A stretch of 64,000 nucleotides of DNA from NCBI GenBank assembly GCA_007121455.1, contig SKKN01000016.1:62001-126000 (forward strand), written 5' to 3'. Below the pieces are notes generated by a model. It saw only the letters and a list, made by a program, of their open reading frames with translations. It was not told the origin of the DNA and did not search any database. Each line of letters begins with the position of its first letter. Position 1 is the first letter of the stretch. This stretch comes from Gemmatimonadota bacterium (GTDB lineage: Bacteria > Gemmatimonadota > Gemmatimonadetes > Longimicrobiales > Gaopeijiaceae). The position numbers and the translations under genes are program-made. Positions 1-64,000 of this stretch are shown here, one piece after another.

Positions 1-1
1 G

Positions 2-598
2 GAGGCCAGGTGCGGGAGCCGGGACGGGACCGAGCTCCCGATGTATGCCTCCACGAGCATGACCTGGTCCGGGTGGCAGGAGCTCCACCCATCGACCACC
101 GTCATCGGGGAGAACACGAATGCACCGCGCGACTATACGCGCTATCCCTATGGAAGCTACAAGGAGAACCAGGACCTCCTCTTTCCGCAGAGCGATATCG
201 ATGACCGGCGGCCGATGAAGGAATGGGTGCTGGGAATTCCCGCAGTGACCGGGGATGGGGGGATCGCCTTTCCTTTCCTGAGCCTCCAGCAGGTGGAGCC
301 CGGGCCAGTCACGGTCGTCCACTCCCCCTCTCCGCGGGGAGATGTGGTGGTCTTCTGGGACCAGCGGGCGGAAGGCGCGATGGCGTTCATTCCGGAGGTG
401 GAGGGGAGCCCTCTCACCTTCCGCGCGGACGATGACCGCATCGTGGATGAGGAAACCGGCTCGGTGTGGCGTCTGGACGGCGTTGCCACCGCCGGCCCCC
501 ACGCAGGAACCGGTATGGCGCCCGTCGCCGAGGCCTTTCCCGCCTTCTGGTTCGCCTGGGCCGCGTTCCATCCGGACACGGAGGTCTGGGAACCATGA
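2..598 (+). CDS. DUF3179 domain-containing protein (5' partial)
   Basis: This is the C-terminal part of a DUF3179 protein; the reading frame is open from the first bases of the window, so the true start lies upstream. Seen in the sequence: a TMTWSGWQELHP-like stretch (as S-M-T-W-S-G-W) near the window edge, a YTRYPYGSY motif, and the ending FWFAWAAFHPDTEVW, all typical of the family. An internal ATG at 41 is in frame but falls inside the conserved domain, so it is not the likely start. The function of DUF3179 is unknown; members are usually exported. The stop codon overlaps the ATG of the next gene (ATGA), which points to translational coupling. Confidence 0.85.
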   Translation, partial: EARCGSRDGTELPMYASTSMTWSGWQELHPSTTVIGENTNAPRDYTRYPYGSYKENQDLLFPQSDIDDRRPMKEWVLGIPAVTGDGGIAFPFLSLQQVEPGPVTVVHSPSPRGDVVVFWDQRAEGAMAFIPEVEGSPLTFRADDDRIVDEETGSVWRLDGVATAGPHAGTGMAPVAEAFPAFWFAWAAFHPDTEVWEP

Positions 599-1467
599 GG
601 CTGCCGGGAGCACGGCGCTCTCTCACTCGGGGGTTAGTCCTGGTCGCAGTGCTTCTGCCGCTGATGGCTCCGAACATCGAGGGACAGTGGCTCTCCGCTC
701 CTGGGGAAGGCTGGGTGGAGGCTGCCTTCTTCCACCATGACACCCGACGGACCTTCGACCAGGAGGGAACGGAGCGTACGATCTTCGGCGATGGGCGGGC
801 GATCACCCGCTCCGCGTTTTTCACCGCCGTGGCGGGGGTGCGACGCGGTGTCGATGTCTGGGTCCAGGTTCCCGCACACAGCCTCCGCTTCGACGATGCG
901 GGTGGAGAGCGGGTGAGTCGAGGACTCGGAGACCCCAGGGTGTTCTTGCGCGTCGGTCCCGAGCTGTTCACGCGTGAAGCACCGGATTGGCCGGTCGCCC
1001 TGCGCGGCGGGGTGAAGCTGCCGGGGGGCGACTTCGATGTGGATGCCGAGGTCATCCCATTGGGCGAGGGGCAGACGGACTGGGAGCTTCTCCTCGAACT
1101 CGGCCGCTCCTTCTACCCGCTTCCCCTTTGGACGTCCGGATGGGTGGGGCATCGTTGGCGGTTGGAGAACAGCGACAACCGCCGCCGTCCCGGAAACGAG
1201 TGGTTCTGGCTCTGGTCGCTCGGAGGCGAGGTGGGACCGGCCGGCTGGAAGGCCACTCTGGAAGGGCTCGAGGGCGACGATTGGATCATCCAGTCGCTTC
1301 GCATCGGTAGTGCGAGCCGGCACCTCACTCAACTCTTCCTCGAGCTGGACTACGGCATCGGACCGGGGCGTCTGAGCGGGGGGGTGCGCGTTCCCCTGCG
1401 GGGTCAGAACCTCCCCGCGGGGACCGGCCTCACGGCAGGGTACTTTCTTCGGTTCGGAGAGGGATGA
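595..1467 (+). CDS. Outer-membrane beta-barrel protein, transporter-like
   Basis: The protein has 290 residues with an N-terminal signal peptide (basic start, hydrophobic residues about 12-25, cleavage probably after the G near residue 30). The rest consists of alternating aromatic and polar strands and ends in YFLRFGEG, an arrangement seen in outer-membrane barrels of the phenol-degradation transporter (MetA-like) kind. The start is the ATG that overlaps the stop of the DUF3179 gene by four bases, so both are probably made from one mRNA. The substrate cannot be read from the sequence. The family name is an inference from overall pattern, not from a diagnostic motif. Confidence 0.7.
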   Translation: MRLPGARRSLTRGLVLVAVLLPLMAPNIEGQWLSAPGEGWVEAAFFHHDTRRTFDQEGTERTIFGDGRAITRSAFFTAVAGVRRGVDVWVQVPAHSLRFDDAGGERVSRGLGDPRVFLRVGPELFTREAPDWPVALRGGVKLPGGDFDVDAEVIPLGEGQTDWELLLELGRSFYPLPLWTSGWVGHRWRLENSDNRRRPGNEWFWLWSLGGEVGPAGWKATLEGLEGDDWIIQSLRIGSASRHLTQLFLELDYGIGPGRLSGGVRVPLRGQNLPAGTGLTAGYFLRFGEG

Positions 1468-1489
1468 GGCGCCGGGACCCACCGCCCTC

Positions 1490-2278
1490 TCACCCGCCGA
1501 TCCATCCCTGGAGCCGTTCGTCCGCCGCCTCCATCCGGAAGTCGAGCAGGGGTCCGGTGGTGACGAAGCTCCGGCCGTCACGGAGGGCGTCCAGATAATT
1601 CGGGAGGGTGAGAGCTCCTTCCCGACGCACGTAGACCCTCGTCGTACCGATGGCCATGGTACGATCGAAGTTCGTCATTACGTCCGTTTAGACCAGGTGC
1701 CGGCCATCGGGGTGCGGCAAGGGACGGAGGGCCAGGCCCGGTTCCGGGGTGATCCGAACCTGCTCGCCGGTCCCGAGGTCGAGCCTCCAGAGATCGAGGT
1801 CGCCGGCCACCGCGGAGCTGTAACAGAGCGACTGTCCGTCGGGAGCGAACGATGGATCCAGGTCGATCGCGCCGGTGCTCACGACCTCCCGCTCCGCTCC
1901 GGAGTCGAGCTCCAGGATCCAGATCGAGGTGTCCGACCCGGTATCCCGGACGAAGGCGACCTGCTCTCCGTCGGGGGAGAACGCGGGACGGAAGTCCAGC
2001 CCGTCGCCCGTGCTGATGCGGTGGGCCTCTCCGTCCGCGGGGTCGAGGAGCCAGAGCCATCCCTCGGAGGAGAAGGCGATGCGTCCCCCTTCGGGCGCTG
2101 CCACGGCATCGAGCGGTCCCCTGCCGAGCGTGGGAAGCTCGTATCCCTCGAGATAGACGTGATGGCTGTAGCTGTCCAGCAGAGGGTATCGGTGGGTCCA
2201 TTGCCCGTCGGCCGGCCGGTGAACCAGAAGGAGGGATCCAGCGGCGAGCAGGAGCGACTGGAAGGCGGATCGGTGCAT
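1490..2278 (-). pseudogene. Remnant of a TolB-propeller / PHP-type (CehA-like) exported protein
   Basis: The first part starts at ATG 2278 behind GAGGG, has a signal peptide (hydrophobic run LLLAAGSLLL) and then PD40/TolB propeller repeats with the motifs FRPAFSPDGEQVAF and DPSFAPDGQSLCY. An in-frame TAA at 1688-1690 stops it. Four codons on, in the same frame, comes a segment with TRVYVRREG and LDALRDGRSFVTTGPLL, which is the C-terminal signature of CehA/McbA-type PHP metallohydrolases. The catalytic His/Asp-rich middle of several hundred residues is absent, and the tail ends early in GWIGG. I read this as a gene that lost its centre by deletion and then its end. A short expressed propeller fragment remains possible. 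Confidence 0.7.
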
Positions 2279-2335
2279 CGGTAACCCTCGGACGCGGATG
2301 GGCCTGATCCCCCGATTACGGTAGACCGTCGACAT

Positions 2336-2661
2336 CCGCCGGACAACCTTCTCGAGTGTCGTCCACCGGCCACTGAGTGTGGTCGGGAGCCGGGGTGATT
2401 ACACCCGCGGGCTTCACCTTCTGGATGCGCGCGATCGTAGTGCAGCTCGTCTCGACGGAGGCTTCCCCCAAGGTGCTGACCGCGTTCCGGACCGCGAGCG
2501 CGATCATGACCGGAGCCCTCCTCCTGCTCGCCGTGATCGTGCAGGGTTGGCCTTCGCATGCCGTCGTTCGGAGCTGAGGCACCATATTGTCATGAGTGGA
2601 ATTCCGTTATATATGCATGGCCCCCTCTTGATGCAGCTCGCGGTACAGAGGACATGACGAA
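2336..2661. other. Intergenic region with no convincing gene
   Basis: This stretch separates the decayed propeller gene (leftward) from the DUF5916 gene (rightward), so it should hold two promoters. I see a small inverted repeat, GGGTG-ATTA-CACCC, at 2393-2406. Short open frames exist on both strands (about 66 codons on +, 89 on -), but neither has a good ribosome site or a recognisable motif. Codon choice gives no support for either. The base composition around 2580-2640 is richer in A and T than the neighbourhood, as expected for a promoter. Confidence 0.4.
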
Positions 2662-5442
2662 GTGCGACGAAACGTGCGGAAGGTGACAAGGTGCGGTGTT
2701 CGGCCGCTCGGGTTTCTCCTGGGCTTCCTCCTTCTCTTCACCTGGTCCGCGCAGGCCCAGGAGCCTCCTTCCACGAACGGCGGATCACTTCCCGAGGTGC
2801 GCTCCCCGGTCGCACCCTTGGCGCAGGCCGGTGTCCGGACGGGCGAGATCCAGATCGACGGGAGGATCGACGAGGAAGCATGGCAGACGGTTCCTGTCGC
2901 ATCCGGCTTCGTGCAGAGGGAGCCTTTCGAGGGCGAACCGGCCGAGCAGGACACACATGTGAGAGTTCTCGTCGACGAGGAAGCGATCTACGTGGCGGCG
3001 CGCATGTTCGAGCCGGACACCGCCATGATCCGGAGACCGCTCGTCCGACGGGGCCAGGGGGGCGCTTTTCAGGACTGGTTCAGCATCTCCCTGGACACGA
3101 ATCACGACGGGAGGACCAGCTACCGGTTCCAGGTGAGCGCGGCCGGCGTTCAGGTGGATTGGTACCACTACGATGACGATCAGTCTGACGGCTCCTGGGA
3201 CGGCGTGTGGCAATCCGCGGTGGCCGTCGACTCGCTCGGCTGGACCGCGGAGATGCGAATCCCCCTATCGCAGGTCCGGTATGAATCGAGCGCGGAGCCG
3301 CAGACGTGGGGCGTGAACTTCCAGCGGAGGCGTTCCGCGGCCGCCGAGGTGAGCCACTTTGCGCTGGAGCGGAGGACCGTGAGCGGGACGGTGAGCCAGT
3401 ACGGCACGCTCGAGGACGTCTTCCTTCCTTCGCAGGCGCACCGGATCGAAGCCCGTCCATACGTGTCGAGCAGCTTCCATCAGGGGCCTGCGGAAGAGGG
3501 TAATCCCTTCTTCGATGGACGTGAAGTGGGCTTCCGGGCCGGCTCCGATTTCCGGTTCGGGCTCGGGAGCGCGTTCACGCTGGACGCGACGGTGAACCCG
3601 GATTTCGGTCAGGTCGAAGCGGATCCCTCGGAGATCAACCTGTCCGCCTTCGAGTCGTTTTTCAGGGAGCGCCGCCCCTTCTTTATCGAAGATGCCCAGG
3701 TCTTCGATTTCAGACTCTCGGGGCGGCAGAACCGCCTCTTCTACAGTCGGAGGATCGGTGGAGCCCCGCACGGGCGCGCTCCGAGCGGAGCGACATTCGT
3801 CGACGTGCCGGACGGGGCATCGATCCTCGGCGCGGCCAAGGTGACCGGTCGCACCTCCTCGGGGCTCGCGATGGGTGCCCTCGGAGCCCTGACGCGGGCC
3901 GAGACCGGGGTCGCGTTCTTCCCGGAGGAAGGACGCTCTCAAGAATTTCTCGCGGAGCCTCGCGCGGGGTACGGAGTGGTCGCTGCCCAGCAGGATCTCA
4001 ACCAGGGCGCATCGCAAGTCCGGGCGCTCGTCACCCTGCTCGACCGGAGCTTGCCGACCGAAACCACCCTGGCCCTCCCCGAGCAGGCCTTTTCGGTCGG
4101 AGTGGCGTTCGAGCACCAGTGGAGCGACCGGATGTGGCGGCTCGACGGATCCTTCGCGGGGAGTCACGTACGGGGCAGCCCCGCGGCGATAACCGCCATC
4201 CAGAGATCCAGCAGCCACTACTTCCAGCGGCCTGATGCCACACGGATCGAGCTCGATCCCTCGGCCACCTCACTCTCCGGCGCGGAGTGGCGTCTTTCGA
4301 TCAATCGACAGAACCGCGAGCACTGGACCGGATCGGCATGGGTCGGCCAGGTGGCGAATGGATTCGAGGTCAACGACCTGGGGTTCAACCGGAACCGCGA
4401 GCGGCTGAACTCCGGTTTCCGGTACGGATACCGGCAGGTCCGGCCCGGCTCGATCTTCCGGGATTACCGGATCAACTTGTTCACGTATCACAACTTCAGC
4501 CATGAAGCCCTGGACGACGCCGCTTCGTTGGACTCCTGGCGGCGCGCCTACACGGATGGAAACGTTCAGCTCGACGCGAATTTCACCTTGCTCAACTACC
4601 ACGGGGGGGACGTGCAGCTGTCGTGGCAGCCCGATCGCTTCAGCCGGAGCGCCACGAGGGGCGGGCCGATCATGCGTGAGCCCGGGAGCGTCAGCGGGCG
4701 CGTGGGCGTGAGCACGGATCGCCAGCGGGACACGAGCTTCAATGGCGGGGTCGATCTGTCGAGCGGCTTGCAGGACAGCGGGAGCTCGGTGTCGGTGGAC
4801 GGGACGGTGAACCTCCGACCCACCACCCGGTTCCAGGTCGAGTTCGGGCCCCGGCTCCGTGTGCAGTCGGACGGGAGTCAGTACGTGACCTCGACGTCGG
4901 TTCTCCCCTACGAGCCGACCTTCGGCGGAAGGTATCTCTTCGGCGAGCTGGAGATGAGAACCCTCTCCCTCCAGACCCGGACCAACTACACTTTCTCGCC
5001 CTCGCTCTCCCTTCAGGTCTATGCCGAGCCCTTCCTCTCCTCGGGCGAGTACGTTCGGTACCGGCAGCTCGCCGATGCGGGGAGCTACGACTTCCTGGAG
5101 TTCGAAGCGGGAGAGGCCGTCGACACCGGAGAGGCCGTGGTCTGCTCCGGGGGAACGATCTGCAGGGACGAGGCCGGGGTCCAGCATCTGGACCTGGACG
5201 GTGATGGAGTCACGGACTTCACGTTCAACGACCGGGACTTCAACGTCCGTTCTCTGGTCGGGAATGCAGTGCTTCGCTGGGAGTACCGGCCGGGCTCCAC
5301 GGTGTATTTCGTCTGGCAGCGCGAGCAGGAGCGGAGAGACAACGGCGCTTCGGAGGCGGATTTCCGGCGAGATCTCCGCGAGCTCTGGACCGTTCCCGCC
5401 CACGATCGTTTCATCATCAAGGTGAGCTACTGGCACGGATAG
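2662..5442 (+). CDS. DUF5916 outer-membrane protein with CBM9-like N-terminal domain
   Basis: A 926-residue exported protein. After the signal peptide (ending ...SAQAQ near residue 33) comes a carbohydrate-binding-family-9-like sandwich, recognisable by IQIDGRIDEEAW near residue 63 and by FSISLDTNHDGR. DUF5916 follows, with the motif DATVNPDFGQVEADPSEINL and then RRPFFIE; the long remainder is an outer-membrane barrel. The start is uncertain: the frame opens with GTG at 2662, and GTGs at 2674 and 2683 would give slightly shorter signal peptides. The family is common in Gemmatimonadota and Bacteroidota; its function is unknown, perhaps binding or secretion at the cell surface. It is transcribed alone and converges with the next gene only 6 nt away. 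Confidence 0.85.
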   Translation: MRRNVRKVTRCGVRPLGFLLGFLLLFTWSAQAQEPPSTNGGSLPEVRSPVAPLAQAGVRTGEIQIDGRIDEEAWQTVPVASGFVQREPFEGEPAEQDTHVRVLVDEEAIYVAARMFEPDTAMIRRPLVRRGQGGAFQDWFSISLDTNHDGRTSYRFQVSAAGVQVDWYHYDDDQSDGSWDGVWQSAVAVDSLGWTAEMRIPLSQVRYESSAEPQTWGVNFQRRRSAAAEVSHFALERRTVSGTVSQYGTLEDVFLPSQAHRIEARPYVSSSFHQGPAEEGNPFFDGREVGFRAGSDFRFGLGSAFTLDATVNPDFGQVEADPSEINLSAFESFFRERRPFFIEDAQVFDFRLSGRQNRLFYSRRIGGAPHGRAPSGATFVDVPDGASILGAAKVTGRTSSGLAMGALGALTRAETGVAFFPEEGRSQEFLAEPRAGYGVVAAQQDLNQGASQVRALVTLLDRSLPTETTLALPEQAFSVGVAFEHQWSDRMWRLDGSFAGSHVRGSPAAITAIQRSSSHYFQRPDATRIELDPSATSLSGAEWRLSINRQNREHWTGSAWVGQVANGFEVNDLGFNRNRERLNSGFRYGYRQVRPGSIFRDYRINLFTYHNFSHEALDDAASLDSWRRAYTDGNVQLDANFTLLNYHGGDVQLSWQPDRFSRSATRGGPIMREPGSVSGRVGVSTDRQRDTSFNGGVDLSSGLQDSGSSVSVDGTVNLRPTTRFQVEFGPRLRVQSDGSQYVTSTSVLPYEPTFGGRYLFGELEMRTLSLQTRTNYTFSPSLSLQVYAEPFLSSGEYVRYRQLADAGSYDFLEFEAGEAVDTGEAVVCSGGTICRDEAGVQHLDLDGDGVTDFTFNDRDFNVRSLVGNAVLRWEYRPGSTVYFVWQREQERRDNGASEADFRRDLRELWTVPAHDRFIIKVSYWHG

Positions 5443-5448
5443 CGTGGA

Positions 5449-6264
5449 TCAGTATCTCAGCGTGATCCCGGTCCGGAGTCGCGTGTCGAGACTCGAGACC
5501 TCATCCGGGGGGCGGCTGTCGTAGCGGAGGTCGAACGATGTAGTTACGGCCACCTGCTCCGTGACGGAGGTCGCAACGGAGAGGTTCTCCGAAAGTCGCA
5601 CGTCGCGCAGGTCCCGAAGCCGTGGCTGGATGTAGGTGGTGGAGCTGACGACGACGGCGCCGTCGTCACCGAAGACTGCACGCAGCGTGAGGAACGTGCT
5701 TGACCGCATGACGGTGGACCGCTCCGGGTGGAATGCGGTGTCGGGGAGCATGAAGCGTTCGTGCTCGAGCATCAGGGACGTCCCGCCTCCGATTCGTCCC
5801 CACTCCGGGTGGTAGGTCGGAGAGCGCACGCCAGCACCCGCGAGAGCACGAAACGCGAGAAGTCTGGAGCGGTCGTAGTTGATCTGGCCGAACCACTCCG
5901 GCGCCGCCCATTCCGAGATCCAGTACGTCTCCCGGTAGTGCGCGAGACCGGACGACGCGAAGCGGCTGCTTCCGATCAATCCGAGGCCGCCATCCCCTAC
6001 GATCAGGGTGTGCACCGAATCCTCCACGCGGTTCACCCTCGCCTCCAATCCAAGCCGCACAAAGCTCACGTTTCCGGTCTGGATGTTGACGTCGCCGCGG
6101 AGGGAGCCGGAGAGGCCCGGCGGCGGATCGTCGGGACGCAGGTCTTCGATGTTGACCTGAGCGGTCAGAGGTGCTCCGGCGAGGAGGCACAGAGCCCACA
6201 GGGCTCCGGCCAGTACGCCAAGCTTCAGGCCGAGCGGTAGACGGAACGGCTTCAACTCGATCAT
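5449..6264 (-). CDS. DUF481-type outer-membrane barrel protein
   Basis: A 271-residue protein with a signal peptide (LGVLAGALWALCLLAGAPLTAQ, written here as its hydrophobic span 15-36). The mature part contains SGSLRGDVNIQTGNV and ends in an aromatic-terminated strand (GITLRY), the pattern of DUF481/YdiY-like salt-stress barrels. I chose the ATG at 6264 because it directly precedes the signal peptide; longer in-frame extensions upstream look non-coding. It is divergent from the S9 peptidase gene across a 278-nt gap and has no operon partner. Its role is unknown. Confidence 0.75.
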   Translation of the reverse strand: MIELKPFRLPLGLKLGVLAGALWALCLLAGAPLTAQVNIEDLRPDDPPPGLSGSLRGDVNIQTGNVSFVRLGLEARVNRVEDSVHTLIVGDGGLGLIGSSRFASSGLAHYRETYWISEWAAPEWFGQINYDRSRLLAFRALAGAGVRSPTYHPEWGRIGGGTSLMLEHERFMLPDTAFHPERSTVMRSSTFLTLRAVFGDDGAVVVSSTTYIQPRLRDLRDVRLSENLSVATSVTEQVAVTTSFDLRYDSRPPDEVSSLDTRLRTGITLRY

Positions 6265-6542
6265 TGATCTTCGGTTCTTCGGTGGGACGTGAATGCGGAG
6301 TCGATCGACGATGAGCGGACCAAGATAACGCGGTACGAATTCTGGGCCAGCGCTGGGACTCGGCCGAAGGTGTCCCGTGGCAAACTGCGCATCGTCGGGG
6401 CCGCTCGTGCGAAAATCTTGCGTGGCGAGAGGGCGGTGGGTAGGGTGGGAACAGGGAGGCTCACGTCCCCTGATCGCCGTTCCTCCGAGGCCGCCAGGGC
6501 CTTCTCCCACTGCTCCACACGACTCCAACCCTCGAGAGCCCC

Positions 6543-8624
6543 ATGGGAACGATCCATCCGACCCTGCGTCGCTTTTCGGCCCTTCTGGGTGTTCTGCTCG
6601 TTCCGGCCTTTCTGGTCACCTCGGTCGAGGCTCAGGATGGGTTGGGAAAGCTGAGCGTCGACATGTATCTGGAGTGGGAGAACGTGGCCTCTCCGCAGCT
6701 CTCACCCGATGGGCGGCAAATCGTCTACACGAGGCAGTGGGTCGACAAGATGAACGACCGGATGGACTCATCCATCTGGATCATGGCTGTGGACGGAAGC
6801 CGGAATCGTGAGCTTCTTCGTGGCTCATCGCCTGCGTGGTCGCCAGACGGGACCCGCATCGCCTACACCGCGCAGGACGACAATGGGAAGAGCCAGATCT
6901 TCGTCCGGTGGATGGATGCAGAGGGGGCGGTCAGTCAGGTGACGCGCCTCACGGAGAGCCCCTCGAACGTTCGGTGGTCCCCCGACGGCCGCCGGCTCGC
7001 TTTCGAGATGCTCGTTCCCGACGAGCCCGATGCTTCATGGAATATCCCGATGCCGGATCGACCGGACGGTGCGAACTGGACCGAGGCTTCCCGCGTCGAG
7101 GACCGGCTGGTCTATAAGAGCGACCGGATCGGATGGCTGGACCGGGGCCGCACGCACCTCTTCGTGGTCAGCTCGGAGGGGGGCTCCCCTCGCCAGGTCA
7201 CGAGCGGGGACTATGACCACGGAGACTTTCGCTGGATGCCGGATGGGAATTCCCTCGTCTTCAGCGGCCTCCTGGTAGAGAACGCGGAGTACGAGGTCGG
7301 CCACCAGGAGATCTACCGCGTCGACATCGCAACCGGCGAGGTCGAGCGGCTGACCGACATCACCGGTCCGCACCGGAACCCCGTGCCGTCAACGGATGGA
7401 CGGCTGATTGCGTTCCAGGGCCACGAGTGGACCCGCGATCCGTACCGGGAGAATGAGCTGTACGTGATGGATGCGGACGGAGGGAACGTCCGGATGGTGG
7501 CCCGGGAGCTGGGGAGCAGTCTTGGAAATGTGACATGGGCGCCGGACGGGAGCGGCCTCTACTTCAACGCATCGATCGTGGGGACGCAGAACCTCTGGTT
7601 TGCACCGCTCGACGGCGAGCCTCGGGCGGTGACCGAAGGCCAGCATATGCTGAACGTCGCCGACATCGGAGGGAATGGGACGGCGGTCGGGACGCGGTCA
7701 GGCCCAGCGGAGCCCCGCAGCCTCATCTCCTTCGACCTCGGCGCTCCGGGCAGCCCCGCCATCCTCCATTCGACGAACGAGGATCTGCTTTCGGGCATCA
7801 CCCTGGGCGAGGTGGAGGAGATCTGGTACGAGTCGGTGGACGGCCTGGATGTCCATGGGTGGATCGTGAAGCCCCCGGATTTCGATCCTGGCCAGCAGTA
7901 CCCGCTCATCCTCCGGATCCACGGCGGCCCCCACGCGATGTACCACATCGGCTTCGACTTCAAGAATCAGGACCACGCTGCCGAGGGATATGTGGTGTTG
8001 TATACGAACCCGCGGGGCAGCAGTGGATACGGCAGTGAGTTCGGCAATGCGATCAAGTATGCCTACCCTGGCCTGGACTATGACGATCTCGTGATCGGTG
8101 TGGATTCGCTCGTCAACCGAGGGTACATCGATGAGCGCAACCTCTTCGTATACGGCGGGAGCGGAGGCGGGGTGCTCACCTCCTGGATCGTCGGTCACAC
8201 GGACCGCTTTGCCGCCGCGGTGGCGAAGGCGCCTGTCACCAATTTCATGAGCTTCTGTGGGACTGTGGACGGAAATCCGATTCGCTGGTGCGAGGGTGGG
8301 CGCTTCGAGGACTTCCCATGGGATGATCCTTCCGGCCATCTGGCGCGTTCTCCGATCATGCACGTCGGGAACGTCACGACCCCCACCATGCTGATGACGG
8401 GAGCCCGGGATCTGCGAACTCCCATGAGTCAGACGGAGGAGTACTACCGAGCTCTTCGGATCCTGCAGGTTCCGACCGCGATGATTCAGCTCACGGACGG
8501 TTGGCACAGCAGGAATGATCCCCCGACCAACTTCATTCGGGTTCAGCTCTATCTGAGGAACTGGTTCGAGCGGTACATGGTCGAGGATCCGGCGGCGGCG
8601 GATGGGGAAGGGGGAAGGCGCTGA
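6543..8624 (+). CDS. Exported S9 family peptidase (prolyl oligopeptidase type)
   Basis: A 693-residue serine peptidase that would release short peptides or dipeptides in the periplasm. It starts with a signal peptide ending TSVEAQ near residue 31. The first two thirds hold PD40 propeller repeats (ASPQLSPDGRQIVY, SPAWSPDGTRIAY, NVRWSPDGRRLAF). The C-terminal alpha/beta-hydrolase domain carries IHGGPH (oxyanion region), GGSGGG with Ser540, Asp623 in GARDLRTP and His655 in DGWHSR as the likely triad. The length is usual for the family. It is monocistronic, with no partner that would reveal the substrate. Confidence 0.93.
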   Translation: MGTIHPTLRRFSALLGVLLVPAFLVTSVEAQDGLGKLSVDMYLEWENVASPQLSPDGRQIVYTRQWVDKMNDRMDSSIWIMAVDGSRNRELLRGSSPAWSPDGTRIAYTAQDDNGKSQIFVRWMDAEGAVSQVTRLTESPSNVRWSPDGRRLAFEMLVPDEPDASWNIPMPDRPDGANWTEASRVEDRLVYKSDRIGWLDRGRTHLFVVSSEGGSPRQVTSGDYDHGDFRWMPDGNSLVFSGLLVENAEYEVGHQEIYRVDIATGEVERLTDITGPHRNPVPSTDGRLIAFQGHEWTRDPYRENELYVMDADGGNVRMVARELGSSLGNVTWAPDGSGLYFNASIVGTQNLWFAPLDGEPRAVTEGQHMLNVADIGGNGTAVGTRSGPAEPRSLISFDLGAPGSPAILHSTNEDLLSGITLGEVEEIWYESVDGLDVHGWIVKPPDFDPGQQYPLILRIHGGPHAMYHIGFDFKNQDHAAEGYVVLYTNPRGSSGYGSEFGNAIKYAYPGLDYDDLVIGVDSLVNRGYIDERNLFVYGGSGGGVLTSWIVGHTDRFAAAVAKAPVTNFMSFCGTVDGNPIRWCEGGRFEDFPWDDPSGHLARSPIMHVGNVTTPTMLMTGARDLRTPMSQTEEYYRALRILQVPTAMIQLTDGWHSRNDPPTNFIRVQLYLRNWFERYMVEDPAAADGEGGRR

Positions 8625-8651
8625 AGCCGAGACACGAGACCAGCGCCGTCT

Positions 8652-9662
8652 TCACCGCACCGGATCCAGCCCGACCAGTTCCCGGCTGAGGTCACGGAGC
8701 CGCGCGCGCGCCTCCCGGTCGTACGCCTGGTCGTGGGCGCGGGTCGCCTTCAGGCCGTTGAAGTACTGGCCGCTCTCGACGGGTTCCAGGACGATCTGCA
8801 TCACGGCCTCGGCGCCCTCCTCCACGGTGCTCCTGGGCTCGACCCCAGCCCGGCGGACCATCCTGGTATCCATGAAGGTGGCCGGGTGCAACGCGTTCAC
8901 GATGATGCCCGTTCCCTCGAGCTCTTCGGCGAGATCGAAGGCGTGGAGGATCTGGGCGAGCTTGCTCTGAGCGTAGGCCCGGCCGATCGCATCCTCCTCC
9001 TCGAGCATCACATCATCGAAGTTGATAGCCGTCTGCGCACCGGAAGCCACGTTCACGATTCGCGCAGGGGCGCTATCCACGATGAGGGGCAGGAGCTCGT
9101 GGGTGAGGAGGAAATGGGAGAGATAGTTCACCTGGAAGACGAGCTCGTGGCCGTCCTCGCTGACCTGTCGTCCGTCACCGGCCGATCCGATGCCGGCATT
9201 GTTGATGAGCACGTCGAGCCGGTCATACTCGGCGAGAATCGTCCCGGCGAACTCGCGAACCTCCTCCAGCGAGGCCAGGTCCGCCGCGTGGAAGCTCGCG
9301 GCTCCCATCGCCGCCTCCTCGATCTCCCGAACGACCTCCATTCCGCGCTCGTGGTTGCGGCCGTGCACGATCACGTATGCCCCGGTGGCCGCGAGTCGAA
9401 GCGCGACCTCCCGACCCAGGCCGGATGTGGAACCGGTGATGAGGACCACCTCCTGCTCGGCAGCCCGTTCATGGCGCTCGATGTCGCTGCCGGTCAGGGA
9501 GACGCGCTCATCCGGGGTTGGGACGCTTGCAGTCGATGCGGCTGCCGGGTGCCCCGTCAATGCGAGGAGGCAAAAACCGGCCAGCGACAAGGTCCAACGC
9601 CCGCTGGACCGCTCACTGCTCGTCAGGGTCGTGGATGCCGTCCGGCGTCGCTGTTCATGCAT
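8652..9662 (-). CDS. SDR-family NAD(P)-dependent oxidoreductase with N-terminal signal/anchor
   Basis: A short-chain dehydrogenase of 336 residues. The dinucleotide site is TGSTSGLG, followed by NNAG, the catalytic Ser in NVASGAQ and the YxxxK pair in YAQSK. The variation just after YAQSK and the phrase ALHPATFMDT resemble WW-domain-oxidoreductase/retinol-dehydrogenase-like SDRs. The oddity is the first 45 residues: a basic start, then the hydrophobic segment LSLAGFCLLALTGHPAAAS, which looks like a signal peptide or anchor, whereas SDRs are normally cytoplasmic. ATG 9662 is the start that keeps this segment. A shorter start inside the frame would remove it, but none has a good ribosome site. 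The substrate is unknown. Confidence 0.85.
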   Translation of the reverse strand: MHEQRRRTASTTLTSSERSSGRWTLSLAGFCLLALTGHPAAASTASVPTPDERVSLTGSDIERHERAAEQEVVLITGSTSGLGREVALRLAATGAYVIVHGRNHERGMEVVREIEEAAMGAASFHAADLASLEEVREFAGTILAEYDRLDVLINNAGIGSAGDGRQVSEDGHELVFQVNYLSHFLLTHELLPLIVDSAPARIVNVASGAQTAINFDDVMLEEEDAIGRAYAQSKLAQILHAFDLAEELEGTGIIVNALHPATFMDTRMVRRAGVEPRSTVEEGAEAVMQIVLEPVESGQYFNGLKATRAHDQAYDREARARLRDLSRELVGLDPVR

Positions 9663-9702
9663 CGTCACTCTCCTCCAGTCGTGCAGCTGTTCAACCAGGC
9701 GT

Positions 9703-10413
9703 TCACCCGATTTCCGGCACCATGAGCCGGATCGTCCCATCGTGCTTGTTCAGGAGGAAGATCTGGTCGTCAGGACCGTCGCCGAAGCGTATGTCCGTTC
9801 GCGTGGCGGGCGTCCTCCCCTGCTCGGCGTTTTTCTCCTGGATGAGCTCGAGGAACGTCTTCGTCTCGCTCCCGTCTCGGAGAAGGACGCGGCGGATCCC
9901 CTCCGTCCCGCCTTCGGGAAGATCATCGGCGTCGAAATGGAGGATCTCCCCGCTGACGAAGTCGGCGAAGAGGACTCGCCCCTGGAGTTGCGGGATCGTG
10001 TTCACGCGATGGACGTGAATGCCGGTCACCGCGACCCGGTCGTGCATGAGGTCATCATAGCGCCCATACTCGACCACGGGATAGAGGATGTCGGGGTCGC
10101 TCCGCGGGTCCTCGATCTCCACCTCCGATCGGCTGATGTACCGGTAGCTACCCTCCCAGTCGTTCCAGCCGAGATTCGAGCCGGCGGTGACGAGGCTCAC
10201 CTTCTCTACGATGTTCTGGCCGATGTCCGCCATGAACATGTTCCCGGTCACCGGGTCCCAGCCGAAGCGGCGGAAGGCGATGAGCCCGGCGTTGTGGTTG
10301 CCGAATGGCTGCTCGAAGCGAGCCATCTCGACCGGTGGGGCACCGTCGTAGGTGGCTACGGCTGGATCCTGGGCCGTCCACTCATGCAGGAACGGAACTG
10401 GCTCCGCAGCGCC
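9703..10413 (-). pseudogene. 5'-truncated PQQ-dependent sugar dehydrogenase (glucose/sorbosone type)
   Basis: The frame encodes only the C-terminal third of a glucose/sorbosone dehydrogenase: VATYDGAPPVE, FEQPFGNHNAGLIAF, ADIGQNIVEKV, GSNLGWNDWEG and a well-kept end. Homology-like sequence runs upstream without a start to about 10400 and meets an in-frame TAG at 10414-10416, right where the neighbouring Spy-like gene ends. The propeller blades that carry the catalytic His and much of the PQQ site are missing. An ATG at 10326 lies inside a conserved motif and is not a real start. I read it as a deletion remnant whose 3' part has not yet decayed, so the loss is probably recent. Confidence 0.8.
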
Positions 10414-10416
10414 CTA

Positions 10417-11013
10417 TCACTGCTGGTGCTGGCTGCCTCCTGGCCGGTGCTGCTGTCTCTCTGGCCGATCCTCGCCGTGCATCATGAACGGCCAGTGCAT
10501 CATCCTCATGTCCATGTGATGCCCGCCATCCCGGCGCTGGCTCGGGCCATGCTGCCCATGTCCCGGCTCCTCCTGAAGTCGCTCGAGCTGCTCGCGCTGC
10601 TCCGGCGTCAGCAACTGCGCGACCTGGTGGCCCGTGCGGAGCATGGCGAGAACCATTTCCCTATGCGCTTCTCCCGCCCGTTCGGCCGTCTCCGCCGCCG
10701 CCTGCTCATCGAGTTCCTCGGCTTCCATGAGCTGGTCCAACTCCTGCCGGATCGACTCCATCTGCTCCTGAGCGCGTATGAAGTCCTCCCGCGCCTCCTC
10801 GTGGAGTGACTCGAGCTGTGTCCTCTGCTCGGGAGTGAGTTCGAGCTCGTCCTCGAGCATCAGAACCATTCCCGGCGCGCCCACCATCGGGGCGGGGTCC
10901 ACGATGTCATCGTCGTCCGCCTGCGGGGGCGGCGGGTCCTGAGCAATGACCGCGGCAGGGAGTATGAGCGCCAGCGCGATCGTCAGCATCGGGGATCGTT
11001 TCCATATCATCAT
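10417..11013 (-). CDS. Spy/CpxP-like periplasmic protein
   Basis: A 198-residue exported protein. ATG 11013 is preceded by AGGAG with good spacing. The signal peptide ends AAVIAQ, followed by an acidic linker (DDDDIVDP) and a helical body with two LTPEQR motifs (ELTPEQRTQLESLHEEAR and LLTPEQREQLERLQ). This is the LTxxQ signature of Spy/CpxP chaperones, which buffer unfolded periplasmic proteins and often respond to metals. The C-terminal tail is rich in His, Met and Gln (GGHHMDMRMMHW), suggesting metal binding. Its stop codon abuts the truncated dehydrogenase, so the deletion that removed the 5' part of that gene ended here. Confidence 0.75.
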   Translation of the reverse strand: MMIWKRSPMLTIALALILPAAVIAQDPPPPQADDDDIVDPAPMVGAPGMVLMLEDELELTPEQRTQLESLHEEAREDFIRAQEQMESIRQELDQLMEAEELDEQAAAETAERAGEAHREMVLAMLRTGHQVAQLLTPEQREQLERLQEEPGHGQHGPSQRRDGGHHMDMRMMHWPFMMHGEDRPERQQHRPGGSQHQQ

Positions 11014-11303
11014 GGCATTTCTCCTCGTGTCTCCGGTGGAGCGTTGTGCGCGGCGGGGAATGGGAGCATGGCCGCGGATGAGCGGGAAAGAAAGCCGCAA
11101 CCTCCATGCCACGGAGAAGTTCCTGCTGCGCCTCATGTTACGAAGGTGGGGGACACGTGGGACGCAAAGGAAAGGACGCTGAGCCGGTCCTCGCAGGCCG
11201 CGATCACGGGAGCCGCGCATGACTATTGCATCCTTAGGTTCGGTGGGCCGCGTGCAAGCGCTGCTCTTCGAATTCGAATCATTCCAGCACCTTGGAGGTC
11301 AAT

Positions 11304-11516
11304 GTGTTCGGCACCATCGCCAGCTATGCCAAGGCACCCAGGAAGACGTACATGCTCAGGCATCCCGTGAAGTCATTCCAGATCATGCGTACTCGTCGGA
11401 AGGTGAAAGACACGGTGCGTTCACGGCGCGTGGCTGCGACACTCGGCGCAGCGGTCGCCGCGGTGCCGCTCATCCGGTGGGTCAGGAACCGGAAGCGAAA
11501 CGGCGAGTCCTCGTAG
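11304..11516 (+). CDS. Small basic protein, unknown function
   Basis: I do not recognise this 70-residue protein. GTG at 11304 follows GGAGG with a 5-nt spacer; a TTG at 11292 would add four residues but overlaps the ribosome site. The product is strongly basic, with a short hydrophobic stretch near the C-terminus (AATLGAAVAAVPLI) flanked by Arg and Lys, so it may sit at the membrane. It stands alone between the Spy-like gene and a gene remnant. Confidence 0.5.
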   Translation: MFGTIASYAKAPRKTYMLRHPVKSFQIMRTRRKVKDTVRSRRVAATLGAAVAAVPLIRWVRNRKRNGESS

Positions 11517-11573
11517 CAATTGCGGCGGACCGCTCCGGGCGCGCTCGGATGAGCGGATGGGGTGGGGAAGAGG

Positions 11574-11942
11574 TCAGCGTCGCGGGGAGTCCGGAGCGGG
11601 TCTTGCCGGTTGGTAGGAGGTCCTCAGAGTGACGTGCCACTCGCCGTCCTCGAGGGTCCAGTTCTCCTGCTACACGGAGCCGTCGTCGGCTGCATGGTAG
11701 TCGATTCCGCTGGCTGCTCCGGCCTCGGAAACCTGCTCGATTCGGAAGCGGCCCGGCGCGGGCGCCGTCCCCCGGTAATGCGCGGGTGGACCTGCACCGG
11801 AGAAGGCCCAGGCTTCGTATTCTCCGGCTTCCGGGTGCCGAGGATTCGGGCCATGGAATCTCCTGGAGTTCCGGACATCCTGCCGCAACGCGCGCCGCTG
11901 TGGGGCCCCTGATGAGTGGGACACCAGAGTGCTGAACGTCAA
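11574..11942 (-). pseudogene. Remnant of a small DUF1579-like gene with an in-frame amber codon
   Basis: On the minus strand a frame with protein-like sequence (EYEAWAFSGAGPPAHYRG, FRIEQVSEAG) is cut by TAG at 11670-11672. It continues in the same frame as QENWTLEDGEWHVTLRTSY to a TGA at 11574-11576. The pattern of a YEAW/YRG strand followed by ENWT..DG.W resembles DUF1579-type proteins, but this is a weak match. Upstream of about 11900 the frame looks random, while another frame there (GRVELRGRSADRVQGTL) looks coding, so a frameshift is likely too. I treat it as a decayed gene of uncertain 5' end. Confidence 0.45.
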
Positions 11943-12105
11943 CCATCGTCAGAGTCCCCTGGACTCGATCAGCGCTTCTCCCCCGCAACTCGACGCGGCC
12001 CATCGTTGCCCCCAGATTGGGCACAGCGCTTGCATTCCTTGCACGTGCAGCCGGATCGAGGTGTTCGAAAGCTGACTCGGTCAACCGTCACTGCATCGAG
12101 GGCTC

Positions 12106-13179
12106 ATGAAAGCCTCGTCTCTGTGGGTCGTTGCTGTCGCCACCTCCTTCCTCGCGCCGGGGCTCTCCGCGCAGGAGTCGGCCTTCCAACGGCTGCCGAT
12201 CCAAGTCCTCGACGTCACACCACCGTCGGAATGGGTGCGTGGTGTCCCGGGCGAGATGGTCGCGCACGCGGGCGCCTGCCGGGATCTTCCTGGGACCGGG
12301 GTCCGCCGCCGGATCGTGGACATCGCGGTGCAGGAGTGGGGCTTCTTCGGGTTCCCCGTGCTGGACCGGGTCGACCAGGCCCGGCTTCTCCCCCCGGGCG
12401 CGGCGGCGGACCCTGACCGACCCACCTTCGAGTCCGCCGCCTCCGGCAGGCCCCCCCTCCTTGGAGCCGAGGAATCAGCGCGCGTAGCTACGTCGATTGC
12501 CGGCTACTGGGCGGTCACGCGCGAGGGCGCGGGAATCATCGCGGACCAAAACCGGGCGTGGAACGGAGGCGGGGGCGTGGGCGTGAGGTGGCGCTCTCCC
12601 TGGTCTGCGGCATTCATCTCCTGGGTCATGTGCGAGGCCGGTCTCGGCACCGCCGACCGATTCCAGCGCGCAATCGCTCACCGCACGTACATCGATCAGG
12701 CGATCCGTGCCCGGGACGGCCAGGCGCCCCAGGCGGCGTTCGTGGCCCACGACATCGGTGAGGAAACGGTGGAACCCGGTGACCTGCTGTGCACCGGACG
12801 CCGGCCCAGCTATCGCAACATCGCCGAACGTCGGAGGCAGATGGGTGTCGGTGCGCGCAGCCATTGCGACATCGTCGTCGAGGTGGATGAGGAGGGCGAG
12901 AGGATTTTCGCGATCGGCGGTAACGTGCTCCGCGCCGTGAGCCTGAAGGTGCTGCCGGCGGTCCGCGATTCCGGGGGAGAGATCCGGCCCCTCGTGACGC
13001 GTGGGAGCTCGCTCTTCGCCCATCTCAAGCTGCAGGCCGACCCAACCGAGCGGAACACCCTCCGCCTGAGTCCGACCTTCGATGCGCTGCTCTGCGGGGA
13101 GGAAGGCGAGGTGCCGAGCCGGATCACTTTCGTGGCTTCGGCGCTCACGATCGGTACCGCTGCCGGGGACCGGTGTTGA
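12106..13179 (+). CDS. DUF2272 domain-containing exported protein
   Basis: A 357-residue protein with a signal peptide ending APGLSAQ near residue 22. The DUF2272 core is visible around residues 125-290: a PWSAAFISWVM motif, then AHRTYIDQAI and later GDLLCTGR and SHCDIVVEV, with Cys and His residues spaced as in papain-like folds. The family is suspected to act on the cell wall (NlpC/P60-related fold), but this has not been shown to my knowledge. It is monocistronic, and the next gene converges on it 82 nt away. Confidence 0.8.
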   Translation: MKASSLWVVAVATSFLAPGLSAQESAFQRLPIQVLDVTPPSEWVRGVPGEMVAHAGACRDLPGTGVRRRIVDIAVQEWGFFGFPVLDRVDQARLLPPGAAADPDRPTFESAASGRPPLLGAEESARVATSIAGYWAVTREGAGIIADQNRAWNGGGGVGVRWRSPWSAAFISWVMCEAGLGTADRFQRAIAHRTYIDQAIRARDGQAPQAAFVAHDIGEETVEPGDLLCTGRRPSYRNIAERRRQMGVGARSHCDIVVEVDEEGERIFAIGGNVLRAVSLKVLPAVRDSGGEIRPLVTRGSSLFAHLKLQADPTERNTLRLSPTFDALLCGEEGEVPSRITFVASALTIGTAAGDRC

Positions 13180-13261
13180 CGGGGAAAGAGAGTGCTGGAG
13201 TTGCCGAGCGGCCCGGCGGGAATGGAGCTGACCGGTCTTCGCGGCCGGCTCCCGGAAACCA

Positions 13262-13915
13262 TCATGCAGGAGAACGGGCTTCCGCGAGGAGCCGCCGGAC
13301 CTCCTCGTCCGTGGTTTGGACGAACTCTTCGTACCAGAGGCCGATGGCGAAGAAGGGCTGGGGAGTGAGCACACAGATGATCTCGTCCACTTCCGCTCGC
13401 AATGCATCGCACGCCTCGGCCGCTGCAACCGGCACGGCGGCCACGATCCGCTTCGGGTCCTCGCTCCTGAGGGCGGTCGCGGCCGCCTTCATCGTGGAGC
13501 CGGTGGCGAGCCCGTCGTCCACGAGGATGATCGTGTGGTCGCGAATCTCCGGCATGGATCGTTCCCCGCGGTAGGTGCGCTCCCGACGCGCCAGTTCACG
13601 CTCCTCCTCGGCAGCGACCCGCGCGAGGGTCTCCTCCTCGATGTCCAGGGCGGCCAGAATCTCTTCGTTCAACACCCGGACCCCGCCGGAGGCGACTGCT
13701 CCCATTGCAAGCTCCTCATGGCCGGGAACGCCGAGCTTCCGTACGACGAAAACGTCGAGGGGCGCGTCGAGCGCATGAGCCACTTCGAACCCGACCGGCA
13801 CCCCACCCCTCGGAAGTGCCAGCACGAGGACGTCAGGTCGCTCTCTGTACTCTTTCAGATGCCGGGCAAGCTGCATGCCGGCATCCCTTCGGTTCTTGAA
13901 ACGTTTCTCCTCCAT
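13262..13915 (-). CDS. Phosphoribosyltransferase family protein
   Basis: A 217-residue type I phosphoribosyltransferase. The PRPP-binding loop is IILVDDGLATGSTM near residues 126-139; VLALPRGGVPVGFEVA near residue 30 and VVRKLGVPGHEELAMGAVA mark the subfamily that often sits beside dienelactone hydrolases or erythromycin-esterase genes. The base or other acceptor used by this subfamily is not settled. The gene has its own start at ATG 13915. The ROK gene upstream ends 82 nt before it and points the same way, so the two may be co-transcribed. Confidence 0.88.
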   Translation of the reverse strand: MEEKRFKNRRDAGMQLARHLKEYRERPDVLVLALPRGGVPVGFEVAHALDAPLDVFVVRKLGVPGHEELAMGAVASGGVRVLNEEILAALDIEEETLARVAAEEERELARRERTYRGERSMPEIRDHTIILVDDGLATGSTMKAAATALRSEDPKRIVAAVPVAAAEACDALRAEVDEIICVLTPQPFFAIGLWYEEFVQTTDEEVRRLLAEARSPA

Positions 13916-13996
13916 GATCTTTCTCCCGCCGGTTCCCTGATTCGAGCCTTCAGCCCGTCACGCCTGTGGATCGAGCCCTCGGGTCGATCCGGCCAG

Positions 13997-15013
13997 TCAG
14001 GCATCGAGTTCTCCGGAGCGAGACCGCGCGTTCGGAAGGGTCTGCATGGCGAGGGCCGCACCTCCGAGGATTCCGGCCTCGGCACCGAACTCGGCGAGAA
14101 TGACTTCGAGGTCGGTGGTGCAGGCGCGGAGTGCGTATCGTTGGACATGTGCTTCGACGCTCTCGAGGAGCTCGGGAATTCCGTCGAGGACGCCTCCTCC
14201 CAGGATCAGACGGGAGGGGTTGAATCCATTCACGACGCCGACCATGCCGGCACCCAGGTAGTGTCCGGTTTCCTCGACGATTCGCCGCGCGAGGTCGTCG
14301 TCTTCCCGGTTTGCGTCCGCCACGGTTTCGGCCGTGATGTTCTCCAGGTTGCCACCGGCGAGGGCGAGGAGCTTTGCACCTTCCCTCGGGTCCCCCTCGG
14401 CCGCCTCGCGCGCGCGCTCCGCGATCGCCCAGCCGCCCACGTAGGCTTCCAGGCACCCGAGATTGCCGCACCTGCACTCGCGCCCGTCGACCATGATCGT
14501 CGCGTGCCCGACTTCTCCGGCGTGATCGTCACGACCGAGGAGCATCTGCCCATTTGCGATGACGCCTCCACCCACTCCAGTGCCGACAAAGACGACAACG
14601 AGATCATCGACAGCGCGCTCGCTGGAGTATTGCCACTGCCCAAGGGCGATCACCTTCATGTCGTTCGCCACCGTCACAGGCAATCCGAGGGCGGCCTCCA
14701 GCCGTTGCCTGAGCGGGACATCATCCCAGTTCGGGAGGTTGGGCGATTGCCTTACGACGCCGGAACTCATGACCACCTGTCCGCATACTCCGACGCCGAG
14801 GCCATCGACCTCGAACGGGACCTCCTCGGTCATTTTTCGAATTCGCGCAGTCAGGTCATCGATGACAGCCTCGGCCGGGCGCTCTGGTCCCGTAGGGTAC
14901 TGCTGAGAGGCTGTGACTTCGCCGGCTGACGAAACCGCACCGAGTGCGATCTTCCCCCCGCCGATATCGACCCCGATCACATGGAATGGGTGCGTCTGGG
15001 GATCGTGGTGCAT
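13997..15013 (-). CDS. ROK family protein (sugar kinase type)
   Basis: A 338-residue ROK protein without the helix-turn-helix of NagC/XylR regulators, so more likely a glucokinase-like kinase that phosphorylates a sugar with ATP. Motifs: phosphate-1 loop VIGVDIGGGKIALG, VANDMKVIALGQW (catalytic Asp), VFVGTGVGGGVIANG, GEVGHATI and the zinc-binding CRCGNLGCLEAY. I chose ATG 15013 because GGAG precedes it by six bases. In-frame ATGs at 15025 and 15055 give 4 to 14 more residues ahead of the fold and cannot be excluded. It is divergent from the FmdB-like gene. Confidence 0.85.
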   Translation of the reverse strand: MHHDPQTHPFHVIGVDIGGGKIALGAVSSAGEVTASQQYPTGPERPAEAVIDDLTARIRKMTEEVPFEVDGLGVGVCGQVVMSSGVVRQSPNLPNWDDVPLRQRLEAALGLPVTVANDMKVIALGQWQYSSERAVDDLVVVFVGTGVGGGVIANGQMLLGRDDHAGEVGHATIMVDGRECRCGNLGCLEAYVGGWAIAERAREAAEGDPREGAKLLALAGGNLENITAETVADANREDDDLARRIVEETGHYLGAGMVGVVNGFNPSRLILGGGVLDGIPELLESVEAHVQRYALRACTTDLEVILAEFGAEAGILGGAALAMQTLPNARSRSGELDA

Positions 15014-15141
15014 TGCATTCTCCATCGACTCGTGAAGTGACGGCTCGATGGTCATCTCTGCAGGTTTCCTGCCGCGACTCGATGGGTGCTGCGGAGGGGG
15101 GCGGTCGAGAGTCGCGCCAGTCAGAACATGCATCCGCCCCA

Positions 15142-15169
15142 CCCCACCGTGCCCGCGGGCTCGGTGGGG
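15142..15169. other. Inverted repeat (8-bp stem) in divergent intergenic region
   Basis: CCCCACCG at 15142-15149 pairs perfectly with CGGTGGGG at 15162-15169. The 12-nt loop contains GCCCGCGGGC, itself a palindrome. It lies between the ROK gene (leftward) and the FmdB-like gene (rightward), so it is not a simple terminator for either; an operator or a repeat element is possible. Confidence 0.5.
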
Positions 15170-15295
15170 CAGCGTGCAAGCAGCGGCTCGGGTACGGGGA
15201 GGCTCCGCCACCCTTGCCTTCGGCCGCAGCGCCTTCAAGATTTCTTCAGGTTCCAGGCTTTACATGACCGGTTTCCTCCCACCCGAGAGACACCG

Positions 15296-15523
15296 ATGCC
15301 GCTCTACGAATACTCCTGCCATGCGTGCGGCAGTGCCTTCGAGCGCCGCCTTTCCTTCTCCAATCGGCTCCAGGCGCAGGCCTGTCCGAAATGCGATGAG
15401 ACGGAAACCGAGCTTCTCATGTCCGCTCCTGCCCGGCCCGGGGTGACGGCGGGCGGACAGGCGGCATCCGTATGCCCGAGCACCGGCCAGTCCTGCGGTT
15501 GCCCGATGCCCGGGATGAACTGA
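15296..15523 (+). CDS. FmdB family zinc-ribbon protein
   Basis: A 75-residue protein beginning MPLYEYSCHACG, with a second pair CPKC at about residue 34; the two CxxC knuckles bind zinc in this family. The C-terminal tail is Gly/Cys/Pro-rich (GQSCGCPMPGMN). FmdB-type proteins are thought to be small regulators, but their target is rarely known. ATG 15296 is fixed by the conserved first residues. The gene ends 32 nt before the converging WYL gene. Confidence 0.85.
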   Translation: MPLYEYSCHACGSAFERRLSFSNRLQAQACPKCDETETELLMSAPARPGVTAGGQAASVCPSTGQSCGCPMPGMN

Positions 15524-15554
15524 CGGGGAGGATCTCGTCAGGCGGGCGGCTGGG

Positions 15555-16607
15555 TCACCTTCCCCCCACCGGCAACCGGCTCATGATCCGTTCCACTGCT
15601 TCCACCACCCGTTCACCCATCCAGCGGGGCTTCACGATGCGTGCGTCCGGGCCGTAGGAGAGGACGTGGCGGAGGAGCCACTCCGAGTCCAGCACGCGGT
15701 GCCGAATCCGGACCCCTTCGTCCTCGAGGGGCTCCATGTCATCCCAGCCCTGCTCCCGAACCCAGCGGGCGATCCTGGGAGAGTATTCGACCACCGCCTC
15801 GAACACCTCCGATCCTCCGGATTCGCTCCCGTCGAGGATGCGGCCGTCCTGGAAGAACTCCTCTAAAGCGGATTCATCTCCGGGGTACGGGGTGAAGTGC
15901 GCCCCCGTCTCTTCGGCCTCGAGCACACGGTCCGCCCGGAAGGAGCGAAGGCCGTCTCGCTCCAGGTCGCGGGCGAGGAGGTACCACCGGCCCTCGGCAT
16001 GCGCGAGAACGAGCGGCCCGACACGTCGGACCTCCGCCTCTCGGCCTGGGGCGCGGTACAGGATGCGGAGCTCCGTTCGGTTCCTGACCGCTCCTTCCAG
16101 AATGTGTTGCAAGGGGTCCGGTCCCGGATGAGCCGGTGCGAGTGCGATCGCGGGGTCCTCGTCCTCTTCTGGTGCGGGTCTTCGTAGCGCCGACACGATG
16201 CGCCCTCTCAATTCTTCGAACGAAGGGGACGTGCCTCTCGCCCCGCTGGAGCCCGCCTCCTCGTCTCCTCCCCCTTTCGGGCCTTTCCGGATGACGAGTC
16301 GGAGGGCGAGCTCGAGCGCGATGGACTCCCGGGCAGTGAGGCGGACCGGCCGCTGGAATTCGCCGGTGGTCCAGACGGTGAGGTGCTCCCGGGTGACGGT
16401 GAGTTGAATGCCGTCACCGAGCCCGGCCGGTAGGTAGTAGCTCCGGGACTCCACTTCTTCGAGGTCGCGAAGGAGTCGCTGAGGTTCCACCCCGAAATCG
16501 CGTGCGGTCGCCTCGACGTTCGCTCCTCCGTCGCGAGAGGCCAGAGGGAGGACGAGAAGAAGTCGTTGCATCACGGTCTCGGCGGGGGCCCGTTCACGTC
16601 GGCTCAT
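15555..16607 (-). CDS. WYL-domain transcriptional regulator (PafC-like)
   Basis: A 350-residue regulator, second gene of a WYL pair. An N-terminal winged helix (ETVMQRLLLVLPLASRD, then FGVEPQRLLRDLEEVE) is followed by the WYL domain around residues 170-280, with LRILYRAPGREAEVRRVGP and RWYLLARDLERDGLRSFRADR. A C-terminal WCX-like extension completes it. In actinobacteria PafB/PafC pairs switch on the DNA-damage response and the WYL domain binds single-stranded DNA; here no proteasome genes are nearby, so that role is only inferred. The start overlaps the upstream WYL gene by 14 nt, showing that both are one operon. Confidence 0.85.
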   Translation of the reverse strand: MSRRERAPAETVMQRLLLVLPLASRDGGANVEATARDFGVEPQRLLRDLEEVESRSYYLPAGLGDGIQLTVTREHLTVWTTGEFQRPVRLTARESIALELALRLVIRKGPKGGGDEEAGSSGARGTSPSFEELRGRIVSALRRPAPEEDEDPAIALAPAHPGPDPLQHILEGAVRNRTELRILYRAPGREAEVRRVGPLVLAHAEGRWYLLARDLERDGLRSFRADRVLEAEETGAHFTPYPGDESALEEFFQDGRILDGSESGGSEVFEAVVEYSPRIARWVREQGWDDMEPLEDEGVRIRHRVLDSEWLLRHVLSYGPDARIVKPRWMGERVVEAVERIMSRLPVGGR

Positions 16608-17772
16608 GTGCGCTCCCCTCGTAGACCTCGAGGACCTCTTCCGCCATTCGCGTGAGCTGGTGGACGGCCTCGGGGGGAGCGACGATTTCTGCTTCTCCCG
16701 CGAGGCCGAGAACCCACCGAAGAAACGGTCCCAGCCGAGAGACCCGGAATTTGCGGAGGGTCTCGCCGTCCTCCCCGTCCTCAACGAGCTCGCCCCAGCC
16801 ATTTCGGTCTGCGAGCAGGGAGGTCGGAGGGAAGAACCGGAGGACGACCTCGAGCTCCGAATCTTTGTCATCTCTGAGTTCCCAGGGCTTTCGGCGGGCA
16901 TAGACCTGGATATCGAACTCGGCAGGCACCTCGAAGTCGGGACCCGTCGGTCCCGGCCGAGACGGTCGAGCCTTCGCCATTCGGTCGGCACGAAAGAGGC
17001 GTACTTGCGGATCCTCCCCCTTCTTCGCCGGGTCCCGCGCGGCGAGATACCATGCGCCCCATTGGAAGAGGAGACCCCACGGCTCCACCTCCCGATCTTC
17101 CCTCACGTTCCGGCCGATCGAATGGTACCGGAAGCGGACCCGACGCCGGTCGTAGAGGGCGTCGAGGAGCACGCCGAGCGCTTCCTGGGGATCCGCCCCT
17201 CCGGGACGGTCGAGGATTCGGAGCGCCGGCTGCAGGTCGTGGGTGCCCTCGGCGGGCTCGGGAAGGGCCGGGTCCAGGTCGAAGGTGAGTTTTCGAAGCA
17301 CGCTCCGCGCCTCCCGCTGAAAGGGGAAGGCGGGGAAGGAGAGGACCTCGCGAAGGGCCAGGATGGCGGTGCGTGCATCATCCTCCTCCAGGCGCACGCG
17401 CCCGATCCTGTGGGGAGGTCCGGGGCTCGATTTCGGCCTTCCCTCGCCCTGCTCCTCTTCCTCGGTTCCCGAAGAAATGAGCTCGAGGTAGGGAAGGTAG
17501 AAGTCACGTCGGAGGATCTGATAGCCTTCGGCTTCAGCAAGCCCCTCGACCCGGTACCGTTTGGTCTCGAGCGGGATCCCCATCCGCCGTAGTTCGTCCT
17601 TGTCCCGCTCGAACATGCGGCGGACCGTCGCACGGGAAGTATCGTCCCCCCTCTCCCACCGATCTCGGTACGCCAGCACCTGCTCCATGATCTCGTCGAT
17701 CGGGATCGGAAAGCGTCTTCCCACGAGGAGGGACAGAAGGTCGAGCCAACGTTGGGTTTTCGAAGGTGCCAT
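16594..17772 (-). CDS. WYL-domain transcriptional regulator (PafB-like)
   Basis: A 392-residue regulator, first gene of the pair. The helix-turn-helix lies in residues 1-70 (KTQRWLDLLSLLVGRRFP, then TVRRMFERDKDELRRMGIPL), the WYL domain around residues 190-270 (RVRFRYHSIGRNVREDREV, WYLAARDP, VRLFRADRM) and a WCX-type C-terminal domain follows. Start ATG 17772 gives MAPSKTQRW, the usual N-terminus of this subfamily. The two WYL proteins probably form a heterodimer. No target operator can be read directly from the 245-nt upstream gap. Confidence 0.87.
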   Translation of the reverse strand: MAPSKTQRWLDLLSLLVGRRFPIPIDEIMEQVLAYRDRWERGDDTSRATVRRMFERDKDELRRMGIPLETKRYRVEGLAEAEGYQILRRDFYLPYLELISSGTEEEEQGEGRPKSSPGPPHRIGRVRLEEDDARTAILALREVLSFPAFPFQREARSVLRKLTFDLDPALPEPAEGTHDLQPALRILDRPGGADPQEALGVLLDALYDRRRVRFRYHSIGRNVREDREVEPWGLLFQWGAWYLAARDPAKKGEDPQVRLFRADRMAKARPSRPGPTGPDFEVPAEFDIQVYARRKPWELRDDKDSELEVVLRFFPPTSLLADRNGWGELVEDGEDGETLRKFRVSRLGPFLRWVLGLAGEAEIVAPPEAVHQLTRMAEEVLEVYEGSAHEPT

Positions 17773-17976
17773 GGGAGTCAGGGTGTGCGGGGGACACGGG
17801 CAACGGCAAGGAGCACGCCGGCGCCCGTGATCGCGAGGGATTGGACTCGTCCACGGACCGCACCGGCTGTTCGGTTCAATGAGGGTAAGGGCCGGGGGTG
17901 ACAATGGAAACCGCTCGAGCTCTCGCCTTCCGCGCCCAGGGACGGCGCAGCCGCGAGGTCTCGGGTCGCTGCCTTG

Positions 17977-18006
17977 CCGCCGGAGGGGCTGGTGCCCCCC
18001 CGGCGG
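17977..18006 (-). terminator. GC-rich hairpin downstream of the SnoaL-like gene
   Basis: Positions 17977-17989 (CCGCCGGAGGGGC) pair with 17994-18006 (GCCCCCCCGGCGG) around a TGGT loop with a single mismatch. It begins 12 nt past the stop of the leftward SnoaL-like gene. There is no T tract, so this is a hairpin-type terminator at best. Confidence 0.45.
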
Positions 18007-18017
18007 GGTCACAGCAG

Positions 18018-18461
18018 TTACGCGTGACCGGCTTGCTCGGGCAGGAGGCCGAGCTGCCGCATCATGGAAGCGGCGTCGAAGTAGCTTCGACCTCGGACGA
18101 TATTCCCGTCCTCGATTTGGTAGATGTCGCAGAACTGATTGGTCGAGGAGCGCCCCGTGGGAGGGATCTCGCCCGAAGAACTCTTGAGGGTGCCCGTGTG
18201 GGTGCCACTGCCGCGGTACTCGACCACGACGCGTTGATCCGTGGCGATGAGGTCCGTCACCTCAACCTTCCCATCGGGGAAGGCCGAAAGCCAGTAGTCA
18301 TACTGCTGACGCCAGCCATCGGGACCGCGATAGACCTCACCGAAGGGGATGTCCATCAGCTCGCAGTGCTCCGAGAACAGCGGGACTCCCCGCTCGACGT
18401 CTCTAATATTGATCGCCTCGAAGATTTCGCGGACGATGCGTTCATTTTCCTGGACGGACAT
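18018..18461 (-). CDS. Nuclear transport factor 2 / SnoaL-like protein
   Basis: A 147-residue cytoplasmic protein of the SnoaL-like polyketide-cyclase fold. Seen: VREIFEAINIRDVERG, HCELMDIPFGEVYRGPDGWRQQ (split in family motif terms: a WRQ helix after the first strands), then VVVEYRGSGTHTG and FCDIYQIEDGNIVRGRSYFD. GGAGG sits eight bases before ATG 18461, which settles the start. Members bind or isomerise small hydrophobic compounds, but the substrate here is unknown. A perfect 13-bp hairpin lies in its 5' leader. Confidence 0.82.
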   Translation of the reverse strand: MSVQENERIVREIFEAINIRDVERGVPLFSEHCELMDIPFGEVYRGPDGWRQQYDYWLSAFPDGKVEVTDLIATDQRVVVEYRGSGTHTGTLKSSSGEIPPTGRSSTNQFCDIYQIEDGNIVRGRSYFDAASMMRQLGLLPEQAGHA

Positions 18462-18485
18462 AGGAGTGACCTCCGGGCTGGAAGT

Positions 18486-18515
18486 GGATCCGAGCAACAT
18501 TCGTTGCTCGGATCC
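18486..18515. other. Perfect 13-bp hairpin in the leader of the SnoaL-like gene
   Basis: GGATCCGAGCAAC (18486-18498) and GTTGCTCGGATCC (18503-18515) are exact reverse complements around a 4-nt loop. It lies 61 nt past the stop of the M23 gene and 25 nt before the start of the SnoaL-like gene, both leftward. No T tract follows in either direction, so it may be a terminator of the M23 transcript, an operator or an mRNA-protecting stem. Confidence 0.6.
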
Positions 18516-18576
18516 CGGCGTGGCGAGGTGGTCGTCCCTGGTGGAAACAGGGCCGAGGCGGCCGGAGCTGGCCGCT

Positions 18577-19839
18577 CTACGGTCCCTCGACCGTCGGCGT
18601 CGACTCCATCGCGGCAGCATGTGCAGCCCGGTGCCAGGCTACCATGTCTTCCGCCGGCTCCACGTCGCCAGGACGAATGAATCCCTGCCGGCCGTCCGGG
18701 AGGCGGACGCGCGCCCACTCGCCGCTTCCTCCGAGGATGTGGAGGGGAAGCCCGGCGATGCCCGACTCTAGTGATTCGCTCTGTTCTGAAGGCCCTGCTC
18801 GAATCGCGGCTTCTTCGGAGACCACCCGCACACGCGTGTGAAAGAGTTCCGCTCCCACCCGGAGGGGCGAAGCCTCGCCCCCCACGTGCGCGAGGAAGGG
18901 AAGCGGGTCCACCGGTCCTCCGGAGTAGATCCCGAAGTGGAGGTGGGGTGGAGTGGTGATTGCATTTCCGGTGTTCCCGACTCGGCCGAGCGTATCGCCC
19001 GGGCTCACTCGCTGCCCGGCGGTGACGTACTGCGTGTCCAGGTGCGCGTAGTACTCGGAGTGGCCCCCTTCCTCGTTTCGCACCCAGACGACCTTGCCCC
19101 CGATCGGCGTCTCCTGCACCCGGCGCACCCGGCCCTCGCCGGCTGCCAGGACCGGGGTCCCTCGGGGTGCGAAGATGTCCACCCCGTGATGCTGGCGTGC
19201 GCCACCCTCCCGGGATGCCCCGAAGTAGCTGCCGATGTCCCGCAGGTGAGCTCCCTCCACCGGGAATGTGAGGGAGGGACCGACGTGGAGGGAGACCCGG
19301 TACGGACCGCCCCTCAGCAACTCCGGCTGGACCCGAACGAGATACGTCGCCGCGGTCGCTGCGTCATAGCTGACCTCCCGGGAAAGCGAATCCCCCCATG
19401 CAACGGTGAGAAGGGAGGGGTTCTGGGCATCCGCATCGCCCCGGAGGCGAAACACCTCGATGAAGACGCGAGCGTCCTCGTCCCCTTCCAGGTCGAGCTC
19501 GACCCGGAGGCGCTGGCCTCGCTCCATCTCGAGCCGGTATCCCAGGGCCGCCGGGGAGTCGGGTGGGAACCATCCGGATTCGTCCATCGGCGGAGAAGCC
19601 TGTACGGGAGCGGTGAGGGCCTCCGAGGCGGCCCCGGTCCAGTCCCTGACGAGCGCGGTCTCCGCCAGCCCTGATCGTTCGAGCCGTTCGAGGTACCGCT
19701 CGTGGGGCGTCTCCCCCCGAAAAGGCGCCATCACGGTTTCCTCCACTCCGCAGCCACTCGCCACTGCGGCGAAGGTCAGGGCGAGGAGGAGGAGGGAGCG
19801 GACGGGTCGGGGGGCAGAGGAAAGGTCGTGGTTCGTCAT
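18577..19839 (-). CDS. M23 family metallopeptidase lipoprotein with SH3-like tail
   Basis: A 420-residue envelope peptidase that would cut peptidoglycan cross-bridges. The lipobox is VASGC near residue 30, so the protein is likely membrane-anchored. Residues 90-190 form a beta-sandwich of pre-peptidase type. The LytM/M23 core has zinc ligands in HHGVDIFAPRGTPV and HLHFGIYSGG; a second HxxxD-like stretch (YYAHLDT) also fits. Residues 340-400 (AIRAGPSEQSESLESG, WARVRLPDGRQGFI) look like a bacterial SH3 domain, which would bind the wall. It stands downstream of the Tex gene and points the same way, 98 nt away. Confidence 0.88.
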   Translation of the reverse strand: MTNHDLSSAPRPVRSLLLLALTFAAVASGCGVEETVMAPFRGETPHERYLERLERSGLAETALVRDWTGAASEALTAPVQASPPMDESGWFPPDSPAALGYRLEMERGQRLRVELDLEGDEDARVFIEVFRLRGDADAQNPSLLTVAWGDSLSREVSYDAATAATYLVRVQPELLRGGPYRVSLHVGPSLTFPVEGAHLRDIGSYFGASREGGARQHHGVDIFAPRGTPVLAAGEGRVRRVQETPIGGKVVWVRNEEGGHSEYYAHLDTQYVTAGQRVSPGDTLGRVGNTGNAITTPPHLHFGIYSGGPVDPLPFLAHVGGEASPLRVGAELFHTRVRVVSEEAAIRAGPSEQSESLESGIAGLPLHILGGSGEWARVRLPDGRQGFIRPGDVEPAEDMVAWHRAAHAAAMESTPTVEGP

Positions 19840-19937
19840 GCAGCCTCTGAAGGTGCCGGGTATACCCGATGGCTACACGGATCCGGCGCTTCCGGGTCCT
19901 CGGGGCGCGAGGCTCCTTTTCGCTGCGAGGTCCTCCT

Positions 19938-22079
19938 TCAATTTGCCTTCGCCTTCATCGAGAGGGCGATCCTCCGGCGCTCAGGATCCACGGATAGAAC
20001 GGTCACCTGGATTTTCTGACCCACTCGCACCACCGCCTGTGGATCCTCGACATAGCGGTCCGCGAGCTGGGAGATGTGGACGAGTCCGTCCTGGTGGACG
20101 CCGACATCGACGAATGCTCCAAATGCCACGACGTTCGTGATGACCCCCTCGAGCCGCATCCCCTCCTTCAGGTCTTCGAGGTTCCGGATGTCGTCTCGGA
20201 AGGCCGGGGGCTCGAACCGGTCTCGGGGGTCCCGTCCCGGCCGTTCGAGCTCTTCGAGGATGTCCGCCAGCGTGGGGCGCCCGACCTCCGCGCTGACGAA
20301 GCGGTCGATGCGCACATCACCGAGGGCCTCTTCGTTTTCCAGCAGATCGGCGACGGGAAGGCCTCGGTCGCGGGCGATCGCCTCCACCACGCCGTACCGC
20401 TCCGGATGGACCGCGGTCCGGTCGAGGGGCTCGTCCCCCTCCCGGATCCGCAGGAAGCCGGCGGCCTGCTCGAACGCCTTCGCACCGAGCCGCGGGACCT
20501 CGAGGAGTTCCTTCCGGGAACGGAACCCGCCCCGTTCCTCCCGCTGCGCGACGATCCTCCGGGCGAGCGTCGGGCCAATGCCGGCCACATAGGAGAGGAG
20601 GGACGGGGATGCGGTATTCACCTCGACGCCGACCCGGTTCACACAGATTTGCACCACCTCGTCGAGCCGCTCCTTGAGTCGGGGCTGGCTCACGTCGTGC
20701 TGGTACTGCCCGACTCCGATCGACTTGGGGTCGATCTTCACGAGCTCGGCGAGCGGGTCCTGCAGACGTCGGGCGATGGAGACCGCTCCCCGGAGTGTCA
20801 CATCCAACTCCGGGAGCTCCTCGCGGGCCACATCGGACGCCGAGTACACGGAGGCCCCGGCTTCATTCACGGTCACGACATCGGGCTTCTCACCATTCGG
20901 GAGGGCCTCGAGCACCTTCCGCACGGCGGCCTCCGTCTCTCTCGATCCCGTCCCGTTTCCGACCGCGACGAATCGGGGGCGCTGTCGCTCCACGAGCGCG
21001 CGGATCCCGCTGGCGAATGGTTCGGGCTGGTGCAGGTAGAGGGTGTCCGTCTCGAGCACGGCGCCCGTGGGCGAGGTGACCGCGACCTTCACCCCGGTGC
21101 GGAGTCCGGGGTCGAGGCCGAGGACGGTCTGCTGGCCCGCGGGTGAGGCGAGCAGGAGCTCCTCCAGGTTCTCACCAAAAATCCTGATCGCCTCTTCTTC
21201 CGCCCGGTCCCTGAGCTCGGTCTGGATCTCGCTGCCGATCGTGGGGGCGAGGATGCGGCGCCATGCGTCCCCGATCACCTCGGTCATCTCCTCCCGGGCC
21301 CGCCGGTCCCGGAGGTATGCCCGCTCCATCCGGGCGAGAGTCTCCTCGTCCGGCCCCTCGATGCTCCAGCGGAGGAGGCCCTCGGCCTCCCCTCGACGGA
21401 TCGCGAGCACCCGATGGGAGGCGATGCGGCGCACGGGCTCGGAGAAGTCATAGTAGTCCTGGAACTTCGAGATCTTCTCCTTCTTGCCCCGAGCGGCCTT
21501 CGAGCGGACGGCTCCGCGTTCCCGGAGCAGTCGACGAATCCATCCTCTCAGCTCCGCGTCCTCGCTGATGCGCTCGGCCAGGATGTCCCGGGCGCCCTGA
21601 AGGGCCGCGTCCTCATCCGGCACCTCCCGTTCGGGGTCGACGAACTTCCGTGCCTCCCGTCGTGCGCCGGCGTCGTCGATTCGGCCGCTCCAGACCTCCT
21701 CCGCGAGAGGTCCGAGACCGCGTTCGACCGCGATCGCGGCGCGAGTCTTCCGTTTCCGTCGGAAGGGAAGGTAGAGGTCCTCGATGACCTGCTTCGTCTC
21801 GGCTCGACGGATCCTCCGCTCCAGGTCGTCCGTGAGCTTTCCCTGCTTGCGGAGCGCATCGAGGATGGCTTCCTTCCGCTTCTCCATCGCCCGCAGGTAA
21901 TCCGCCCGCTCGCGGAGGTCGCGGAGCTGGACCTCATCAAGACCTCCCGTCACCTCCTTCCGGTACCGGGCCACGAAGGGGAGAGTATTGCCGGCGTCGA
22001 AGAGCTCGAGGGTGCGGCTCACCTGGGCCGGCGCGAGGGAAAGCTCCCGCGCGAGGGTGCGGACGAGGGGCTCGTTCAA
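19938..22079 (-). CDS. tex: Tex family RNA-binding transcription accessory protein
   Basis: A 713-residue Tex protein, close to the usual length. In order: the Tex N-terminal helical domain (LPFVARYRKEVTGGLDEVQL, LYLPFRRKRKT), the YqgF-like nuclease fold (VLGLDPGLRTGVKVAV), the helix-hairpin-helix region (LLSYVAGIGPTLARRIV), and a C-terminal S1 domain (GMRLEGVITNVVAFGAFVD, HISQLADRYV). It is a cytoplasmic nucleic-acid-binding factor tied to transcription elongation and stress. The start is TTG at 22079, whose bases overlap the stop of the M28 gene (TTGA), so translation is coupled. There is no other ATG before the conserved domain. Confidence 0.95.
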   Translation of the reverse strand: MNEPLVRTLARELSLAPAQVSRTLELFDAGNTLPFVARYRKEVTGGLDEVQLRDLRERADYLRAMEKRKEAILDALRKQGKLTDDLERRIRRAETKQVIEDLYLPFRRKRKTRAAIAVERGLGPLAEEVWSGRIDDAGARREARKFVDPEREVPDEDAALQGARDILAERISEDAELRGWIRRLLRERGAVRSKAARGKKEKISKFQDYYDFSEPVRRIASHRVLAIRRGEAEGLLRWSIEGPDEETLARMERAYLRDRRAREEMTEVIGDAWRRILAPTIGSEIQTELRDRAEEEAIRIFGENLEELLLASPAGQQTVLGLDPGLRTGVKVAVTSPTGAVLETDTLYLHQPEPFASGIRALVERQRPRFVAVGNGTGSRETEAAVRKVLEALPNGEKPDVVTVNEAGASVYSASDVAREELPELDVTLRGAVSIARRLQDPLAELVKIDPKSIGVGQYQHDVSQPRLKERLDEVVQICVNRVGVEVNTASPSLLSYVAGIGPTLARRIVAQREERGGFRSRKELLEVPRLGAKAFEQAAGFLRIREGDEPLDRTAVHPERYGVVEAIARDRGLPVADLLENEEALGDVRIDRFVSAEVGRPTLADILEELERPGRDPRDRFEPPAFRDDIRNLEDLKEGMRLEGVITNVVAFGAFVDVGVHQDGLVHISQLADRYVEDPQAVVRVGQKIQVTVLSVDPERRRIALSMKAKAN

Positions 22080-23074
22080 GGTTGGATGCCCGCGAGGTGC
22101 TCCACCACGGGCTCGAAACCCCGCACGACGAGCGCCAACCGCTCGTAGTCGAGCCGGTCCCAGGTGTCTTCAGCTGTATGGTAGTAGGGGTAGCGGAAGG
22201 GAGCGGTATCCGTCAGCATGATCGCCGAGTATCCCTCCTGCCAGAATGCCCAGTGATCGGACCAGCCGACCCCGGGGATGAATCCGGGAAGGGAGGCGCC
22301 TTCCGAGGGGATCCGGGTCTCCTCCCGAAAGGCCCCCACGGCGGCGCGGAGGAGGGAGCGGGAGCGGAGATTGGAGACGAAGGCGATGAAGTCCCCCTGG
22401 TCGGGATAGATCCAGTCGAGCATCCCGATGGGATACGTCTGGCTCTTGGGCTGGTCGTCGTAGTAGCCGATCGTCTCCAGGCTCACCATCCCCCGGATGT
22501 CTTCTCCATGCTCAGCACTTCTGCCGGCGTAGACGACGCTTCCCATCTCGGGGCTGAGGAAAAAGGGAGGTTCCTCGTTCACGAAGAAGACGAAACGGAG
22601 GGAGCGCGCCGGATCCGCCTCCGCAAACCTGCGCGCGAGTGCCAGGAGGGCCGCGACTCCGCTCCCGTTGTCATTCGCGCCCGGCGAACCCAGTACCGAG
22701 TCGTAGTGGGCTCCGATGATGATGATCTCCTCCGGACGCTCGGAGCCTTCGAGCTCCGCTTCGATGTTGTGGGAGGCCACACCCCGCACCTCGTAGGTCT
22801 GCCTCTCGGCTTCGAGCCCGACCGCCGCGAGTTCCCGTTCGATGAAGGCGACGGCTCGCTGCAATCGCTCGGGATGGAAGACATTCCGTTCGCCGATCTC
22901 CTCGGCGAGCATCCGGACATCGGCTTCCAACTGTCCGGCGAGCTCGACCTCCCCCTCCCCCGTCAGGCGCACCTCTCCTTCATAGCTCGAGCCGGGAACG
23001 AGGACCATCGCGCCGATCAACCCGACCGCCGCGAGCACGAGCACCAGGACGATCACGGCGAGCCAGCGGAACAT
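22076..23074 (-). CDS. M28 family peptidase, membrane-anchored
   Basis: A 332-residue zinc aminopeptidase-like protein. Residues 4-27 form one hydrophobic anchor or uncleaved signal. The metal ligands are visible: GAHYDSVLGSPGANDNGSG (His, Asp), FFVNEEPPFF (catalytic and bridging Glu), SLETIGYYDD and the late His in YYHTAEDTWDRLD. It would trim peptides in the periplasm. The stop codon overlaps the tex start by four bases, an unusual partner for tex; whether the pairing is functional cannot be told. Confidence 0.9.
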   Translation of the reverse strand: MFRWLAVIVLVLVLAAVGLIGAMVLVPGSSYEGEVRLTGEGEVELAGQLEADVRMLAEEIGERNVFHPERLQRAVAFIERELAAVGLEAERQTYEVRGVASHNIEAELEGSERPEEIIIIGAHYDSVLGSPGANDNGSGVAALLALARRFAEADPARSLRFVFFVNEEPPFFLSPEMGSVVYAGRSAEHGEDIRGMVSLETIGYYDDQPKSQTYPIGMLDWIYPDQGDFIAFVSNLRSRSLLRAAVGAFREETRIPSEGASLPGFIPGVGWSDHWAFWQEGYSAIMLTDTAPFRYPYYHTAEDTWDRLDYERLALVVRGFEPVVEHLAGIQP

Positions 23075-23258
23075 CGGTCTCCTCGTCTACGCTTCGCATT
23101 CCCTCAACTCTCCCGATTGTCCCCGGGCTGTCAATGGCTGACCCCATTGTGACGGGGATTGCCGGACCCACCAAATCCCCCGGCGGGTAGGGTCGGGGGA
23201 CGGGGCCACCACATTCTTCGCCCGCGGTCCCTGCACCGGCAGCCCCCCGAGGAGCGAG

Positions 23259-24305
23259 ATGACCGAATCGTCGAAAGCGTTCGGGGAAGGCGAATCAAAG
23301 GGCCACGAGCGGGAAGCCCGGCTGCTGGTGGTGACAGCGACGGAAGTCCTGGCTGTGGACCCGAAGGAGGGCGTTGTCCGCGGGGACGGTCTCGAAGGTC
23401 GGCATCCTACCTGTCTCGCGACCGATCCATGGGGCCAGGCTCGGGCGTGGTGCGGCACGGCGGAGTCGGGCCTCCTCCGAAGCCACGATCGGGGGCGGTC
23501 CTGGGAACCCTCAGGGCTTCCAGGCCAGCACGTGATGTCGGTCGCTGCGAGTCCGGCCAGGGAAGGGCTCGTCTGGGCGGGCACGGAGCCCAGCGCGCTT
23601 TGGCGCTCCACGGATGGCGGTGTGAACTGGGAGCAAATGGAGGGGCTCGAGGAGCTTCCCTCCTCCTCCGACTGGGCCTTTCCTCCGAAGCCGGAAACTC
23701 ACCACGTGCGCTGGATCGCGTGTCATCCAGATCGGGCGGGACGCGTGTGGCTCGCGATCGAGGCCGGCGCCCTCGTCGGGACGGCGGACGGGGGAGGCAC
23801 CTGGAAAGATCGCGTACCTGGTGGACCCCGCGATACGCATGAGCTCGCTCTCCACCCCTCCCGCCCGGACGTGCTCAGGGTCGCTGCAGGCGATGGCTAC
23901 TTCGAGAGCGAGGATGGAGGGGAGAGTTGGACCACACCGCGGGACGGGCTGGGTGCCGGCTACCTCCGGAGCGTGGCGATCGATCCGGGCGACCCGGACG
24001 TGGTGATCGTCTCAGGCGCCTCTCGACCTCGAACAACGTATGTTGCCGGTCGGTCGGACGGGCGCCTGTTCCGGCGCGAAGGTCTGGGGTCGTGGGAGCG
24101 GATTGGACCTGGGTGGCCGGACCCACCGGAGACGATCGCTCCTCTACTCATTTCCGGCAGGCGGGCCGGGGAGCTGTGGGCGGCGGACGAGCGGGGCGTC
24201 CACGGGTCGACGGACGGCGGGCGGAGATGGGAGCCGGTGGCGGCGTTCCCCGCGACCCCTTCGAACCTTCGCGGGCTTGCACTCGTGGCGCCCAGGGTAG
24301 GCTGA
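23259..24305 (+). CDS. Asp-box (BNR/VPS10-like) beta-propeller protein
   Basis: A 348-residue propeller with five Asp-box motifs of the form S-x-D-x-G-x-x-W: SHDRGRSWEP, STDGGVNWEQ, TADGGGTWKD, SEDGGESWTT and STDGGRRWEP. Asp boxes occur in sialidases and photosystem-assembly-like propellers, but the catalytic Arg triad of sialidases is not apparent, so I do not call an enzyme. There is no signal peptide; the start ATG 23259 follows GAGGAGCG closely. Genes of this type are often annotated as glycosyl hydrolase, which I consider unsafe. Confidence 0.75.
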   Translation: MTESSKAFGEGESKGHEREARLLVVTATEVLAVDPKEGVVRGDGLEGRHPTCLATDPWGQARAWCGTAESGLLRSHDRGRSWEPSGLPGQHVMSVAASPAREGLVWAGTEPSALWRSTDGGVNWEQMEGLEELPSSSDWAFPPKPETHHVRWIACHPDRAGRVWLAIEAGALVGTADGGGTWKDRVPGGPRDTHELALHPSRPDVLRVAAGDGYFESEDGGESWTTPRDGLGAGYLRSVAIDPGDPDVVIVSGASRPRTTYVAGRSDGRLFRREGLGSWERIGPGWPDPPETIAPLLISGRRAGELWAADERGVHGSTDGGRRWEPVAAFPATPSNLRGLALVAPRVG

Positions 24306-24759
24306 GCCGGCCCGGGTAGTGATTTCCCCCTGGACGGTAAACCGTACCCCGCGGGCGCTCCGGGGACCGTTCCCGCTCCACCCGTTTCCGGGGTGGCTCC
24401 TGCGATTCGGTGGCACGACGGTTGCAGTCTGTTCGGATGTGCCCTCGAAGTCTCCATTTCCGGGGGCTCGAGGAGCCCAACACCGCCCGAATCTCTTCGG
24501 CGGGTTGGCGACGCGCGGGGTGTTCGGCAACCAGCGCGTCAGTTGCGAGGTCGCTGGTCGCAACTGAATGTCCCGAATGATCCGGGATGCCTGACTTGCG
24601 GAGAGAGTGAGCCGCGAGGAGGGGAAGGAAGGAGGGTCCGGTCACCGCATCTGGTGACGCCGAACCAGAGGGTCCGAATTCTACCAGCGGTGTGAGGCCT
24701 CCAGCGGGTGAGATGCCACCTTCTGGAGGCTTCGCTCATTTTCGGCACACCCACGCAGC
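24306..24759. other. Gene-free region rich in inverted repeats
   Basis: No convincing gene lies here. The stretch contains a 10-bp perfect stem (24539-24548 with 24558-24567), an alternative 7-bp stem using the same bases (24530-24536 with 24552-24558), GTCACC/GGTGAC (24641-24646 with 24653-24658) and a longer imperfect stem from 24643 to 24692. The octamer AGGGTCCG appears twice, at 24633 and 24669. It may be the leader of the phosphodiesterase gene at 24760, a small RNA, or a relic. I tested it by eye for tRNA, RNase P RNA, tmRNA and found none. Confidence 0.5.
24530..24567. other. Two mutually exclusive hairpins
   Basis: ACCAGCG (24530-24536) can pair with CGCTGGT (24552-24558). TCAGTTGCGA (24539-24548) can instead pair with TCGCAACTGA (24558-24567). 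The stems share bases and loops, so only one can form at a time, as in attenuators and riboswitch switching stems. Confidence 0.5.
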
Positions 24760-26058
24760 ATGGGAGCCAGCCCTCTGAATGCCCCCGCACGTCACGTGGT
24801 CCTGATTTCCATTGATGCGCTCCGTCCGGAGTTTTTTCTGGAATCCACGTGGCCTGCTCCAACCCTTCAGCGGCTCGCATCGGGCGGAGCGCTCATCCCT
24901 CGGCTCCGAAGCGTCACCCCCTCGCTCACGTATCCTGCACACGCGACTCTCGCGACCGGCGCCCTGCCCGCCCGTCACGGCATCGTCTACAACCGTCCAT
25001 TCGAAGCGAAGGGTACGAGCGACCGCTGGCACTGGGCGTCGGAGGGGCTTAGGTCGCCCCCTCTATGGGAGGCGGTGCGACTCGCCGGAGGCCGGAGCGC
25101 GAGCGTCACCTGGCCCGTGACCGTAGGAGCGGAAATCGAATGGAACGTGCCGGAGGTGTGGGACCCCTTCGGGAGGGTCCCACAACTCGAATTGGTCCGC
25201 CGGCACACCACTCCGCCCGGCTTGCTCGATGAGCTCGAACGGGAGGCGACCGGGCCCCTGACTCCGGACGTGCTCCGTGGGCGCGACCTGGCCCGCGCGG
25301 AGGCGATGAGCGCCATGGGTGGCTACCTCCTCGAGACATATCGTCCCGACCTCCTTATGATCCACTTCGTGGTGACGGACGCCCATCAGCATGCGGAAGG
25401 CCGAGAGGGCCCGGGCGTCCGACGAGCGGTGGCGGCCGTGGACCGCGCTGTAGGGCGGATGGTCGATGCGGCTCGTCGCGCCGGGCTGCTGGAGCGGACC
25501 GCCTTCGTGATCACCGGAGATCACGGGTTCCTGGACGTGCATGCGGTCCTGGCTCCCAACGTCTGGCTCGCGGAAGCCGGTCTGCGGTCGAGTGACAGCG
25601 GTCGAGGAGAGTGGCGCGCGACCTTCCATGTGGAGGACGGTGCTGCATTCCTTCATCTGCGGGAGTCGGGGGACGTAGAAGGGATGGAGCGGGTTCGTCG
25701 GGTCCTGGAGGCAGTTTCGGCGAGGGTCCGGCGCTCGTTCCGAGTGGTGGAGAAGGACGAGCTCGACGCGCGGGGAGCGGCGCCCGAAGCAGCGCTCGCA
25801 CTCACGGCCGCGGCTGGCACGGCGTTCACGGAGGATGCTGGAGGAAAGCCGATCCGGGACGGGAGCGGAGGAGCCCACGGACACTTCCCGGACCTCCCCG
25901 AAATGGACACCGGCCTTCTTGCATGGGGCTCCGGGATCCGGGCGGGGGGGAGGCTGCCCGTGGCCGAGCTCACGGACGTCGCGCCGCTTGTAGCGGCACT
26001 CCTCGGGGCGGACTTCGTCGCTCCGGACGGACACTTGCCTCGTGAGCTGCTCGACTGA
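24760..26058 (+). CDS. Type I phosphodiesterase / nucleotide pyrophosphatase family protein
   Basis: A 432-residue alkaline-phosphatase-superfamily enzyme of the NPP type, hydrolysing phosphodiester or pyrophosphate bonds. The two-zinc site is complete by eye: Asp in VVLISIDALRPEFF, the Thr nucleophile in SLTYPAHATLATG, Asp and His in VVTDAHQH, Asp-His in ITGDHGFLDV and a late His in GAHGHFPDLP. There is no signal peptide, so the protein appears cytoplasmic, which is less common for the family. ATG 24760 is preceded by a long structured leader. The next gene begins 38 nt downstream. Confidence 0.88.
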   Translation: MGASPLNAPARHVVLISIDALRPEFFLESTWPAPTLQRLASGGALIPRLRSVTPSLTYPAHATLATGALPARHGIVYNRPFEAKGTSDRWHWASEGLRSPPLWEAVRLAGGRSASVTWPVTVGAEIEWNVPEVWDPFGRVPQLELVRRHTTPPGLLDELEREATGPLTPDVLRGRDLARAEAMSAMGGYLLETYRPDLLMIHFVVTDAHQHAEGREGPGVRRAVAAVDRAVGRMVDAARRAGLLERTAFVITGDHGFLDVHAVLAPNVWLAEAGLRSSDSGRGEWRATFHVEDGAAFLHLRESGDVEGMERVRRVLEAVSARVRRSFRVVEKDELDARGAAPEAALALTAAAGTAFTEDAGGKPIRDGSGGAHGHFPDLPEMDTGLLAWGSGIRAGGRLPVAELTDVAPLVAALLGADFVAPDGHLPRELLD

Positions 26059-26096
26059 CGGGTGGCCGGGAACGGTGAGAAGTGGAGGAGGATCGG

Positions 26097-26798
26097 ATGA
26101 AGCTTTCGTGGAGGATGGGGTCGCTCGGAGTTCTCGTGCTCATTTTTTCCGGCCTGAGCGCCGTGGAGGGATACGCTCAGCAGGAAACACTCCGGATCGT
26201 CGAGGACGAGACGGTGCTCTCCGTGGTCGTTCAGACCACGGGCGTCGCGTCGAGGTTCGCGCCGGATCATTTCATCCATGCCGGGCGGTACCACGTCGAT
26301 TTGACGCTCGACCCAGGCCGACCGGAAGACGCTTCATTCGAGGCGCGGGTGTGGGCCCCCGATCTGGTGGTGAATGACCGCGACCTCCGGGACGAGCTCG
26401 AGGCAAGGCTCCTCGAGCTGGGCATTCTGGACGACCCGTACGACGAGATGTCCGAAGAGGACCGGGAGGACGTCTGGACCGCCATGATGATGGAGGGTCA
26501 GCTCCATGCGTCGGAGCATCCGTGGATCGAGGTGGAGGCGGTCGATATCCGGCGCACTGACGACGAAGACTTCCCCTGGATCGTCACTGCTGCGCTCATC
26601 GCGCGCGGCACCCGCGTCGAGGCACCGGTCCACGGCCGGATGGAGCGCGAGGGTGAGGCGATCCGGATCGAAGCGTTCGGTGAATTCCACTTCACGGATC
26701 TCGGTATCGAGCCGTACAGCGCGTTCCTGGGCGCCGTAAGAAACCGCGACGCCTTTCACGTTTACCTCACCCTCCTCGCGGAACCGGAAGGGTGCTGA
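26097..26798 (+). CDS. YceI family protein
   Basis: A 233-residue exported lipocalin-like protein. After a signal peptide ending GYAQ come the YceI features: VVQTTGVASRFAPDHFIHAG, DLTLDPGRPEDASFEARVWA and a C-terminal FGEFHFTDLGIEPYSAFLGAV. YceI folds bind polyisoprenoid-like lipids in the periplasm. GGAGGA precedes ATG 26097; an earlier in-frame ATG at 26082 would place that ribosome site inside the gene and is less likely. Possibly co-transcribed with the phosphodiesterase. Confidence 0.75.
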   Translation: MKLSWRMGSLGVLVLIFSGLSAVEGYAQQETLRIVEDETVLSVVVQTTGVASRFAPDHFIHAGRYHVDLTLDPGRPEDASFEARVWAPDLVVNDRDLRDELEARLLELGILDDPYDEMSEEDREDVWTAMMMEGQLHASEHPWIEVEAVDIRRTDDEDFPWIVTAALIARGTRVEAPVHGRMEREGEAIRIEAFGEFHFTDLGIEPYSAFLGAVRNRDAFHVYLTLLAEPEGC

Positions 26799-26871
26799 CC
26801 GCTGGCACCCGACTTGCGACTGCTTCGGCGCTTGGACGGCGAAACGATTCCCATCGAGGAGAAGGGGTGTG

Positions 26872-27234
26872 ATGGCCAGAGAACCGGATCAGCTTCACGG
26901 GAAAGGAACCGGGGGAACCGAGCTTTCCACGGAGGAGGCACGGCTGACCCTGGAGCACCTTCGTGAGCTCGTGGATGAGAGGGAGCCCGGTGCAGCGGCC
27001 GACGACGAGGACTTGCAGGATCACACGGAACGCATTCTTTCGAGTCTCTCCGCTCTCCCAATCCCGAACGCACTCAAGCGGGAACCTGTCGAGCGCGCCG
27101 CCACGTGGACCCGGGTCCTGATGACGGAGGGCGGGCACGGGAGACAGGGGGGCCCGGAGCAGATCCGGCTTCTCATCCACGACCAAATCGCCGTGCTTCG
27201 GGACTTGTTATCGCGGACATTCGATGAGGAGTGA
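26872..27234 (+). CDS. Small acidic protein, unknown function
   Basis: I do not recognise this 120-residue protein. It is acidic and predicted helical, with ARLTLEHLRELVDE early and QIRLLIHDQIAVLRDLLSR at the end, and has no signal peptide or membrane segment. AGGAG lies ten bases before ATG 26872; a GTG directly before it is an alternative. It stands between YceI and a small membrane protein in the same direction. Confidence 0.5.
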   Translation: MAREPDQLHGKGTGGTELSTEEARLTLEHLRELVDEREPGAAADDEDLQDHTERILSSLSALPIPNALKREPVERAATWTRVLMTEGGHGRQGGPEQIRLLIHDQIAVLRDLLSRTFDEE

Positions 27235-27376
27235 GGACGTGCCCGGATGGTGATCTCTCCTCCCTGAGGTTGACCCGCTCAGGAACTCATTTCGCGCTTG
27301 CGGGGAAGAGTAGAAGCGAGGGTCCGGTTCCTGCCGGGACCGATGGATTGCCAGCGAGCGAGGAGCGAGGCCAGCA

Positions 27377-27766
27377 ATGGGACGGAAGGGAAAGCGCGGG
27401 GGACGGCAGCAGCAGCGAGTCAAAGGCTTCCGGCCGGGGAAGGAGCCGCCGCACCTGCAGAAGCAGCAGGCCAAGGCACAGCTCGGGAAGGATGCCACCT
27501 GGTCGCAAAAGCAAACGGTGGAAGCCCTCGCCGGAAGGTCGCCTGAGGAGGTACAGACGATGGTCGGCCGCTGGGCGCTGGGCCTCCTCGTCGCGGCGGT
27601 GACCCTCGGCGTACTCGGGGTCGTGCTCTACCGCTGGTCGATCATCGCGGCGGTGGTGGTCCACGTGCTCGCCGTCGCGGCCGTTTTCCTCTGGTACCGC
27701 CTGCGCCGTCAGCGCGAGCAGTTCGTGAAGATGGCGGAGTCATTCGGGGGAGGTCGCCGTAGTTAG
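27377..27766 (+). CDS. Small two-helix membrane protein, unknown
   Basis: A 129-residue protein with a very basic, Gln/Lys-rich first half (MGRKGKRGGRQQQRVKGF) and two adjacent transmembrane helices at about residues 65-85 and 89-108, then a basic tail. The arrangement suggests a cytoplasmic basic domain with a hairpin in the inner membrane. No family is recognised. Its last 27 nt overlap the 3' end of the converging S41 gene. Confidence 0.6.
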   Translation: MGRKGKRGGRQQQRVKGFRPGKEPPHLQKQQAKAQLGKDATWSQKQTVEALAGRSPEEVQTMVGRWALGLLVAAVTLGVLGVVLYRWSIIAAVVVHVLAVAAVFLWYRLRRQREQFVKMAESFGGGRRS

Positions 27767-28774
27767 CCCCTCTTCGATCATCTCCTGGAGTTCCCGGGCT
27801 CGGTCGGGATCCTCCGTGGACTCGAGCAGCACGTGCAGGGCGAGTTGGTGCGCGGTTTCGAGCGCCTCGTCCGCGGAAACGTCCACGTCGGGGAGAACAC
27901 CCGTGCCTTCCCAGTTCCCGCCCGTGACCGCCCCGATCGCCCGGGCTTCAGCCAGAAACATTACGAACCGGCGATCGAGGCGGTGCACCCTCCCCGGATG
28001 GGCGCCGCCGGCCGTCGTTTCTCCCACCACCTTGGCCCGCCCGAGCTGCTGGAGTACATACGCGAGGCCCTCCCCGGCCGAGAACGTGGACGAGTGGGTG
28101 AGGATGAAGACCGGCTGCTCGGGAAACCGGCCTCCTGCCAACTCCTCCTCGGTCCAGTACTCTTCCGTACGATCCTCCGGACGGTGGTAGACGTCGAACA
28201 GGTGCACCGGCGCTCCGGCATCAAAGAGGTAGCTGGCGAGGAGCGCAACCATCCCGGGGGAGCCTCCTGCGCTCCGGCGCAGGTCGAGGATCAATGCTTC
28301 CACGTCCTTCAGGAAGGCCGTCGCGCGGTTCGCCGCGTCTTTGGCGAGCTCCGGTTCGATGAACTGACGGATGTCGAGGTAGCCCACATTTCCGGGTAGT
28401 ACCTCCGCGTGCGGCAGGCCGTAGTTCGTGCGACTGAGCCGGACCCTTCGCTCCTCGGGAGTCTCGGTGGCCCCAGTTTGGATGGTCGGCGACGCAGGGT
28501 CCGTGGGCTGCGGGTCGAATGGGACCGATAGGTGCCCGTTGCCACTGACGGACCGGATTCGGTCGCTCAGTCGGACGGCGAACTCGCCCGGATCCGCAGG
28601 AGACGAGTAGGTCCCCCGCGCGAGGTCCTGCTCGAGCGAATCTGCGAGTGCCCGTCCGACGTCGGGGAAGACGTAGCGCTCGTCGAGGAGTGTGACCATA
28701 TGCCGTACGACCCTTTCTTGTTCGGACGTCGAGGCCCGGCTATCTCCGGGCTCCTGAGCGGCAGCGGGGCCCAC
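27740..28774 (-). CDS. S41 family peptidase
   Basis: A serine peptidase of about 344 residues. Seen: an N-terminal helical domain (EQERVVRHMVTLLDERYVFPD), a GNGHLSVPF motif, VGYLDIRQF, LILDLRRSAGGSPGM and the catalytic region ILTHSSTFSAGEGLAY followed by VVGETTAGGAHPGR, as in S41 enzymes of the IRBP/tail-specific type. The start is a problem. GTG 28774 gives a truncated signal (MGPAAAQ). Upstream in the same frame lies the hydrophobic run TLTLLLSLLVGPAAAQ with no start codon, while an ATG at 28811 sits in another frame. A frameshift of one base near 28802 would restore an ideal signal peptide. Confidence 0.85.
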   Translation of the reverse strand: MGPAAAQEPGDSRASTSEQERVVRHMVTLLDERYVFPDVGRALADSLEQDLARGTYSSPADPGEFAVRLSDRIRSVSGNGHLSVPFDPQPTDPASPTIQTGATETPEERRVRLSRTNYGLPHAEVLPGNVGYLDIRQFIEPELAKDAANRATAFLKDVEALILDLRRSAGGSPGMVALLASYLFDAGAPVHLFDVYHRPEDRTEEYWTEEELAGGRFPEQPVFILTHSSTFSAGEGLAYVLQQLGRAKVVGETTAGGAHPGRVHRLDRRFVMFLAEARAIGAVTGGNWEGTGVLPDVDVSADEALETAHQLALHVLLESTEDPDRARELQEMIEEGLTTATSPE

Positions 28775-28999
28775 GAGGAGCGAAAGGAGCAGGGTGAGAG
28801 TCGGCGAGCATGATTGGCAGGTGACGCACGGGTCCTGGCGTGTAGTGGGGCACTGTACGGGCGACGGGTATCGTGGGCATGGATGATTTCCTCCATTGCG
28901 CTTCGGACACGAATCACACGGTCGCTCCGAGGCCGCTCGGACGCTCGCGCATCCGACGGGCCTCGCGGCTCAACGTGGACTGGACGTTCGGAGCGGCTG

Positions 29000-29383
29000 C
29001 TAACCGACGCGAAGGGGAGGACCGCGGGAGAGGTTGGAGGTCTGGTGGAGTATGGACCGGAGGGGGAGAGGTGAGGTGGCAGGAGCCGATGGCCGCTCAT
29101 GCCGGGCGTCTGCGGCCTCGGCGAAGACTGGATGCTGCCGGTCGGGTCCGGCAAAACGCCAGCCGGTCCCATCGTGCAGCTCCAGCTTCAACGATACGCT
29201 GATCACGCGGGACGAAGGAACAGCGTGAAGTGCGGGGAACTGGAGCTCGGAGGCTTCCGCCTCCCTGCTTTCCATGCCCGGGCCCTTCTCGTCCGGCACC
29301 GGGTCGATAGCCGTAACCCACCCGATCGCGAGCAGGACCGCGAAGATCCAAGTCACGGTCTCGGAACGAGGAGATGCGTTCAT
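29000..29383 (-). CDS. Possible small exported protein, unknown
   Basis: ATG 29383 lies seven bases after the stop of the upstream lipoprotein gene, so it could be translated by coupling. The 127-residue product has an N-terminal hydrophobic helix (TWIFAVLLAIGWVTAIDP) and a possible beta strand pair in VISVSLKLELHDGTGWRF. The last 40 residues are Pro/Ser/Arg-rich and look like read-through of non-coding sequence, so the gene may be broken or shorter. No family is recognised. Confidence 0.35.
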   Translation of the reverse strand: MNASPRSETVTWIFAVLLAIGWVTAIDPVPDEKGPGMESREAEASELQFPALHAVPSSRVISVSLKLELHDGTGWRFAGPDRQHPVFAEAADARHERPSAPATSPLPLRSILHQTSNLSRGPPLRVG

Positions 29384-29390
29384 CTTGGCG

Positions 29391-30410
29391 TCATGGCTCC
29401 GAGGACTCGGCCAGGGGTCCAAGGCGGGTCTCGACCAGATCGTAGACGAAGAGCTCCGCGATGAGCGAGCCCGGTGCTTCCCTATGGAACTCGATCTGCC
29501 AGGTTCCGGCTGGGGCTTCGGCGCCGAACGTACTCAGGCTCAGGGGCGGGTCCCCCGGGCGAGGGGTGAAGGACTCCTCGAAAATGCTCCCGTCGGGGGC
29601 TGTCGCGGCGATCCGGTACGTTCCGCTGGCGGCCTCCCGGTCGTACGCTCCGAGGACGAGGCCCAGGGACCCGTGGGAGGCAGTGCGTTCCACCTCGACG
29701 GACGATGTTGGGGGCTCGTGACCGCCATGCTGCACGCCTCTCGAGGGCCGTGAGTCGAAGAGCGCGAGTTCGATGCCGACCGGAGTCTTCACGAGGCCCT
29801 CGTAGTCGAACCCGTGATCGACGACCCGGAAGCCCAGACCCAGGGCTTCTTCCTGAAGCTCGGAGATCATACCCCTACGCGCATCGTAGACGAGCTCGAT
29901 TCGATCTCGCTCGCCGACCATGGTGATGTATGCCCTGTTCCCCCTCACGCGCGTGACCTCGGCCTCCACGTCGTATCCATGGAAATCCGCCGACCAGGTC
30001 CGGCCGGGCTCCAATGGGAATCGGAGCGCTTCGAAGTCGTCCCACATGACCCGCCATGCAAAGGTCTCGAGGTCGATGTCCCCGAGCGGAGGGATATGGA
30101 GCACGAGAAAGTCGTGGCGAAAGTCCGAGTCGGGCATTCCGAATCTCGCCGTACCTTCGGCTCGGTCCGTGACGACCAGCGTCGTTTCGTAGGACGTTCC
30201 GCTCAGCCCCGAGCTTACCTCGATCCTCCACCACTCCCCGGTGCGCGGGTCGGGAGGCACGTCGAGCGAGCGCCCTTCCGTCAGAGCTGCCACTGCGGCG
30301 TCGATCGGTGGCTCCGCCTCGGCGCACCCAAGGATACCTCCGGAGAGGACCGCGACTGCCAGAAGAGGCACGTGGAGCAGGTGGCGGGACCGCTTCCTGT
30401 TCAGATCCAT
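29391..30410 (-). CDS. Putative lipoprotein, unknown function
   Basis: A 339-residue protein with a lipobox-like GGILGC near residue 30. The body looks all-beta: WWRIEVSSGLSGTSYETTLVV, FPLEPGRTWSADF, and a C-terminal sandwich with GTYRIAATAPDGSIF and GTWQIEFHR, reminiscent of pre-peptidase or quality-control lipoproteins. I know no family for it. ATG 30410 is the start closest before the signal; ATGs at 30419 and further up are in frame. It is 76 nt downstream of another small exported-protein gene. Confidence 0.6.
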   Translation of the reverse strand: MDLNRKRSRHLLHVPLLAVAVLSGGILGCAEAEPPIDAAVAALTEGRSLDVPPDPRTGEWWRIEVSSGLSGTSYETTLVVTDRAEGTARFGMPDSDFRHDFLVLHIPPLGDIDLETFAWRVMWDDFEALRFPLEPGRTWSADFHGYDVEAEVTRVRGNRAYITMVGERDRIELVYDARRGMISELQEEALGLGFRVVDHGFDYEGLVKTPVGIELALFDSRPSRGVQHGGHEPPTSSVEVERTASHGSLGLVLGAYDREAASGTYRIAATAPDGSIFEESFTPRPGDPPLSLSTFGAEAPAGTWQIEFHREAPGSLIAELFVYDLVETRLGPLAESSEP

Positions 30411-30486
30411 TCCATCCATCCTGCTGCGGGGGCCCTGGCCGATTTCCATCAAAGCGCCCGCTCGGATGAGAAGTCAAGGCTCTCGT

Positions 30487-30867
30487 TCAAAAATGGAGGT
30501 ACACCCCCCACGCCAGTACCCCTGCCCCGCCCACCATGAGAATGGTCCCGGCATCCCCCCCGACGAGGGCGCCGGCGAGAAGCAGCGTGCCCCCGGCGGC
30601 CATGAGGGGTACGGAGCCGCGGGTGGTCGTCTGAACCAGCGAGGTCGGGGCTGCGAGTGACTCGGATCGATCGATGGTTTCCGCCATTGAGTCGCTCGAT
30701 GCGAAGAGGCCCACCGAGCCGGCCTCGGGCTGCAGCGCGGCGGCAGCCGAAGCATGCGCTGAGCCCGGCTCGGGCATAATCTCCTGTGCGGCCCCGGCCG
30801 CGGGAAGGAACAGGCCGATCGCGGCCAGCAGGAACGCAGCTCGGAGTTTTTGGGTCGATGAGGTCAT
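30487..30867 (-). CDS. Small exported protein with C-terminal membrane segments
   Basis: A 126-residue protein with a signal peptide (LLAAIGLFLPAAGAAQ) and an Ala/Ser-rich spacer, then two hydrophobic stretches (PLMAAGGTLLLAGALVGG, GTILMVGGAGVLAWGVYL) near the C-terminus. It resembles small glycine-zipper-like membrane proteins but has no named family. It is divergent from the PhoB-like regulator across an 80-nt gap. Confidence 0.6.
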   Translation of the reverse strand: MTSSTQKLRAAFLLAAIGLFLPAAGAAQEIMPEPGSAHASAAAALQPEAGSVGLFASSDSMAETIDRSESLAAPTSLVQTTTRGSVPLMAAGGTLLLAGALVGGDAGTILMVGGAGVLAWGVYLHF

Positions 30868-30947
30868 CTTCGGTCCGGGTTGGCATGGGTGTGTGAGGGC
30901 TTGAAGAGCGAAACGTGCACAGGCGATCTCCCAGAGGCAACCGACGG

Positions 30948-31649
30948 ATGAGCGAACGCATACTCGTGGTGGAAGACGAACCGGACATCTCCGCGCTCGT
31001 TGCTTATCACCTCGCACGTGAATCGTACCGGGTTCGCACGGCCTCCGACGGAGCGGAAGCCCTCGAAGCCGTGAAGCGCGAGCGGCCCGACCTCCTCGTT
31101 CTCGACCTGATGCTTCCGGGGATGTCCGGCCTCGACGTCCTGAGGGAGCTTCGAGGCCGTCCAGAGTACGAGAGCCTGCCTGTCATTCTCCTCACGGCGA
31201 GGAAGGAAGAGGGGGACCGGGTGGAAGGACTTCGCCTTGGAGCTGACGATTACGTGGCGAAGCCCTTCTCACCCCAGGAGCTTGTGCTCCGAGTGCAGGC
31301 TGTGCTCCGGCGTGTGCGCCAGCACCCGCCGAGTGGCGGCGGGGGAGCGCTGCTCCAGGTAGGGCCCGTGGTGATCGATACTGACGCGGCGCGGGTGGAG
31401 GTGGAAGGCCGAAGGCTCGATCTGACTCCGACCGAGCACCGCCTGCTGACGATCCTGCTCGAGCGGCGGGGACGGGTGCAGAGCCGGCGCCAGCTCCTCG
31501 AGGCGGTGTGGGATACGACGGCAAACATCACCACTCGCACAGTGGACATGCATGTCCAGCGGCTTCGCACCAAGCTCGGCGCCGCCGCGCCGTGGCTCGA
31601 GACCGTGCGTGGGTTCGGGTACCGGTTCCGCACCGAACCTCCCTCTTGA
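30948..31649 (+). CDS. phoB: PhoB-type response regulator (OmpR family)
   Basis: A 233-residue response regulator of the OmpR/PhoB class. The receiver has the acidic pocket VVEDEPD, phosphoacceptor Asp53 in LLVLDLMLPG, Thr in LLTARK and Lys105 in VAKPFSPQEL. The C-terminal winged helix shows LTPTEHRLLTILLERRGR, RQLLEAVWD and the recognition-helix region TRTVDMHVQRLRTKLG. The kinase gene follows 22 nt later in the same direction. The PhoB identity is inferred from the PhoR partner and the phosphate genes that follow; the sequence alone would fit several OmpR-type regulators. Confidence 0.88.
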   Translation: MSERILVVEDEPDISALVAYHLARESYRVRTASDGAEALEAVKRERPDLLVLDLMLPGMSGLDVLRELRGRPEYESLPVILLTARKEEGDRVEGLRLGADDYVAKPFSPQELVLRVQAVLRRVRQHPPSGGGGALLQVGPVVIDTDAARVEVEGRRLDLTPTEHRLLTILLERRGRVQSRRQLLEAVWDTTANITTRTVDMHVQRLRTKLGAAAPWLETVRGFGYRFRTEPPS

Positions 31650-31671
31650 ACAGGCTGAGCCTCTGACCCCG

Positions 31672-33408
31672 ATGCGGCTCCGTGCTCACCACAAGCTCTT
31701 TCTGAGCTACAGCCTGCTCGTTGCTGCCGTGGTCGTGGCTCTCACCGTCGGCGTCGACCGGAGCCTCCGGGCACCCCTTCTCGACCAGGCCCGCGACGAG
31801 CTCCTGAGGGAAATCGCCCTGGGCCGCGAAATCTACGATGGCTCTCCGGAGGTCCACCCGGATTCCCTCGCACGTCACCTCGGGAGCATCACAGGCCACC
31901 GCGTGACCGTGATCGAACCGACTGGGAGGGTGATCGGAGACTCCGGTGTGGAGCCGGATGAAGTCGCGGCCCTGGAGGACCATTTCGGTCGCCCGGAGGT
32001 GCGGAGCGCGCTGTCCGACGGTCGAGGGGTGTTCATTCGCGAAAGCGTTTCGGTCGGAACCGAGCTCCTATACGCGGCGGTGCTCACGGACCGGGGCGAC
32101 GTGCTCCGCTTCGCCGTGGGGATCGACGAGATCGAGGAGGCGGTCGCCGGGGTTCGCCGGCAGGTTCTGCAGGTCGGGGCGATCGCGCTCCTCCTCGGCG
32201 GGCTCTTCTCGCTCGGATTCAGCGCTGCCGTGACGGGACCCCTGCGACGAATCCAAAGCACCGCATCTGCGATGGCGGGGGGCGATTTGACCCGAAGGGT
32301 TCGGAGCTGGCGGAGAGACGAGCTGGGGGATCTCGGGGCGGCTCTCGATGCCCTCGCCGACGAGCTCCAGATCCGGCTGGGTCAACTCGAGGACGAGCGG
32401 GAGGAGATGCGGGCTCTGATCGACTCGATGTTGGAGGGGGTGCTTGCGGTGGATGACGAGGCGGTGATCGTCCGCGCGAACCCGGCGGCACGGAGGATGT
32501 TCGGTCTCGACAGGGAGTTTCGGAGCGCCCGGGTCGAAGAAGTCGCCCGCAGGACCGCGTTCGTGACCCTGGTCCGCCGAGCTGCTCGCGGTGAGGCTCT
32601 CCCACCCACCGAACTCACCCATGACGACAAGCATTTTCTGGTGACGGCAGCTCCTCTCCCGAGGGGAGGCGCCGTGCTCGTGTTTCTCGACACGACCGAG
32701 CTTCGGCGCCTGGAGGGCGTTCGAAGAGATTTCGTGGCGAACGTCTCCCATGAGTTGAAGACCCCGCTCACCGTGATTCGGGGGCACAGCGAGACATTGA
32801 CCGACGACGACCTCCCTCCTGAACTCCGGAAGAGGTTCTCCGAGACACTCCGGAAGAACGCGGATCGGTTGCACGAGATCCTGGACGATCTCCTGGACCT
32901 GTCGCGGATCGAATCCGGAGGCTGGGTGCCCGACCCCGCTCGGGTGCATATCGAGAGCGTGGCGCGCGAAGCGTGGCAGCCGTTCGGGGAATCCGCCGAG
33001 GAGCGCCGGATTGCGTTCGAGGTGCGGGTTCCGCCCGAGGCAGGGCAGGTGAAGGCCGACCCCCAGGCAGTGCATCAGGTACTCTCCAACCTCTTTGGCA
33101 ACGCGATCCGCTACACACCGGAAGGGGGGCGAATCGAAATCGTCGCTCGAAGAAAGGAGGACGGCTGGATCGAGGTGGAGGTGGGCGACACGGGGAGCGG
33201 GATTCCCGGTGCTCACCTCGACCGGGTCTTCGAGCGCTTCTACCGGGTGGATCCCGCGCGTTCCCGGGCCGAGGGTGGGACCGGGCTCGGCCTCTCCATC
33301 GTCCGGCACCTCGTGGAGCGGCACGGAGGCCAGGTGTGGGCGGAGAGCGAGCTCGAGCGGGGGACGAGGATCTTCTTCACCCTTCCGGGAATGGACCCCG
33401 GGCGGTAG
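31672..33408 (+). CDS. phoR: PhoR-type sensor histidine kinase
   Basis: A 578-residue inner-membrane kinase. Two transmembrane helices (about 9-27 and 165-187) enclose a periplasmic sensor of roughly 135 residues; then come HAMP (GPLRRIQSTASAMAGGDLTRR), a PAS domain (about 245-345, SMLEGVLAVDDEAVIVRANP), the H box with His360 in ANVSHELKTPLTVIRGH, and the ATPase with N box NLFGNAIRYTPEGG, DTGSGIP and GGTGLGLSI. The layout TM-sensor-TM-HAMP-PAS matches PhoR proteins outside the enterics. It would phosphorylate the regulator upstream and probably the second one downstream, which has no kinase of its own. Confidence 0.9.
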   Translation: MRLRAHHKLFLSYSLLVAAVVVALTVGVDRSLRAPLLDQARDELLREIALGREIYDGSPEVHPDSLARHLGSITGHRVTVIEPTGRVIGDSGVEPDEVAALEDHFGRPEVRSALSDGRGVFIRESVSVGTELLYAAVLTDRGDVLRFAVGIDEIEEAVAGVRRQVLQVGAIALLLGGLFSLGFSAAVTGPLRRIQSTASAMAGGDLTRRVRSWRRDELGDLGAALDALADELQIRLGQLEDEREEMRALIDSMLEGVLAVDDEAVIVRANPAARRMFGLDREFRSARVEEVARRTAFVTLVRRAARGEALPPTELTHDDKHFLVTAAPLPRGGAVLVFLDTTELRRLEGVRRDFVANVSHELKTPLTVIRGHSETLTDDDLPPELRKRFSETLRKNADRLHEILDDLLDLSRIESGGWVPDPARVHIESVAREAWQPFGESAEERRIAFEVRVPPEAGQVKADPQAVHQVLSNLFGNAIRYTPEGGRIEIVARRKEDGWIEVEVGDTGSGIPGAHLDRVFERFYRVDPARSRAEGGTGLGLSIVRHLVERHGGQVWAESELERGTRIFFTLPGMDPGR

Positions 33409-33473
33409 TGCAGAACCCGCTCCGGCGTTCGATGGGGTCGAGTGCCGCGGGCACACGCCATGGGCCGGCGTCC

Positions 33474-33489
33474 GTGACCTTCACGTTAC
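33474..33489 (+). promoter_or_regulatory. Candidate Pho box (GTGAC-N6-GTTAC)
   Basis: GTGAC at 33474 and GTTAC at 33485 start exactly 11 nt apart, the spacing of PhoB direct repeats. The site lies 47 nt before the start of the second PhoB-like regulator. Matching sites occur before pstS and between the TonB receptor and porin genes. Confidence 0.5.
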
Positions 33490-33535
33490 GAAAATCCGGT
33501 GCGCGTCGTGACGACAGGCGCGTATCGTTTCCTGC

Positions 33536-34288
33536 ATGACGATCGCCCCGCGGATTCTCGTGATCGAAGACGAAGCCGATATTGCCGCGCTCGTCGCGTA
33601 TCAACTCACGCGCGAAGGGTTCAGGGTGGAGACCGCGGCTGACGGCATCCAGGGCCTGCACGCCGTGCGCCGGGAGATTCCCGACCTCATCGTCCTCGAC
33701 CGAATGGTTCCAGAGCTCACGGGCGACGAGGTGCTCGCCATTCTTAGAGGGGAGCTGGCCACCCGGGGCATCCCGGTCCTCGTTCTGACGGCGAAGAGGG
33801 AGCAGGAGGACCGGATCGAGGGGCTCGAGCTCGGTGCGGACGACTACCTCACCAAGCCCTTCAGCCCGCGCGAGCTCGTCCTCCGGGTGCAGGCGCTTCT
33901 TCGGCGTATCGACCAGGGGTCCAGTGAGGCCGGCGGTAAACTGCTCCGCGTCGGTCCCCTCGCGATCGACCCGAGTTGTCACCTCGCCCTGATCGACGGT
34001 GAGGAGATGAGCCTCACGCCGACCGAGTTCAAGCTTCTGCAGACGTTGGTCGAGCGGGTGGGCCGGACGCAAAGTCGGCAGCAGCTCCTGGAGCGTGCAT
34101 GGGAACTGGACGCGGACGTCGCCGATCGGATCCAGACCCGTACCGTGGACATGCACGTTCGGCGCCTGCGAGCCAAGCTGGGTCGCTGCGGGGAGTGGCT
34201 CGAGACGGTCCGCGGATTCGGCTATCGGCTGCGGCTTCCGAAGGGGGAAGAAGATCGAATTCGCAGCCGCGGAACGGCGACCCCTTGA
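33536..34288 (+). CDS. Second PhoB-like response regulator (OmpR family)
   Basis: A 250-residue regulator very similar in layout to the one at 30948. It has Asp55 in LIVLDRMVPEL, Lys107 in LTKPFSPREL and a winged helix with LTPTEFKLLQTLVERVGR and TRTVDMHVRRLRAKLG. It follows the phoR gene by 127 nt and has no kinase next to it. A candidate Pho box precedes it, so it may be made only under phosphate starvation as an amplifier of the first regulator. Its C-terminal tail (about 20 residues, Lys/Glu/Arg-rich) is longer than usual. It lies just upstream of the pafA-like gene in the same direction. Confidence 0.85.
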   Translation: MTIAPRILVIEDEADIAALVAYQLTREGFRVETAADGIQGLHAVRREIPDLIVLDRMVPELTGDEVLAILRGELATRGIPVLVLTAKREQEDRIEGLELGADDYLTKPFSPRELVLRVQALLRRIDQGSSEAGGKLLRVGPLAIDPSCHLALIDGEEMSLTPTEFKLLQTLVERVGRTQSRQQLLERAWELDADVADRIQTRTVDMHVRRLRAKLGRCGEWLETVRGFGYRLRLPKGEEDRIRSRGTATP

Positions 34289-34349
34289 TCGGCAAGCGAT
34301 TGCGGTCGGAAAATTTCGAAGACACCCATACCCTTACGTTGAGAAAAAA

Positions 34350-36011
34350 ATGTTCGTTGAGAAGGTGGTCACGCGCGTCATGCCAACGGTCGTTTTCTTC
34401 ACTTTCGCGCTCGGAGGATGCGCGGAACCACCGGATAGTGAGGCGGCACCACCAGGTGTCCAGGTGCCCGAAGTGTCAGCCCCCATTCTTCCGAATGGGG
34501 GGCTCGTCGTCTACGTCGTCGTCGACCAGCTAAGGGCCGACCTCTTGGACCGGTACCAAGAGGTGTTCGTCGGCGGTCTGGCTCGCCTCCTGCAAGAAGG
34601 CCTCCGGTTTTCGAACGCCACCTTTGATCACGCGCAGACTTCCACATCGCCGGGACACGGTACGGCCGCGACAGGAACGCACCCCCACCGGCACGGACTC
34701 GTCGGCAACAATTGGGAGGAAAGGCTTCCGGATGGTTCGTGGGAATCAGTGTACGCCCTCCGCGACCTTTCCACGGAGATCGTTGGGTACCCCGAGATGG
34801 AGGGGCGCGGGCCGGCGAACCTCGACCGGCAAGGACTCCCGGACTGGATCATGGCAGCGGATCCGGGTGCTCGCGTAGTCTCCCTGTCGGGGAAGGACCG
34901 TGCCGCCATTGCGATGGCAGGGCACGTCCGGGGCGACGTCTACTGGCTCGACTCCGGGCTCGGGCGCTTTATCACCTCCACCTATTACCGCGACCAATAT
35001 CCCGACTGGCTGGAGGACTTCCACAACAGCGATATGCCGCGGCTCTGGGCCGACACGGTCTGGCACAGTGAGGTGCCGGTCGAGGCTGCACGCCTCTCTC
35101 GACCCGATACCTTCCCCTACGAGGGAGACGGGGTGAACACGTACTTCCCCCACCGGGCTTCCCGGGAGGCGGGAGGCGAGTCCGAGCACGACCTGAACGA
35201 GTGGAGAGGCCGTGGGCCCTACCCCGACCAGGCCACGATTGCGCTCGCAAAGGGGGCCGTCGAAGAGTTGGATCTGGGTCAGCGAGGCGTTCTCGACTAT
35301 CTCTCCGTAGCGCTGTCGCAGGTCGATCGTGTCGGGCACGACTACGGTCCCCTCTCTCGAGAACAGTTGGACAACCTGATCCGGCTGGACCGGGAACTCG
35401 GCTCCTTCCTCGACTTCCTCGACGCACAACTCGGCGAGGACGGGTGGGTTCTGGCCCTCACGGCGGACCATGGTGTGATGGATCTTCCCGAGGCGAGGGA
35501 GCAGGCCGGAGAGTACGGAAGGAGGATCTCACCGGACGAGAGGCGTGCGATGATCAGCCGAGCGGAAGCCGCGGCTGAAGCCGCCGGGGGCGATCCGCTG
35601 GAGCGGGCGAGAGCCGCCGCCCAGGCTGCACTCGAGTCCGATTGGGTGGAGGATGCATTTGCCTGGGAGGATCTCTCCGCCGGAGCTGAGCCCGACACGC
35701 TTCGGGCCCTCTTCGCGCACTCATATCATCCGGAGCGGGCGCTCCCCCCCCTCGGCCACCTCGGCGTGGCGCTCCGTACGGTGGAGGGAGCCTACTCAGG
35801 ACGTTACCCCACCGGCACTGGGCATGGCTCACCCTACTACTTCGATCGGCACGTACCCTTCATTCTTCGTGTTCCCGGCCTCTCCGCCGGAACGAATTTC
35901 GAACGCGTGTCGATCGTCGATCTCGCGCCGACCCTCGCCTCCCTCCTGGAAATTCCTTTTCCCGCCGACCTTGACGGGCGTCCCGTAGTGCGGGTGCACG
36001 GCCGAAATTGA
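34350..36011 (+). CDS. pafA: PafA-type alkaline phosphatase lipoprotein
   Basis: A 553-residue phosphate-monoesterase of the PafA (Thr-nucleophile) branch of the alkaline phosphatase superfamily. Key residues are visible: Asp59 in VVVDQLRAD, Thr99 in TSTSPGHG as nucleophile, Asn120 in LVGNNW, and the diagnostic Lys182/Arg184 pair in LSGKDRAAI; later zinc ligands lie in DRVGHDYGP, TADHGVMD and GTGHGSPYYF. The lipobox FALGGC (Cys24) implies anchoring in the envelope. PafA enzymes release phosphate from many sugar and nucleotide esters and are not inhibited by phosphate. The start ATG 34350 follows an A-rich tract 61 nt after the regulator, likely in one operon with it. Confidence 0.88.
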   Translation: MFVEKVVTRVMPTVVFFTFALGGCAEPPDSEAAPPGVQVPEVSAPILPNGGLVVYVVVDQLRADLLDRYQEVFVGGLARLLQEGLRFSNATFDHAQTSTSPGHGTAATGTHPHRHGLVGNNWEERLPDGSWESVYALRDLSTEIVGYPEMEGRGPANLDRQGLPDWIMAADPGARVVSLSGKDRAAIAMAGHVRGDVYWLDSGLGRFITSTYYRDQYPDWLEDFHNSDMPRLWADTVWHSEVPVEAARLSRPDTFPYEGDGVNTYFPHRASREAGGESEHDLNEWRGRGPYPDQATIALAKGAVEELDLGQRGVLDYLSVALSQVDRVGHDYGPLSREQLDNLIRLDRELGSFLDFLDAQLGEDGWVLALTADHGVMDLPEAREQAGEYGRRISPDERRAMISRAEAAAEAAGGDPLERARAAAQAALESDWVEDAFAWEDLSAGAEPDTLRALFAHSYHPERALPPLGHLGVALRTVEGAYSGRYPTGTGHGSPYYFDRHVPFILRVPGLSAGTNFERVSIVDLAPTLASLLEIPFPADLDGRPVVRVHGRN

Positions 36012-36110
36012 TGGGGACGTATCCTTCCGAGACGCTCACATGGAGAAGCGGTTCCGATCCGTTACATCCTCGTGTTCCTTCCGGGACCGACCAGTGAAGA
36101 TGCGCAGGTA

Positions 36111-36132
36111 GTCTTCATCTGAACATGAAGAC
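36111..36132. promoter_or_regulatory. 8-bp palindrome before the collapsed receptor gene
   Basis: GTCTTCAT (36111-36118) and ATGAAGAC (36125-36132) are exact reverse complements with a 6-nt spacer, 26 nt before the ATG at 36159. A weak 11-nt repeat (GTTAC at 36061, GTGTT at 36072) lies 50 nt further up and could be a degenerate Pho box. The palindrome may be an operator or a leader hairpin. Confidence 0.45.
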
Positions 36133-36158
36133 ACGCATCCGACTCAAGGGAGGTTCAC

Positions 36159-36619
36159 ATGTTTCGAATGATGAGCGGCGGTACGCCTCTGATGGTTACG
36201 GCGACCGCTCTCTTTGCTTTTCTCTCGCTTCTCCCCCTCGATGCCCGCGCGAACGATCTCGAGGGCGATCGTGAGGGGGGGGCGGGAATCCAGGAGGCCG
36301 GTATCGAGGGACGGGTAGTCTCATCCGAAGGAGATCCCCTGCGTGGCGCCGCAGTCACGATCCGCCACCAAACAACGGGTGAGGAGACACAGGTCTACAC
36401 GGGCGCGAACGGCCGGTTCAGCTTTTCGGGGCTGGAGGGAGAGGCGATCTACGATGTGCAGGCCGAAGCCCTCGGATACCGGTCGGAGATCGCTTCCGGG
36501 GTGTCTCCATCAACGTGAACAATCTCACGGACGCCTTTTATATCGACTCCGCAGTGCGATACGAGACCCGAGTCTCGGCGCCGCGGCACCTCCGGTTGAG
36601 CGTTGACTACGCGTTCTGA
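36159..36619 (+). pseudogene. Collapsed TonB-dependent receptor (both ends kept, middle lost)
   Basis: The frame from ATG 36159, behind GGGAGG, gives a signal peptide and a carboxypeptidase-regulatory domain (GIEGRVVSSEGDPLRGAAVTI, GANGRFSFSGL, YDVQAEALGYRSE). This is the N-terminal extension of SusC-like TonB receptors. It stops at 36516-36518. In the next frame, starting at about 36502, the sequence reads VSINVNNLTDAFYID followed by a strand pair and ends LRLSVDYAF with a stop at 36617-36619, which is the classic last segment of a TonB receptor. Plug and nearly all barrel strands are missing. A deletion of about 2 kb joined the ends out of frame. Confidence 0.75.
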
Positions 36620-36943
36620 CCGGGAGACTATTTCAGGAAGATCGAGGGCCTCGTCCCCCCTGTGCATCGCAGGCGGGGCGGGGCCTTCTTCGTTCGGTCG
36701 CGAGGCAATGGTGGTCGGGACCTCCACCGGTGCCCCCGAATCCATGCGCATCTGTTACCTCGTCGTTTCCGCGGTCGACCTCCTTCGTGACATCCGCCTC
36801 TTTCCGCAGCGAATCAACGAACACGCCCCCAGGCGACTCGCCGTCGCGTTGCGTCCGAATCGCAGGGTCGGGGACCCACATTCGGCGTTGGGAGTATGTT
36901 GGGCGAGCGCGTCCCGTTCCGTTCAATCTGATACTCGGGTGCC
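36620..36943. other. Intergenic region without a supported gene
   Basis: The stretch follows the collapsed receptor. An imperfect GC-rich inverted repeat near 36646-36690 (GGGCCTCGTCCC facing GGGGCGGGGCC, then TTCTTCG) could be a weak terminator. Beyond it I see nothing except probable promoter sequence for the His-rich gene at 36944. Short open frames here lack ribosome sites and motifs. Confidence 0.4.
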
Positions 36944-37378
36944 ATGGCACCGATCCGGTCCCGGAGATTTCGTAAGCTCGGCGCGTTGGCGGCGGTGGTG
37001 GCCTTCGTGTCGGGCTGGGCCGTCGATGTGGGCGGGTTCTACGACTGCCCCCACCATGACCTGGCGTTCCTAGCCGGTGCCCATCATCACCACCCCAACG
37101 ATGACCACCGCCACGACCACGGTCCGGACGACGTCTCCTCTCTGACGGACGCCGAGTCCTCGCCACCGGCCTCCCACTCCGAGCACCACGACGGCCCCTG
37201 CACCTGTCGCACCGATTGCACCGGGGCCAATCCAGTGCGGGCGGCCGCTCCAACATCGGTGGAGCGCATTCCGGCACACACGCCCATTCGGATCTGGGCG
37301 GCCCGGCGGACGCTCGCCCCGGCCCACATTCACCTCCCCCATCTTCTGCCCTGGCCTACCGCTCCACCCCGCACCTGA
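36944..37378 (+). CDS. His-rich exported protein, probably metal-binding
   Basis: A 144-residue protein with an N-terminal hydrophobic helix (LGALAAVVAFVSGWAVDVGG) and then a His/Asp-rich region: CPHHDLAFLAGAHHHHPNDD, HRHDHGPDD and HSEHHDGPCTCRTDC. Such sequences bind copper, zinc or nickel. The C-terminal third is Pro/Ala-rich. No named family. It precedes a Met/His-rich barrel protein by 143 nt, and pairs like this occur in copper-resistance loci; the metal is an inference. The start ATG 36944 lacks a clear ribosome site. Confidence 0.6.
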   Translation: MAPIRSRRFRKLGALAAVVAFVSGWAVDVGGFYDCPHHDLAFLAGAHHHHPNDDHRHDHGPDDVSSLTDAESSPPASHSEHHDGPCTCRTDCTGANPVRAAAPTSVERIPAHTPIRIWAARRTLAPAHIHLPHLLPWPTAPPRT

Positions 37379-37521
37379 GGCATCCCGACTCCAGTCATCA
37401 CATTTCCTGCGTGGGGGCCATCGCCGCCCTCCTGCCGCCGGATCGCGGGATCCCGGTACGCGCAGTCGGGGCGGGAAGCGTTCTTGCGCGCATGCACCTC
37501 AGATGCGTGAAAGGTGAAACA

Positions 37522-38691
37522 ATGCACATTCCATACACTGAGTTCCGCCGTGGCTGCGACAGAACGGACATCCAATCCACGCGCCCGATCCGGGCCGGTA
37601 TCTCCAGCGTCCTCCGCCTCCTGGCGGCTTTCTCCCTCCTTGCCCTCCTCCTGATACCGGGCGAAGACCTGCCGGCACAGGAGCGCTGGAGCTCCGCCGG
37701 CCCCGCCGGCCACGCCCCGATCGGCGTCATGGGGGATCACACCCACAGCGCAGGAGAGTGGATGTTCTCGTACATGTTCAGCCGGGAGTCCATGTCCGGG
37801 CTCCGGGACGGCACCTCCGGCATTTCCATCGACGAGGCATGGCCCCATTACCGCATGCTTCCCTTGCACATGGAGATGGACATGCACATGCCCCACGTCA
37901 TGTACGCGCCTACCGACCGGGTCACCCTCATGGTCATGGGCATGTGGATGGACCACCGCATGGATGTCCGGATGGACGACGACCTCATGGCAGGCCACGG
38001 ACACGGACACGGTATGGTCCACAGCGAGTACGACGACGGTCATGGAACCGGCTTTCACAATATGGGGCACTCGGTTTCGGGGTGGGCCGATACGGAGGTG
38101 AGCGCCCTGATCACCCTCTACGAACACGACCGCCGGCGAAGCCACCTGAACCTGGGAGTGGGCATTCCCACCGGAACCGTCACCGCCCGGGACGACCGCC
38201 TGGTGGAGGAGCACCAACGCCTGGGCTACCCGATGCAGCTCGGCTCCGGAAGCTGGGAGGCCCGACCGGGCGCCACGTTCCTACTTCAGACCGCCCGGGT
38301 GTCATGGGGAGCCCAGAGCATGGGCACCTTTCGCGTCAATGAAAACAGCGAGGGGTGGCGCCGAGGCCACGAAGGAATGCTGAACGGTTGGGCAATGCTC
38401 CGGGGGAGCGAGTGGGTGAGCCCTGGGCTTCGCTTGCAGACCCGTCATTGGGGTGACGTCAGTGGAGCGGATCCGGCGCTGGATCCGGCCATCACCCCCG
38501 AAAACGACCCGGCCCTACAGGGCGGAAGCCGGGTGAGCGGCTGGCTCGCTGCCAACTTCCAGGTCCCCTCGGGACCGCTGGCTGGCCACCGGGTGGCACT
38601 GGAATGGGGAGGACCCCTGTTCGAATCCCTGAACGGGCCGCAGATCAGCTCGGACTGGACTTTCAACGTGGGGTGGGAATACAGCTTCTGA
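37522..38691 (+). CDS. Met/His-rich outer-membrane protein, copper-associated transporter-like
   Basis: A 389-residue exported protein (signal around residues 28-53, ending EDLPAQ). The first mature part reads HAPIGVMGDHTHSAGEWMFSY (a hallmark phrase of this family), then is dense in Met and His (MEMDMHMPHVMY, MVMGMWMDHRMDVRM, GHGHGHGMVHSE). The rest looks like barrel strands and ends WTFNVGWEYSF with a terminal Phe. Databases usually call such proteins transporter and place them in copper-resistance clusters. AGGTGA precedes ATG 37522. A strong hairpin terminator follows the stop. Confidence 0.75.
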   Translation: MHIPYTEFRRGCDRTDIQSTRPIRAGISSVLRLLAAFSLLALLLIPGEDLPAQERWSSAGPAGHAPIGVMGDHTHSAGEWMFSYMFSRESMSGLRDGTSGISIDEAWPHYRMLPLHMEMDMHMPHVMYAPTDRVTLMVMGMWMDHRMDVRMDDDLMAGHGHGHGMVHSEYDDGHGTGFHNMGHSVSGWADTEVSALITLYEHDRRRSHLNLGVGIPTGTVTARDDRLVEEHQRLGYPMQLGSGSWEARPGATFLLQTARVSWGAQSMGTFRVNENSEGWRRGHEGMLNGWAMLRGSEWVSPGLRLQTRHWGDVSGADPALDPAITPENDPALQGGSRVSGWLAANFQVPSGPLAGHRVALEWGGPLFESLNGPQISSDWTFNVGWEYSF

Positions 38692-38720
38692 ACCCGGTCT
38701 CAGCGGGTCCTCACCCCAGG

Positions 38721-38768
38721 GGCTGCGCCCCTCGGGAGCGTCGTCGTGCCTCCCGAGGGGGTGCAGCC
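38721..38768. terminator. Long GC-rich hairpin between convergent genes
   Basis: GGCTGCGCCCCTCGGGAG (38721-38738) pairs with 38750-38768; the inner 11 bp are perfect and the outer 6 bp are separated by one bulge. It lies between the Met/His-rich barrel gene and the TonB receptor gene, which converge, so it can stop both. There is no T tract. Confidence 0.65.
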
Positions 38769-38837
38769 GAAACCACGCGCAAGCTGGCACTTTGATTCTC
38801 GGCTGCTTCACGCCGGTGGTGGCTCCGAATACGCGGG

Positions 38838-41669
38838 TCAGAGCGCTAACCGGAGGCCCACGATGCCCCATGCGTGGTTGTAGGAGGACCGGAAGTGGAA
38901 CTCCGGCGTCCCGTCGTACCAGGTCTGAGGCTCGTTGGTGATGTTCTTGAGCTCCATGAATGCCGTGGCATTCTCCCTGACCCCCAGTTGTGCCGAGACA
39001 TCGAACTGGGTCTGCGACTCGAGGAATCGGTCCATGCTTGGAAATAGGTGGCTACGGTGCTCGCTCACCGCCTCCTGGCTGACCGCCCAGAGGTATTCGC
39101 TTCGGTGGTTCGCCGTGACCATCGTCGAGAACGGGCCGCGCTCCCATGAAAGGGCTGCGTTGACCACGTGGGGCACCTGCCTCGGCAGCGGGACTTCTCG
39201 TGTGACCTCTCGCAATTCGGCGTTCGAGTGGGTGTACGTATAGTTGGCGTACACACCGAGCCCGCTCAGCAAGCCGGGAAGGAAGGTGAGCCGCTGCTGC
39301 CACGCGACCTCGACCCCGTAGAGGTCGGCGCTCGCGCCATTCATCGTCTTCCGGACCTCGTACCCATCGAGTTCCCCGCCCTCGATGCGGTCGACGGACC
39401 CGAAGAAGAAGTCACTGAGCTGCTTGTAGAACACTCCGCCGGAGAGCAGCCCCAGGGGTTCGAAGTAGTGCTCGACGAGGAGGTCGACGTTCTGCACGAG
39501 GGACGGCTCGAGCTCCGGATTTCCCCGGGTGATCCGCTGGGAATCATGGTCCACGAACTCGTAGGGTGCCAGGTCCGTGAAGTTCGGCCGGGCGAGGGCG
39601 TTCGTCCACGCGAGACGGAAATTCGTCCGATCGGAGAGGCTGTATCGCAGGTGAGCCATGGGGAAGACGTTCAGGTAGTCGTTTCCCTCGTTCAGTCGCT
39701 CGACTCCCACGAAGCTGCCGCTTCCGTCGAAAATCGTCTGGTTCCCAGTGTACGAGGTCGAGGTTCGCTCCGTTCTCACTCCTCCGAGAACGGTCCATTC
39801 ACCCCAGCCCAGGGTCGTCATCACGTATCCGGCTGACACGGACTCCGATGCTTCGTAGTTCAGGGACGACGAAATCTCCTGGGTGTAATCGACGTCCTCT
39901 TCGAGGCGGTTGATGATCTCCTGAAGGAACGGTTCGCCCTTCGTCCAATCGACATGGTGGCCGATCCGGTACCGGCCGAGGATGGGGCGGTGCTCAGACC
40001 CGGAGGCGATACGGTCCATCACCCAACGATCGTCGCCCTGGGGGAAGTACCGTCGTACCCAGTAGTCCCGATCCTTCTCCTTCTGGAAGAACCGGCCTCC
40101 GAAGCGCAGAGTGCCCTGGGCGCCCATCGATTCGTAGGGAAGCTCGAAGTTGATGCGCGTGTTGAAATCCCGATCCTTCACATCATCCGTCCGGTTTTCA
40201 TGCCGGAGAAAGGGGATCTGGGTCGGGTCGAAAAAAGTACCGGGATTGTCGTTCGTGATTTCCCAATCAGCGCGGCGGGTGTTCGAGATGTCATAGGCAA
40301 GGTCGACACCCCCGACACGGTGGTTCAGGTACTGCTGGTATGGCTGATCGTGCCGACCATACCCGACCGAAGCGCTGAAGTCGGCCGTGAATGGGCCCAA
40401 TTCGGTTTCGCCACCCGCTCCGAACGAGGAGAGGATCTGTGTGATACGGTTTCGGCGGCCGATCGTCTCCAGGCGCCCGCCCTCGACCAGGTCCCGTCCA
40501 ATGTGGGTCCCGCTCTCCGGTCTGACCCGGAACTGGTGCCGGTCACCATGTTTGTCGAAGTGGTTGAACAGCGCGCGCACGAAGACCGAAGTGTGAGCGT
40601 CCACGTCGTAGTCGATGCGTCCGCTGAGGGCCAGCCGGTCGCGGTGGGTCTGGTAGGATCCGAGGCGGAGCTGGTCAAGGACGTCCTCCTCCCCATTCCC
40701 GAAGTCCTCGGTGCCCCAGAAGTGACGAATGTCGTCCATCATCATGTCGTTCCGGCGAAAGCTACCCCGAAGCAGAAAGCCGAGGTTTCCGACGCGCTCG
40801 CCGTAGATGACGCTTCCCTGGGCGTTCGGACCCAATCCGTGCTGGTGGTGCCCACCTCCAACCGAGACGTTGAGGATTCGGTCATCGCCGAGAGGCGTGC
40901 GGGTCACGAGGTTCACCGTGCCCCCTACCGCGTCCGCGTCCATGTCCGGCGTGATCGCCTTCGAAAGCTCCATCGAGGAGAGCATCTCTGCGGGCAGCCC
41001 CATGAGGGAGACCTCGCGGTCCGCAAGTCCCGTCGTGGGAAGCCGCTCCCCATCGAGCGTCACTGTGCTCATTCCTGGCGACATCCCGCGCACGAAAATG
41101 CTCTGAGGCTCCCCCCGGTGGTCGAAGCTTGCAACTCCCGGCAGTCGGCGGATTGCTTCGGCCGCCTGCGGATCCGGGAAACGTTCGATCTGGTCGGCCG
41201 AGATCACGTTCTGGATCGACACCGCGGTTCTCTGGCGGTTGAGTGCGTCGGCCTGACTCCCCCACCGGGTCCTCTCGACGGTCAGGGCTTCCAGATCAAG
41301 CGGGCGGATGGCCATGGTGAACTCGTGGCGAGCGAGCTCGGCCGGCGCCACTGAAACCGAGTTCGAAACCGATCTATAGCCGATGTACTCGGCTGTGATC
41401 TCATGCGTCCCGGCGGGAACGTTTCGGAGGCGAAACGTGCCGCGGGCCGTGGTGAGGGCACGGACGCCCAGGTCGCTGATCTCCACCCGCACGCCGGCGA
41501 GGGGACGGCCATCCTCCTCCGCGGTGATCTGTCCCTGGATCTCCCCGAGCTCCCCGGAAGTCTGCTGAGCTGTAAGTGGTCCGTGCGCGAGCAGTAATGG
41601 GATCATCGCGACCGTCCAAACGGCGGGCCGGATCCCACGGCTCGGCCTTCGCGGGCGCATTCGGAACAT
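38838..41669 (-). CDS. TonB-dependent receptor with carboxypeptidase-regulatory extension
   Basis: A 943-residue outer-membrane receptor. After the signal peptide (ending GPLTAQ near 35) comes a CarboxypepD_reg domain (GQITAEEDGRPLAGVRVEI, TFRLRNVPAGTHEI). The plug follows (SAEDQIERF-like as ISADQIERFPDPQAAEAIRR, GVASFDHRGE), and then a long barrel with NVDLLVEHYFEPLG and a C-terminal SYNHAWGIVGLRLAL. It imports a scarce ligand with energy from TonB-ExbBD. It is divergent from the phosphate-selective porin, and candidate Pho boxes lie in the shared promoter region, so the ligand is likely a phosphorus compound, for example a phosphate ester or phytate. That ligand assignment is inference. Confidence 0.9.
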   Translation of the reverse strand: MFRMRPRRPSRGIRPAVWTVAMIPLLLAHGPLTAQQTSGELGEIQGQITAEEDGRPLAGVRVEISDLGVRALTTARGTFRLRNVPAGTHEITAEYIGYRSVSNSVSVAPAELARHEFTMAIRPLDLEALTVERTRWGSQADALNRQRTAVSIQNVISADQIERFPDPQAAEAIRRLPGVASFDHRGEPQSIFVRGMSPGMSTVTLDGERLPTTGLADREVSLMGLPAEMLSSMELSKAITPDMDADAVGGTVNLVTRTPLGDDRILNVSVGGGHHQHGLGPNAQGSVIYGERVGNLGFLLRGSFRRNDMMMDDIRHFWGTEDFGNGEEDVLDQLRLGSYQTHRDRLALSGRIDYDVDAHTSVFVRALFNHFDKHGDRHQFRVRPESGTHIGRDLVEGGRLETIGRRNRITQILSSFGAGGETELGPFTADFSASVGYGRHDQPYQQYLNHRVGGVDLAYDISNTRRADWEITNDNPGTFFDPTQIPFLRHENRTDDVKDRDFNTRINFELPYESMGAQGTLRFGGRFFQKEKDRDYWVRRYFPQGDDRWVMDRIASGSEHRPILGRYRIGHHVDWTKGEPFLQEIINRLEEDVDYTQEISSSLNYEASESVSAGYVMTTLGWGEWTVLGGVRTERTSTSYTGNQTIFDGSGSFVGVERLNEGNDYLNVFPMAHLRYSLSDRTNFRLAWTNALARPNFTDLAPYEFVDHDSQRITRGNPELEPSLVQNVDLLVEHYFEPLGLLSGGVFYKQLSDFFFGSVDRIEGGELDGYEVRKTMNGASADLYGVEVAWQQRLTFLPGLLSGLGVYANYTYTHSNAELREVTREVPLPRQVPHVVNAALSWERGPFSTMVTANHRSEYLWAVSQEAVSEHRSHLFPSMDRFLESQTQFDVSAQLGVRENATAFMELKNITNEPQTWYDGTPEFHFRSSYNHAWGIVGLRLAL

Positions 41670-41758
41670 CGGTGTGTCCTCCTGGCAGCATGTTTTGGTC
41701 GAATCGCATCCTCATGAGGGAATGTCAGCGCCGAATTCCACGATCTCCTGAGATTCCG

Positions 41759-41774
41759 GTAACCACGGCGTAAC
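41759..41774 (-). promoter_or_regulatory. Candidate Pho box near the TonB receptor gene
   Basis: GTAAC at 41759 and at 41770, starting 11 nt apart; on the minus strand GTTAC-N6-GTTAC. It lies 90 nt before the TonB receptor start. Confidence 0.5.
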
Positions 41775-41885
41775 ACTGTTCGTGGTTTCTGGATCTGGGT
41801 CGCGAGTGCGTTGAACGGGGAACGGGGGAACGGCCGCGGAATCCGTACGCGCGACCACCCAGAAGGGAGTGGGGGCGTTGCGAGT

Positions 41886-41901
41886 GTAACGGACGCGTAA
41901 C
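41886..41901 (+). promoter_or_regulatory. Candidate Pho box near the porin gene
   Basis: GTAAC at 41886 and 41897, again 11 nt apart, 85 nt before the start of the porin O/P gene. GTNAC is its own reverse complement, so the orientation cannot be judged from the core. Confidence 0.5.
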
Positions 41902-41985
41902 CAAGTGTAGATTGGTCCGCGATCGGCCATCGGGCTGGCGCGAGTCGGGGCCTCTGCTCGGATGCACGAGACACAGGGAGTGAAG

Positions 41986-43065
41986 ATGAAGAAGGCTGGA
42001 GGGTTTCGACCATGGATCCGATGGATGCTCTGCGCGCCCATCCTCGCGCTACCGTCGGCAGCCGAGGGTCAGGTCCCGGAAGTCGCCTCGGTCCCCTTGG
42101 GCCTTTCGGCCCAAGAAACGGATCCTCCGGTCACTCTCCGGATCGGTGCACGGCTGCAGGTTCGCCATACCCAGGCGAGCGCGGCGGGGGGAGAGTGGAC
42201 TGGGAGCACGCGGATTCGGCGTGGGCGCCTCTCCGCATCCGGTGAGGCGTACCAGCGGCTCGACTACCTTGTCCAGCTCGAGCTCTCGGGTGCGCAGGCG
42301 CACCTGATCGACGCGGCCGTGCGCTATACGATCTCCCCAGAGGCCGTGCTCTGGTTCGGGCAGGGGAAGGCGCCGTTCGGGCGCCAGCAGCTCAATTCCT
42401 CGCGCGACCTCCACTTCGTGGATCGCACCCTCGTCGACAGCCGCTTCTCGGCCGGGCGGCAGCAAGGAGTGGCTCTGACCGGTCGTCTGGGTGGAACCCG
42501 TCTGGAGTATGGTGCGGGGATCTACGACGGAAACGGGATCAACCAACCGGACAACCCGAACGATCGGTTCATGACGGTGGCGCGCGTGGTACTCACGCCG
42601 CTCGGTGCCTACGGCCCCGTGGAGGGTGCGCACGATCGACCTGCTTCCCCACGCATCGCGGTCGGGGGCTCCGGGTTTCGGAACACGGTGGGGGAGGGGA
42701 GCCAGGAGACGAGGCTGACGCGCATCAATGGCGAAGGGGCTTTCAAGTTCGAGGGCTTGAACATGGTCGGCGAGTTTTACCGTGAGTGGACTTCCCCCGC
42801 GATCGGAAGCCGGACCGCGTCGAACGGGTGGTATTATCAGGCCGGATACCTCTTGCCGGAGGGTCGCCACGAAATCGCAGGGCGGTATGGGGAGATCAGA
42901 CCTCCAGCTCCGTCTCCCGGAGGCCAGGTGGAGACGGGGGTAGCCTACAGCTACTATATCGATCAGCACCGCGCGAAAGTTCAGGCCGACCTCCGCAACA
43001 TCCGGAGCCGGGCAACCGATACGGACCACCGGGAGCTCCGCATCCAGTTCCAGCTCACGATGTGA
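41986..43065 (+). CDS. Phosphate-selective porin O/P family protein
   Basis: A 359-residue outer-membrane porin of the OprO/OprP family, which passes phosphate or polyphosphate. The signal ends SAAEGQ. Family marks: LRIGARLQVRHTQ, STRIRRGRLSASGEAY, LDYLVQLELS, LWFGQGKAPFGRQQLNSSRD and RQQGVALTGRLGG. It ends LRIQFQLTM without the usual terminal Phe. GGGAG lies five bases before ATG 41986; an in-frame ATG at 41962 is less well placed. It is divergent from the TonB receptor and 112 nt before pstS, with candidate Pho boxes on both sides. Confidence 0.88.
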   Translation: MKKAGGFRPWIRWMLCAPILALPSAAEGQVPEVASVPLGLSAQETDPPVTLRIGARLQVRHTQASAAGGEWTGSTRIRRGRLSASGEAYQRLDYLVQLELSGAQAHLIDAAVRYTISPEAVLWFGQGKAPFGRQQLNSSRDLHFVDRTLVDSRFSAGRQQGVALTGRLGGTRLEYGAGIYDGNGINQPDNPNDRFMTVARVVLTPLGAYGPVEGAHDRPASPRIAVGGSGFRNTVGEGSQETRLTRINGEGAFKFEGLNMVGEFYREWTSPAIGSRTASNGWYYQAGYLLPEGRHEIAGRYGEIRPPAPSPGGQVETGVAYSYYIDQHRAKVQADLRNIRSRATDTDHRELRIQFQLTM

Positions 43066-43076
43066 CCGGCGGGACC

Positions 43077-43114
43077 GTTACCGTACGAAGCCGCGCTCGT
43101 TACATCCCTGTGAC
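43077..43114 (+). promoter_or_regulatory. Candidate extended Pho box upstream of pstS
   Basis: GTTAC at 43077, GTTAC at 43099 and GTGAC at 43110 begin 22 and 11 nt apart, so three of four positions in an 11-nt register are filled. The site starts 100 nt before the pstS start and begins 12 nt past the porin stop, so pst has its own promoter. Confidence 0.6.
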
Positions 43115-43176
43115 ACATGCTCTCCAGTTTTCACGTGGGCGTCGCGAAGGTCACCCGCTCTGGAGAGTGATCGCTG

Positions 43177-44286
43177 ATGATGACGAACATCGGTCGGGTC
43201 CTGAAGCTGCTTGCCGCCGCATCCCTGATTCCCATCGCTGTGATTGCGTTGGGGGGCTGTGCGGGGGACTCCGGTGGGGAGGGGCGAGGGAGCATCCTGA
43301 CGGGCGCAGGGGCAACGTTCGCGATGCCGCTGATCACCGTCTGGGGCAGTGAGTACGAGGCGGCCCGCGGTGAACGGGTGAACTACAATTCGATCGGGTC
43401 CGGAGGTGGGATCCGTGCCCATATCGATCAAACCGTGGACTTCGCGGCGTCCGAGGCGCCCCTTTCCGTCGAGCAGTTCGAGAGGGCGCCCGGCACGCTG
43501 ACGATCCCGTTCACGATCGGAACGGTGACGCTCGCGTACAACCTTCCTGGGGTGGAGCAGCTTCGTCTCACGGGGGACGTCCTCGCCGACATCTACCTCG
43601 AGCGGATCACCCGCTGGAACGACACGCGCCTCCGCGAGCTGAACCCCGGGGCGGATCTTCCCGATCGTAGGATCGTCGTCGTCCATCGTTCGGATGGCTC
43701 CGGGACGACGTACGTGATGACCGACTACCTGAGCAAGGTAAGCGAGGAGTGGGAAAGCCGGGTGGGGTTCGGCACGTCCGTCTCCTGGCCTGCGGGAATC
43801 GGCGGAAACGGGAACGAGGGAGTGGGTGGTGCAGTGCGGAACAACCCGTATTCGATCGGATACGTCGAGCTTTCCTACGCCGGCTCCCTCGGCATGCCGA
43901 CAGCGTACGTGCAGAACCGATCGGGGAACTTCGTCGCACCCTCGCTCGAAGGTGGAACGGCTGCAGCCGCGGCGGTAATGGACAGGCTCCCTGGGGGCCA
44001 CGAATCGTGGCACGAGGTGAGCTTCACGGATCCTCCGGGTGAGGACTCCTACCCACTCTCCTCCTTTTCGTACTTTTTCGTCTACGAGGACCTCGATCGG
44101 CCGGGCCGGCAGGTGAGTCGCCGGCGCGCGGAGGAGATCGTTCACTGGATCGAGTGGACCGTGACGGAGGGGCAGGCCTTCAACAACTCCGTGAGCAATG
44201 CGGCGATTCCGGAGAGCGTGCGCGAGCTGAACCTCGAAACGCTCGATCGCATCCGCTTCAACGGCGAGCCGGTGAGGAACTGGTGA
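43177..44286 (+). CDS. pstS: Phosphate ABC transporter substrate-binding lipoprotein PstS
   Basis: A 369-residue phosphate-binding protein. The lipobox is IALGGC near residue 28. Phosphate-contact segments typical of PstS are present: LTGAGATFAMPL at the mature start, NSIGSGGGIR, DFAASEAPLS, and VHRSDGSGTTYVMTDYL. The protein binds inorganic phosphate outside the inner membrane and passes it to PstCA. It starts with two ATGs; GGAG lies 12 nt upstream. The stop overlaps the pstC start by four bases (GTGA). Confidence 0.95.
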   Translation: MMTNIGRVLKLLAAASLIPIAVIALGGCAGDSGGEGRGSILTGAGATFAMPLITVWGSEYEAARGERVNYNSIGSGGGIRAHIDQTVDFAASEAPLSVEQFERAPGTLTIPFTIGTVTLAYNLPGVEQLRLTGDVLADIYLERITRWNDTRLRELNPGADLPDRRIVVVHRSDGSGTTYVMTDYLSKVSEEWESRVGFGTSVSWPAGIGGNGNEGVGGAVRNNPYSIGYVELSYAGSLGMPTAYVQNRSGNFVAPSLEGGTAAAAAVMDRLPGGHESWHEVSFTDPPGEDSYPLSSFSYFFVYEDLDRPGRQVSRRRAEEIVHWIEWTVTEGQAFNNSVSNAAIPESVRELNLETLDRIRFNGEPVRNW

Positions 44287-45311
44287 CCGGGGCGACTCCG
44301 GAGGCGGCCCGAACGACGAGTAGGGGTTCGGTAGGCGAGCCGGAGGTCACTTCAAAGGTCCTTTCACCGGGGTCGCCGCCCTCTCGTCGCTTCGACCTAG
44401 CACGCCACCTTGGGGAGCGCTGGTTTCGGTACGCCACCGGGGCGATGGCCTTGATCGTCGTCGGCCTCGTGCTCCTCGTGCTCCAGCAACTCTGGGTCGG
44501 CTCCCGGCTCGCCTGGAGCGAGTGGGGCCTGTCCTTCATCACCCGGACGGCGTGGAACCCCGTGACTGGGGAGTTCGGGGCACTCCCCTTCATCGTCGGT
44601 ACTCTCCTGACGAGCATGATGGCTCTTGCGATTGCGCTTCCGGTCAGTCTGGGCATCGCCATCCTGCTCACCGAATATGCGCCGCGCCTCCTCCGGGATC
44701 CCCTTATTTTCGTGGTCGAGCTCCTCGCGGCGGTGCCTTCGGTGGTCTATGGGCTCTGGGGGATCTTCGTGCTGGCTCCCCTGATGCAGCAGCGGCTGAT
44801 GCCGGCCATTGCCGCGACGCCACTCGGACGGCTTCCGGTCTTCGGCGAGCCAGGCACGGGCTACACCTTGTTCACCGCCAGCCTGATCCTCGCGATCATG
44901 ATCATCCCCATCATCGCCTCCCTGAGCAGGGAAGCGCTCATCTCCGTGCCGCGCGATCAGAAGGAGGCGGCTCTGGCTCTTGGAGCAACGCGGTGGGAGG
45001 CGACGCGGTTCGCCGTGCTTGCCTCCGCCCGCGCCGGCATCTTCAGCGCCGCCGTTCTCGGTCTCGGCCGGGCTCTAGGAGAGACGATGGCGACGACGAT
45101 GACGATCGGGAACCGAGTCAACCTCACCTTCGACTACTTCGAGTCGGGGTACTCCATGACCGCGATCATCACGAACGAGCTCCGAGAGGCTGCGAGCGAG
45201 ATCCATATTCACTCGCTCGTGGCGATCGGGCTGATCCTTTTTATTCTTTCCTTCGTCCTGAACACGATCGGGCGTCTCATCTTGATGCGCACCCGCATGA
45301 GGGGCGCATGA
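44283..45311 (+). CDS. pstC: Phosphate ABC transporter permease PstC
   Basis: A 342-residue inner-membrane permease with six transmembrane helices beginning near residue 57, after a polar N-terminal tail that is longer than in most PstC proteins. The permease loop is RDQKEAALALGATRWEATRF (the EAA motif), followed by GLGRALGETMA. GTG 44283 is the start, overlapping the pstS stop. It pairs with PstA to form the phosphate channel. Confidence 0.95.
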   Translation: MTGATPEAARTTSRGSVGEPEVTSKVLSPGSPPSRRFDLARHLGERWFRYATGAMALIVVGLVLLVLQQLWVGSRLAWSEWGLSFITRTAWNPVTGEFGALPFIVGTLLTSMMALAIALPVSLGIAILLTEYAPRLLRDPLIFVVELLAAVPSVVYGLWGIFVLAPLMQQRLMPAIAATPLGRLPVFGEPGTGYTLFTASLILAIMIIPIIASLSREALISVPRDQKEAALALGATRWEATRFAVLASARAGIFSAAVLGLGRALGETMATTMTIGNRVNLTFDYFESGYSMTAIITNELREAASEIHIHSLVAIGLILFILSFVLNTIGRLILMRTRMRGA

Positions 45312-46177
45312 CCGGCGTAGGAATGCCCCTGCGCCTTCGGGCACGGCTGTTTCGGGATGCGGTGTTGGTCGCGCTTTGTGTCGTGGCACTCGCCTGTGCC
45401 GTCGTTCCGCTGGTCTGGGTGCTCTGGGACGTGGTCGCCGTCGGCGTGGCGAATCTCTCCCTCGAGTTTCTGACCAGCCTTCCCGCGCCGCCCACGATCG
45501 GTGGCGGCGGCTGGGCGAACGCGATCGTCGGGTCCGTCGTGGTCGTGGGGCTCGCCGCGGCGATCGGTATTCCCGTCGGTGTGGGGACCGGAATCTACAT
45601 GAGCGAGTATGGGGCCAACCCGCTTGGACGGAGCGCCCGCTTCCTCTCCGAAGTGATGGCCGGCCTTCCGTCGATCGTCGCAGGTGTCGTCGCTTACGGA
45701 GTCATCGTCGTCACCATGGGCCAGTTCAGCGCACTCTCCGGCGGGATCGCGCTGAGCCTGCTCTTCATTCCGATCGTTGCAATCACGACGCAGGAAGCCC
45801 TCCAGATGATCCCAAAGGACCAGAGGGAGGCATCCTTCGCGCTCGGGGTGAGCGAAGCCCCCACCACGCTCCGCGTGATCCTCCCCGCCGCGATGGGGAA
45901 CGTGCTCACCGGGGTCATGATTGCTACGGCGAGGGTGGTCGGTGAAACGGCACCGCTCCTCTTTACGGTATTCAACAGCAGATACTGGATGGAGGGGCTC
46001 GACCGGCCGACGGCCACGATTCCCGTCAACATCTATTCCTACGCCATCAGTCCCTTCGAGCACTGGCATGAGCAGGCGTGGACCGGAGCCTTCGTCCTCG
46101 TCACGATGGTGCTCACGCTGAACGTTGCGGCGCGGACGCTCTGGGCGCGCCGTGCCCGTTTCATGGCGGGTCGTTGA
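45308..46177 (+). CDS. pstA: Phosphate ABC transporter permease PstA
   Basis: A 289-residue permease with about six transmembrane helices. Marks of PstA: GGWANAIVGS, IPVGVGTGIYMSEYG, the EAA loop in QMIPKDQREASFALGVSEA and ARVVGETAPLLFT. ATG 45308 overlaps the pstC stop (ATGA). It sits with PstC in the inner membrane and is driven by PstB. Confidence 0.95.
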   Translation: MTGVGMPLRLRARLFRDAVLVALCVVALACAVVPLVWVLWDVVAVGVANLSLEFLTSLPAPPTIGGGGWANAIVGSVVVVGLAAAIGIPVGVGTGIYMSEYGANPLGRSARFLSEVMAGLPSIVAGVVAYGVIVVTMGQFSALSGGIALSLLFIPIVAITTQEALQMIPKDQREASFALGVSEAPTTLRVILPAAMGNVLTGVMIATARVVGETAPLLFTVFNSRYWMEGLDRPTATIPVNIYSYAISPFEHWHEQAWTGAFVLVTMVLTLNVAARTLWARRARFMAGR

Positions 46178-46198
46178 TGGGTCACTCGGGAGGCAGCT

Positions 46199-46957
46199 GT
46201 GGCTGAAAGTATGAGAACCCGTGCCCTCAAAGTCTCATTCGGGAAGAACGAGGCAGTGAGAGGCGTCGACATGGACATTGAGCCCAGGAGCGTCACCGCG
46301 ATCATCGGGCCGAGCGGCTGCGGAAAGACCACGTTCCTTCGGGCGCTCAACCGAATGCACGACCACACCCCGGCCGCTCGCGTGAGCGGTAGCGTATTCC
46401 TGGGTGAAGAGGACATCTACGCGAACGGAATCAATCCGGTGGAGCTTCGCACCCGAGTGGGAATGGTCTTTCAGAGGCCGAACCCGTTCCCCACGATGAG
46501 CATCCGCGGCAACATCACCTTCGCCCCGAAACGGCACGGCCTCGCTCGGGGCCGCGAGCTCGACGAGTTGGTGGAGAGGGTGCTTCGTCAGGCTGCGCTC
46601 TGGGACGAGGTAAAGGACCGTCTCGACCACAGTGCGACGAGCCTGTCCGGGGGGCAGCAGCAGCGTCTCTGCATTGCGCGGGCTCTCGCGGTGCGCCCGG
46701 GGGTCCTGCTCATGGACGAGCCCGCGAGCGCGCTCGACCCCACGGCGACCCAGAAAATCGAAGAACTCATCTACGAGCTGAAGAAGGAGTACACGATCGT
46801 CATCGTGACCCACAACATGCAGCAGGCCGCCCGGGTCTCCGATTACACCGCGTTTTTCTACATCGGCGACCTCGTCGAGTTTGGGGAAACGGATGCGGTC
46901 TTTACCAATCCGAGGGAAGAACAGACCGAGGCCTATATCACGGGGAGATTCGGTTGA
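46199..46957 (+). CDS. pstB: Phosphate ABC transporter ATP-binding protein PstB
   Basis: A 252-residue ATPase. Walker [12 protein letters not shown]-loop in [11 protein letters not shown], signature LSGGQQQR, Walker [13 protein letters not shown] and H-loop VTHNMQQA are all intact. The Walker B tail has Ala where PstB usually has Thr (EPASAL rather than EPTSAL). GTG 46199 follows GGGAGG. It ends in a TTGA overlap with phoU. Confidence 0.95.
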
Positions 46958-47643
46958 GCGCGATGCGAGAGGCCCGGCACCTTCATGAAGAGCTCGGAGC
47001 GCTCCGGGCCCATCTGCTCCAAATGGGCGGCCTGGCGGAGGATCTGCTCCGAACGTCATTCGAGGCCCTCGTCGAACGGAGCGAAGCAAAAGCCGACTCC
47101 GTGATCCTCGGAGATCGGGAGCTGGACGCGATGGAAATGGAGATGGACGATGCGTGCATCAGCGTGCTTGCACTCCATCAGCCCGTCGCTCGCGACCTTC
47201 GCCTCATTACCATGGCCATGAGGATTTCGAACGACCTTGAGCGGGTGGGGGACCACGCGGTGAACATCGCCGAAACGGTGCAGCATTTCGACGTCGGCCT
47301 TCCATTGAATCGCTTTCCCCAGCTCGAGGAAATGGCCCGCATCACCCGCGAAATGCTCTCCGACTCCCTCGATGCGTTCGTTCGGAGAGACTCGGAGGCG
47401 GCGCGAGCGGTGTGCCGCCGGGACGACCGGGTCGATAACCTCCACGACTCTCTCTTTCGAATCCTGCTCACGCACATGATGGAAGACCCGCGGCGGATCG
47501 GCCCGGCGATGTCTCTCATTCTCGTGAGTCGAAACCTGGAGCGGGTGGCCGATCTCGCCACGAACGTGGGAGAGGACGTCGTATTTCTGGTGGAAGGCCA
47601 CAGCATCAAGCACGGTGCCGAGGGAGGGGGGAGTGTTCCTTGA
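46954..47643 (+). CDS. phoU: Phosphate signalling regulator PhoU
   Basis: A 229-residue all-helical protein with two PhoU repeats. Each has the metal-binding pattern: in the first, [27 protein letters not shown], shown here by its core [13 protein letters not shown]; in the second, [18 protein letters not shown]. PhoU links the Pst transporter to PhoR and keeps the regulon off when phosphate is plentiful. TTG 46954 overlaps the pstB stop and has GGGGAG upstream; ATG 46963 is an alternative. Last gene of the pst operon. Confidence 0.95.
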
Positions 47644-47747
47644 ATCCGCTATCGCTCCAAGTGGGCGGTACGCCGGCCTCGAGGTTTGTCGATTCGGCCT
47701 GTTGAGCGATACCTTGGGCCCTTTGAAGCTCAACGCCGAGGACCCAG

Positions 47748-48512
47748 ATGATCGACGTGGCCTTCACCTCATCGGAGCAGGAGCCTCGCATCCTTCGTCG
47801 TGTCGCACTCGGCGTCGCGGTGCTGGCGGTGGTCTTCGCACTCCTCGCTGCGCTGTCCGGACTTGGAAGTCGCTGGGGGCTGTGGCACTTCCGGACCGGA
47901 TTCACATTGCTGGAATGGGCGGCCTACGGCGCCATCGCGGTGGCGCTGCTCTCTCTGCCGCTCCTCTGGTTCACCCGTCCAGGGACCGGCCGTGGAGGCT
48001 TTGCGTTTGCGCTTCTGGCCCTGATCATCGCGGCGCCGGTCTTCTTCGTGCCGGGGCAGTGGCGGAGCACGGCAGGCGACGTCCCCCCGATCCATGACAT
48101 CACGACCGACCCCGACGACCCGCCGGAATTCGTGGAGGTCGTGCCCCTTCGGGCGGATGCCCCGAACCCGGTGGAGTATCCGGGTCCCGAGGTCGCGGCA
48201 CAGCAGCGCCAGGCCTATCCCGACATCCGGCCACTGGTTCTCGACCTTTCCCCCGACGAGGCATTCCAACGGGCCCTGAATGCCGTGGGGGAAATGGGAT
48301 GGGAGCTCGTCGGTGTCAACTCCGAAGAAGGCCGGATCGAAGCGACGGACCGGACATTCTGGTTCGGTTTCCGTGACGACGTCGTGATCCGTCTGACGCC
48401 GAGCGGAAGCCGCACGATCGTGGACGTGCGCTCGAAGTCTCGCGTGGGAGGGAGCGACGTGGGAACCAACGCGGAGCGGATTCGGAATTACCTGGAGAGA
48501 TTGACTGGCTGA
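47748..48512 (+). CDS. DUF1499 domain-containing membrane protein
   Basis: A 254-residue protein with three transmembrane helices in residues 15-105, followed by a DUF1499 domain: GDVPPIHDITTDPDDPPEF, then DEAFQRALNAVGEMGWELV and TFWFGFRDDVVIRLTP. The domain is of unknown function and occurs in many photosynthetic and marine bacteria. It stands 105 nt downstream of phoU with its own start. Confidence 0.87.
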   Translation: MIDVAFTSSEQEPRILRRVALGVAVLAVVFALLAALSGLGSRWGLWHFRTGFTLLEWAAYGAIAVALLSLPLLWFTRPGTGRGGFAFALLALIIAAPVFFVPGQWRSTAGDVPPIHDITTDPDDPPEFVEVVPLRADAPNPVEYPGPEVAAQQRQAYPDIRPLVLDLSPDEAFQRALNAVGEMGWELVGVNSEEGRIEATDRTFWFGFRDDVVIRLTPSGSRTIVDVRSKSRVGGSDVGTNAERIRNYLERLTG

Positions 48513-48536
48513 CCCTTCCACACACCCGTCTTGCCC

Positions 48537-49433
48537 ATGCTCACGGAACGTCCCGCAGTCGATCATCCGGAAGGATTCACAGCCCTTGCCCGGCTCCTCG
48601 GCGGCCGGCGGGCGGTGGTGCTCACCGGGGCCGGATGCAGTACGGAATCCGGCATCCCCGATTACCGTGGGCCCGACGGACGTCTACGCGCCCGTCTCCC
48701 GATGCGCTATCAAGAGTTCATGGGTGAGCGGACGGCGCGAGCGCGCTACTGGTCACGGAGCGCAGTGGGGTGGCCGCGGTTTTCGGCGGCTCGTCCGAAC
48801 CGCGCTCACCATGCCCTCGCCGAGCTCGAAGAGCTGGGTACCGTGACGGGAATCATCACGCAGAACGTGGATGGTCTCCATCAGGCTGCGGGAAGCCGGC
48901 GGGTTGTCGAGCTCCATGGATCCCTCGCGGAGGTTCGGTGCATGCAGTGTCGGGAGTTGGAGGATCGGAGGGCGCTTCAGCGGCGACTCGAGGCTACGAA
49001 TCCGGGGCTCGAAGCCCGTGCGGGGAGGATTGCGCCGGATGGAGACGTGGAGCTTCCTCCGCGCACACACGCGTCGTTCGTGGTTCCCACCTGTGTGGCG
49101 TGTGAAGGCGTGCTCAAGCCGGATGTGGTGTTCTTCGGTGAGAACGTGCCCGCCGCGCGAGTGGAGGAGGCGTGGCGGCTCTTCGAGACAGCCGACGTGC
49201 TCCTCGTAGTGGGCTCCTCCCTATCCGTGTTCTCCGGTCGCCGCTTCGTGATCCGAGCTCAGAAGGTGGATCGGCCCGTCGCCATCTTGAACCGGGGGCC
49301 GACCCGCGGCGACGGGGCCGCGGAGGTAAAGGTCGACGGTGCCGCAGGTGAGCTCCTCCCACGCCTGGTCGCGACGCTTCGGAGCACTCCACCGGACCCG
49401 GCGCGTCGCTTCGAGGAGAGTTCGCCGCCCTGA
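48537..49433 (+). CDS. Sir2 family NAD-dependent protein deacylase
   Basis: A 298-residue sirtuin that removes acyl groups from lysine using NAD. NAD-binding [16 protein letters not shown], catalytic His in [18 protein letters not shown] and the zinc ribbon made by CMQC and CVAC are all present. The gap between the two Cys pairs is long, with an insert ([17 protein letters not shown]), as in SIR4/class II-like enzymes. A TTG at 48531 could add two residues; ATG 48537 is preferred. It is cytoplasmic. Confidence 0.92.
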
Positions 49434-49439
49434 GCTCCC

Positions 49440-49901
49440 TCAATCCGCCTGCATGACATATCCCTCGACCTCGAGGACATTGCGGAGGCTCACGCCGAGG
49501 TCGAAGCGCTTCAACGGGCCGACGGGCCGGCTCGAGATCGTCACCTCGCTGCTGTCACCGGTCGTCGCTTTCACCCGGAGAGAGACCTCCGCGGCGACCG
49601 GGAATGAAGTCGTACGCATGCGGAGCTCGTCCGGCCTCGCGTTCTCCTCGAGCACCCCTGCGCGAGGGAGCTGTCGGAGCGCCCACCGGCCTCGTTCCAG
49701 AACGGTTTCCGGGTCGGTCGGGAGATTCAGCACCCTTGTCTGCTCGATCCGGTAATCCTCCGGGGAGGGGGATCCGACCAGCTTCCTGACCTCACGCCTG
49801 TGGAGAGTTCTGACCAGAAGCATGAGGAGAGCGCCGGCGGCCATTCCACCTACGACCCCGCCTGCGATCCAGGCCACGGCTTCTGCCACGGAGAGGTTCA
49901 T
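49440..49901 (-). CDS. Membrane-anchored protein, unknown
   Basis: A 153-residue protein with one N-terminal transmembrane helix (VAWIAGGVVGGMAAGALLMLL) and a cytoplasmic or periplasmic beta domain (TDPETVLERGRWALRQLP, VSLRVKATTGDSSEVTISSR). The layout resembles short DUF1499-like or lipid-transfer domains but I cannot name it. It is the last gene downstream of the copper genes on the minus strand, 64 nt after the barrel-cupredoxin gene, and converges with the sirtuin gene. Confidence 0.6.
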   Translation of the reverse strand: MNLSVAEAVAWIAGGVVGGMAAGALLMLLVRTLHRREVRKLVGSPSPEDYRIEQTRVLNLPTDPETVLERGRWALRQLPRAGVLEENARPDELRMRTTSFPVAAEVSLRVKATTGDSSEVTISSRPVGPLKRFDLGVSLRNVLEVEGYVMQAD

Positions 49902-49965
49902 CGGGGACGACTCCCACGCCGCAGGAGGCCGGCAGGTGGCACCGAGGGGAGTCGGCTCATGGCAC

Positions 49966-51069
49966 TCATGGCTCGACCACGATGACGCCGGTCATGTCGG
50001 GGTGCGGCGTGCAGATGAAGGGAAACTCTCCAGGCTCCCGAAAGACGCGGCTCCAACTCTCACCCTGGTCGATCAGCCCCGAGTCCCAGGATCCGTCCTC
50101 CGCCGTTGCAGTATGAGCAACGGGGTCACGGTTGATCCAGACGACGCGAGATCCGGCGGGCACGACGATCTTCTCCATCCCGAACTGCATCTCCTCCACG
50201 ATCACGACAACGGTATTGCGCTCGAGCTCTGCGAGGAGAGCATCGTGGGGGACTTCGTCGTCCTCGTCCGGGGCTGCAGGTGCAGGCCTGCGGAGGCGAG
50301 AAGGATCGAAGGGCACGGTGAACTCGAAGCCCCAGCGCACCAGACTCGTGCCCATGGATGCGCCTTGCAGGGTCGTCGGACCCGCGTTTGTAGCCTGGAA
50401 AGAAAGCGAGTGGGGCGTGAACGGAATGCGGGTCTGGAGCGCCGCGCTCCAGGCCGTCGATTCGGCGTCGTCGGGGTCGAGGGGGAGCACGGCATCACCG
50501 GCGAGCGCCACATGCGTGGTCAGGGGAAGGTTCAAGCCCGCCGCGACCGCACCTCCGAAGTCCCCAGTGTCGAAGGCGTTCGAGAATCCCCGCACCGCCC
50601 CCGAAAGGCGCAGGCGCCCGAGCCCGGCATGGAGGGACAGCTCTCCATCCACGCTGCCGGCGGTCGTGTTGTAGGCGAGGGTGACCGCTCCGTCGAGGGG
50701 TGAGGCGGCCGGGGCAGGAATGCCGAAGGCGCCCCGGCCGAAGATCTCCCATTCGTTCTGGGAACCGAGCACGAGAACGGAGCTCGACGAGTAATTCCCC
50801 CCGACGAGAAGCCGGTCCCTCGGGGAGAAGGCCGCGAGCAGGGTCGGGACGTTCCCGAGCGCCCGAGTCGGTGCTTCGCCCACATGGAACCGATGGATCG
50901 TGTGGAAGTGCAGGAGTCCCGGTGTCCCGGTCCAACCCCAGGACATATTGGGAGAGCGTTCGAGCACGGACTGGCCCCGGAGATCGGAGGCGGTAAGGAG
51001 CAGCAAGGCGCAAGCGATCCAGGCGCCGCCCCTCACGAGCGGGATCCGTGGCGCGGTTCGAGGGCGCAC
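49966..51069 (-). CDS. Fusion of a DUF5777 barrel with a C-terminal cupredoxin
   Basis: A 367-residue exported protein. After a signal peptide (ending SDLRGQ) residues 35-270 form a DUF5777-like barrel (LLHFHTIHRFHVGEA, FSPRDRLLVGGNYSSSS). Residues 275-367 are a plastocyanin-like domain with a complete copper site: His in VAHTATA, then Cys, His and Met in FICTPHPDMTG. The two parts are usually separate proteins. GTG 51069 starts one base after the stop of the free cupredoxin gene, so they are coupled and both carry a copper site. An electron carrier fixed to the outer membrane is one reading. Confidence 0.8.
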   Translation of the reverse strand: MRPRTAPRIPLVRGGAWIACALLLLTASDLRGQSVLERSPNMSWGWTGTPGLLHFHTIHRFHVGEAPTRALGNVPTLLAAFSPRDRLLVGGNYSSSSVLVLGSQNEWEIFGRGAFGIPAPAASPLDGAVTLAYNTTAGSVDGELSLHAGLGRLRLSGAVRGFSNAFDTGDFGGAVAAGLNLPLTTHVALAGDAVLPLDPDDAESTAWSAALQTRIPFTPHSLSFQATNAGPTTLQGASMGTSLVRWGFEFTVPFDPSRLRRPAPAAPDEDDEVPHDALLAELERNTVVVIVEEMQFGMEKIVVPAGSRVVWINRDPVAHTATAEDGSWDSGLIDQGESWSRVFREPGEFPFICTPHPDMTGVIVVEP

Positions 51070-51070
51070 G

Positions 51071-51445
51071 TCACTGCACCCGGATCACGCCCGTCATTCC
51101 TTGCGCGAGGTGGGGAACGCAGAAGTACTCGAATTCACCTTCGGTCTCGAATGTGTGCTCGAAGGTGTCTCCACCCTGGTTCGTCACCCACTCCTCCCAC
51201 TCTGCGTGGCCGTCGGGCGTCACGGTGTGCGGACGGGGAATGTCGTTCACCCAGCGCACCGTCGTCCCCGGGGAGATGACGACGTCGGCCGGCTCGAAGG
51301 TATCGGAGGAGGTGAGACGGATTTCCGTGACGTCATCGTCGATCGGGGCCGTGGTGCCGTTGTCACACGCCAGCACCGTGACAAGGATCAGCCCTGCAGC
51401 GAGGGAGCGAAGAGAGCAGGCGAGGTGAACGGTCGACCGGATCAT
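51071..51445 (-). CDS. Plastocyanin/azurin-family copper protein (lipoprotein)
   Basis: A 124-residue cupredoxin with a lipobox-like VLAC near residue 27. The type 1 copper ligands are visible: His in PRPHTVTPDGH, then Cys in YFCVPH, the His of that motif and Met in QGMTGVI. It would carry single electrons or copper at the membrane. GGAGG stands eight bases before ATG 51445. It follows the copCD genes after a terminator and is coupled to the fusion gene downstream. Confidence 0.87.
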   Translation of the reverse strand: MIRSTVHLACSLRSLAAGLILVTVLACDNGTTAPIDDDVTEIRLTSSDTFEPADVVISPGTTVRWVNDIPRPHTVTPDGHAEWEEWVTNQGGDTFEHTFETEGEFEYFCVPHLAQGMTGVIRVQ

Positions 51446-51523
51446 CGCATCTTCCTCCTCTGGGATCCATGAACGCATCGTTCCTGCAAGCTTAAAAGGT
51501 GCCGGTCGGTCGAGAAAGATGCC

Positions 51524-51542
51524 ACCTCGGTCGGTCCGAGGT
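51524..51542 (-). terminator. Hairpin after copD
   Basis: ACCTCGG (51524-51530) pairs with CCGAGGT (51536-51542) around TCGGT. On the minus strand it begins 5 nt past the copD stop and is followed by a T-rich run (ATCTTTCTC). It would end the copC-copD transcript before the cupredoxin gene. Confidence 0.6.
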
Positions 51543-51546
51543 CCGG

Positions 51547-52482
51547 TCAGTGGGTGTCGGCCGGCATCGAGGTTCCGGTGAGGAGGGCCGTGAGCAGGAG
51601 GACGATTCCCGCCGCCGCCACTTCCAGGGCGGCTCGTCGTCGCACGGTCCTGACGCCTTTTTCCGTGTCGAGGGTGGGCAGCCCTTGACGCCAGTTCCGG
51701 AAGCCAAGACCCAGGACGAGCCCGGCCGCGGCGATCTTGCCGCTCAACACCCGGCCATAGGAAGATCCCCAGAGGTTCTGCACGCTGCCCAGGTGGATCG
51801 CGGAAAGCACCACGCCCATGAAGACGAGCACCCCGACTGCGACCATCGCGAGCGGCGAGAAGGCCCGGAGTTGCACGGCGAGGAGTGAGGCACGGCGGGG
51901 GGGCGGGCTTCGGAGGAGGAGGATGAGGGCGAGAGTGCCCATCCAGACAGCCGCCGCGAGCAGGTGCGCGGCGTCCATCGCCACGGCAAGAGGCCGGTTG
52001 TAGGGGACGGACATCGCGTGACTCGACAGGGAGAGGGTGAGAACGAGCAACAGCGTCCCCAACCAGATTGTCTTCCAACCCAACGAGAGTCCCCCGGCCT
52101 TCGGGTTGGAAGCGCGTGTCGCCGCCTCCTGTGGCGCGGGCCGCCTCCAGAGCGCAGCGAACGTCACCCCGAGAGCAACCAGTAGGAGGCCCTGCGCGAT
52201 CCAGACGGATCCCCAGAAGGTCTCCCTCACCAGGAACGCGAGGTCTTCGGAAAGCGGAGCGAACGGATCGCGGAAGTCCTGGACCTGCACCGCCAGCCGG
52301 AGCCCCCACACGGGAAGGAGCATGAGCGAGGCAAGGAGGCCCCAGCCCGCCACCTGGGCTTCCAGCTCCCTCGCCTCTGCGACGTGAGGGGCGATCCACG
52401 TTTTCCAGGCCGGCACCCCCCCGAGGAGGAGCACCCCGCTGAAGAGGAGCCACCGCTGGAGGGGCGGCAGGAGGTCGATCAC
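51547..52482 (-). CDS. copD: CopD family copper-transport membrane protein
   Basis: A 311-residue inner-membrane protein with about eight helices. CopD marks: RETFWGSVWIAQ, the SSHAM motif in SLSSHAMSVPYNR, MDAAHLLAAAVWMGTLA and the helix with VGVLVFMGVVLSAIHLGS. CopD takes copper from CopC and moves it to the cytoplasm in known systems. GTG 52482 overlaps the copC stop (GTGA), and a terminator follows its stop. Confidence 0.88.
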   Translation of the reverse strand: MIDLLPPLQRWLLFSGVLLLGGVPAWKTWIAPHVAEARELEAQVAGWGLLASLMLLPVWGLRLAVQVQDFRDPFAPLSEDLAFLVRETFWGSVWIAQGLLLVALGVTFAALWRRPAPQEAATRASNPKAGGLSLGWKTIWLGTLLLVLTLSLSSHAMSVPYNRPLAVAMDAAHLLAAAVWMGTLALILLLRSPPPRRASLLAVQLRAFSPLAMVAVGVLVFMGVVLSAIHLGSVQNLWGSSYGRVLSGKIAAAGLVLGLGFRNWRQGLPTLDTEKGVRTVRRRAALEVAAAGIVLLLTALLTGTSMPADTH

Positions 52483-52916
52483 TCGATCTGGAAGTCGAAC
52501 TCGCCGTTCTGTGCGTGGCCGTCCTGTGCGATCACCCTCCAGTGGACGGTATACGTTCCCGCCGAAAGCGGCGCTTCGGGGGTAATGAAGACCTGAGTCT
52601 CGTCTCCGTCCTCCGGTGCCGCTTCGGTGGTCGGTACGAGTTCACCCCCCGCGTCGGCGAGCCGAACCGAGGACCCTCGCATCTGCGGCGCTTCGGAGAA
52701 CCAGAGACGCACCTCATCCGGTGCCTCCGTCAGGACCGTGTCTGCAGCCGGGAACGTCCCGAGAAGCGTCAAGTGGAGTGCGTCTGCCGCCTCGGCCTCC
52801 GGGGTCCCGGAGAAGGCGACGAGCGCCGGTCCTGCTGCGAGGGCAAGGATGACGGCGGTCATCGGGATCCAACCGATCCCTCCGGAACGACGGGGTTCAG
52901 CTTCGCTGCTTCTCAT
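52479..52916 (-). CDS. copC: CopC family periplasmic copper-binding protein
   Basis: A 145-residue exported protein. The signal peptide ends EAEAADA, and the mature start LHLTLLGTFPAADTVLTEAP has one extra residue before the usual N-terminal copper-binding His, so the exact processing matters for copper binding. DEVRLWFSEAP and QDGHAQNGEFDFQ are conserved CopC motifs; the second His is in DGH. I chose ATG 52916 because GGAGG lies six bases before it; ATG 52931 would span that site. It is coupled to copD. Confidence 0.85.
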   Translation of the reverse strand: MRSSEAEPRRSGGIGWIPMTAVILALAAGPALVAFSGTPEAEAADALHLTLLGTFPAADTVLTEAPDEVRLWFSEAPQMRGSSVRLADAGGELVPTTEAAPEDGDETQVFITPEAPLSAGTYTVHWRVIAQDGHAQNGEFDFQIE

Positions 52917-52948
52917 TCTCTTCCTCCGCATATTCGGGCATCTTTATT

Positions 52949-53485
52949 CTACTCGCCACTCCCCGGTTCCGATCCCGAGTCCGTGATCTCCATGAGCTCG
53001 ACGTCGAAGACGAGAGTGGCGTTGGGGGGAATGACCCCTCCCGCCCCCTCGGGACCGTACGCGAGGTGCGGCGGAATGACGAGGATCCGGTGTCCTCCCG
53101 CCTGCATGCCCTGAAGGCCTTCATCCCAGCCGGGGATCACGACGCCCTGCCCGAGGGGAAAGACGATCGGATCGCCGTTCTCACGGCTGCTGTCGAAGAC
53201 ATTTCCGTCCGGAAGGCTGCCTGTGTAATGGACGGCAACCATGTGCCCCGGCTCGGCGGCAGGCCCTTCACCTGCCTCGAGGTCGCGGTAGAGGAGTCCC
53301 GAAGGCGTTTCCTCGAATTCGTCGAGGTCGACCCCGAGCTCCGGAGCATAGTCGAGGTCTGCGGGATCCGCCGGGGCTCCCGGTGCTGGAGCGTCCATTT
53401 CAGCAGGCTCCGGGCCACCCTCGCCACACGCGGTGAAAAGAAGGGCCGAGAGCATCAGCACGGTCGGAAAGGTTCGTCGTTTCAT
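52949..53485 (-). CDS. FKBP-type peptidyl-prolyl isomerase lipoprotein
   Basis: A 178-residue isomerase with a lipobox FTAC at residue 20, a Pro/Ala/Asp-rich linker and an FKBP domain at about 70-170. Active-site residues are present: VHYTGSLPDGNVFDSS, the VIPGW motif, HLAYG and a C-terminal FDVELMEI. It would speed folding of envelope proteins. It lies 32 nt upstream of copC in the same direction, so it may share the copper operon's message. Confidence 0.9.
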   Translation of the reverse strand: MKRRTFPTVLMLSALLFTACGEGGPEPAEMDAPAPGAPADPADLDYAPELGVDLDEFEETPSGLLYRDLEAGEGPAAEPGHMVAVHYTGSLPDGNVFDSSRENGDPIVFPLGQGVVIPGWDEGLQGMQAGGHRILVIPPHLAYGPEGAGGVIPPNATLVFDVELMEITDSGSEPGSGE

Positions 53486-53577
53486 CCGATCTCCGTCGAA
53501 AAGTTCGGGGCCATCGAGATCCGGCCCGGGGCACGGTCCATGAAAAGGTGAGGCGCGTCTTCGATGTCCACAAGCGC

Positions 53578-54954
53578 CTACACCGTGCTCCGCCTCTCGA
53601 CAGGGTCCTGGAGGAGGTGCTTCGAGAGGCGCTTCGCGAGCGCAATGATGGTGAGGACGGTCGGCCGGCCGAGCGAACGCGGAAAGACGGACGCGTCACA
53701 GACGTACAAGCGGCGCACCTCGGTCTCCAGGTCGCTGGTGAGCACGTCCCCGATGCGTGCGGTTGCCGAAGGGTGGGTGCCTCGGAGCGGCGTGGTGAAG
53801 ATCGTATCCGGGTCGCATCCCGCCTTTCGGAGGATGCGGCCGGCCACGGCCTCCGCACGACCGAGCCGCTCCCGGTCGCCCTCCGTCAGTCCCTTGTGGA
53901 TTCGTGCACCGGATTCCACGCCACCGCTGATCTCGTCTGTCAGCTTGATCATGACGCCGAGCGTCCGCCCCCAACGGGGCCAGGTGAGCGCCCACCGGGG
54001 ACCCTTCCGTGCCATGATGAGCGGGTACATCAACCAGGGGTCGATCAAGGTCGAGTAGAGCACCCCGAGGTCGTCGTCGGCGTGACTCCACGTCATCGGG
54101 GGATCCGAACCGATGCCCCGGTATGGAGCCAGCCCGTAGACCATCACGGTCGTATCGATCGCCATCCCTCTGCCGGCGCCTTCGATCCCGCTCGCCCTCA
54201 GGAGGAGGGGAGTGCCGATTCCCCCTCCCGCCACGACGACGGTCTCCGCCTCGACCGTGAACTTCTTGCGGCCTTTCCGCCCCTCCACCCCCCGAACCGA
54301 TCCTCCTTCGACGAGCACGCGATCGGCTCGCGCGCCCGTCCAGACGGTTCCCCCGGCCGCGACCGCCTCGTCCACGTAGGCTCCGGCGTTCCACTTCGCG
54401 CCGCACCGGCAGCCGAGCATGCAGTGGGCCCCGCAGTCGAACGCCTCCGCCCCGGGACTCATCAGCTTGTCCTGCGCCTGCCACGTCATCCCCAGCTCTT
54501 CGGCCGCCTCGGCAATCCGCGTCGAGGCCACCCCTCTCAACCCGGGAGGGAGAGGCCCGACTCCCAGCTCCTTCGCCGTTTCCTCGGCTTCAATGTCCAG
54601 GTCGATCCCGTAGCGCTCGCTCCACCACGCACCCGGGGGCGCGGAGCAGCCGCAGTACATGCTGGTCGCCCCCCCCACCATCAGAGGGCGGATGATGTTC
54701 ATCCCCTCTCGGGAGAAGAGGAGCGCCCGGTGGTCCGCGTAGAGCATGGCCCCGGGATAGGTGCCGTAGAGGGCGCTTCCTCTCCAGTCACGTCCCCGTT
54801 CGAGGATCAGGACTCTGCGCCCTGCGCGAGCGAGGCTCCGGGCGACGGATGCACCCCCCGGACCGGAGCCGACGACGACGGTGTCCCAGCTTTTGTTCTC
54901 GCCTGCCTCGGCACCGGTGTTTCTGTCCAAGCGGGTGCGAGGGGGCCGGCTCAT
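53578..54954 (-). CDS. GMC family FAD-dependent oxidoreductase
   Basis: A 458-residue flavoprotein. The FAD-binding site is VVVGSGPGGASVARSL near residue 27 and ERGRDW; the GMC substrate-side segment is YGCSAPPGAWW-like (seen as MYCGCSAPPGAWW). The C-terminal GMC domain has VCDASVFPRSLGRPTVLTI. An unusual Cys cluster, CGAHCMLGCRCG around residue 160, could hold a metal or iron-sulfur centre, as in cholesterol-oxidase-like and long-chain alcohol oxidases. It oxidises an alcohol or similar group; the substrate is unknown. The start overlaps the flavin reductase stop (ATGA). Confidence 0.88.
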   Translation of the reverse strand: MSRPPRTRLDRNTGAEAGENKSWDTVVVGSGPGGASVARSLARAGRRVLILERGRDWRGSALYGTYPGAMLYADHRALLFSREGMNIIRPLMVGGATSMYCGCSAPPGAWWSERYGIDLDIEAEETAKELGVGPLPPGLRGVASTRIAEAAEELGMTWQAQDKLMSPGAEAFDCGAHCMLGCRCGAKWNAGAYVDEAVAAGGTVWTGARADRVLVEGGSVRGVEGRKGRKKFTVEAETVVVAGGGIGTPLLLRASGIEGAGRGMAIDTTVMVYGLAPYRGIGSDPPMTWSHADDDLGVLYSTLIDPWLMYPLIMARKGPRWALTWPRWGRTLGVMIKLTDEISGGVESGARIHKGLTEGDRERLGRAEAVAGRILRKAGCDPDTIFTTPLRGTHPSATARIGDVLTSDLETEVRRLYVCDASVFPRSLGRPTVLTIIALAKRLSKHLLQDPVERRSTV

Positions 54955-55499
54955 CGCTCCGGGTCCGAGGGATCGAGGGAACGGTAGGAGCGACGGTAGT
55001 AGATCAGGGGTCCCCCTGAAGGGTCCACACGAGCATCTTCCACGAGACCCACGACCAGGCGAGAGCTCCCGACCGGGACGATCGATTCCGCCGAGCAGAC
55101 CAGGTGAGCGTGTGCGCCCTCGATGATGGGATCTCCCCTCTCCGCGAAGGGCGAGGGCCCGACGGGGAAGGCGTCCGTGTACACCTGTGCGATCCAGTTC
55201 TGGTCGACGGAGAGGACATTCACCACGAATCGACTCCCCTCCTCGAGAAAGGGGAGGACCTGCGCTCCCGCACCGAGCGAGAGGACAATCCGGGGCGGAT
55301 CGGCCGACACGCCACCGAGTGAGCCGACGGTCGTGGCGTGAACCGCGCCGCCGTCCGGATCCACGGTGGCGACCACGCTCACGCCCGTGGGCCACTGGGA
55401 AAGCGCCTCCCGGAAGGTGTCGGGCTCCACCCCCCTGGCCTCCTCGCGGGGCTCGTCCTCTCCTGTGCGGATGTGCGGATCGATCGGTGACCGGCTCAT
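54951..55499 (-). CDS. Flavin reductase family protein
   Basis: A 182-residue FMN-binding protein of the flavin reductase (DIM6/NTAB-like) group: LSQWPTGVSVVATVDPDG, ATTVGSLGGVSADPPRIVLSL (core S-x-S-L-x-P), FVVNVLSVDQ and HLVCSAES. It reduces free flavin with NAD(P)H, usually for a partner oxygenase. It is coupled by an ATGA overlap to a GMC oxidoreductase, an uncommon partner. ATG 55499 is chosen; a GTG at 55535 would add 12 residues. Confidence 0.87.
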   Translation of the reverse strand: MSRSPIDPHIRTGEDEPREEARGVEPDTFREALSQWPTGVSVVATVDPDGGAVHATTVGSLGGVSADPPRIVLSLGAGAQVLPFLEEGSRFVVNVLSVDQNWIAQVYTDAFPVGPSPFAERGDPIIEGAHAHLVCSAESIVPVGSSRLVVGLVEDARVDPSGGPLIYYRRSYRSLDPSDPER

Positions 55500-55762
55500 G
55501 CGCTCCTTGGCGTCGGTCAATCCATCAGGAATCACCTCTCCGTAGGACCCCTCGCCTCCGCCGTGGATCCAGTCCGCCGCCGGTCACCTCCCTCCTTCAT
55601 GGCATCGTAGCGCATCCGTAACCGACGCCCGGAGGATCGTCGGCTTCCGCGGCGAGGGGGTAGGCCACGTGGGCGGCACCCCGCCCCTCGTCCATCTTGC
55701 GTTTCGTGTCCGCCGAGCGATAGGAGTACTCGAATCACCACGTCGAGCGACTTCGCCGCGCG

Positions 55763-56308
55763 ATGTGGAACGCCCCTTCTCTCAGCAGGCTGCCTGTGAC
55801 CATTCGCATCTTCGTGACCGGCGGGACCTTCGACAAGGAATACGACGAAATCCGGGGCCGTCTGTATTTCAAGGACACCCACCTTCCGGAGATGCTGCGG
55901 ATGGGACGGTGCCGGGTGGAGGTAGAAATACGAACGCTGATGATGGTGGATTCGCTCGACATGACGGATGAGGACCGGAAGCTCATCGCCCGGAGCTGCC
56001 GCGAGGCGCCTGAACGGCGGATCGTGGTCACGCACGGGACGGATACCATGGTGGAGACGGCGCGGGTGCTTGCGGAGGAAGTGGGGGAAAAGACGGTCGT
56101 CCTCACGGGAGCGATGATCCCGATCGCCTTCGGCAGCTCGGATGGCCTCTTCAACCTCGGTGGCGCACTCACCGCGGTCCAGGCGCTTCCCCACGGAGTC
56201 TACGTGGCAATGAATGGAAGGATCTTCCCCTGGAACCGGGTCCGAAAGAATCGGGACACCGGGGTCTTCGAGCCTTTGCGTGAGGCGTCTGGGGACGCCG
56301 GGCTGTAA
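55763..56308 (+). CDS. Asparaginase-type N-terminal domain protein
   Basis: A 181-residue protein that matches only the N-terminal domain of type I/II asparaginases (usual length about 330). The catalytic Thr motifs are both present: IFVTGGTFDKEYDE and VVTHGTDTMVETA, with GAMIPIAFGSSDG. Single-domain members are known in many genomes; their activity is not settled. ATG 55763 has no good ribosome site, and GTG 55796 just before the fold (VTIRIFVTGGT) is an alternative. It stands alone. Confidence 0.8.
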   Translation: MWNAPSLSRLPVTIRIFVTGGTFDKEYDEIRGRLYFKDTHLPEMLRMGRCRVEVEIRTLMMVDSLDMTDEDRKLIARSCREAPERRIVVTHGTDTMVETARVLAEEVGEKTVVLTGAMIPIAFGSSDGLFNLGGALTAVQALPHGVYVAMNGRIFPWNRVRKNRDTGVFEPLREASGDAGL

Positions 56309-56381
56309 CCGCGTCCGACCTTTCGTGTATGACTCCGAACCCGGCCCAGCGCTTCTTCACCTGATCTGATCGAGGCCTCCC

Positions 56382-57920
56382 GTGGTGGCCCTGAGGACGG
56401 GGTGGAACGCCAGCCAATTCGGATCGGATCATCTTTCCACCTGGAGTCCCGTGCGCACTTCGTCACCCTTCTGGAAGTCCTTCCTACCATGGGTCGGAGT
56501 CGTGGTTCTCACCCTCGCGGTGGTCGTCGGCGGTCTCGTCTATTTCACGGGCCGCCAGGATGCCTCCGTGGCCGGGCCTGCTCCTCGAGCCGAAGGGCCT
56601 GAGCCCCGGCTCGCCGATTTGCCGCCCTCCATCCTCCATCTGCCCGTTGATTACGACCTGAGCACGGCGCCGGCGATGCTGGAGAGCATGCTTCCCCAGC
56701 GGGTCGGCAGTATCGCCGACCGGAGGAGTCATCCGGCGTCGGACCTGATCCAATACGCGTTCGAAGCCGAGCGGGAGCCGCTCCAGGTCGAGCTGCGCGG
56801 GGACACGGTCCAGGTTACGGCCATCCTGCATTACCGTGCGCGCGGATGGTACAACCCGCCGATTTTCCCCGAGATCACAGGTTCGTGTGGAGAGCGGACG
56901 GAGACGATGCCCCGGGCTCGTGTGGTACTCTCCTCCCCGGTGAGCGTCGGAGAGGACTGGTCGATCGAGACGGCTCTGCAGATCGACCGTGTGGAGCCGA
57001 TGACGTCGGGCCGTGGGGACCGCTGCATCGTGAGTGGAATCGACGTGGATATCACGGAATGGATCATGGAGGAAGCCAGGGTCGGTCTCGGGGAGTGGCT
57101 TTCCGAGATCGATGGGACCCTGGCCGGCTTCGACTTTCGCACGGATCTCGAGCAGTACTGGACCATGATTCGGGATCCGGTCGACCTCGGCGGGGGCTTC
57201 TGGCTCGTCGTCGATCCGCGATCGATCCGGCACGCGGGCCTCAACGGGTCGAGCTCGATGGCGAACGGGCTGCGGATTGACCTGGAGGTGGAGGCGCGCC
57301 CGAGGATCGTCTCCGGGGCCCGGCCGTCACAGAACGGAGCGACGGCGGCGGAACTGCCGCGGCTGGTTCAGGGGCCTGTCGACGAAGGCTCGACGGTTCA
57401 CCTCGAAAGCACGACCGACTACGGCATGATCTCCGATCTGGCTCGCGAGGCCCTCAGGGGACAGGTGGTCGAGGCCGGGGGAAGGACGATCCGGATCGAG
57501 GACGTCCGGGTTCGAGGCGTCGGGGACGGACGTGTCTCGCTCGACCTCCGGGTCGACGGAGCGGTCCGGGGCCAACTCTTCCTCGTGGGAACGCCGGTCT
57601 ATGACGCCGCGAGGAACGAGATCACGATTCCGGATCTCACCTTCCATGTGGAGACGAGGAACGTGCTCGCCCGGGCCGCAAGCTGGATCCTGCAGACGGG
57701 GTTCTCGGACCGCATCCGGCGCCAGGCACGGTGGTCCGTCGGAGAATTGCTCGACGACCCGGCTGCGCTCGCCGAGGAGGCGCTCAACCGCCAGCTGTCG
57801 GAGCTCGTGCGTATGGAAGGAAGGCTCGGCTCCCTGGAGGTCACCCGGGTCGCGGCGATGCGTCACGGCCTCGTGGTGCGGTCGCGGCTGGCGGGAGACG
57901 TGCGCTTGATCGTCGAGTAG
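56382..57920 (+). CDS. DUF4403 family membrane-anchored protein
   Basis: A 512-residue protein with one N-terminal transmembrane helix at about residues 36-54, then the DUF4403 body: PSILHLPVDYDLSTAPAML, then WIMEEARVGLGEWL and a repeat of the same fold after residue 330 (STTDYGMISDLAREAL). DUF4403 resembles tubular lipid-binding folds; a lipid transport role in the envelope is suspected only. The start is uncertain: GTG 56382 is the longest, and a GTG near 56451 lies closer to the membrane helix. It converges with the NHL gene. Confidence 0.8.
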   Translation: MVALRTGWNASQFGSDHLSTWSPVRTSSPFWKSFLPWVGVVVLTLAVVVGGLVYFTGRQDASVAGPAPRAEGPEPRLADLPPSILHLPVDYDLSTAPAMLESMLPQRVGSIADRRSHPASDLIQYAFEAEREPLQVELRGDTVQVTAILHYRARGWYNPPIFPEITGSCGERTETMPRARVVLSSPVSVGEDWSIETALQIDRVEPMTSGRGDRCIVSGIDVDITEWIMEEARVGLGEWLSEIDGTLAGFDFRTDLEQYWTMIRDPVDLGGGFWLVVDPRSIRHAGLNGSSSMANGLRIDLEVEARPRIVSGARPSQNGATAAELPRLVQGPVDEGSTVHLESTTDYGMISDLAREALRGQVVEAGGRTIRIEDVRVRGVGDGRVSLDLRVDGAVRGQLFLVGTPVYDAARNEITIPDLTFHVETRNVLARAASWILQTGFSDRIRRQARWSVGELLDDPAALAEEALNRQLSELVRMEGRLGSLEVTRVAAMRHGLVVRSRLAGDVRLIVE

Positions 57921-57962
57921 GCACGAGAACCCGACCCGTCTCACGACGTGCGGTTCTTGAGG

Positions 57963-58982
57963 TCAGGGTCGGATGCGCACGTAGGTTGTCAGGTTCCGCG
58001 GCCCCACCTCTGCCGCGTAGACCCTTCCCTCCTCGTCGACTCCCACGTACTCGGCACCGCTCGTCGCCGAGTTGTCCGGGTCCGGCTCCGGATCCAGAAT
58101 GAATGCGGTGACCCAGCCGGTCCGCGCATCACCGATGCGAATTCCCCTTTCCCACCCGGGGTTCCGCGCCGCGTTCGACTCGGAGTCCGCGACGTAGATC
58201 ACGTCGTCCGCGTCGATGAATATGCCGCTCGGACGGCCAAACTGGCTCCACTCTTCGAGGAACTCTCCGTTCTGGGTGAAGATCTGGATCCGGTTGTTGT
58301 AACGGTCCCCGACGAAGACCCGCCCCTGCGTGTCCATGGCGATCGCGTGCGGGTCACTGAACTGACCGGGTCCGGGGCCCGTTTCGCCCCACACCATCAG
58401 GAACCGTCCACTGCTGTCGAACTTCACGATCCGGTTGTTGCCACCTGCGCCATGTCCATCGGCCACAAAGATGTCCCCATTCGGAGCGACTACGACATCG
58501 GAGGGGCTGTCGAAGAGGTCAGGTCCGTCCCCGGATCTGCCGGGCTCCCCCAGGGTCAGGAGAAGCTCGCCTTCGGCGGTGAACTTCATGACCGTGTGAC
58601 CGAGGCCCGGAGGCGTGTCGCCGAAACCGACGGCGTCCGTCACCCAGATATGCCCCTCGTGGTCGATGAAGAAGCCATGTGGCCACGCGACGGCTCCGGC
58701 CCCGAAGCTCTGCAGGAAGCGGCCCTCGGAGTCGAACTGTAGGATCGGGTCGAGCTCGGAGTCGAGGCAGGAGTTCTCCCCACACCGTTCGAACACCCAG
58801 ATATTCCCGTCCGCGTCCGGAAGGACACCGATCACGGCCCCCCACTCCCTGCCGTCCGGGAGCTCACCCCATGTCCCGGCCGAGCGGTAGGGTTGATCCT
58901 GGCCGACGGCAGCCTCCACTCCGGCTCCCATACCGAGCACTGCTGCGGTAAGCGCCCACATCATCGTCCTGGCGGTTCGCAT
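57963..58982 (-). CDS. Exported NHL-repeat propeller (peptidylglycine lyase-like)
   Basis: A 339-residue exported six-bladed propeller. The signal ends GVEAAVGQ. NHL-type blades: NIWVFERCGENSC, GFFIDHEGHIWVTD, DVVVAPNGDIFVADGHG, AIAMDTQGRVFVGDRYNNR and FGRPSGIFIDADDVIYVAD. The pattern with HGHIWVTDxG resembles peptidyl-alpha-hydroxyglycine lyases, but enzyme activity cannot be claimed. It lies 12 nt downstream of a second NHL protein gene, so the two form an operon. Confidence 0.83.
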   Translation of the reverse strand: MRTARTMMWALTAAVLGMGAGVEAAVGQDQPYRSAGTWGELPDGREWGAVIGVLPDADGNIWVFERCGENSCLDSELDPILQFDSEGRFLQSFGAGAVAWPHGFFIDHEGHIWVTDAVGFGDTPPGLGHTVMKFTAEGELLLTLGEPGRSGDGPDLFDSPSDVVVAPNGDIFVADGHGAGGNNRIVKFDSSGRFLMVWGETGPGPGQFSDPHAIAMDTQGRVFVGDRYNNRIQIFTQNGEFLEEWSQFGRPSGIFIDADDVIYVADSESNAARNPGWERGIRIGDARTGWVTAFILDPEPDPDNSATSGAEYVGVDEEGRVYAAEVGPRNLTTYVRIRP

Positions 58983-58994
58983 GGCTCCTCCTCC

Positions 58995-60119
58995 TCAGTG
59001 GGATGGGGCGAACTTCTGCACCCGGTGCCCCTGGTTGACTTCGGATGTGAAGATGTTCCCATGGGAATCGACAGCCAAATTGTGTACCCAATCGAAGTGG
59101 CCCGGCCTGCGTCCCCCCCGCCCAAAGCTGCCCGCCAGCTCCAGGGTTTCCCGGTCGATCACCCAGACGGCGTTGTTCGTGCCGTCCGGTACATAGATCC
59201 AGCGCTGTTCCGGGTCGCGAGAGAGCGCCACGTCCCACGTCGAGCCCATCGAGAGCGTTTCGGTGCGGATGAAGAATTCATCTACGTACGTGCCGTCTTT
59301 CTCGAAGATCTGGACGCGGTTGCTCCCGCGGTCCGTCACGTAGACGAGGCCATCTCCCGAGATCGCGACCCCGTGCACCGGCCCTCGGAATTGAGGGCCG
59401 GGGGATGCGCTCGGGTCATAGGCGCCGAGATCGCCGTCGTCCGGCGGGTCGCCGTAGGCCCCCCAGTGCCGGAGGTACTCTCCCGTTTCCGCATCGAAGA
59501 CGATCACCCGCCGGTTGCCGTACCCGTCCGCGATGAACAGTTCGTTCGACTCAGGGTCGACTTCCATGGCCGTCGGGCCCCCCAGCAGGGCCGTGTCGTG
59601 GCTTCCGCCACTCCGTTCCTTCTCGCCGATCTGGAGAAGGAATTCCCCGTCGCGAGTGAACTTGAGCACGTGGTGGCCGCCAAGTCCCGCCCCAATCCAC
59701 ACATGGTCCTGGTGGTCGACGTGGATCCCATGCTCTTCATCGGACCATTCGTATTCTTCTCCCGGTCCCCCCCACGCCTGCACCACGTTTCCTTCGGGGT
59801 CGAGCTCGATGACCGGTGGGGCGGGTACGCAGCACATCGCGATGGGAGGCTCCTGAGCAGCACCCGCGTTCACGGCGTTCACGGAGCGGGGGCGGTGGAG
59901 GATCCATACATGGTCACGACGATCGACGGCGACTCCGGCAACCTGGCCGATGATCCAGTTGTCCGGGAGCTCCGCCGGCCACAGGGGTTCGACTTCGAAC
60001 ACGGGCGGTTCGGTCGGTTCGGCCGCCAGCTCGTGGGGCGCCGCCTGGCAGGAGGTAGTGAGCAGCAGAGCCGCTCCGCAGATCGCCACGGCTCCGAGTC
60101 GCAGTCGTTGAACTTCCAT
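58995..60119 (-). CDS. NHL-repeat propeller lipoprotein
   Basis: A 374-residue propeller with a lipobox TTSC near residue 24. Blades are visible in GVAVDRRDHVWILHRP, GIHVDHQDHVWIGAGLGG, AMEVDPESNELFIADGYGNR, GVAISGDGLVYVTDRGSNR and NLAVDSHGNIFTSEV. It resembles its downstream neighbour, and they may be old duplicates. Related propellers in Acidobacteria and Gemmatimonadota are abundant; their ligand is unknown. ATG 60119 is preceded by AAGGAGG, a strong ribosome site. Confidence 0.85.
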   Translation of the reverse strand: MEVQRLRLGAVAICGAALLLTTSCQAAPHELAAEPTEPPVFEVEPLWPAELPDNWIIGQVAGVAVDRRDHVWILHRPRSVNAVNAGAAQEPPIAMCCVPAPPVIELDPEGNVVQAWGGPGEEYEWSDEEHGIHVDHQDHVWIGAGLGGHHVLKFTRDGEFLLQIGEKERSGGSHDTALLGGPTAMEVDPESNELFIADGYGNRRVIVFDAETGEYLRHWGAYGDPPDDGDLGAYDPSASPGPQFRGPVHGVAISGDGLVYVTDRGSNRVQIFEKDGTYVDEFFIRTETLSMGSTWDVALSRDPEQRWIYVPDGTNNAVWVIDRETLELAGSFGRGGRRPGHFDWVHNLAVDSHGNIFTSEVNQGHRVQKFAPSH

Positions 60120-60220
60120 ACGCCAACCTCCTTTCGCATGCGGCGATTCGACCTCTTACCATAGGGCGCGCTGTCTGGCATCACCAGGCGGATACGATCG
60201 GCCATCCCCTCTGAGTCGGG

Positions 60221-61945
60221 TCACGCCGAAGCTTCGGCTCCCGCTCCGGTCGTCGCTTCGTGGATATTCATCGTATGCGCGCGAACCCGTCGGTAGTCCG
60301 TCAGGATCTCGGTGTAGATCAAGCTGAGGCTCGGATCGACCGGGCGTTCGACCATTCGCTGCAGTTGCTCGTCCTGAAGCCTCCTCACCCTCCGGGTGAT
60401 CGATGCGCTCGTGCTTTGGGCCAGCGCCTCGGTCATCGCCTCGCGGTGGACATACGCGTCCGTCACCCTCCGGAGAAAGTCGGCAACGGCGTCATGAAGC
60501 GCGAGGAGATCCTCCTGCTGGTCGGCCGGAAGCTCGAGGTGCTGGTCCCTCAGCTTCAGGAAGCTCCTCAGGATGCTCACGAGGCGGTCGCTCATGGACT
60601 CGTACTCGTGAGCGATTCGGAGTTGCTCACGGCCCTCCTCCGAGATCCTGTGCGGAACGGTCGAATCCATGATGTCGGTCAGGAAGGTGACGATCTCGTG
60701 GTGGACATTGTCGAGGACCTCCTCCCGGTGGAAGGTCTTCTGGATGATCCCTTCGTCCCGCGGGCCATTGAAGCTCACCTGGCGGATCCAGTCGATCATC
60801 TTGAGGACCCCCTGGCCCATCTGCATGACCTCACCCCGGCTCTGTTCGATCCCGAGGACCGGCGCCGAGACGCCGCGTGCATCCAGGTGCTTGAGGTGCG
60901 CGACCTCCTTGACCTGTGGGTCGGGGGCGAGACGTTCGAGGAATCGAGCGTACGGGCGCAGGAATGGAAGGAAGAGTGCGGTGTTCGTCAGATTGAAGAG
61001 CGTGTGGGTGAGGGCGATCCCCGCCGTTACGGCGACTCCGAACGCGACCGGGTCGGGGGCCTCCAGGAACGAGACCTCCATCGGGTTGAGGCCGTGGACT
61101 CCTTCGACCAGCCCAGCGACGAGGTGGCTGTACCATCCGAAGATGAGGGTGATCCAGAAGACGCCGAAGAGGTTGAAGAGGACATGTGCATAGGCGGTGC
61201 GTTTCGCGTTCGTGTTCGCTCCCACCGAGGCGATCAGGACCGTGATCGTGGTCCCGATGTTTTCACCGAGAACGAATGCGGCCGCCGTCGTGAACGGGAT
61301 CACCCCGGTCGCCGCGAGCCCGATCGTGATGCCCAGCGTCGCGCTGCTGCTCTGCACGAGGAAGGTCAGCACCGCGCCGAGCATCACGCAGCGTAGAACG
61401 CCGGAATAGGTGTCGGCTTGAAACCAGGCGAAGGCCTCCACGAACGTGGGGATGTCGCGCATGGGCGCGAACCCTTCCTTCATGAGTTCGAGGCCGAAGA
61501 AGATCATCCCCAGACCCATGGCGGCCATGGCGATGAATCGGATCCGGTCACGCCGCGAGAAGAGGTAGACGAGGGCCGCGACGCCGAGGAGAGGGAGCCC
61601 GTACTCACCGATCTTCAAGATGAGGATCCAGCCGGTGATCGTGGTTCCGATGTTCGCTCCCAGAATGACACCGATCGCCTGGTGGAGCTGCATCAAGCCG
61701 GCGTTCACGAGCCCTACGACGATGACCGTGGAGACCGTGGAGGACTGGACGAGAAGGGTCACACCGGTCCCCGCCCCGGTGGCCATCAGGCGGTTGTCCG
61801 TCACCAGGCTGATCATGCGCCGAAGGGAGTTCCCGGCCACAGCCTGCATGCCTTCGGACATGTACTTCATGCCGAGCATGAAGATTCCGAGTCCACCGAC
61901 CGCGGCCATGGCCATGGTCATAGTGGCTACGAACGTGTCGTTCAC
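60221..61945 (-). CDS. Na+/phosphate cotransporter family protein with PhoU-like tail
   Basis: A 574-residue NptA/YjbB-like protein. Two inverted repeats carry the QSSS motif of this family: LLVQSSTVSTVIVVGLV and FLVQSSSATLGITIGL; GANIGTTITGW and GENIGTTITV follow in register. Residues 350-560 are helical and resemble PhoU (NVHHEIVTFLTDIM, ESMSDRLVSILRSF). It moves phosphate, often outward. It is outside the Pho island and no 11-nt GTNAC repeat precedes it. GTG 61945 is the start. Confidence 0.88.
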   Translation of the reverse strand: MNDTFVATMTMAMAAVGGLGIFMLGMKYMSEGMQAVAGNSLRRMISLVTDNRLMATGAGTGVTLLVQSSTVSTVIVVGLVNAGLMQLHQAIGVILGANIGTTITGWILILKIGEYGLPLLGVAALVYLFSRRDRIRFIAMAAMGLGMIFFGLELMKEGFAPMRDIPTFVEAFAWFQADTYSGVLRCVMLGAVLTFLVQSSSATLGITIGLAATGVIPFTTAAAFVLGENIGTTITVLIASVGANTNAKRTAYAHVLFNLFGVFWITLIFGWYSHLVAGLVEGVHGLNPMEVSFLEAPDPVAFGVAVTAGIALTHTLFNLTNTALFLPFLRPYARFLERLAPDPQVKEVAHLKHLDARGVSAPVLGIEQSRGEVMQMGQGVLKMIDWIRQVSFNGPRDEGIIQKTFHREEVLDNVHHEIVTFLTDIMDSTVPHRISEEGREQLRIAHEYESMSDRLVSILRSFLKLRDQHLELPADQQEDLLALHDAVADFLRRVTDAYVHREAMTEALAQSTSASITRRVRRLQDEQLQRMVERPVDPSLSLIYTEILTDYRRVRAHTMNIHEATTGAGAEASA

Positions 61946-62038
61946 GAGCCTCTCATGAAGCTGCAGGGGCGGGGCGGATTCGTGTTTCGGGCGGAAAGCT
62001 GAGGCAGAGGGCCGGAGTGAGGCAAGTGGCGAGGGGGT

Positions 62039-62482
62039 CTACGTGGAGGGATCGGCGTGATGCCGCGTCCCGTCGGTGCTGCGTCCGTTGAGCCGAACGC
62101 CGATCATATGTCCGGCCCAAGCCGCGGGAATCCAGAGGAGGAAGGCGAGGGCGAGATTCCCACCCGCGACCACTCTTCGGCCTTCGGACACGAGGAGGAG
62201 CGTCTCCAGGCTGAAGATGGAGAAGGTGGTCAGGCCGCCGCAGAGCCCCACCATGACGAAAGCTCGCACCTCGCGAGTGACGACCCATCGGCCCTCGGGT
62301 GCCGTGAGGGTTGCATATCCTCCAATCACGAAGGACCCGAGGACGTTCACCAACAGAGTCCCCCACGGGAAGGCGGCTCCTGGCAGGAAGAGCGTTCCGC
62401 GTGCGACGAGGTCTCGCGCGACGGCTCCGAGTGCGCTTCCACCCGCGACTGCGAGGTAGCTGCCGCGTCCCGGGCGGGTCAT
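62039..62482 (-). CDS. crcB: CrcB/Fluc fluoride channel subunit (second of pair)
   Basis: A 147-residue protein with four transmembrane helices. The conserved Asn (VNVLGSFVIGG) and the TTFSIFS motif near residue 77 are present; the Gly-Gly turn GGSALGAVAR at the N-terminus is usual. Fluc channels let fluoride out of the cell as antiparallel dimers. The C-terminal tail is longer and charged (RLNGRSTDGTRHHADPST). Its ATG overlaps the stop of the other crcB gene (ATGA). Confidence 0.9.
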   Translation of the reverse strand: MTRPGRGSYLAVAGGSALGAVARDLVARGTLFLPGAAFPWGTLLVNVLGSFVIGGYATLTAPEGRWVVTREVRAFVMVGLCGGLTTFSIFSLETLLLVSEGRRVVAGGNLALAFLLWIPAAWAGHMIGVRLNGRSTDGTRHHADPST

Positions 62483-62877
62483 CCGCCTGCCGCCGCGCGA
62501 ACGCCTCCGAATCCGAGGCCGACCCCCAGAAGACAGAGGAGGAAGGAGATGGCGATGTTCAAGCCGGCCGCTCCCCACCGCTTCTCCTTCATGAGTTCGA
62601 GGCTCTGGAGGCTGAACGAAGACACCGTCGTGTAGCTTCCCAGCATCCCTACGGCCGCAAAGGCCCAGAGCGCCTCGAGGCGAGGTGAAGGGCTCAACGT
62701 CCCGATCCCTGCGGCGAGCGCTCCGAGGAAACACGCGCCGGAGACGTTGACTGCGATCGTGCCCCAGGGGAAGCCCTCTCCCCATTGTTCCGCCGCGAAC
62801 TGGGTCAGTCCGAAGCGGCCGGCTCCTCCGACCGCTCCCCCGGCGGCGACGAGGGCGAGCTCGACCGCGAGGCCCAC
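62479..62877 (-). CDS. crcB: CrcB/Fluc fluoride channel subunit (first of pair)
   Basis: A 132-residue four-helix subunit with VNVSGACFLGA (channel Asn) and GSYTTVSSFSLQ in place of the more usual TTFSTFS, so it differs from its neighbour in one pore Phe. GTG 62877 is the start. Two different subunits encoded side by side usually form an obligate heterodimer with fixed, opposite orientation. The operon also includes the DUF4399 lipoprotein upstream. Confidence 0.9.
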   Translation of the reverse strand: MGLAVELALVAAGGAVGGAGRFGLTQFAAEQWGEGFPWGTIAVNVSGACFLGALAAGIGTLSPSPRLEALWAFAAVGMLGSYTTVSSFSLQSLELMKEKRWGAAGLNIAISFLLCLLGVGLGFGGVRAAAGG

Positions 62878-62895
62878 GCTACCGTTCAGGTGACG

Positions 62896-63345
62896 TCATC
62901 CGTCCGGAGCGTCCGGCGAGACGACCGTGAAGTGGATCGTATCCACTGCGGGCGGAGAGAGCGGAACGTGGCCCCAATCTGCGATCACTGCGATCAAGCG
63001 ATTCTCACCCGGCTCCAGGTCCCGGACCTCGAATTCGGTCTGTCCCCGGCCGAGGTGGAGGATTCCCGGAGTGCCGTCCGGAATCGTGTCGCTGAATGGA
63101 GTCAGGTCGGTATTCACGAAGAGGTGGTGATGACCTGTGCCATCCTCATGGACATCTGCGGCGGTAATCTCCACCCCACTCGCTCCGAGGACCACGTCCA
63201 CATGGGGGCCGGTCACGGTGTCTCCCTCGGCGGGTTGGATGAACCAGACGCGGACGGGTTCGTCCTCCGCCTGGTCGCATCCCCCGAGGGTGACGGCCAG
63301 GCCGAGAGCGAAAAAAGGTAGGGTGGACATGAGCTTTTTATGCAT
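62896..63345 (-). CDS. DUF4399 domain-containing lipoprotein
   Basis: A 149-residue lipoprotein (lipobox TLGGC near residue 23). The DUF4399 body has VWFIQPAEGDTVTGPHVDVVLG, HEDGTGHHHLFVNTD and LPPGENRLI-like LEPGENRLIAVIADWGH. The His-rich HHHLF is family-typical and may bind a metal. AGGTG precedes ATG 63345. The stop is 18 nt upstream of the first crcB gene, so it belongs to the fluoride operon; a role in fluoride or metal handling is inference only. Confidence 0.82.
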   Translation of the reverse strand: MHKKLMSTLPFFALGLAVTLGGCDQAEDEPVRVWFIQPAEGDTVTGPHVDVVLGASGVEITAADVHEDGTGHHHLFVNTDLTPFSDTIPDGTPGILHLGRGQTEFEVRDLEPGENRLIAVIADWGHVPLSPPAVDTIHFTVVSPDAPDG

Positions 63346-63403
63346 CGGGCACCTCTCTCGCATCAAGAGGACCTCGGGCGGTCCTCCGTCTCTCCGAACA
63401 TGT

Positions 63404-63420
63404 GCCCCTCGAAGAGGGGC
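63404..63420. other. 7-bp hairpin between DUF4399 and DoxX genes
   Basis: GCCCCTC (63404-63410) and GAGGGGC (63414-63420) pair around GAA. It lies in the divergent promoter region of the DUF4399-crcB operon and the DoxX gene, about 60 nt before the former. I found no match to the fluoride riboswitch. Confidence 0.4.
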
Positions 63421-63563
63421 GGGGCATCGTGCGAAGCAACGTTGCCCTAACGGGGTGGGTCGACGCAAGCTGTAGCGTTCGCAGAAGGTGCCCCCCCGGG
63501 GAAGAGAAGGGACGGATCGAGCCGGGAATTCGTGGGGGAACTCGAGAAGAAAAGGAGACGGCG

Positions 63564-64000
63564 GTGATCTGGAAGGCACTTGAACGATACCGGGACCATG
63601 GACTGCTGGTCCTTCGTGTGGGGTTCGGACTCGGGTTCATCTGGTACCATGGGTGGGGAAAGATCACCGGTGGACCGGAGCGGTGGGCCGCGCTCGGTGG
63701 ATCGATGGAGTACCTGGGCATCACCTTCGCCCCGGTGTTCTGGGGACTCATGGCATCCATGGCGGAAACCGTAGGTGCCCTGTGCATCGTGCTGGGACTC
63801 TTCTTTCGACCGGCCGCCCTCGTGCTCGCCTTCGTGATGGTGATGGCGACGGTGAACCATCACGTGACCGGGCAGGGCACGCCGGCTCACTCGTTCAAGA
63901 ACATCTGGTTGTTCGTCGGTCTCATGGCCATCGGCCCCGGCCGCTTCAGCCTGGATCACATTCGGGAACGGCGCCGCGCAGCAAAGCACGGGGCGGACTC
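63564..64000 (+). CDS. DoxX family membrane protein (3' partial)
   Basis: GTG 63564 follows AGGAG with a 7-nt spacer. The frame stays open to the window edge, giving at least 145 residues. DoxX features: LLVLRVGFGLGFIWYHGWGK (first helix and HGWGK), then GITFAPVFWGLMASMAETVGAL and MVMATVNHHVTG with three further helices. DoxX-type proteins are inner-membrane proteins linked to oxidative and sulfur stress; function is loosely known. The start of the gene is divergent from the DUF4399 gene. Confidence 0.85.
   Translation, partial: MIWKALERYRDHGLLVLRVGFGLGFIWYHGWGKITGGPERWAALGGSMEYLGITFAPVFWGLMASMAETVGALCIVLGLFFRPAALVLAFVMVMATVNHHVTGQGTPAHSFKNIWLFVGLMAIGPGRFSLDHIRERRRAAKHGAD

Follow-up and report, generated by a model that had tools for sequence, protein, structure and literature searches.

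In Caulobacter crescentus TonB receptors belong to the PhoB regulon, as do pst, a phytase and phosphatases, and the uptake of phosphate-containing compounds has been proposed there (PMC11208175). A phytase-linked, phosphorus-related TBDT has been described in Citromicrobium (PMC3400609). The initial annotation of this DNA regarded a TonB route for organophosphates as little described beyond a few proteobacteria, but in Flavobacterium several TBDTs are induced by phosphate depletion; these and PusCD are phosphate-controlled outer-membrane importers, one of them in a phytase locus, and PafA is present and constitutive (PMC8115612). Here we describe a Gemmatimonadota receptor that lies divergent from a phosphate-type porin among pho genes and compare it with these systems.

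The receptor-porin locus

The window (the whole 64-kb stretch of DNA that was analysed, from a bacterium described as soda-lake-type) has the following features in the region of interest:

30915-31649, plus strand: phoB1, PhoB-type response regulator (profile similarity)
31552-33408, plus strand: PhoR-type histidine kinase (listed open reading frame; its real start is probably internal)
33536-34288, plus strand: phoB2, second PhoB-type response regulator (profile similarity)
34347-36011, plus strand: PafA-like alkaline phosphatase, Phosphodiest family, putative lipoprotein signal
38838-41669, minus strand: TonB-dependent receptor of TIGR01782 type, 943 aa (open reading frame list, profile searches, predicted fold), with predicted barrel, plug and N-terminal CarboxypepD_reg domain
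41986-43065, plus strand: Porin_O_P family porin ("phosphate-selective" by family name), 359 aa (Pfam)
43177-47643, plus strand: pstS, pstC, pstA, pstB, phoU

The 316-nt gap (41670-41985) that had been annotated between the leftward receptor and the rightward porin is borne out by the open reading frames and by the porin start, an ATG at 41986 with GGAG six nt upstream, and the pst genes and PafA phosphatase reported near it are indeed present. PstS is named by its profile (TIGR00975, 329 bits), and pstC, pstA, pstB and phoU by open reading frame order and BLAST matches in relatives; PafA, PhoB and PhoR fall below the NCBIfam equivalog cut-offs (for the PafA-like phosphatase, 306 bits against 650 for NF042991), so these names rest on similarity. 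The porin scores 59 bits against PF07396 (Porin_O_P; gathering cut-off 20.9). A His- and Met-rich gene pair adjoins the receptor region (36944-38691), and ExbB-type genes are found in the genome.

The receptor matches TIGR01782 with 460.7 bits (curated cut-off 310), has the Pfam domains Plug, TonB_dep_Rec_b-barrel and CarboxypepD_reg, and its AlphaFold model (pLDDT 85.9) matches the TBDR fold. With the SusC/RagA model it scores only 20.7 bits where the cut-off is 368, and no SusD-type partner was found; the receptor is flanked by the porin and by orf37216, which has no Pfam match. Homology to solved structures failed as a guide to the ligand, since no near relative was found among them (only Cir matches, over the plug region alone, E 1e-6; solved siderophore receptors include no close sequence kin) and the fold search leads to TBDRs in general. 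The paralogues in the same genome are also too distant to serve, matching at about 26-35% and only along short N-terminal stretches.

A Pho box in the gap and across the family

Four sites in this cluster are relevant:

33474-33489, plus strand: phoB2 Pho box variant GTGACCTTCACGTTAC, upstream of phoB2
41759-41774, minus strand: proximal Pho box GTTACGCCGTGGTTAC, 105 bp upstream of the receptor ATG
41886-41901, minus strand: distal Pho box GTTACGCGTCCGTTAC, 232 bp from the receptor ATG and 85 bp from the porin ATG
43099-43114, plus strand: pstS Pho box GTTACATCCCTGTGAC, facing pstS

The two candidate Pho boxes that had been placed in the gap proved to be exact GTAAC-N6-GTAAC direct repeats with an 11-bp period. 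They are the only two such sites in the whole 3.53-Mb genome, and the window has none outside the gap (0.0 expected in first-order Markov sequence). The relaxed form GTNAC-N6-GTNAC occurs 11 times genome-wide, and four of these sites are the ones listed above. Is this repeat a Pho box? We surveyed it in 96 family genomes, 58 of which had been searched for pstS, and in those 58 (with 50 pst-type matches) 12 of 89 exact boxes lie 400 bp or less upstream of pst-type genes where 0.009 are expected; 11 of the 12 face the pst-type gene. Further boxes in the family stand upstream of phoB or phoB2, of porins, or of a porin-pst operon, and the box arrays hold the 11-bp phase, with GTGAC at -22 before pstS and GT at +33 before receptors. 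To judge from these positions, GTAAC-N6-GTAAC is the Pho box of this family.

Of ten receptor orthologues (38-100% identical), nine have a box that matches at 9 or 10 of the 10 positions, every one facing the receptor and each with p of about 0.01 or less; no clear box was found upstream of the remaining one, the nearest orthologue (L076). When the family-f1 genomes were scanned for TIGR01782 receptors without regard to boxes, most of those with upstream sequence had one, including L221. Because this repeat serves the family as its Pho box, with 11-bp direct repeats common to pst and phoB, and because it is retained at receptor orthologues most of which are not beside pho genes, control of the receptor by PhoB is well supported from sequence, and the phosphate regulation originally predicted is strongly supported. 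Adjacency to Pho genes in relatives, which had been suggested as a check, is seen as the porin arrangement in one other genus (G395), but most orthologues lie apart from such genes. The receptor is never adjacent to any phosphatase in the close orthologues, and their neighbours were rejected as a ligand guide (the porin in G395 apart, no phosphorus gene recurs there).

Relatives of the receptor and its ligand

Phosphorus enzymes are encoded beside more distant relatives. In 12 of 19 annotated plasmid relatives (Bacteroidota, Proteobacteria) the gene immediately downstream encodes such an enzyme (phytase, histidine phosphatase, metallophosphoesterase, acid or alkaline phosphatase, or PI-PLC), compared with none of eight SusC-type controls. 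Among other Gemmatimonadota homologues, 18 of 30 adjoin a gene of one cluster, and PF02333 phytase was found in four of the five tested. In a tree computed without the characterised TIGR01782 sugar receptors (MalA, NagA, SuxA), the receptor clade lies nested within the phosphoesterase-linked receptors, at nodes with support of 81-96 (deep nodes moderate, 84-86). Clustering with siderophore or sugar receptors, which would have spoken against the original proposal, was thus examined in part, and the receptor groups with phosphoesterase-linked receptors and has no near relative of solved structure. The invariant positions specific to the clade include 16 Lys/Arg versus 7 Asp/Glu, and among the residues taken to face inward (by alignment parity, with no coordinates) there is a modest charge excess, 26 Lys/Arg versus 18 Asp/Glu.

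The receptor has common ancestry with phytase-linked TBDTs and no adjacent phytase. Searches of the genome found neither beta-propeller phytase (PF02333) nor histidine-acid phosphatase (PF00328); it therefore lacks the enzyme partner of the relatives, and a local phytase is ruled out as partner. The clade has acquired conserved arginine positions and no longer has the phytase linked to it. At phytase-linked receptors of other families the Pho box is weak and mostly not significant singly; nearly all of the best matches there face the gene. By title or abstract, none of the five papers found to name TIGR01782 is about phosphorus. Since its relatives are encoded with phytases and other phosphoesterases, what the receptor brings in is most likely an organic molecule with phosphorus in it, an anionic organophosphate. 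The phosphorus-containing ligand first suggested thus draws support, as a class of compound, from the tree and from neighbourhoods in other lineages.

Proposed mechanism and alternatives

From the identity, conservation and position of the boxes, the receptor family, the relatives' neighbourhoods and the ExbB-type genes, we infer PhoB binding, induction, the ligand class and periplasmic hydrolysis. We consider it probable that a divergent Pho control region occupies the gap and that the receptor is a PhoB-controlled TonB importer of an anionic organophosphate that is hydrolysed in the periplasm by enzymes like the PafA-type one encoded nearby, as follows: Upon phosphate starvation PhoB~P would bind the 11-bp direct repeats (GTTAC-N6-GTTAC), turning on the leftward receptor gene through the box 105 bp from its ATG and, probably, the rightward Porin_O_P gene through the box 85 bp from its own ATG, while pstS and phoB2 would each be under their own box. 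With TonB energy the receptor would carry an anionic organophosphate (an inositol phosphate, a phosphorylated sugar or similar) through the outer membrane, the PafA-type phosphatase would free its phosphate, and Pst would take this up; free phosphate would enter through the porin.

Does the porin share a box? The initial annotation was right that the gap holds two boxes, but their sharing by both genes is not established because both face the receptor and only the proximal box has the third GT repeat at +33 that is found at receptor orthologues; one box for each gene is equally possible. These same features would fit both boxes serving the receptor alone, with the porin outside the regulon or read from elsewhere, and at some porins whose upstream box is reversed there is a second, nearer one, which the window's porin lacks. 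We think this rather unlikely, as four other Porin_O_P genes have reversed boxes 100-130 bp upstream, the porin heads a pst operon with a box upstream in genome G320, and, read toward the porin, a -10-like TAGATT lies six nt downstream of the distal box. Several OmpR-family proteins make use of direct repeats and the cluster has two PhoB-like regulators, so the repeats might be the site of another such regulator with an indirect link to phosphate; this is very improbable, since across the family pstS, phoB and phosphate porins are preceded by the same sites.

As to the ligand, it is possible though doubtful that the receptor is specialised for phytate or lower inositol phosphates, with another phosphatase in place of the lost phytase: phytase is the commonest linked enzyme among the Gemmatimonadota and Sphingomonas relatives and the conserved arginines fit a polyanion, but phytase is missing from this genome and found in only one of 92 family genomes, and the several other phosphoesterases adjoining relatives indicate that the lineage is not phytate-only. 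A Pho-controlled metal or metallophore receptor, supplying iron, zinc or another metal for PafA-like enzymes or acquiring it from phosphate minerals, seems improbable. Siderophore, heme and citrate receptors do come first in the fold search, the His- and Met-rich pair is a neighbour, and a Pho cluster downstream of xoxF3 has been noted in one Gemmatimonadota genome (PMC10875860). However, those fold matches are at 11-15% identity and reflect the general TBDR fold, the receptor's sequence relatives adjoin phosphoesterases and not siderophore genes, and the His-rich pair, which is convergent, is not kept next to the receptor in relatives.

Discussion

The ligands of this widespread receptor subfamily are for the most part unknown, and organophosphate import offers a functional lead. 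More tentatively, much of TIGR01782 might be an organophosphate-import lineage (Gemmatimonadota, Bacteroidota, Proteobacteria) within which soda-lake Gemmatimonadota would have evolved a stand-alone, arginine-enriched, Pho-box-driven importer free of a linked esterase, here paired with a phosphate porin; this is somewhat less likely than not. The family also gains a sequence-defined Pho box with which phosphorus regulons can be read in uncultured genomes, and a testable question is raised: do intact organic phosphorus compounds reach the periplasm via TonB before they are hydrolysed?

The locus resembles Caulobacter crescentus in having a TonB receptor in a (here predicted) PhoB regulon with pst and a phosphatase (PMC11208175), and differs in its phylum, in its lone receptor divergent from a phosphate porin and in having no genomic phytase. 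With Flavobacterium it shares a phosphate-controlled (here predicted) outer-membrane importer in an organism with PafA or a PafA-like enzyme (PMC8115612); unlike PusCD, which belongs to the SusCD pairs with a lipoprotein cap, the receptor here is of TIGR01782 type and has no SusD partner. The phytase-linked TBDTs of Sphingomonas plasmids share the receptor's lineage, to judge from sequence (about 28% across most of the length), but here there is no linked phytase and the Pho box would drive the receptor alone. The divergent partner gene belongs to the same Pfam family as the OprO/OprP-type phosphate porins (PF07396), a match at the family level only. Pho-controlled TonB receptors were thus already known, and it is the receptor lineage found here and its DNA switch that appear to be new.

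The receptor, the porin and their Pho neighbors

The initial annotation described a TonB receptor gene divergent from a porin gene, with two candidate Pho boxes in the intergenic gap and a pst-phoU operon and a PafA-like phosphatase nearby, and this arrangement is borne out by open reading frames and by domain and profile matches:

33536-34288, + strand: second PhoB-like regulator (phoB2), with its own Pho box; found also at loci L209, L210, L211, L223 and L224 of relatives
38838-41669, - strand: TonB receptor, 943 aa; Plug, TonB barrel and CarboxypepD_reg domains; 460.7 bits to the receptor subfamily model TIGR01782
start ATG 41986, + strand: Porin_O_P family porin, divergent from the receptor; GGAG before the ATG; Pfam domain match

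The gap is 316 nt long; phoB, phoR, phoB2 and the PafA-like phosphatase gene lie upstream of the pair, and pstS and the remainder of the pst-phoU operon lie downstream. Throughout the family phoB2 is kept besides the phoB-phoR pair, often next to pafA. A 119-aa open reading frame at 36159-36518 consists only of a CarboxypepD_reg domain, resembling a TonB receptor N-terminus minus the remainder, and is possibly a receptor remnant. Positions 36944-38691, convergent with the receptor, encode two proteins, one small and His-rich, the other of 491 aa and rich in Met and His; the pair gave no Pfam match and is possibly metal-related.

The motif and its genomic distribution

The two boxes are exact copies of GTAAC-N6-GTAAC, and the genome contains no further copy. 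The relaxed motif GTNAC-N6-GTNAC has 11 sites in the 3.53 Mb genome, four of them in the Pho cluster (before phoB2, two in the gap, and before pstS). The exact motif was searched in 96 same-family genomes and pstS in 58 of these; in the genomes shared by both searches 12 of 89 boxes lie at most 400 bp upstream of one of 50 pst-type matches (expectation 0.009), 11 of these being oriented toward the gene. Further family boxes stand before phoB2, a porin-pst operon and Porin_O_P genes. Spacing within the arrays follows an 11-bp phase: pstS boxes are preceded by GTGAC at -22, and receptor boxes have a GT at +33. PhoB sites in other bacteria have this repeat geometry. At L200 and L203, in two family genomes, an HMGL-like gene lies between a Pho box and phoB2-phoR and is divergent from another TonB receptor.

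Is the receptor a Pho target, and do the genes share the boxes?

Receptor orthologues are 72-78% identical in Gemmatimonadota genomes (from soda lakes, to judge from isolate names), and more distant ones 38-54%. Nine of ten orthologues, all but L076, are preceded by a box that faces them and matches at 9 or more of its 10 bases (p ~0.01 or less apiece). In a TIGR01782 scan of eight genomes, blind to boxes, most receptors of that type in genome family f1 were preceded by a box; L182, whose sequence stops just short of its box, is the same gene as L221, which carries an exact one. Some loci were chosen on account of a receptor already known to be present, and box-before-receptor counts in that batch are therefore not free of bias. 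A suggested check was to look for the receptor beside Pho genes in relatives. Most orthologues are not adjacent to pho genes. A second receptor clade stands directly upstream of phoB at L217 and L219, in the order box, receptor, fn3 lipoprotein, small gene, phoB. The fn3-type lipoprotein (519-561 aa, putatively at the surface), with the small gene behind it, also follows the Pho-box receptor at L221. Because the motif is the family's pst/phoB-associated box and is kept before orthologues even away from pho genes, the receptor is probably phosphate-regulated, as had been proposed.

Both boxes in the gap read toward the receptor, and a third repeat is present only in the proximal one, which lies 105 bp upstream of the receptor ATG. 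The distal box may nevertheless serve the porin, since four other Porin_O_P genes have a reversed box 100-130 bp ahead of them and, read toward the porin, the distal box is followed by TAGATT; this reading is weakened by the additional, nearer box that several of those porins have. One box per gene would be the most economical model.

What might the receptor import?

Among 30 receptor homologues from other lineages of Gemmatimonadota, 18 have a neighboring gene that belongs to a single cluster; of five such neighbors tested, four are PF02333 phytases. The nearest relatives outside the phylum are on annotated plasmids of Bacteroidota and Proteobacteria, where 12 of 19 regions have a phytase, histidine phosphatase, metallophosphoesterase, acid/alkaline phosphatase or PI-PLC immediately downstream, and two more a beta-propeller protein; in the control, which used a SusC-type receptor from this genome, the relatives adjoin SusD (8/8) and never a phosphoesterase (0/8). 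In trees without characterized TIGR01782 sugar receptors, the receptor's clade (support 100) nests among phosphoesterase-linked receptors, with moderate deep-node support. Neighbors and tree position thus favor the phosphorus-containing ligand first suggested. Clade-specific invariant positions include 16 Lys/Arg versus 7 Asp/Glu in an acidic protein, and conserved inward-facing positions show a modest excess of Lys/Arg over Asp/Glu (26 versus 18); neither a beta-propeller phytase nor a histidine-acid phosphatase was found in the genome. Taken together, these features suggest that the ligand is best described as an anionic organophosphate. Since Flavobacterium PafA acts on phosphomonoesters (PMC8812569), a sugar phosphate or inositol phosphate is plausible.

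Two other rows were observed. At L087 (24-9691) the row comprises a receptor homologue, a PafA-like phosphatase and two transport components, a sugar-type periplasmic binding protein and an ABC permease, a set that would suit uptake of the sugar or inositol after dephosphorylation; at L246 (4965-10765), on a Paraburkholderia plasmid, a relative is in one row with its own ExbB, ExbD and TonB and a beta-propeller protein.

Comparison with known systems

A Gemmatimonadota survey names pst and PhoR-PhoB and, in its text on phosphate and TonB, makes no mention of a Pho-linked receptor (PMC10581226); we found no description of this family's Pho box or of the stand-alone receptor in the open-access papers searched. 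The support for PhoB control and organophosphate import is all sequence-based. By description, the L217/L219/L221 clade is reminiscent of CC0171 of Caulobacter and of ElpS, a lipoprotein of phosphate starvation (PMC2996285). Pho-controlled TonB receptors are already known: Caulobacter PhoB controls several along with phytase and phosphatases (PMC11208175), and phosphate depletion induces TonB-dependent transporters and SusCD-type PusCD pairs in Flavobacterium (PMC8115612). A TonB-dependent transporter adjoining a phytase has been noted in Citromicrobium (PMC3400609), and with these precedents the receptor would join an already known kind of system.
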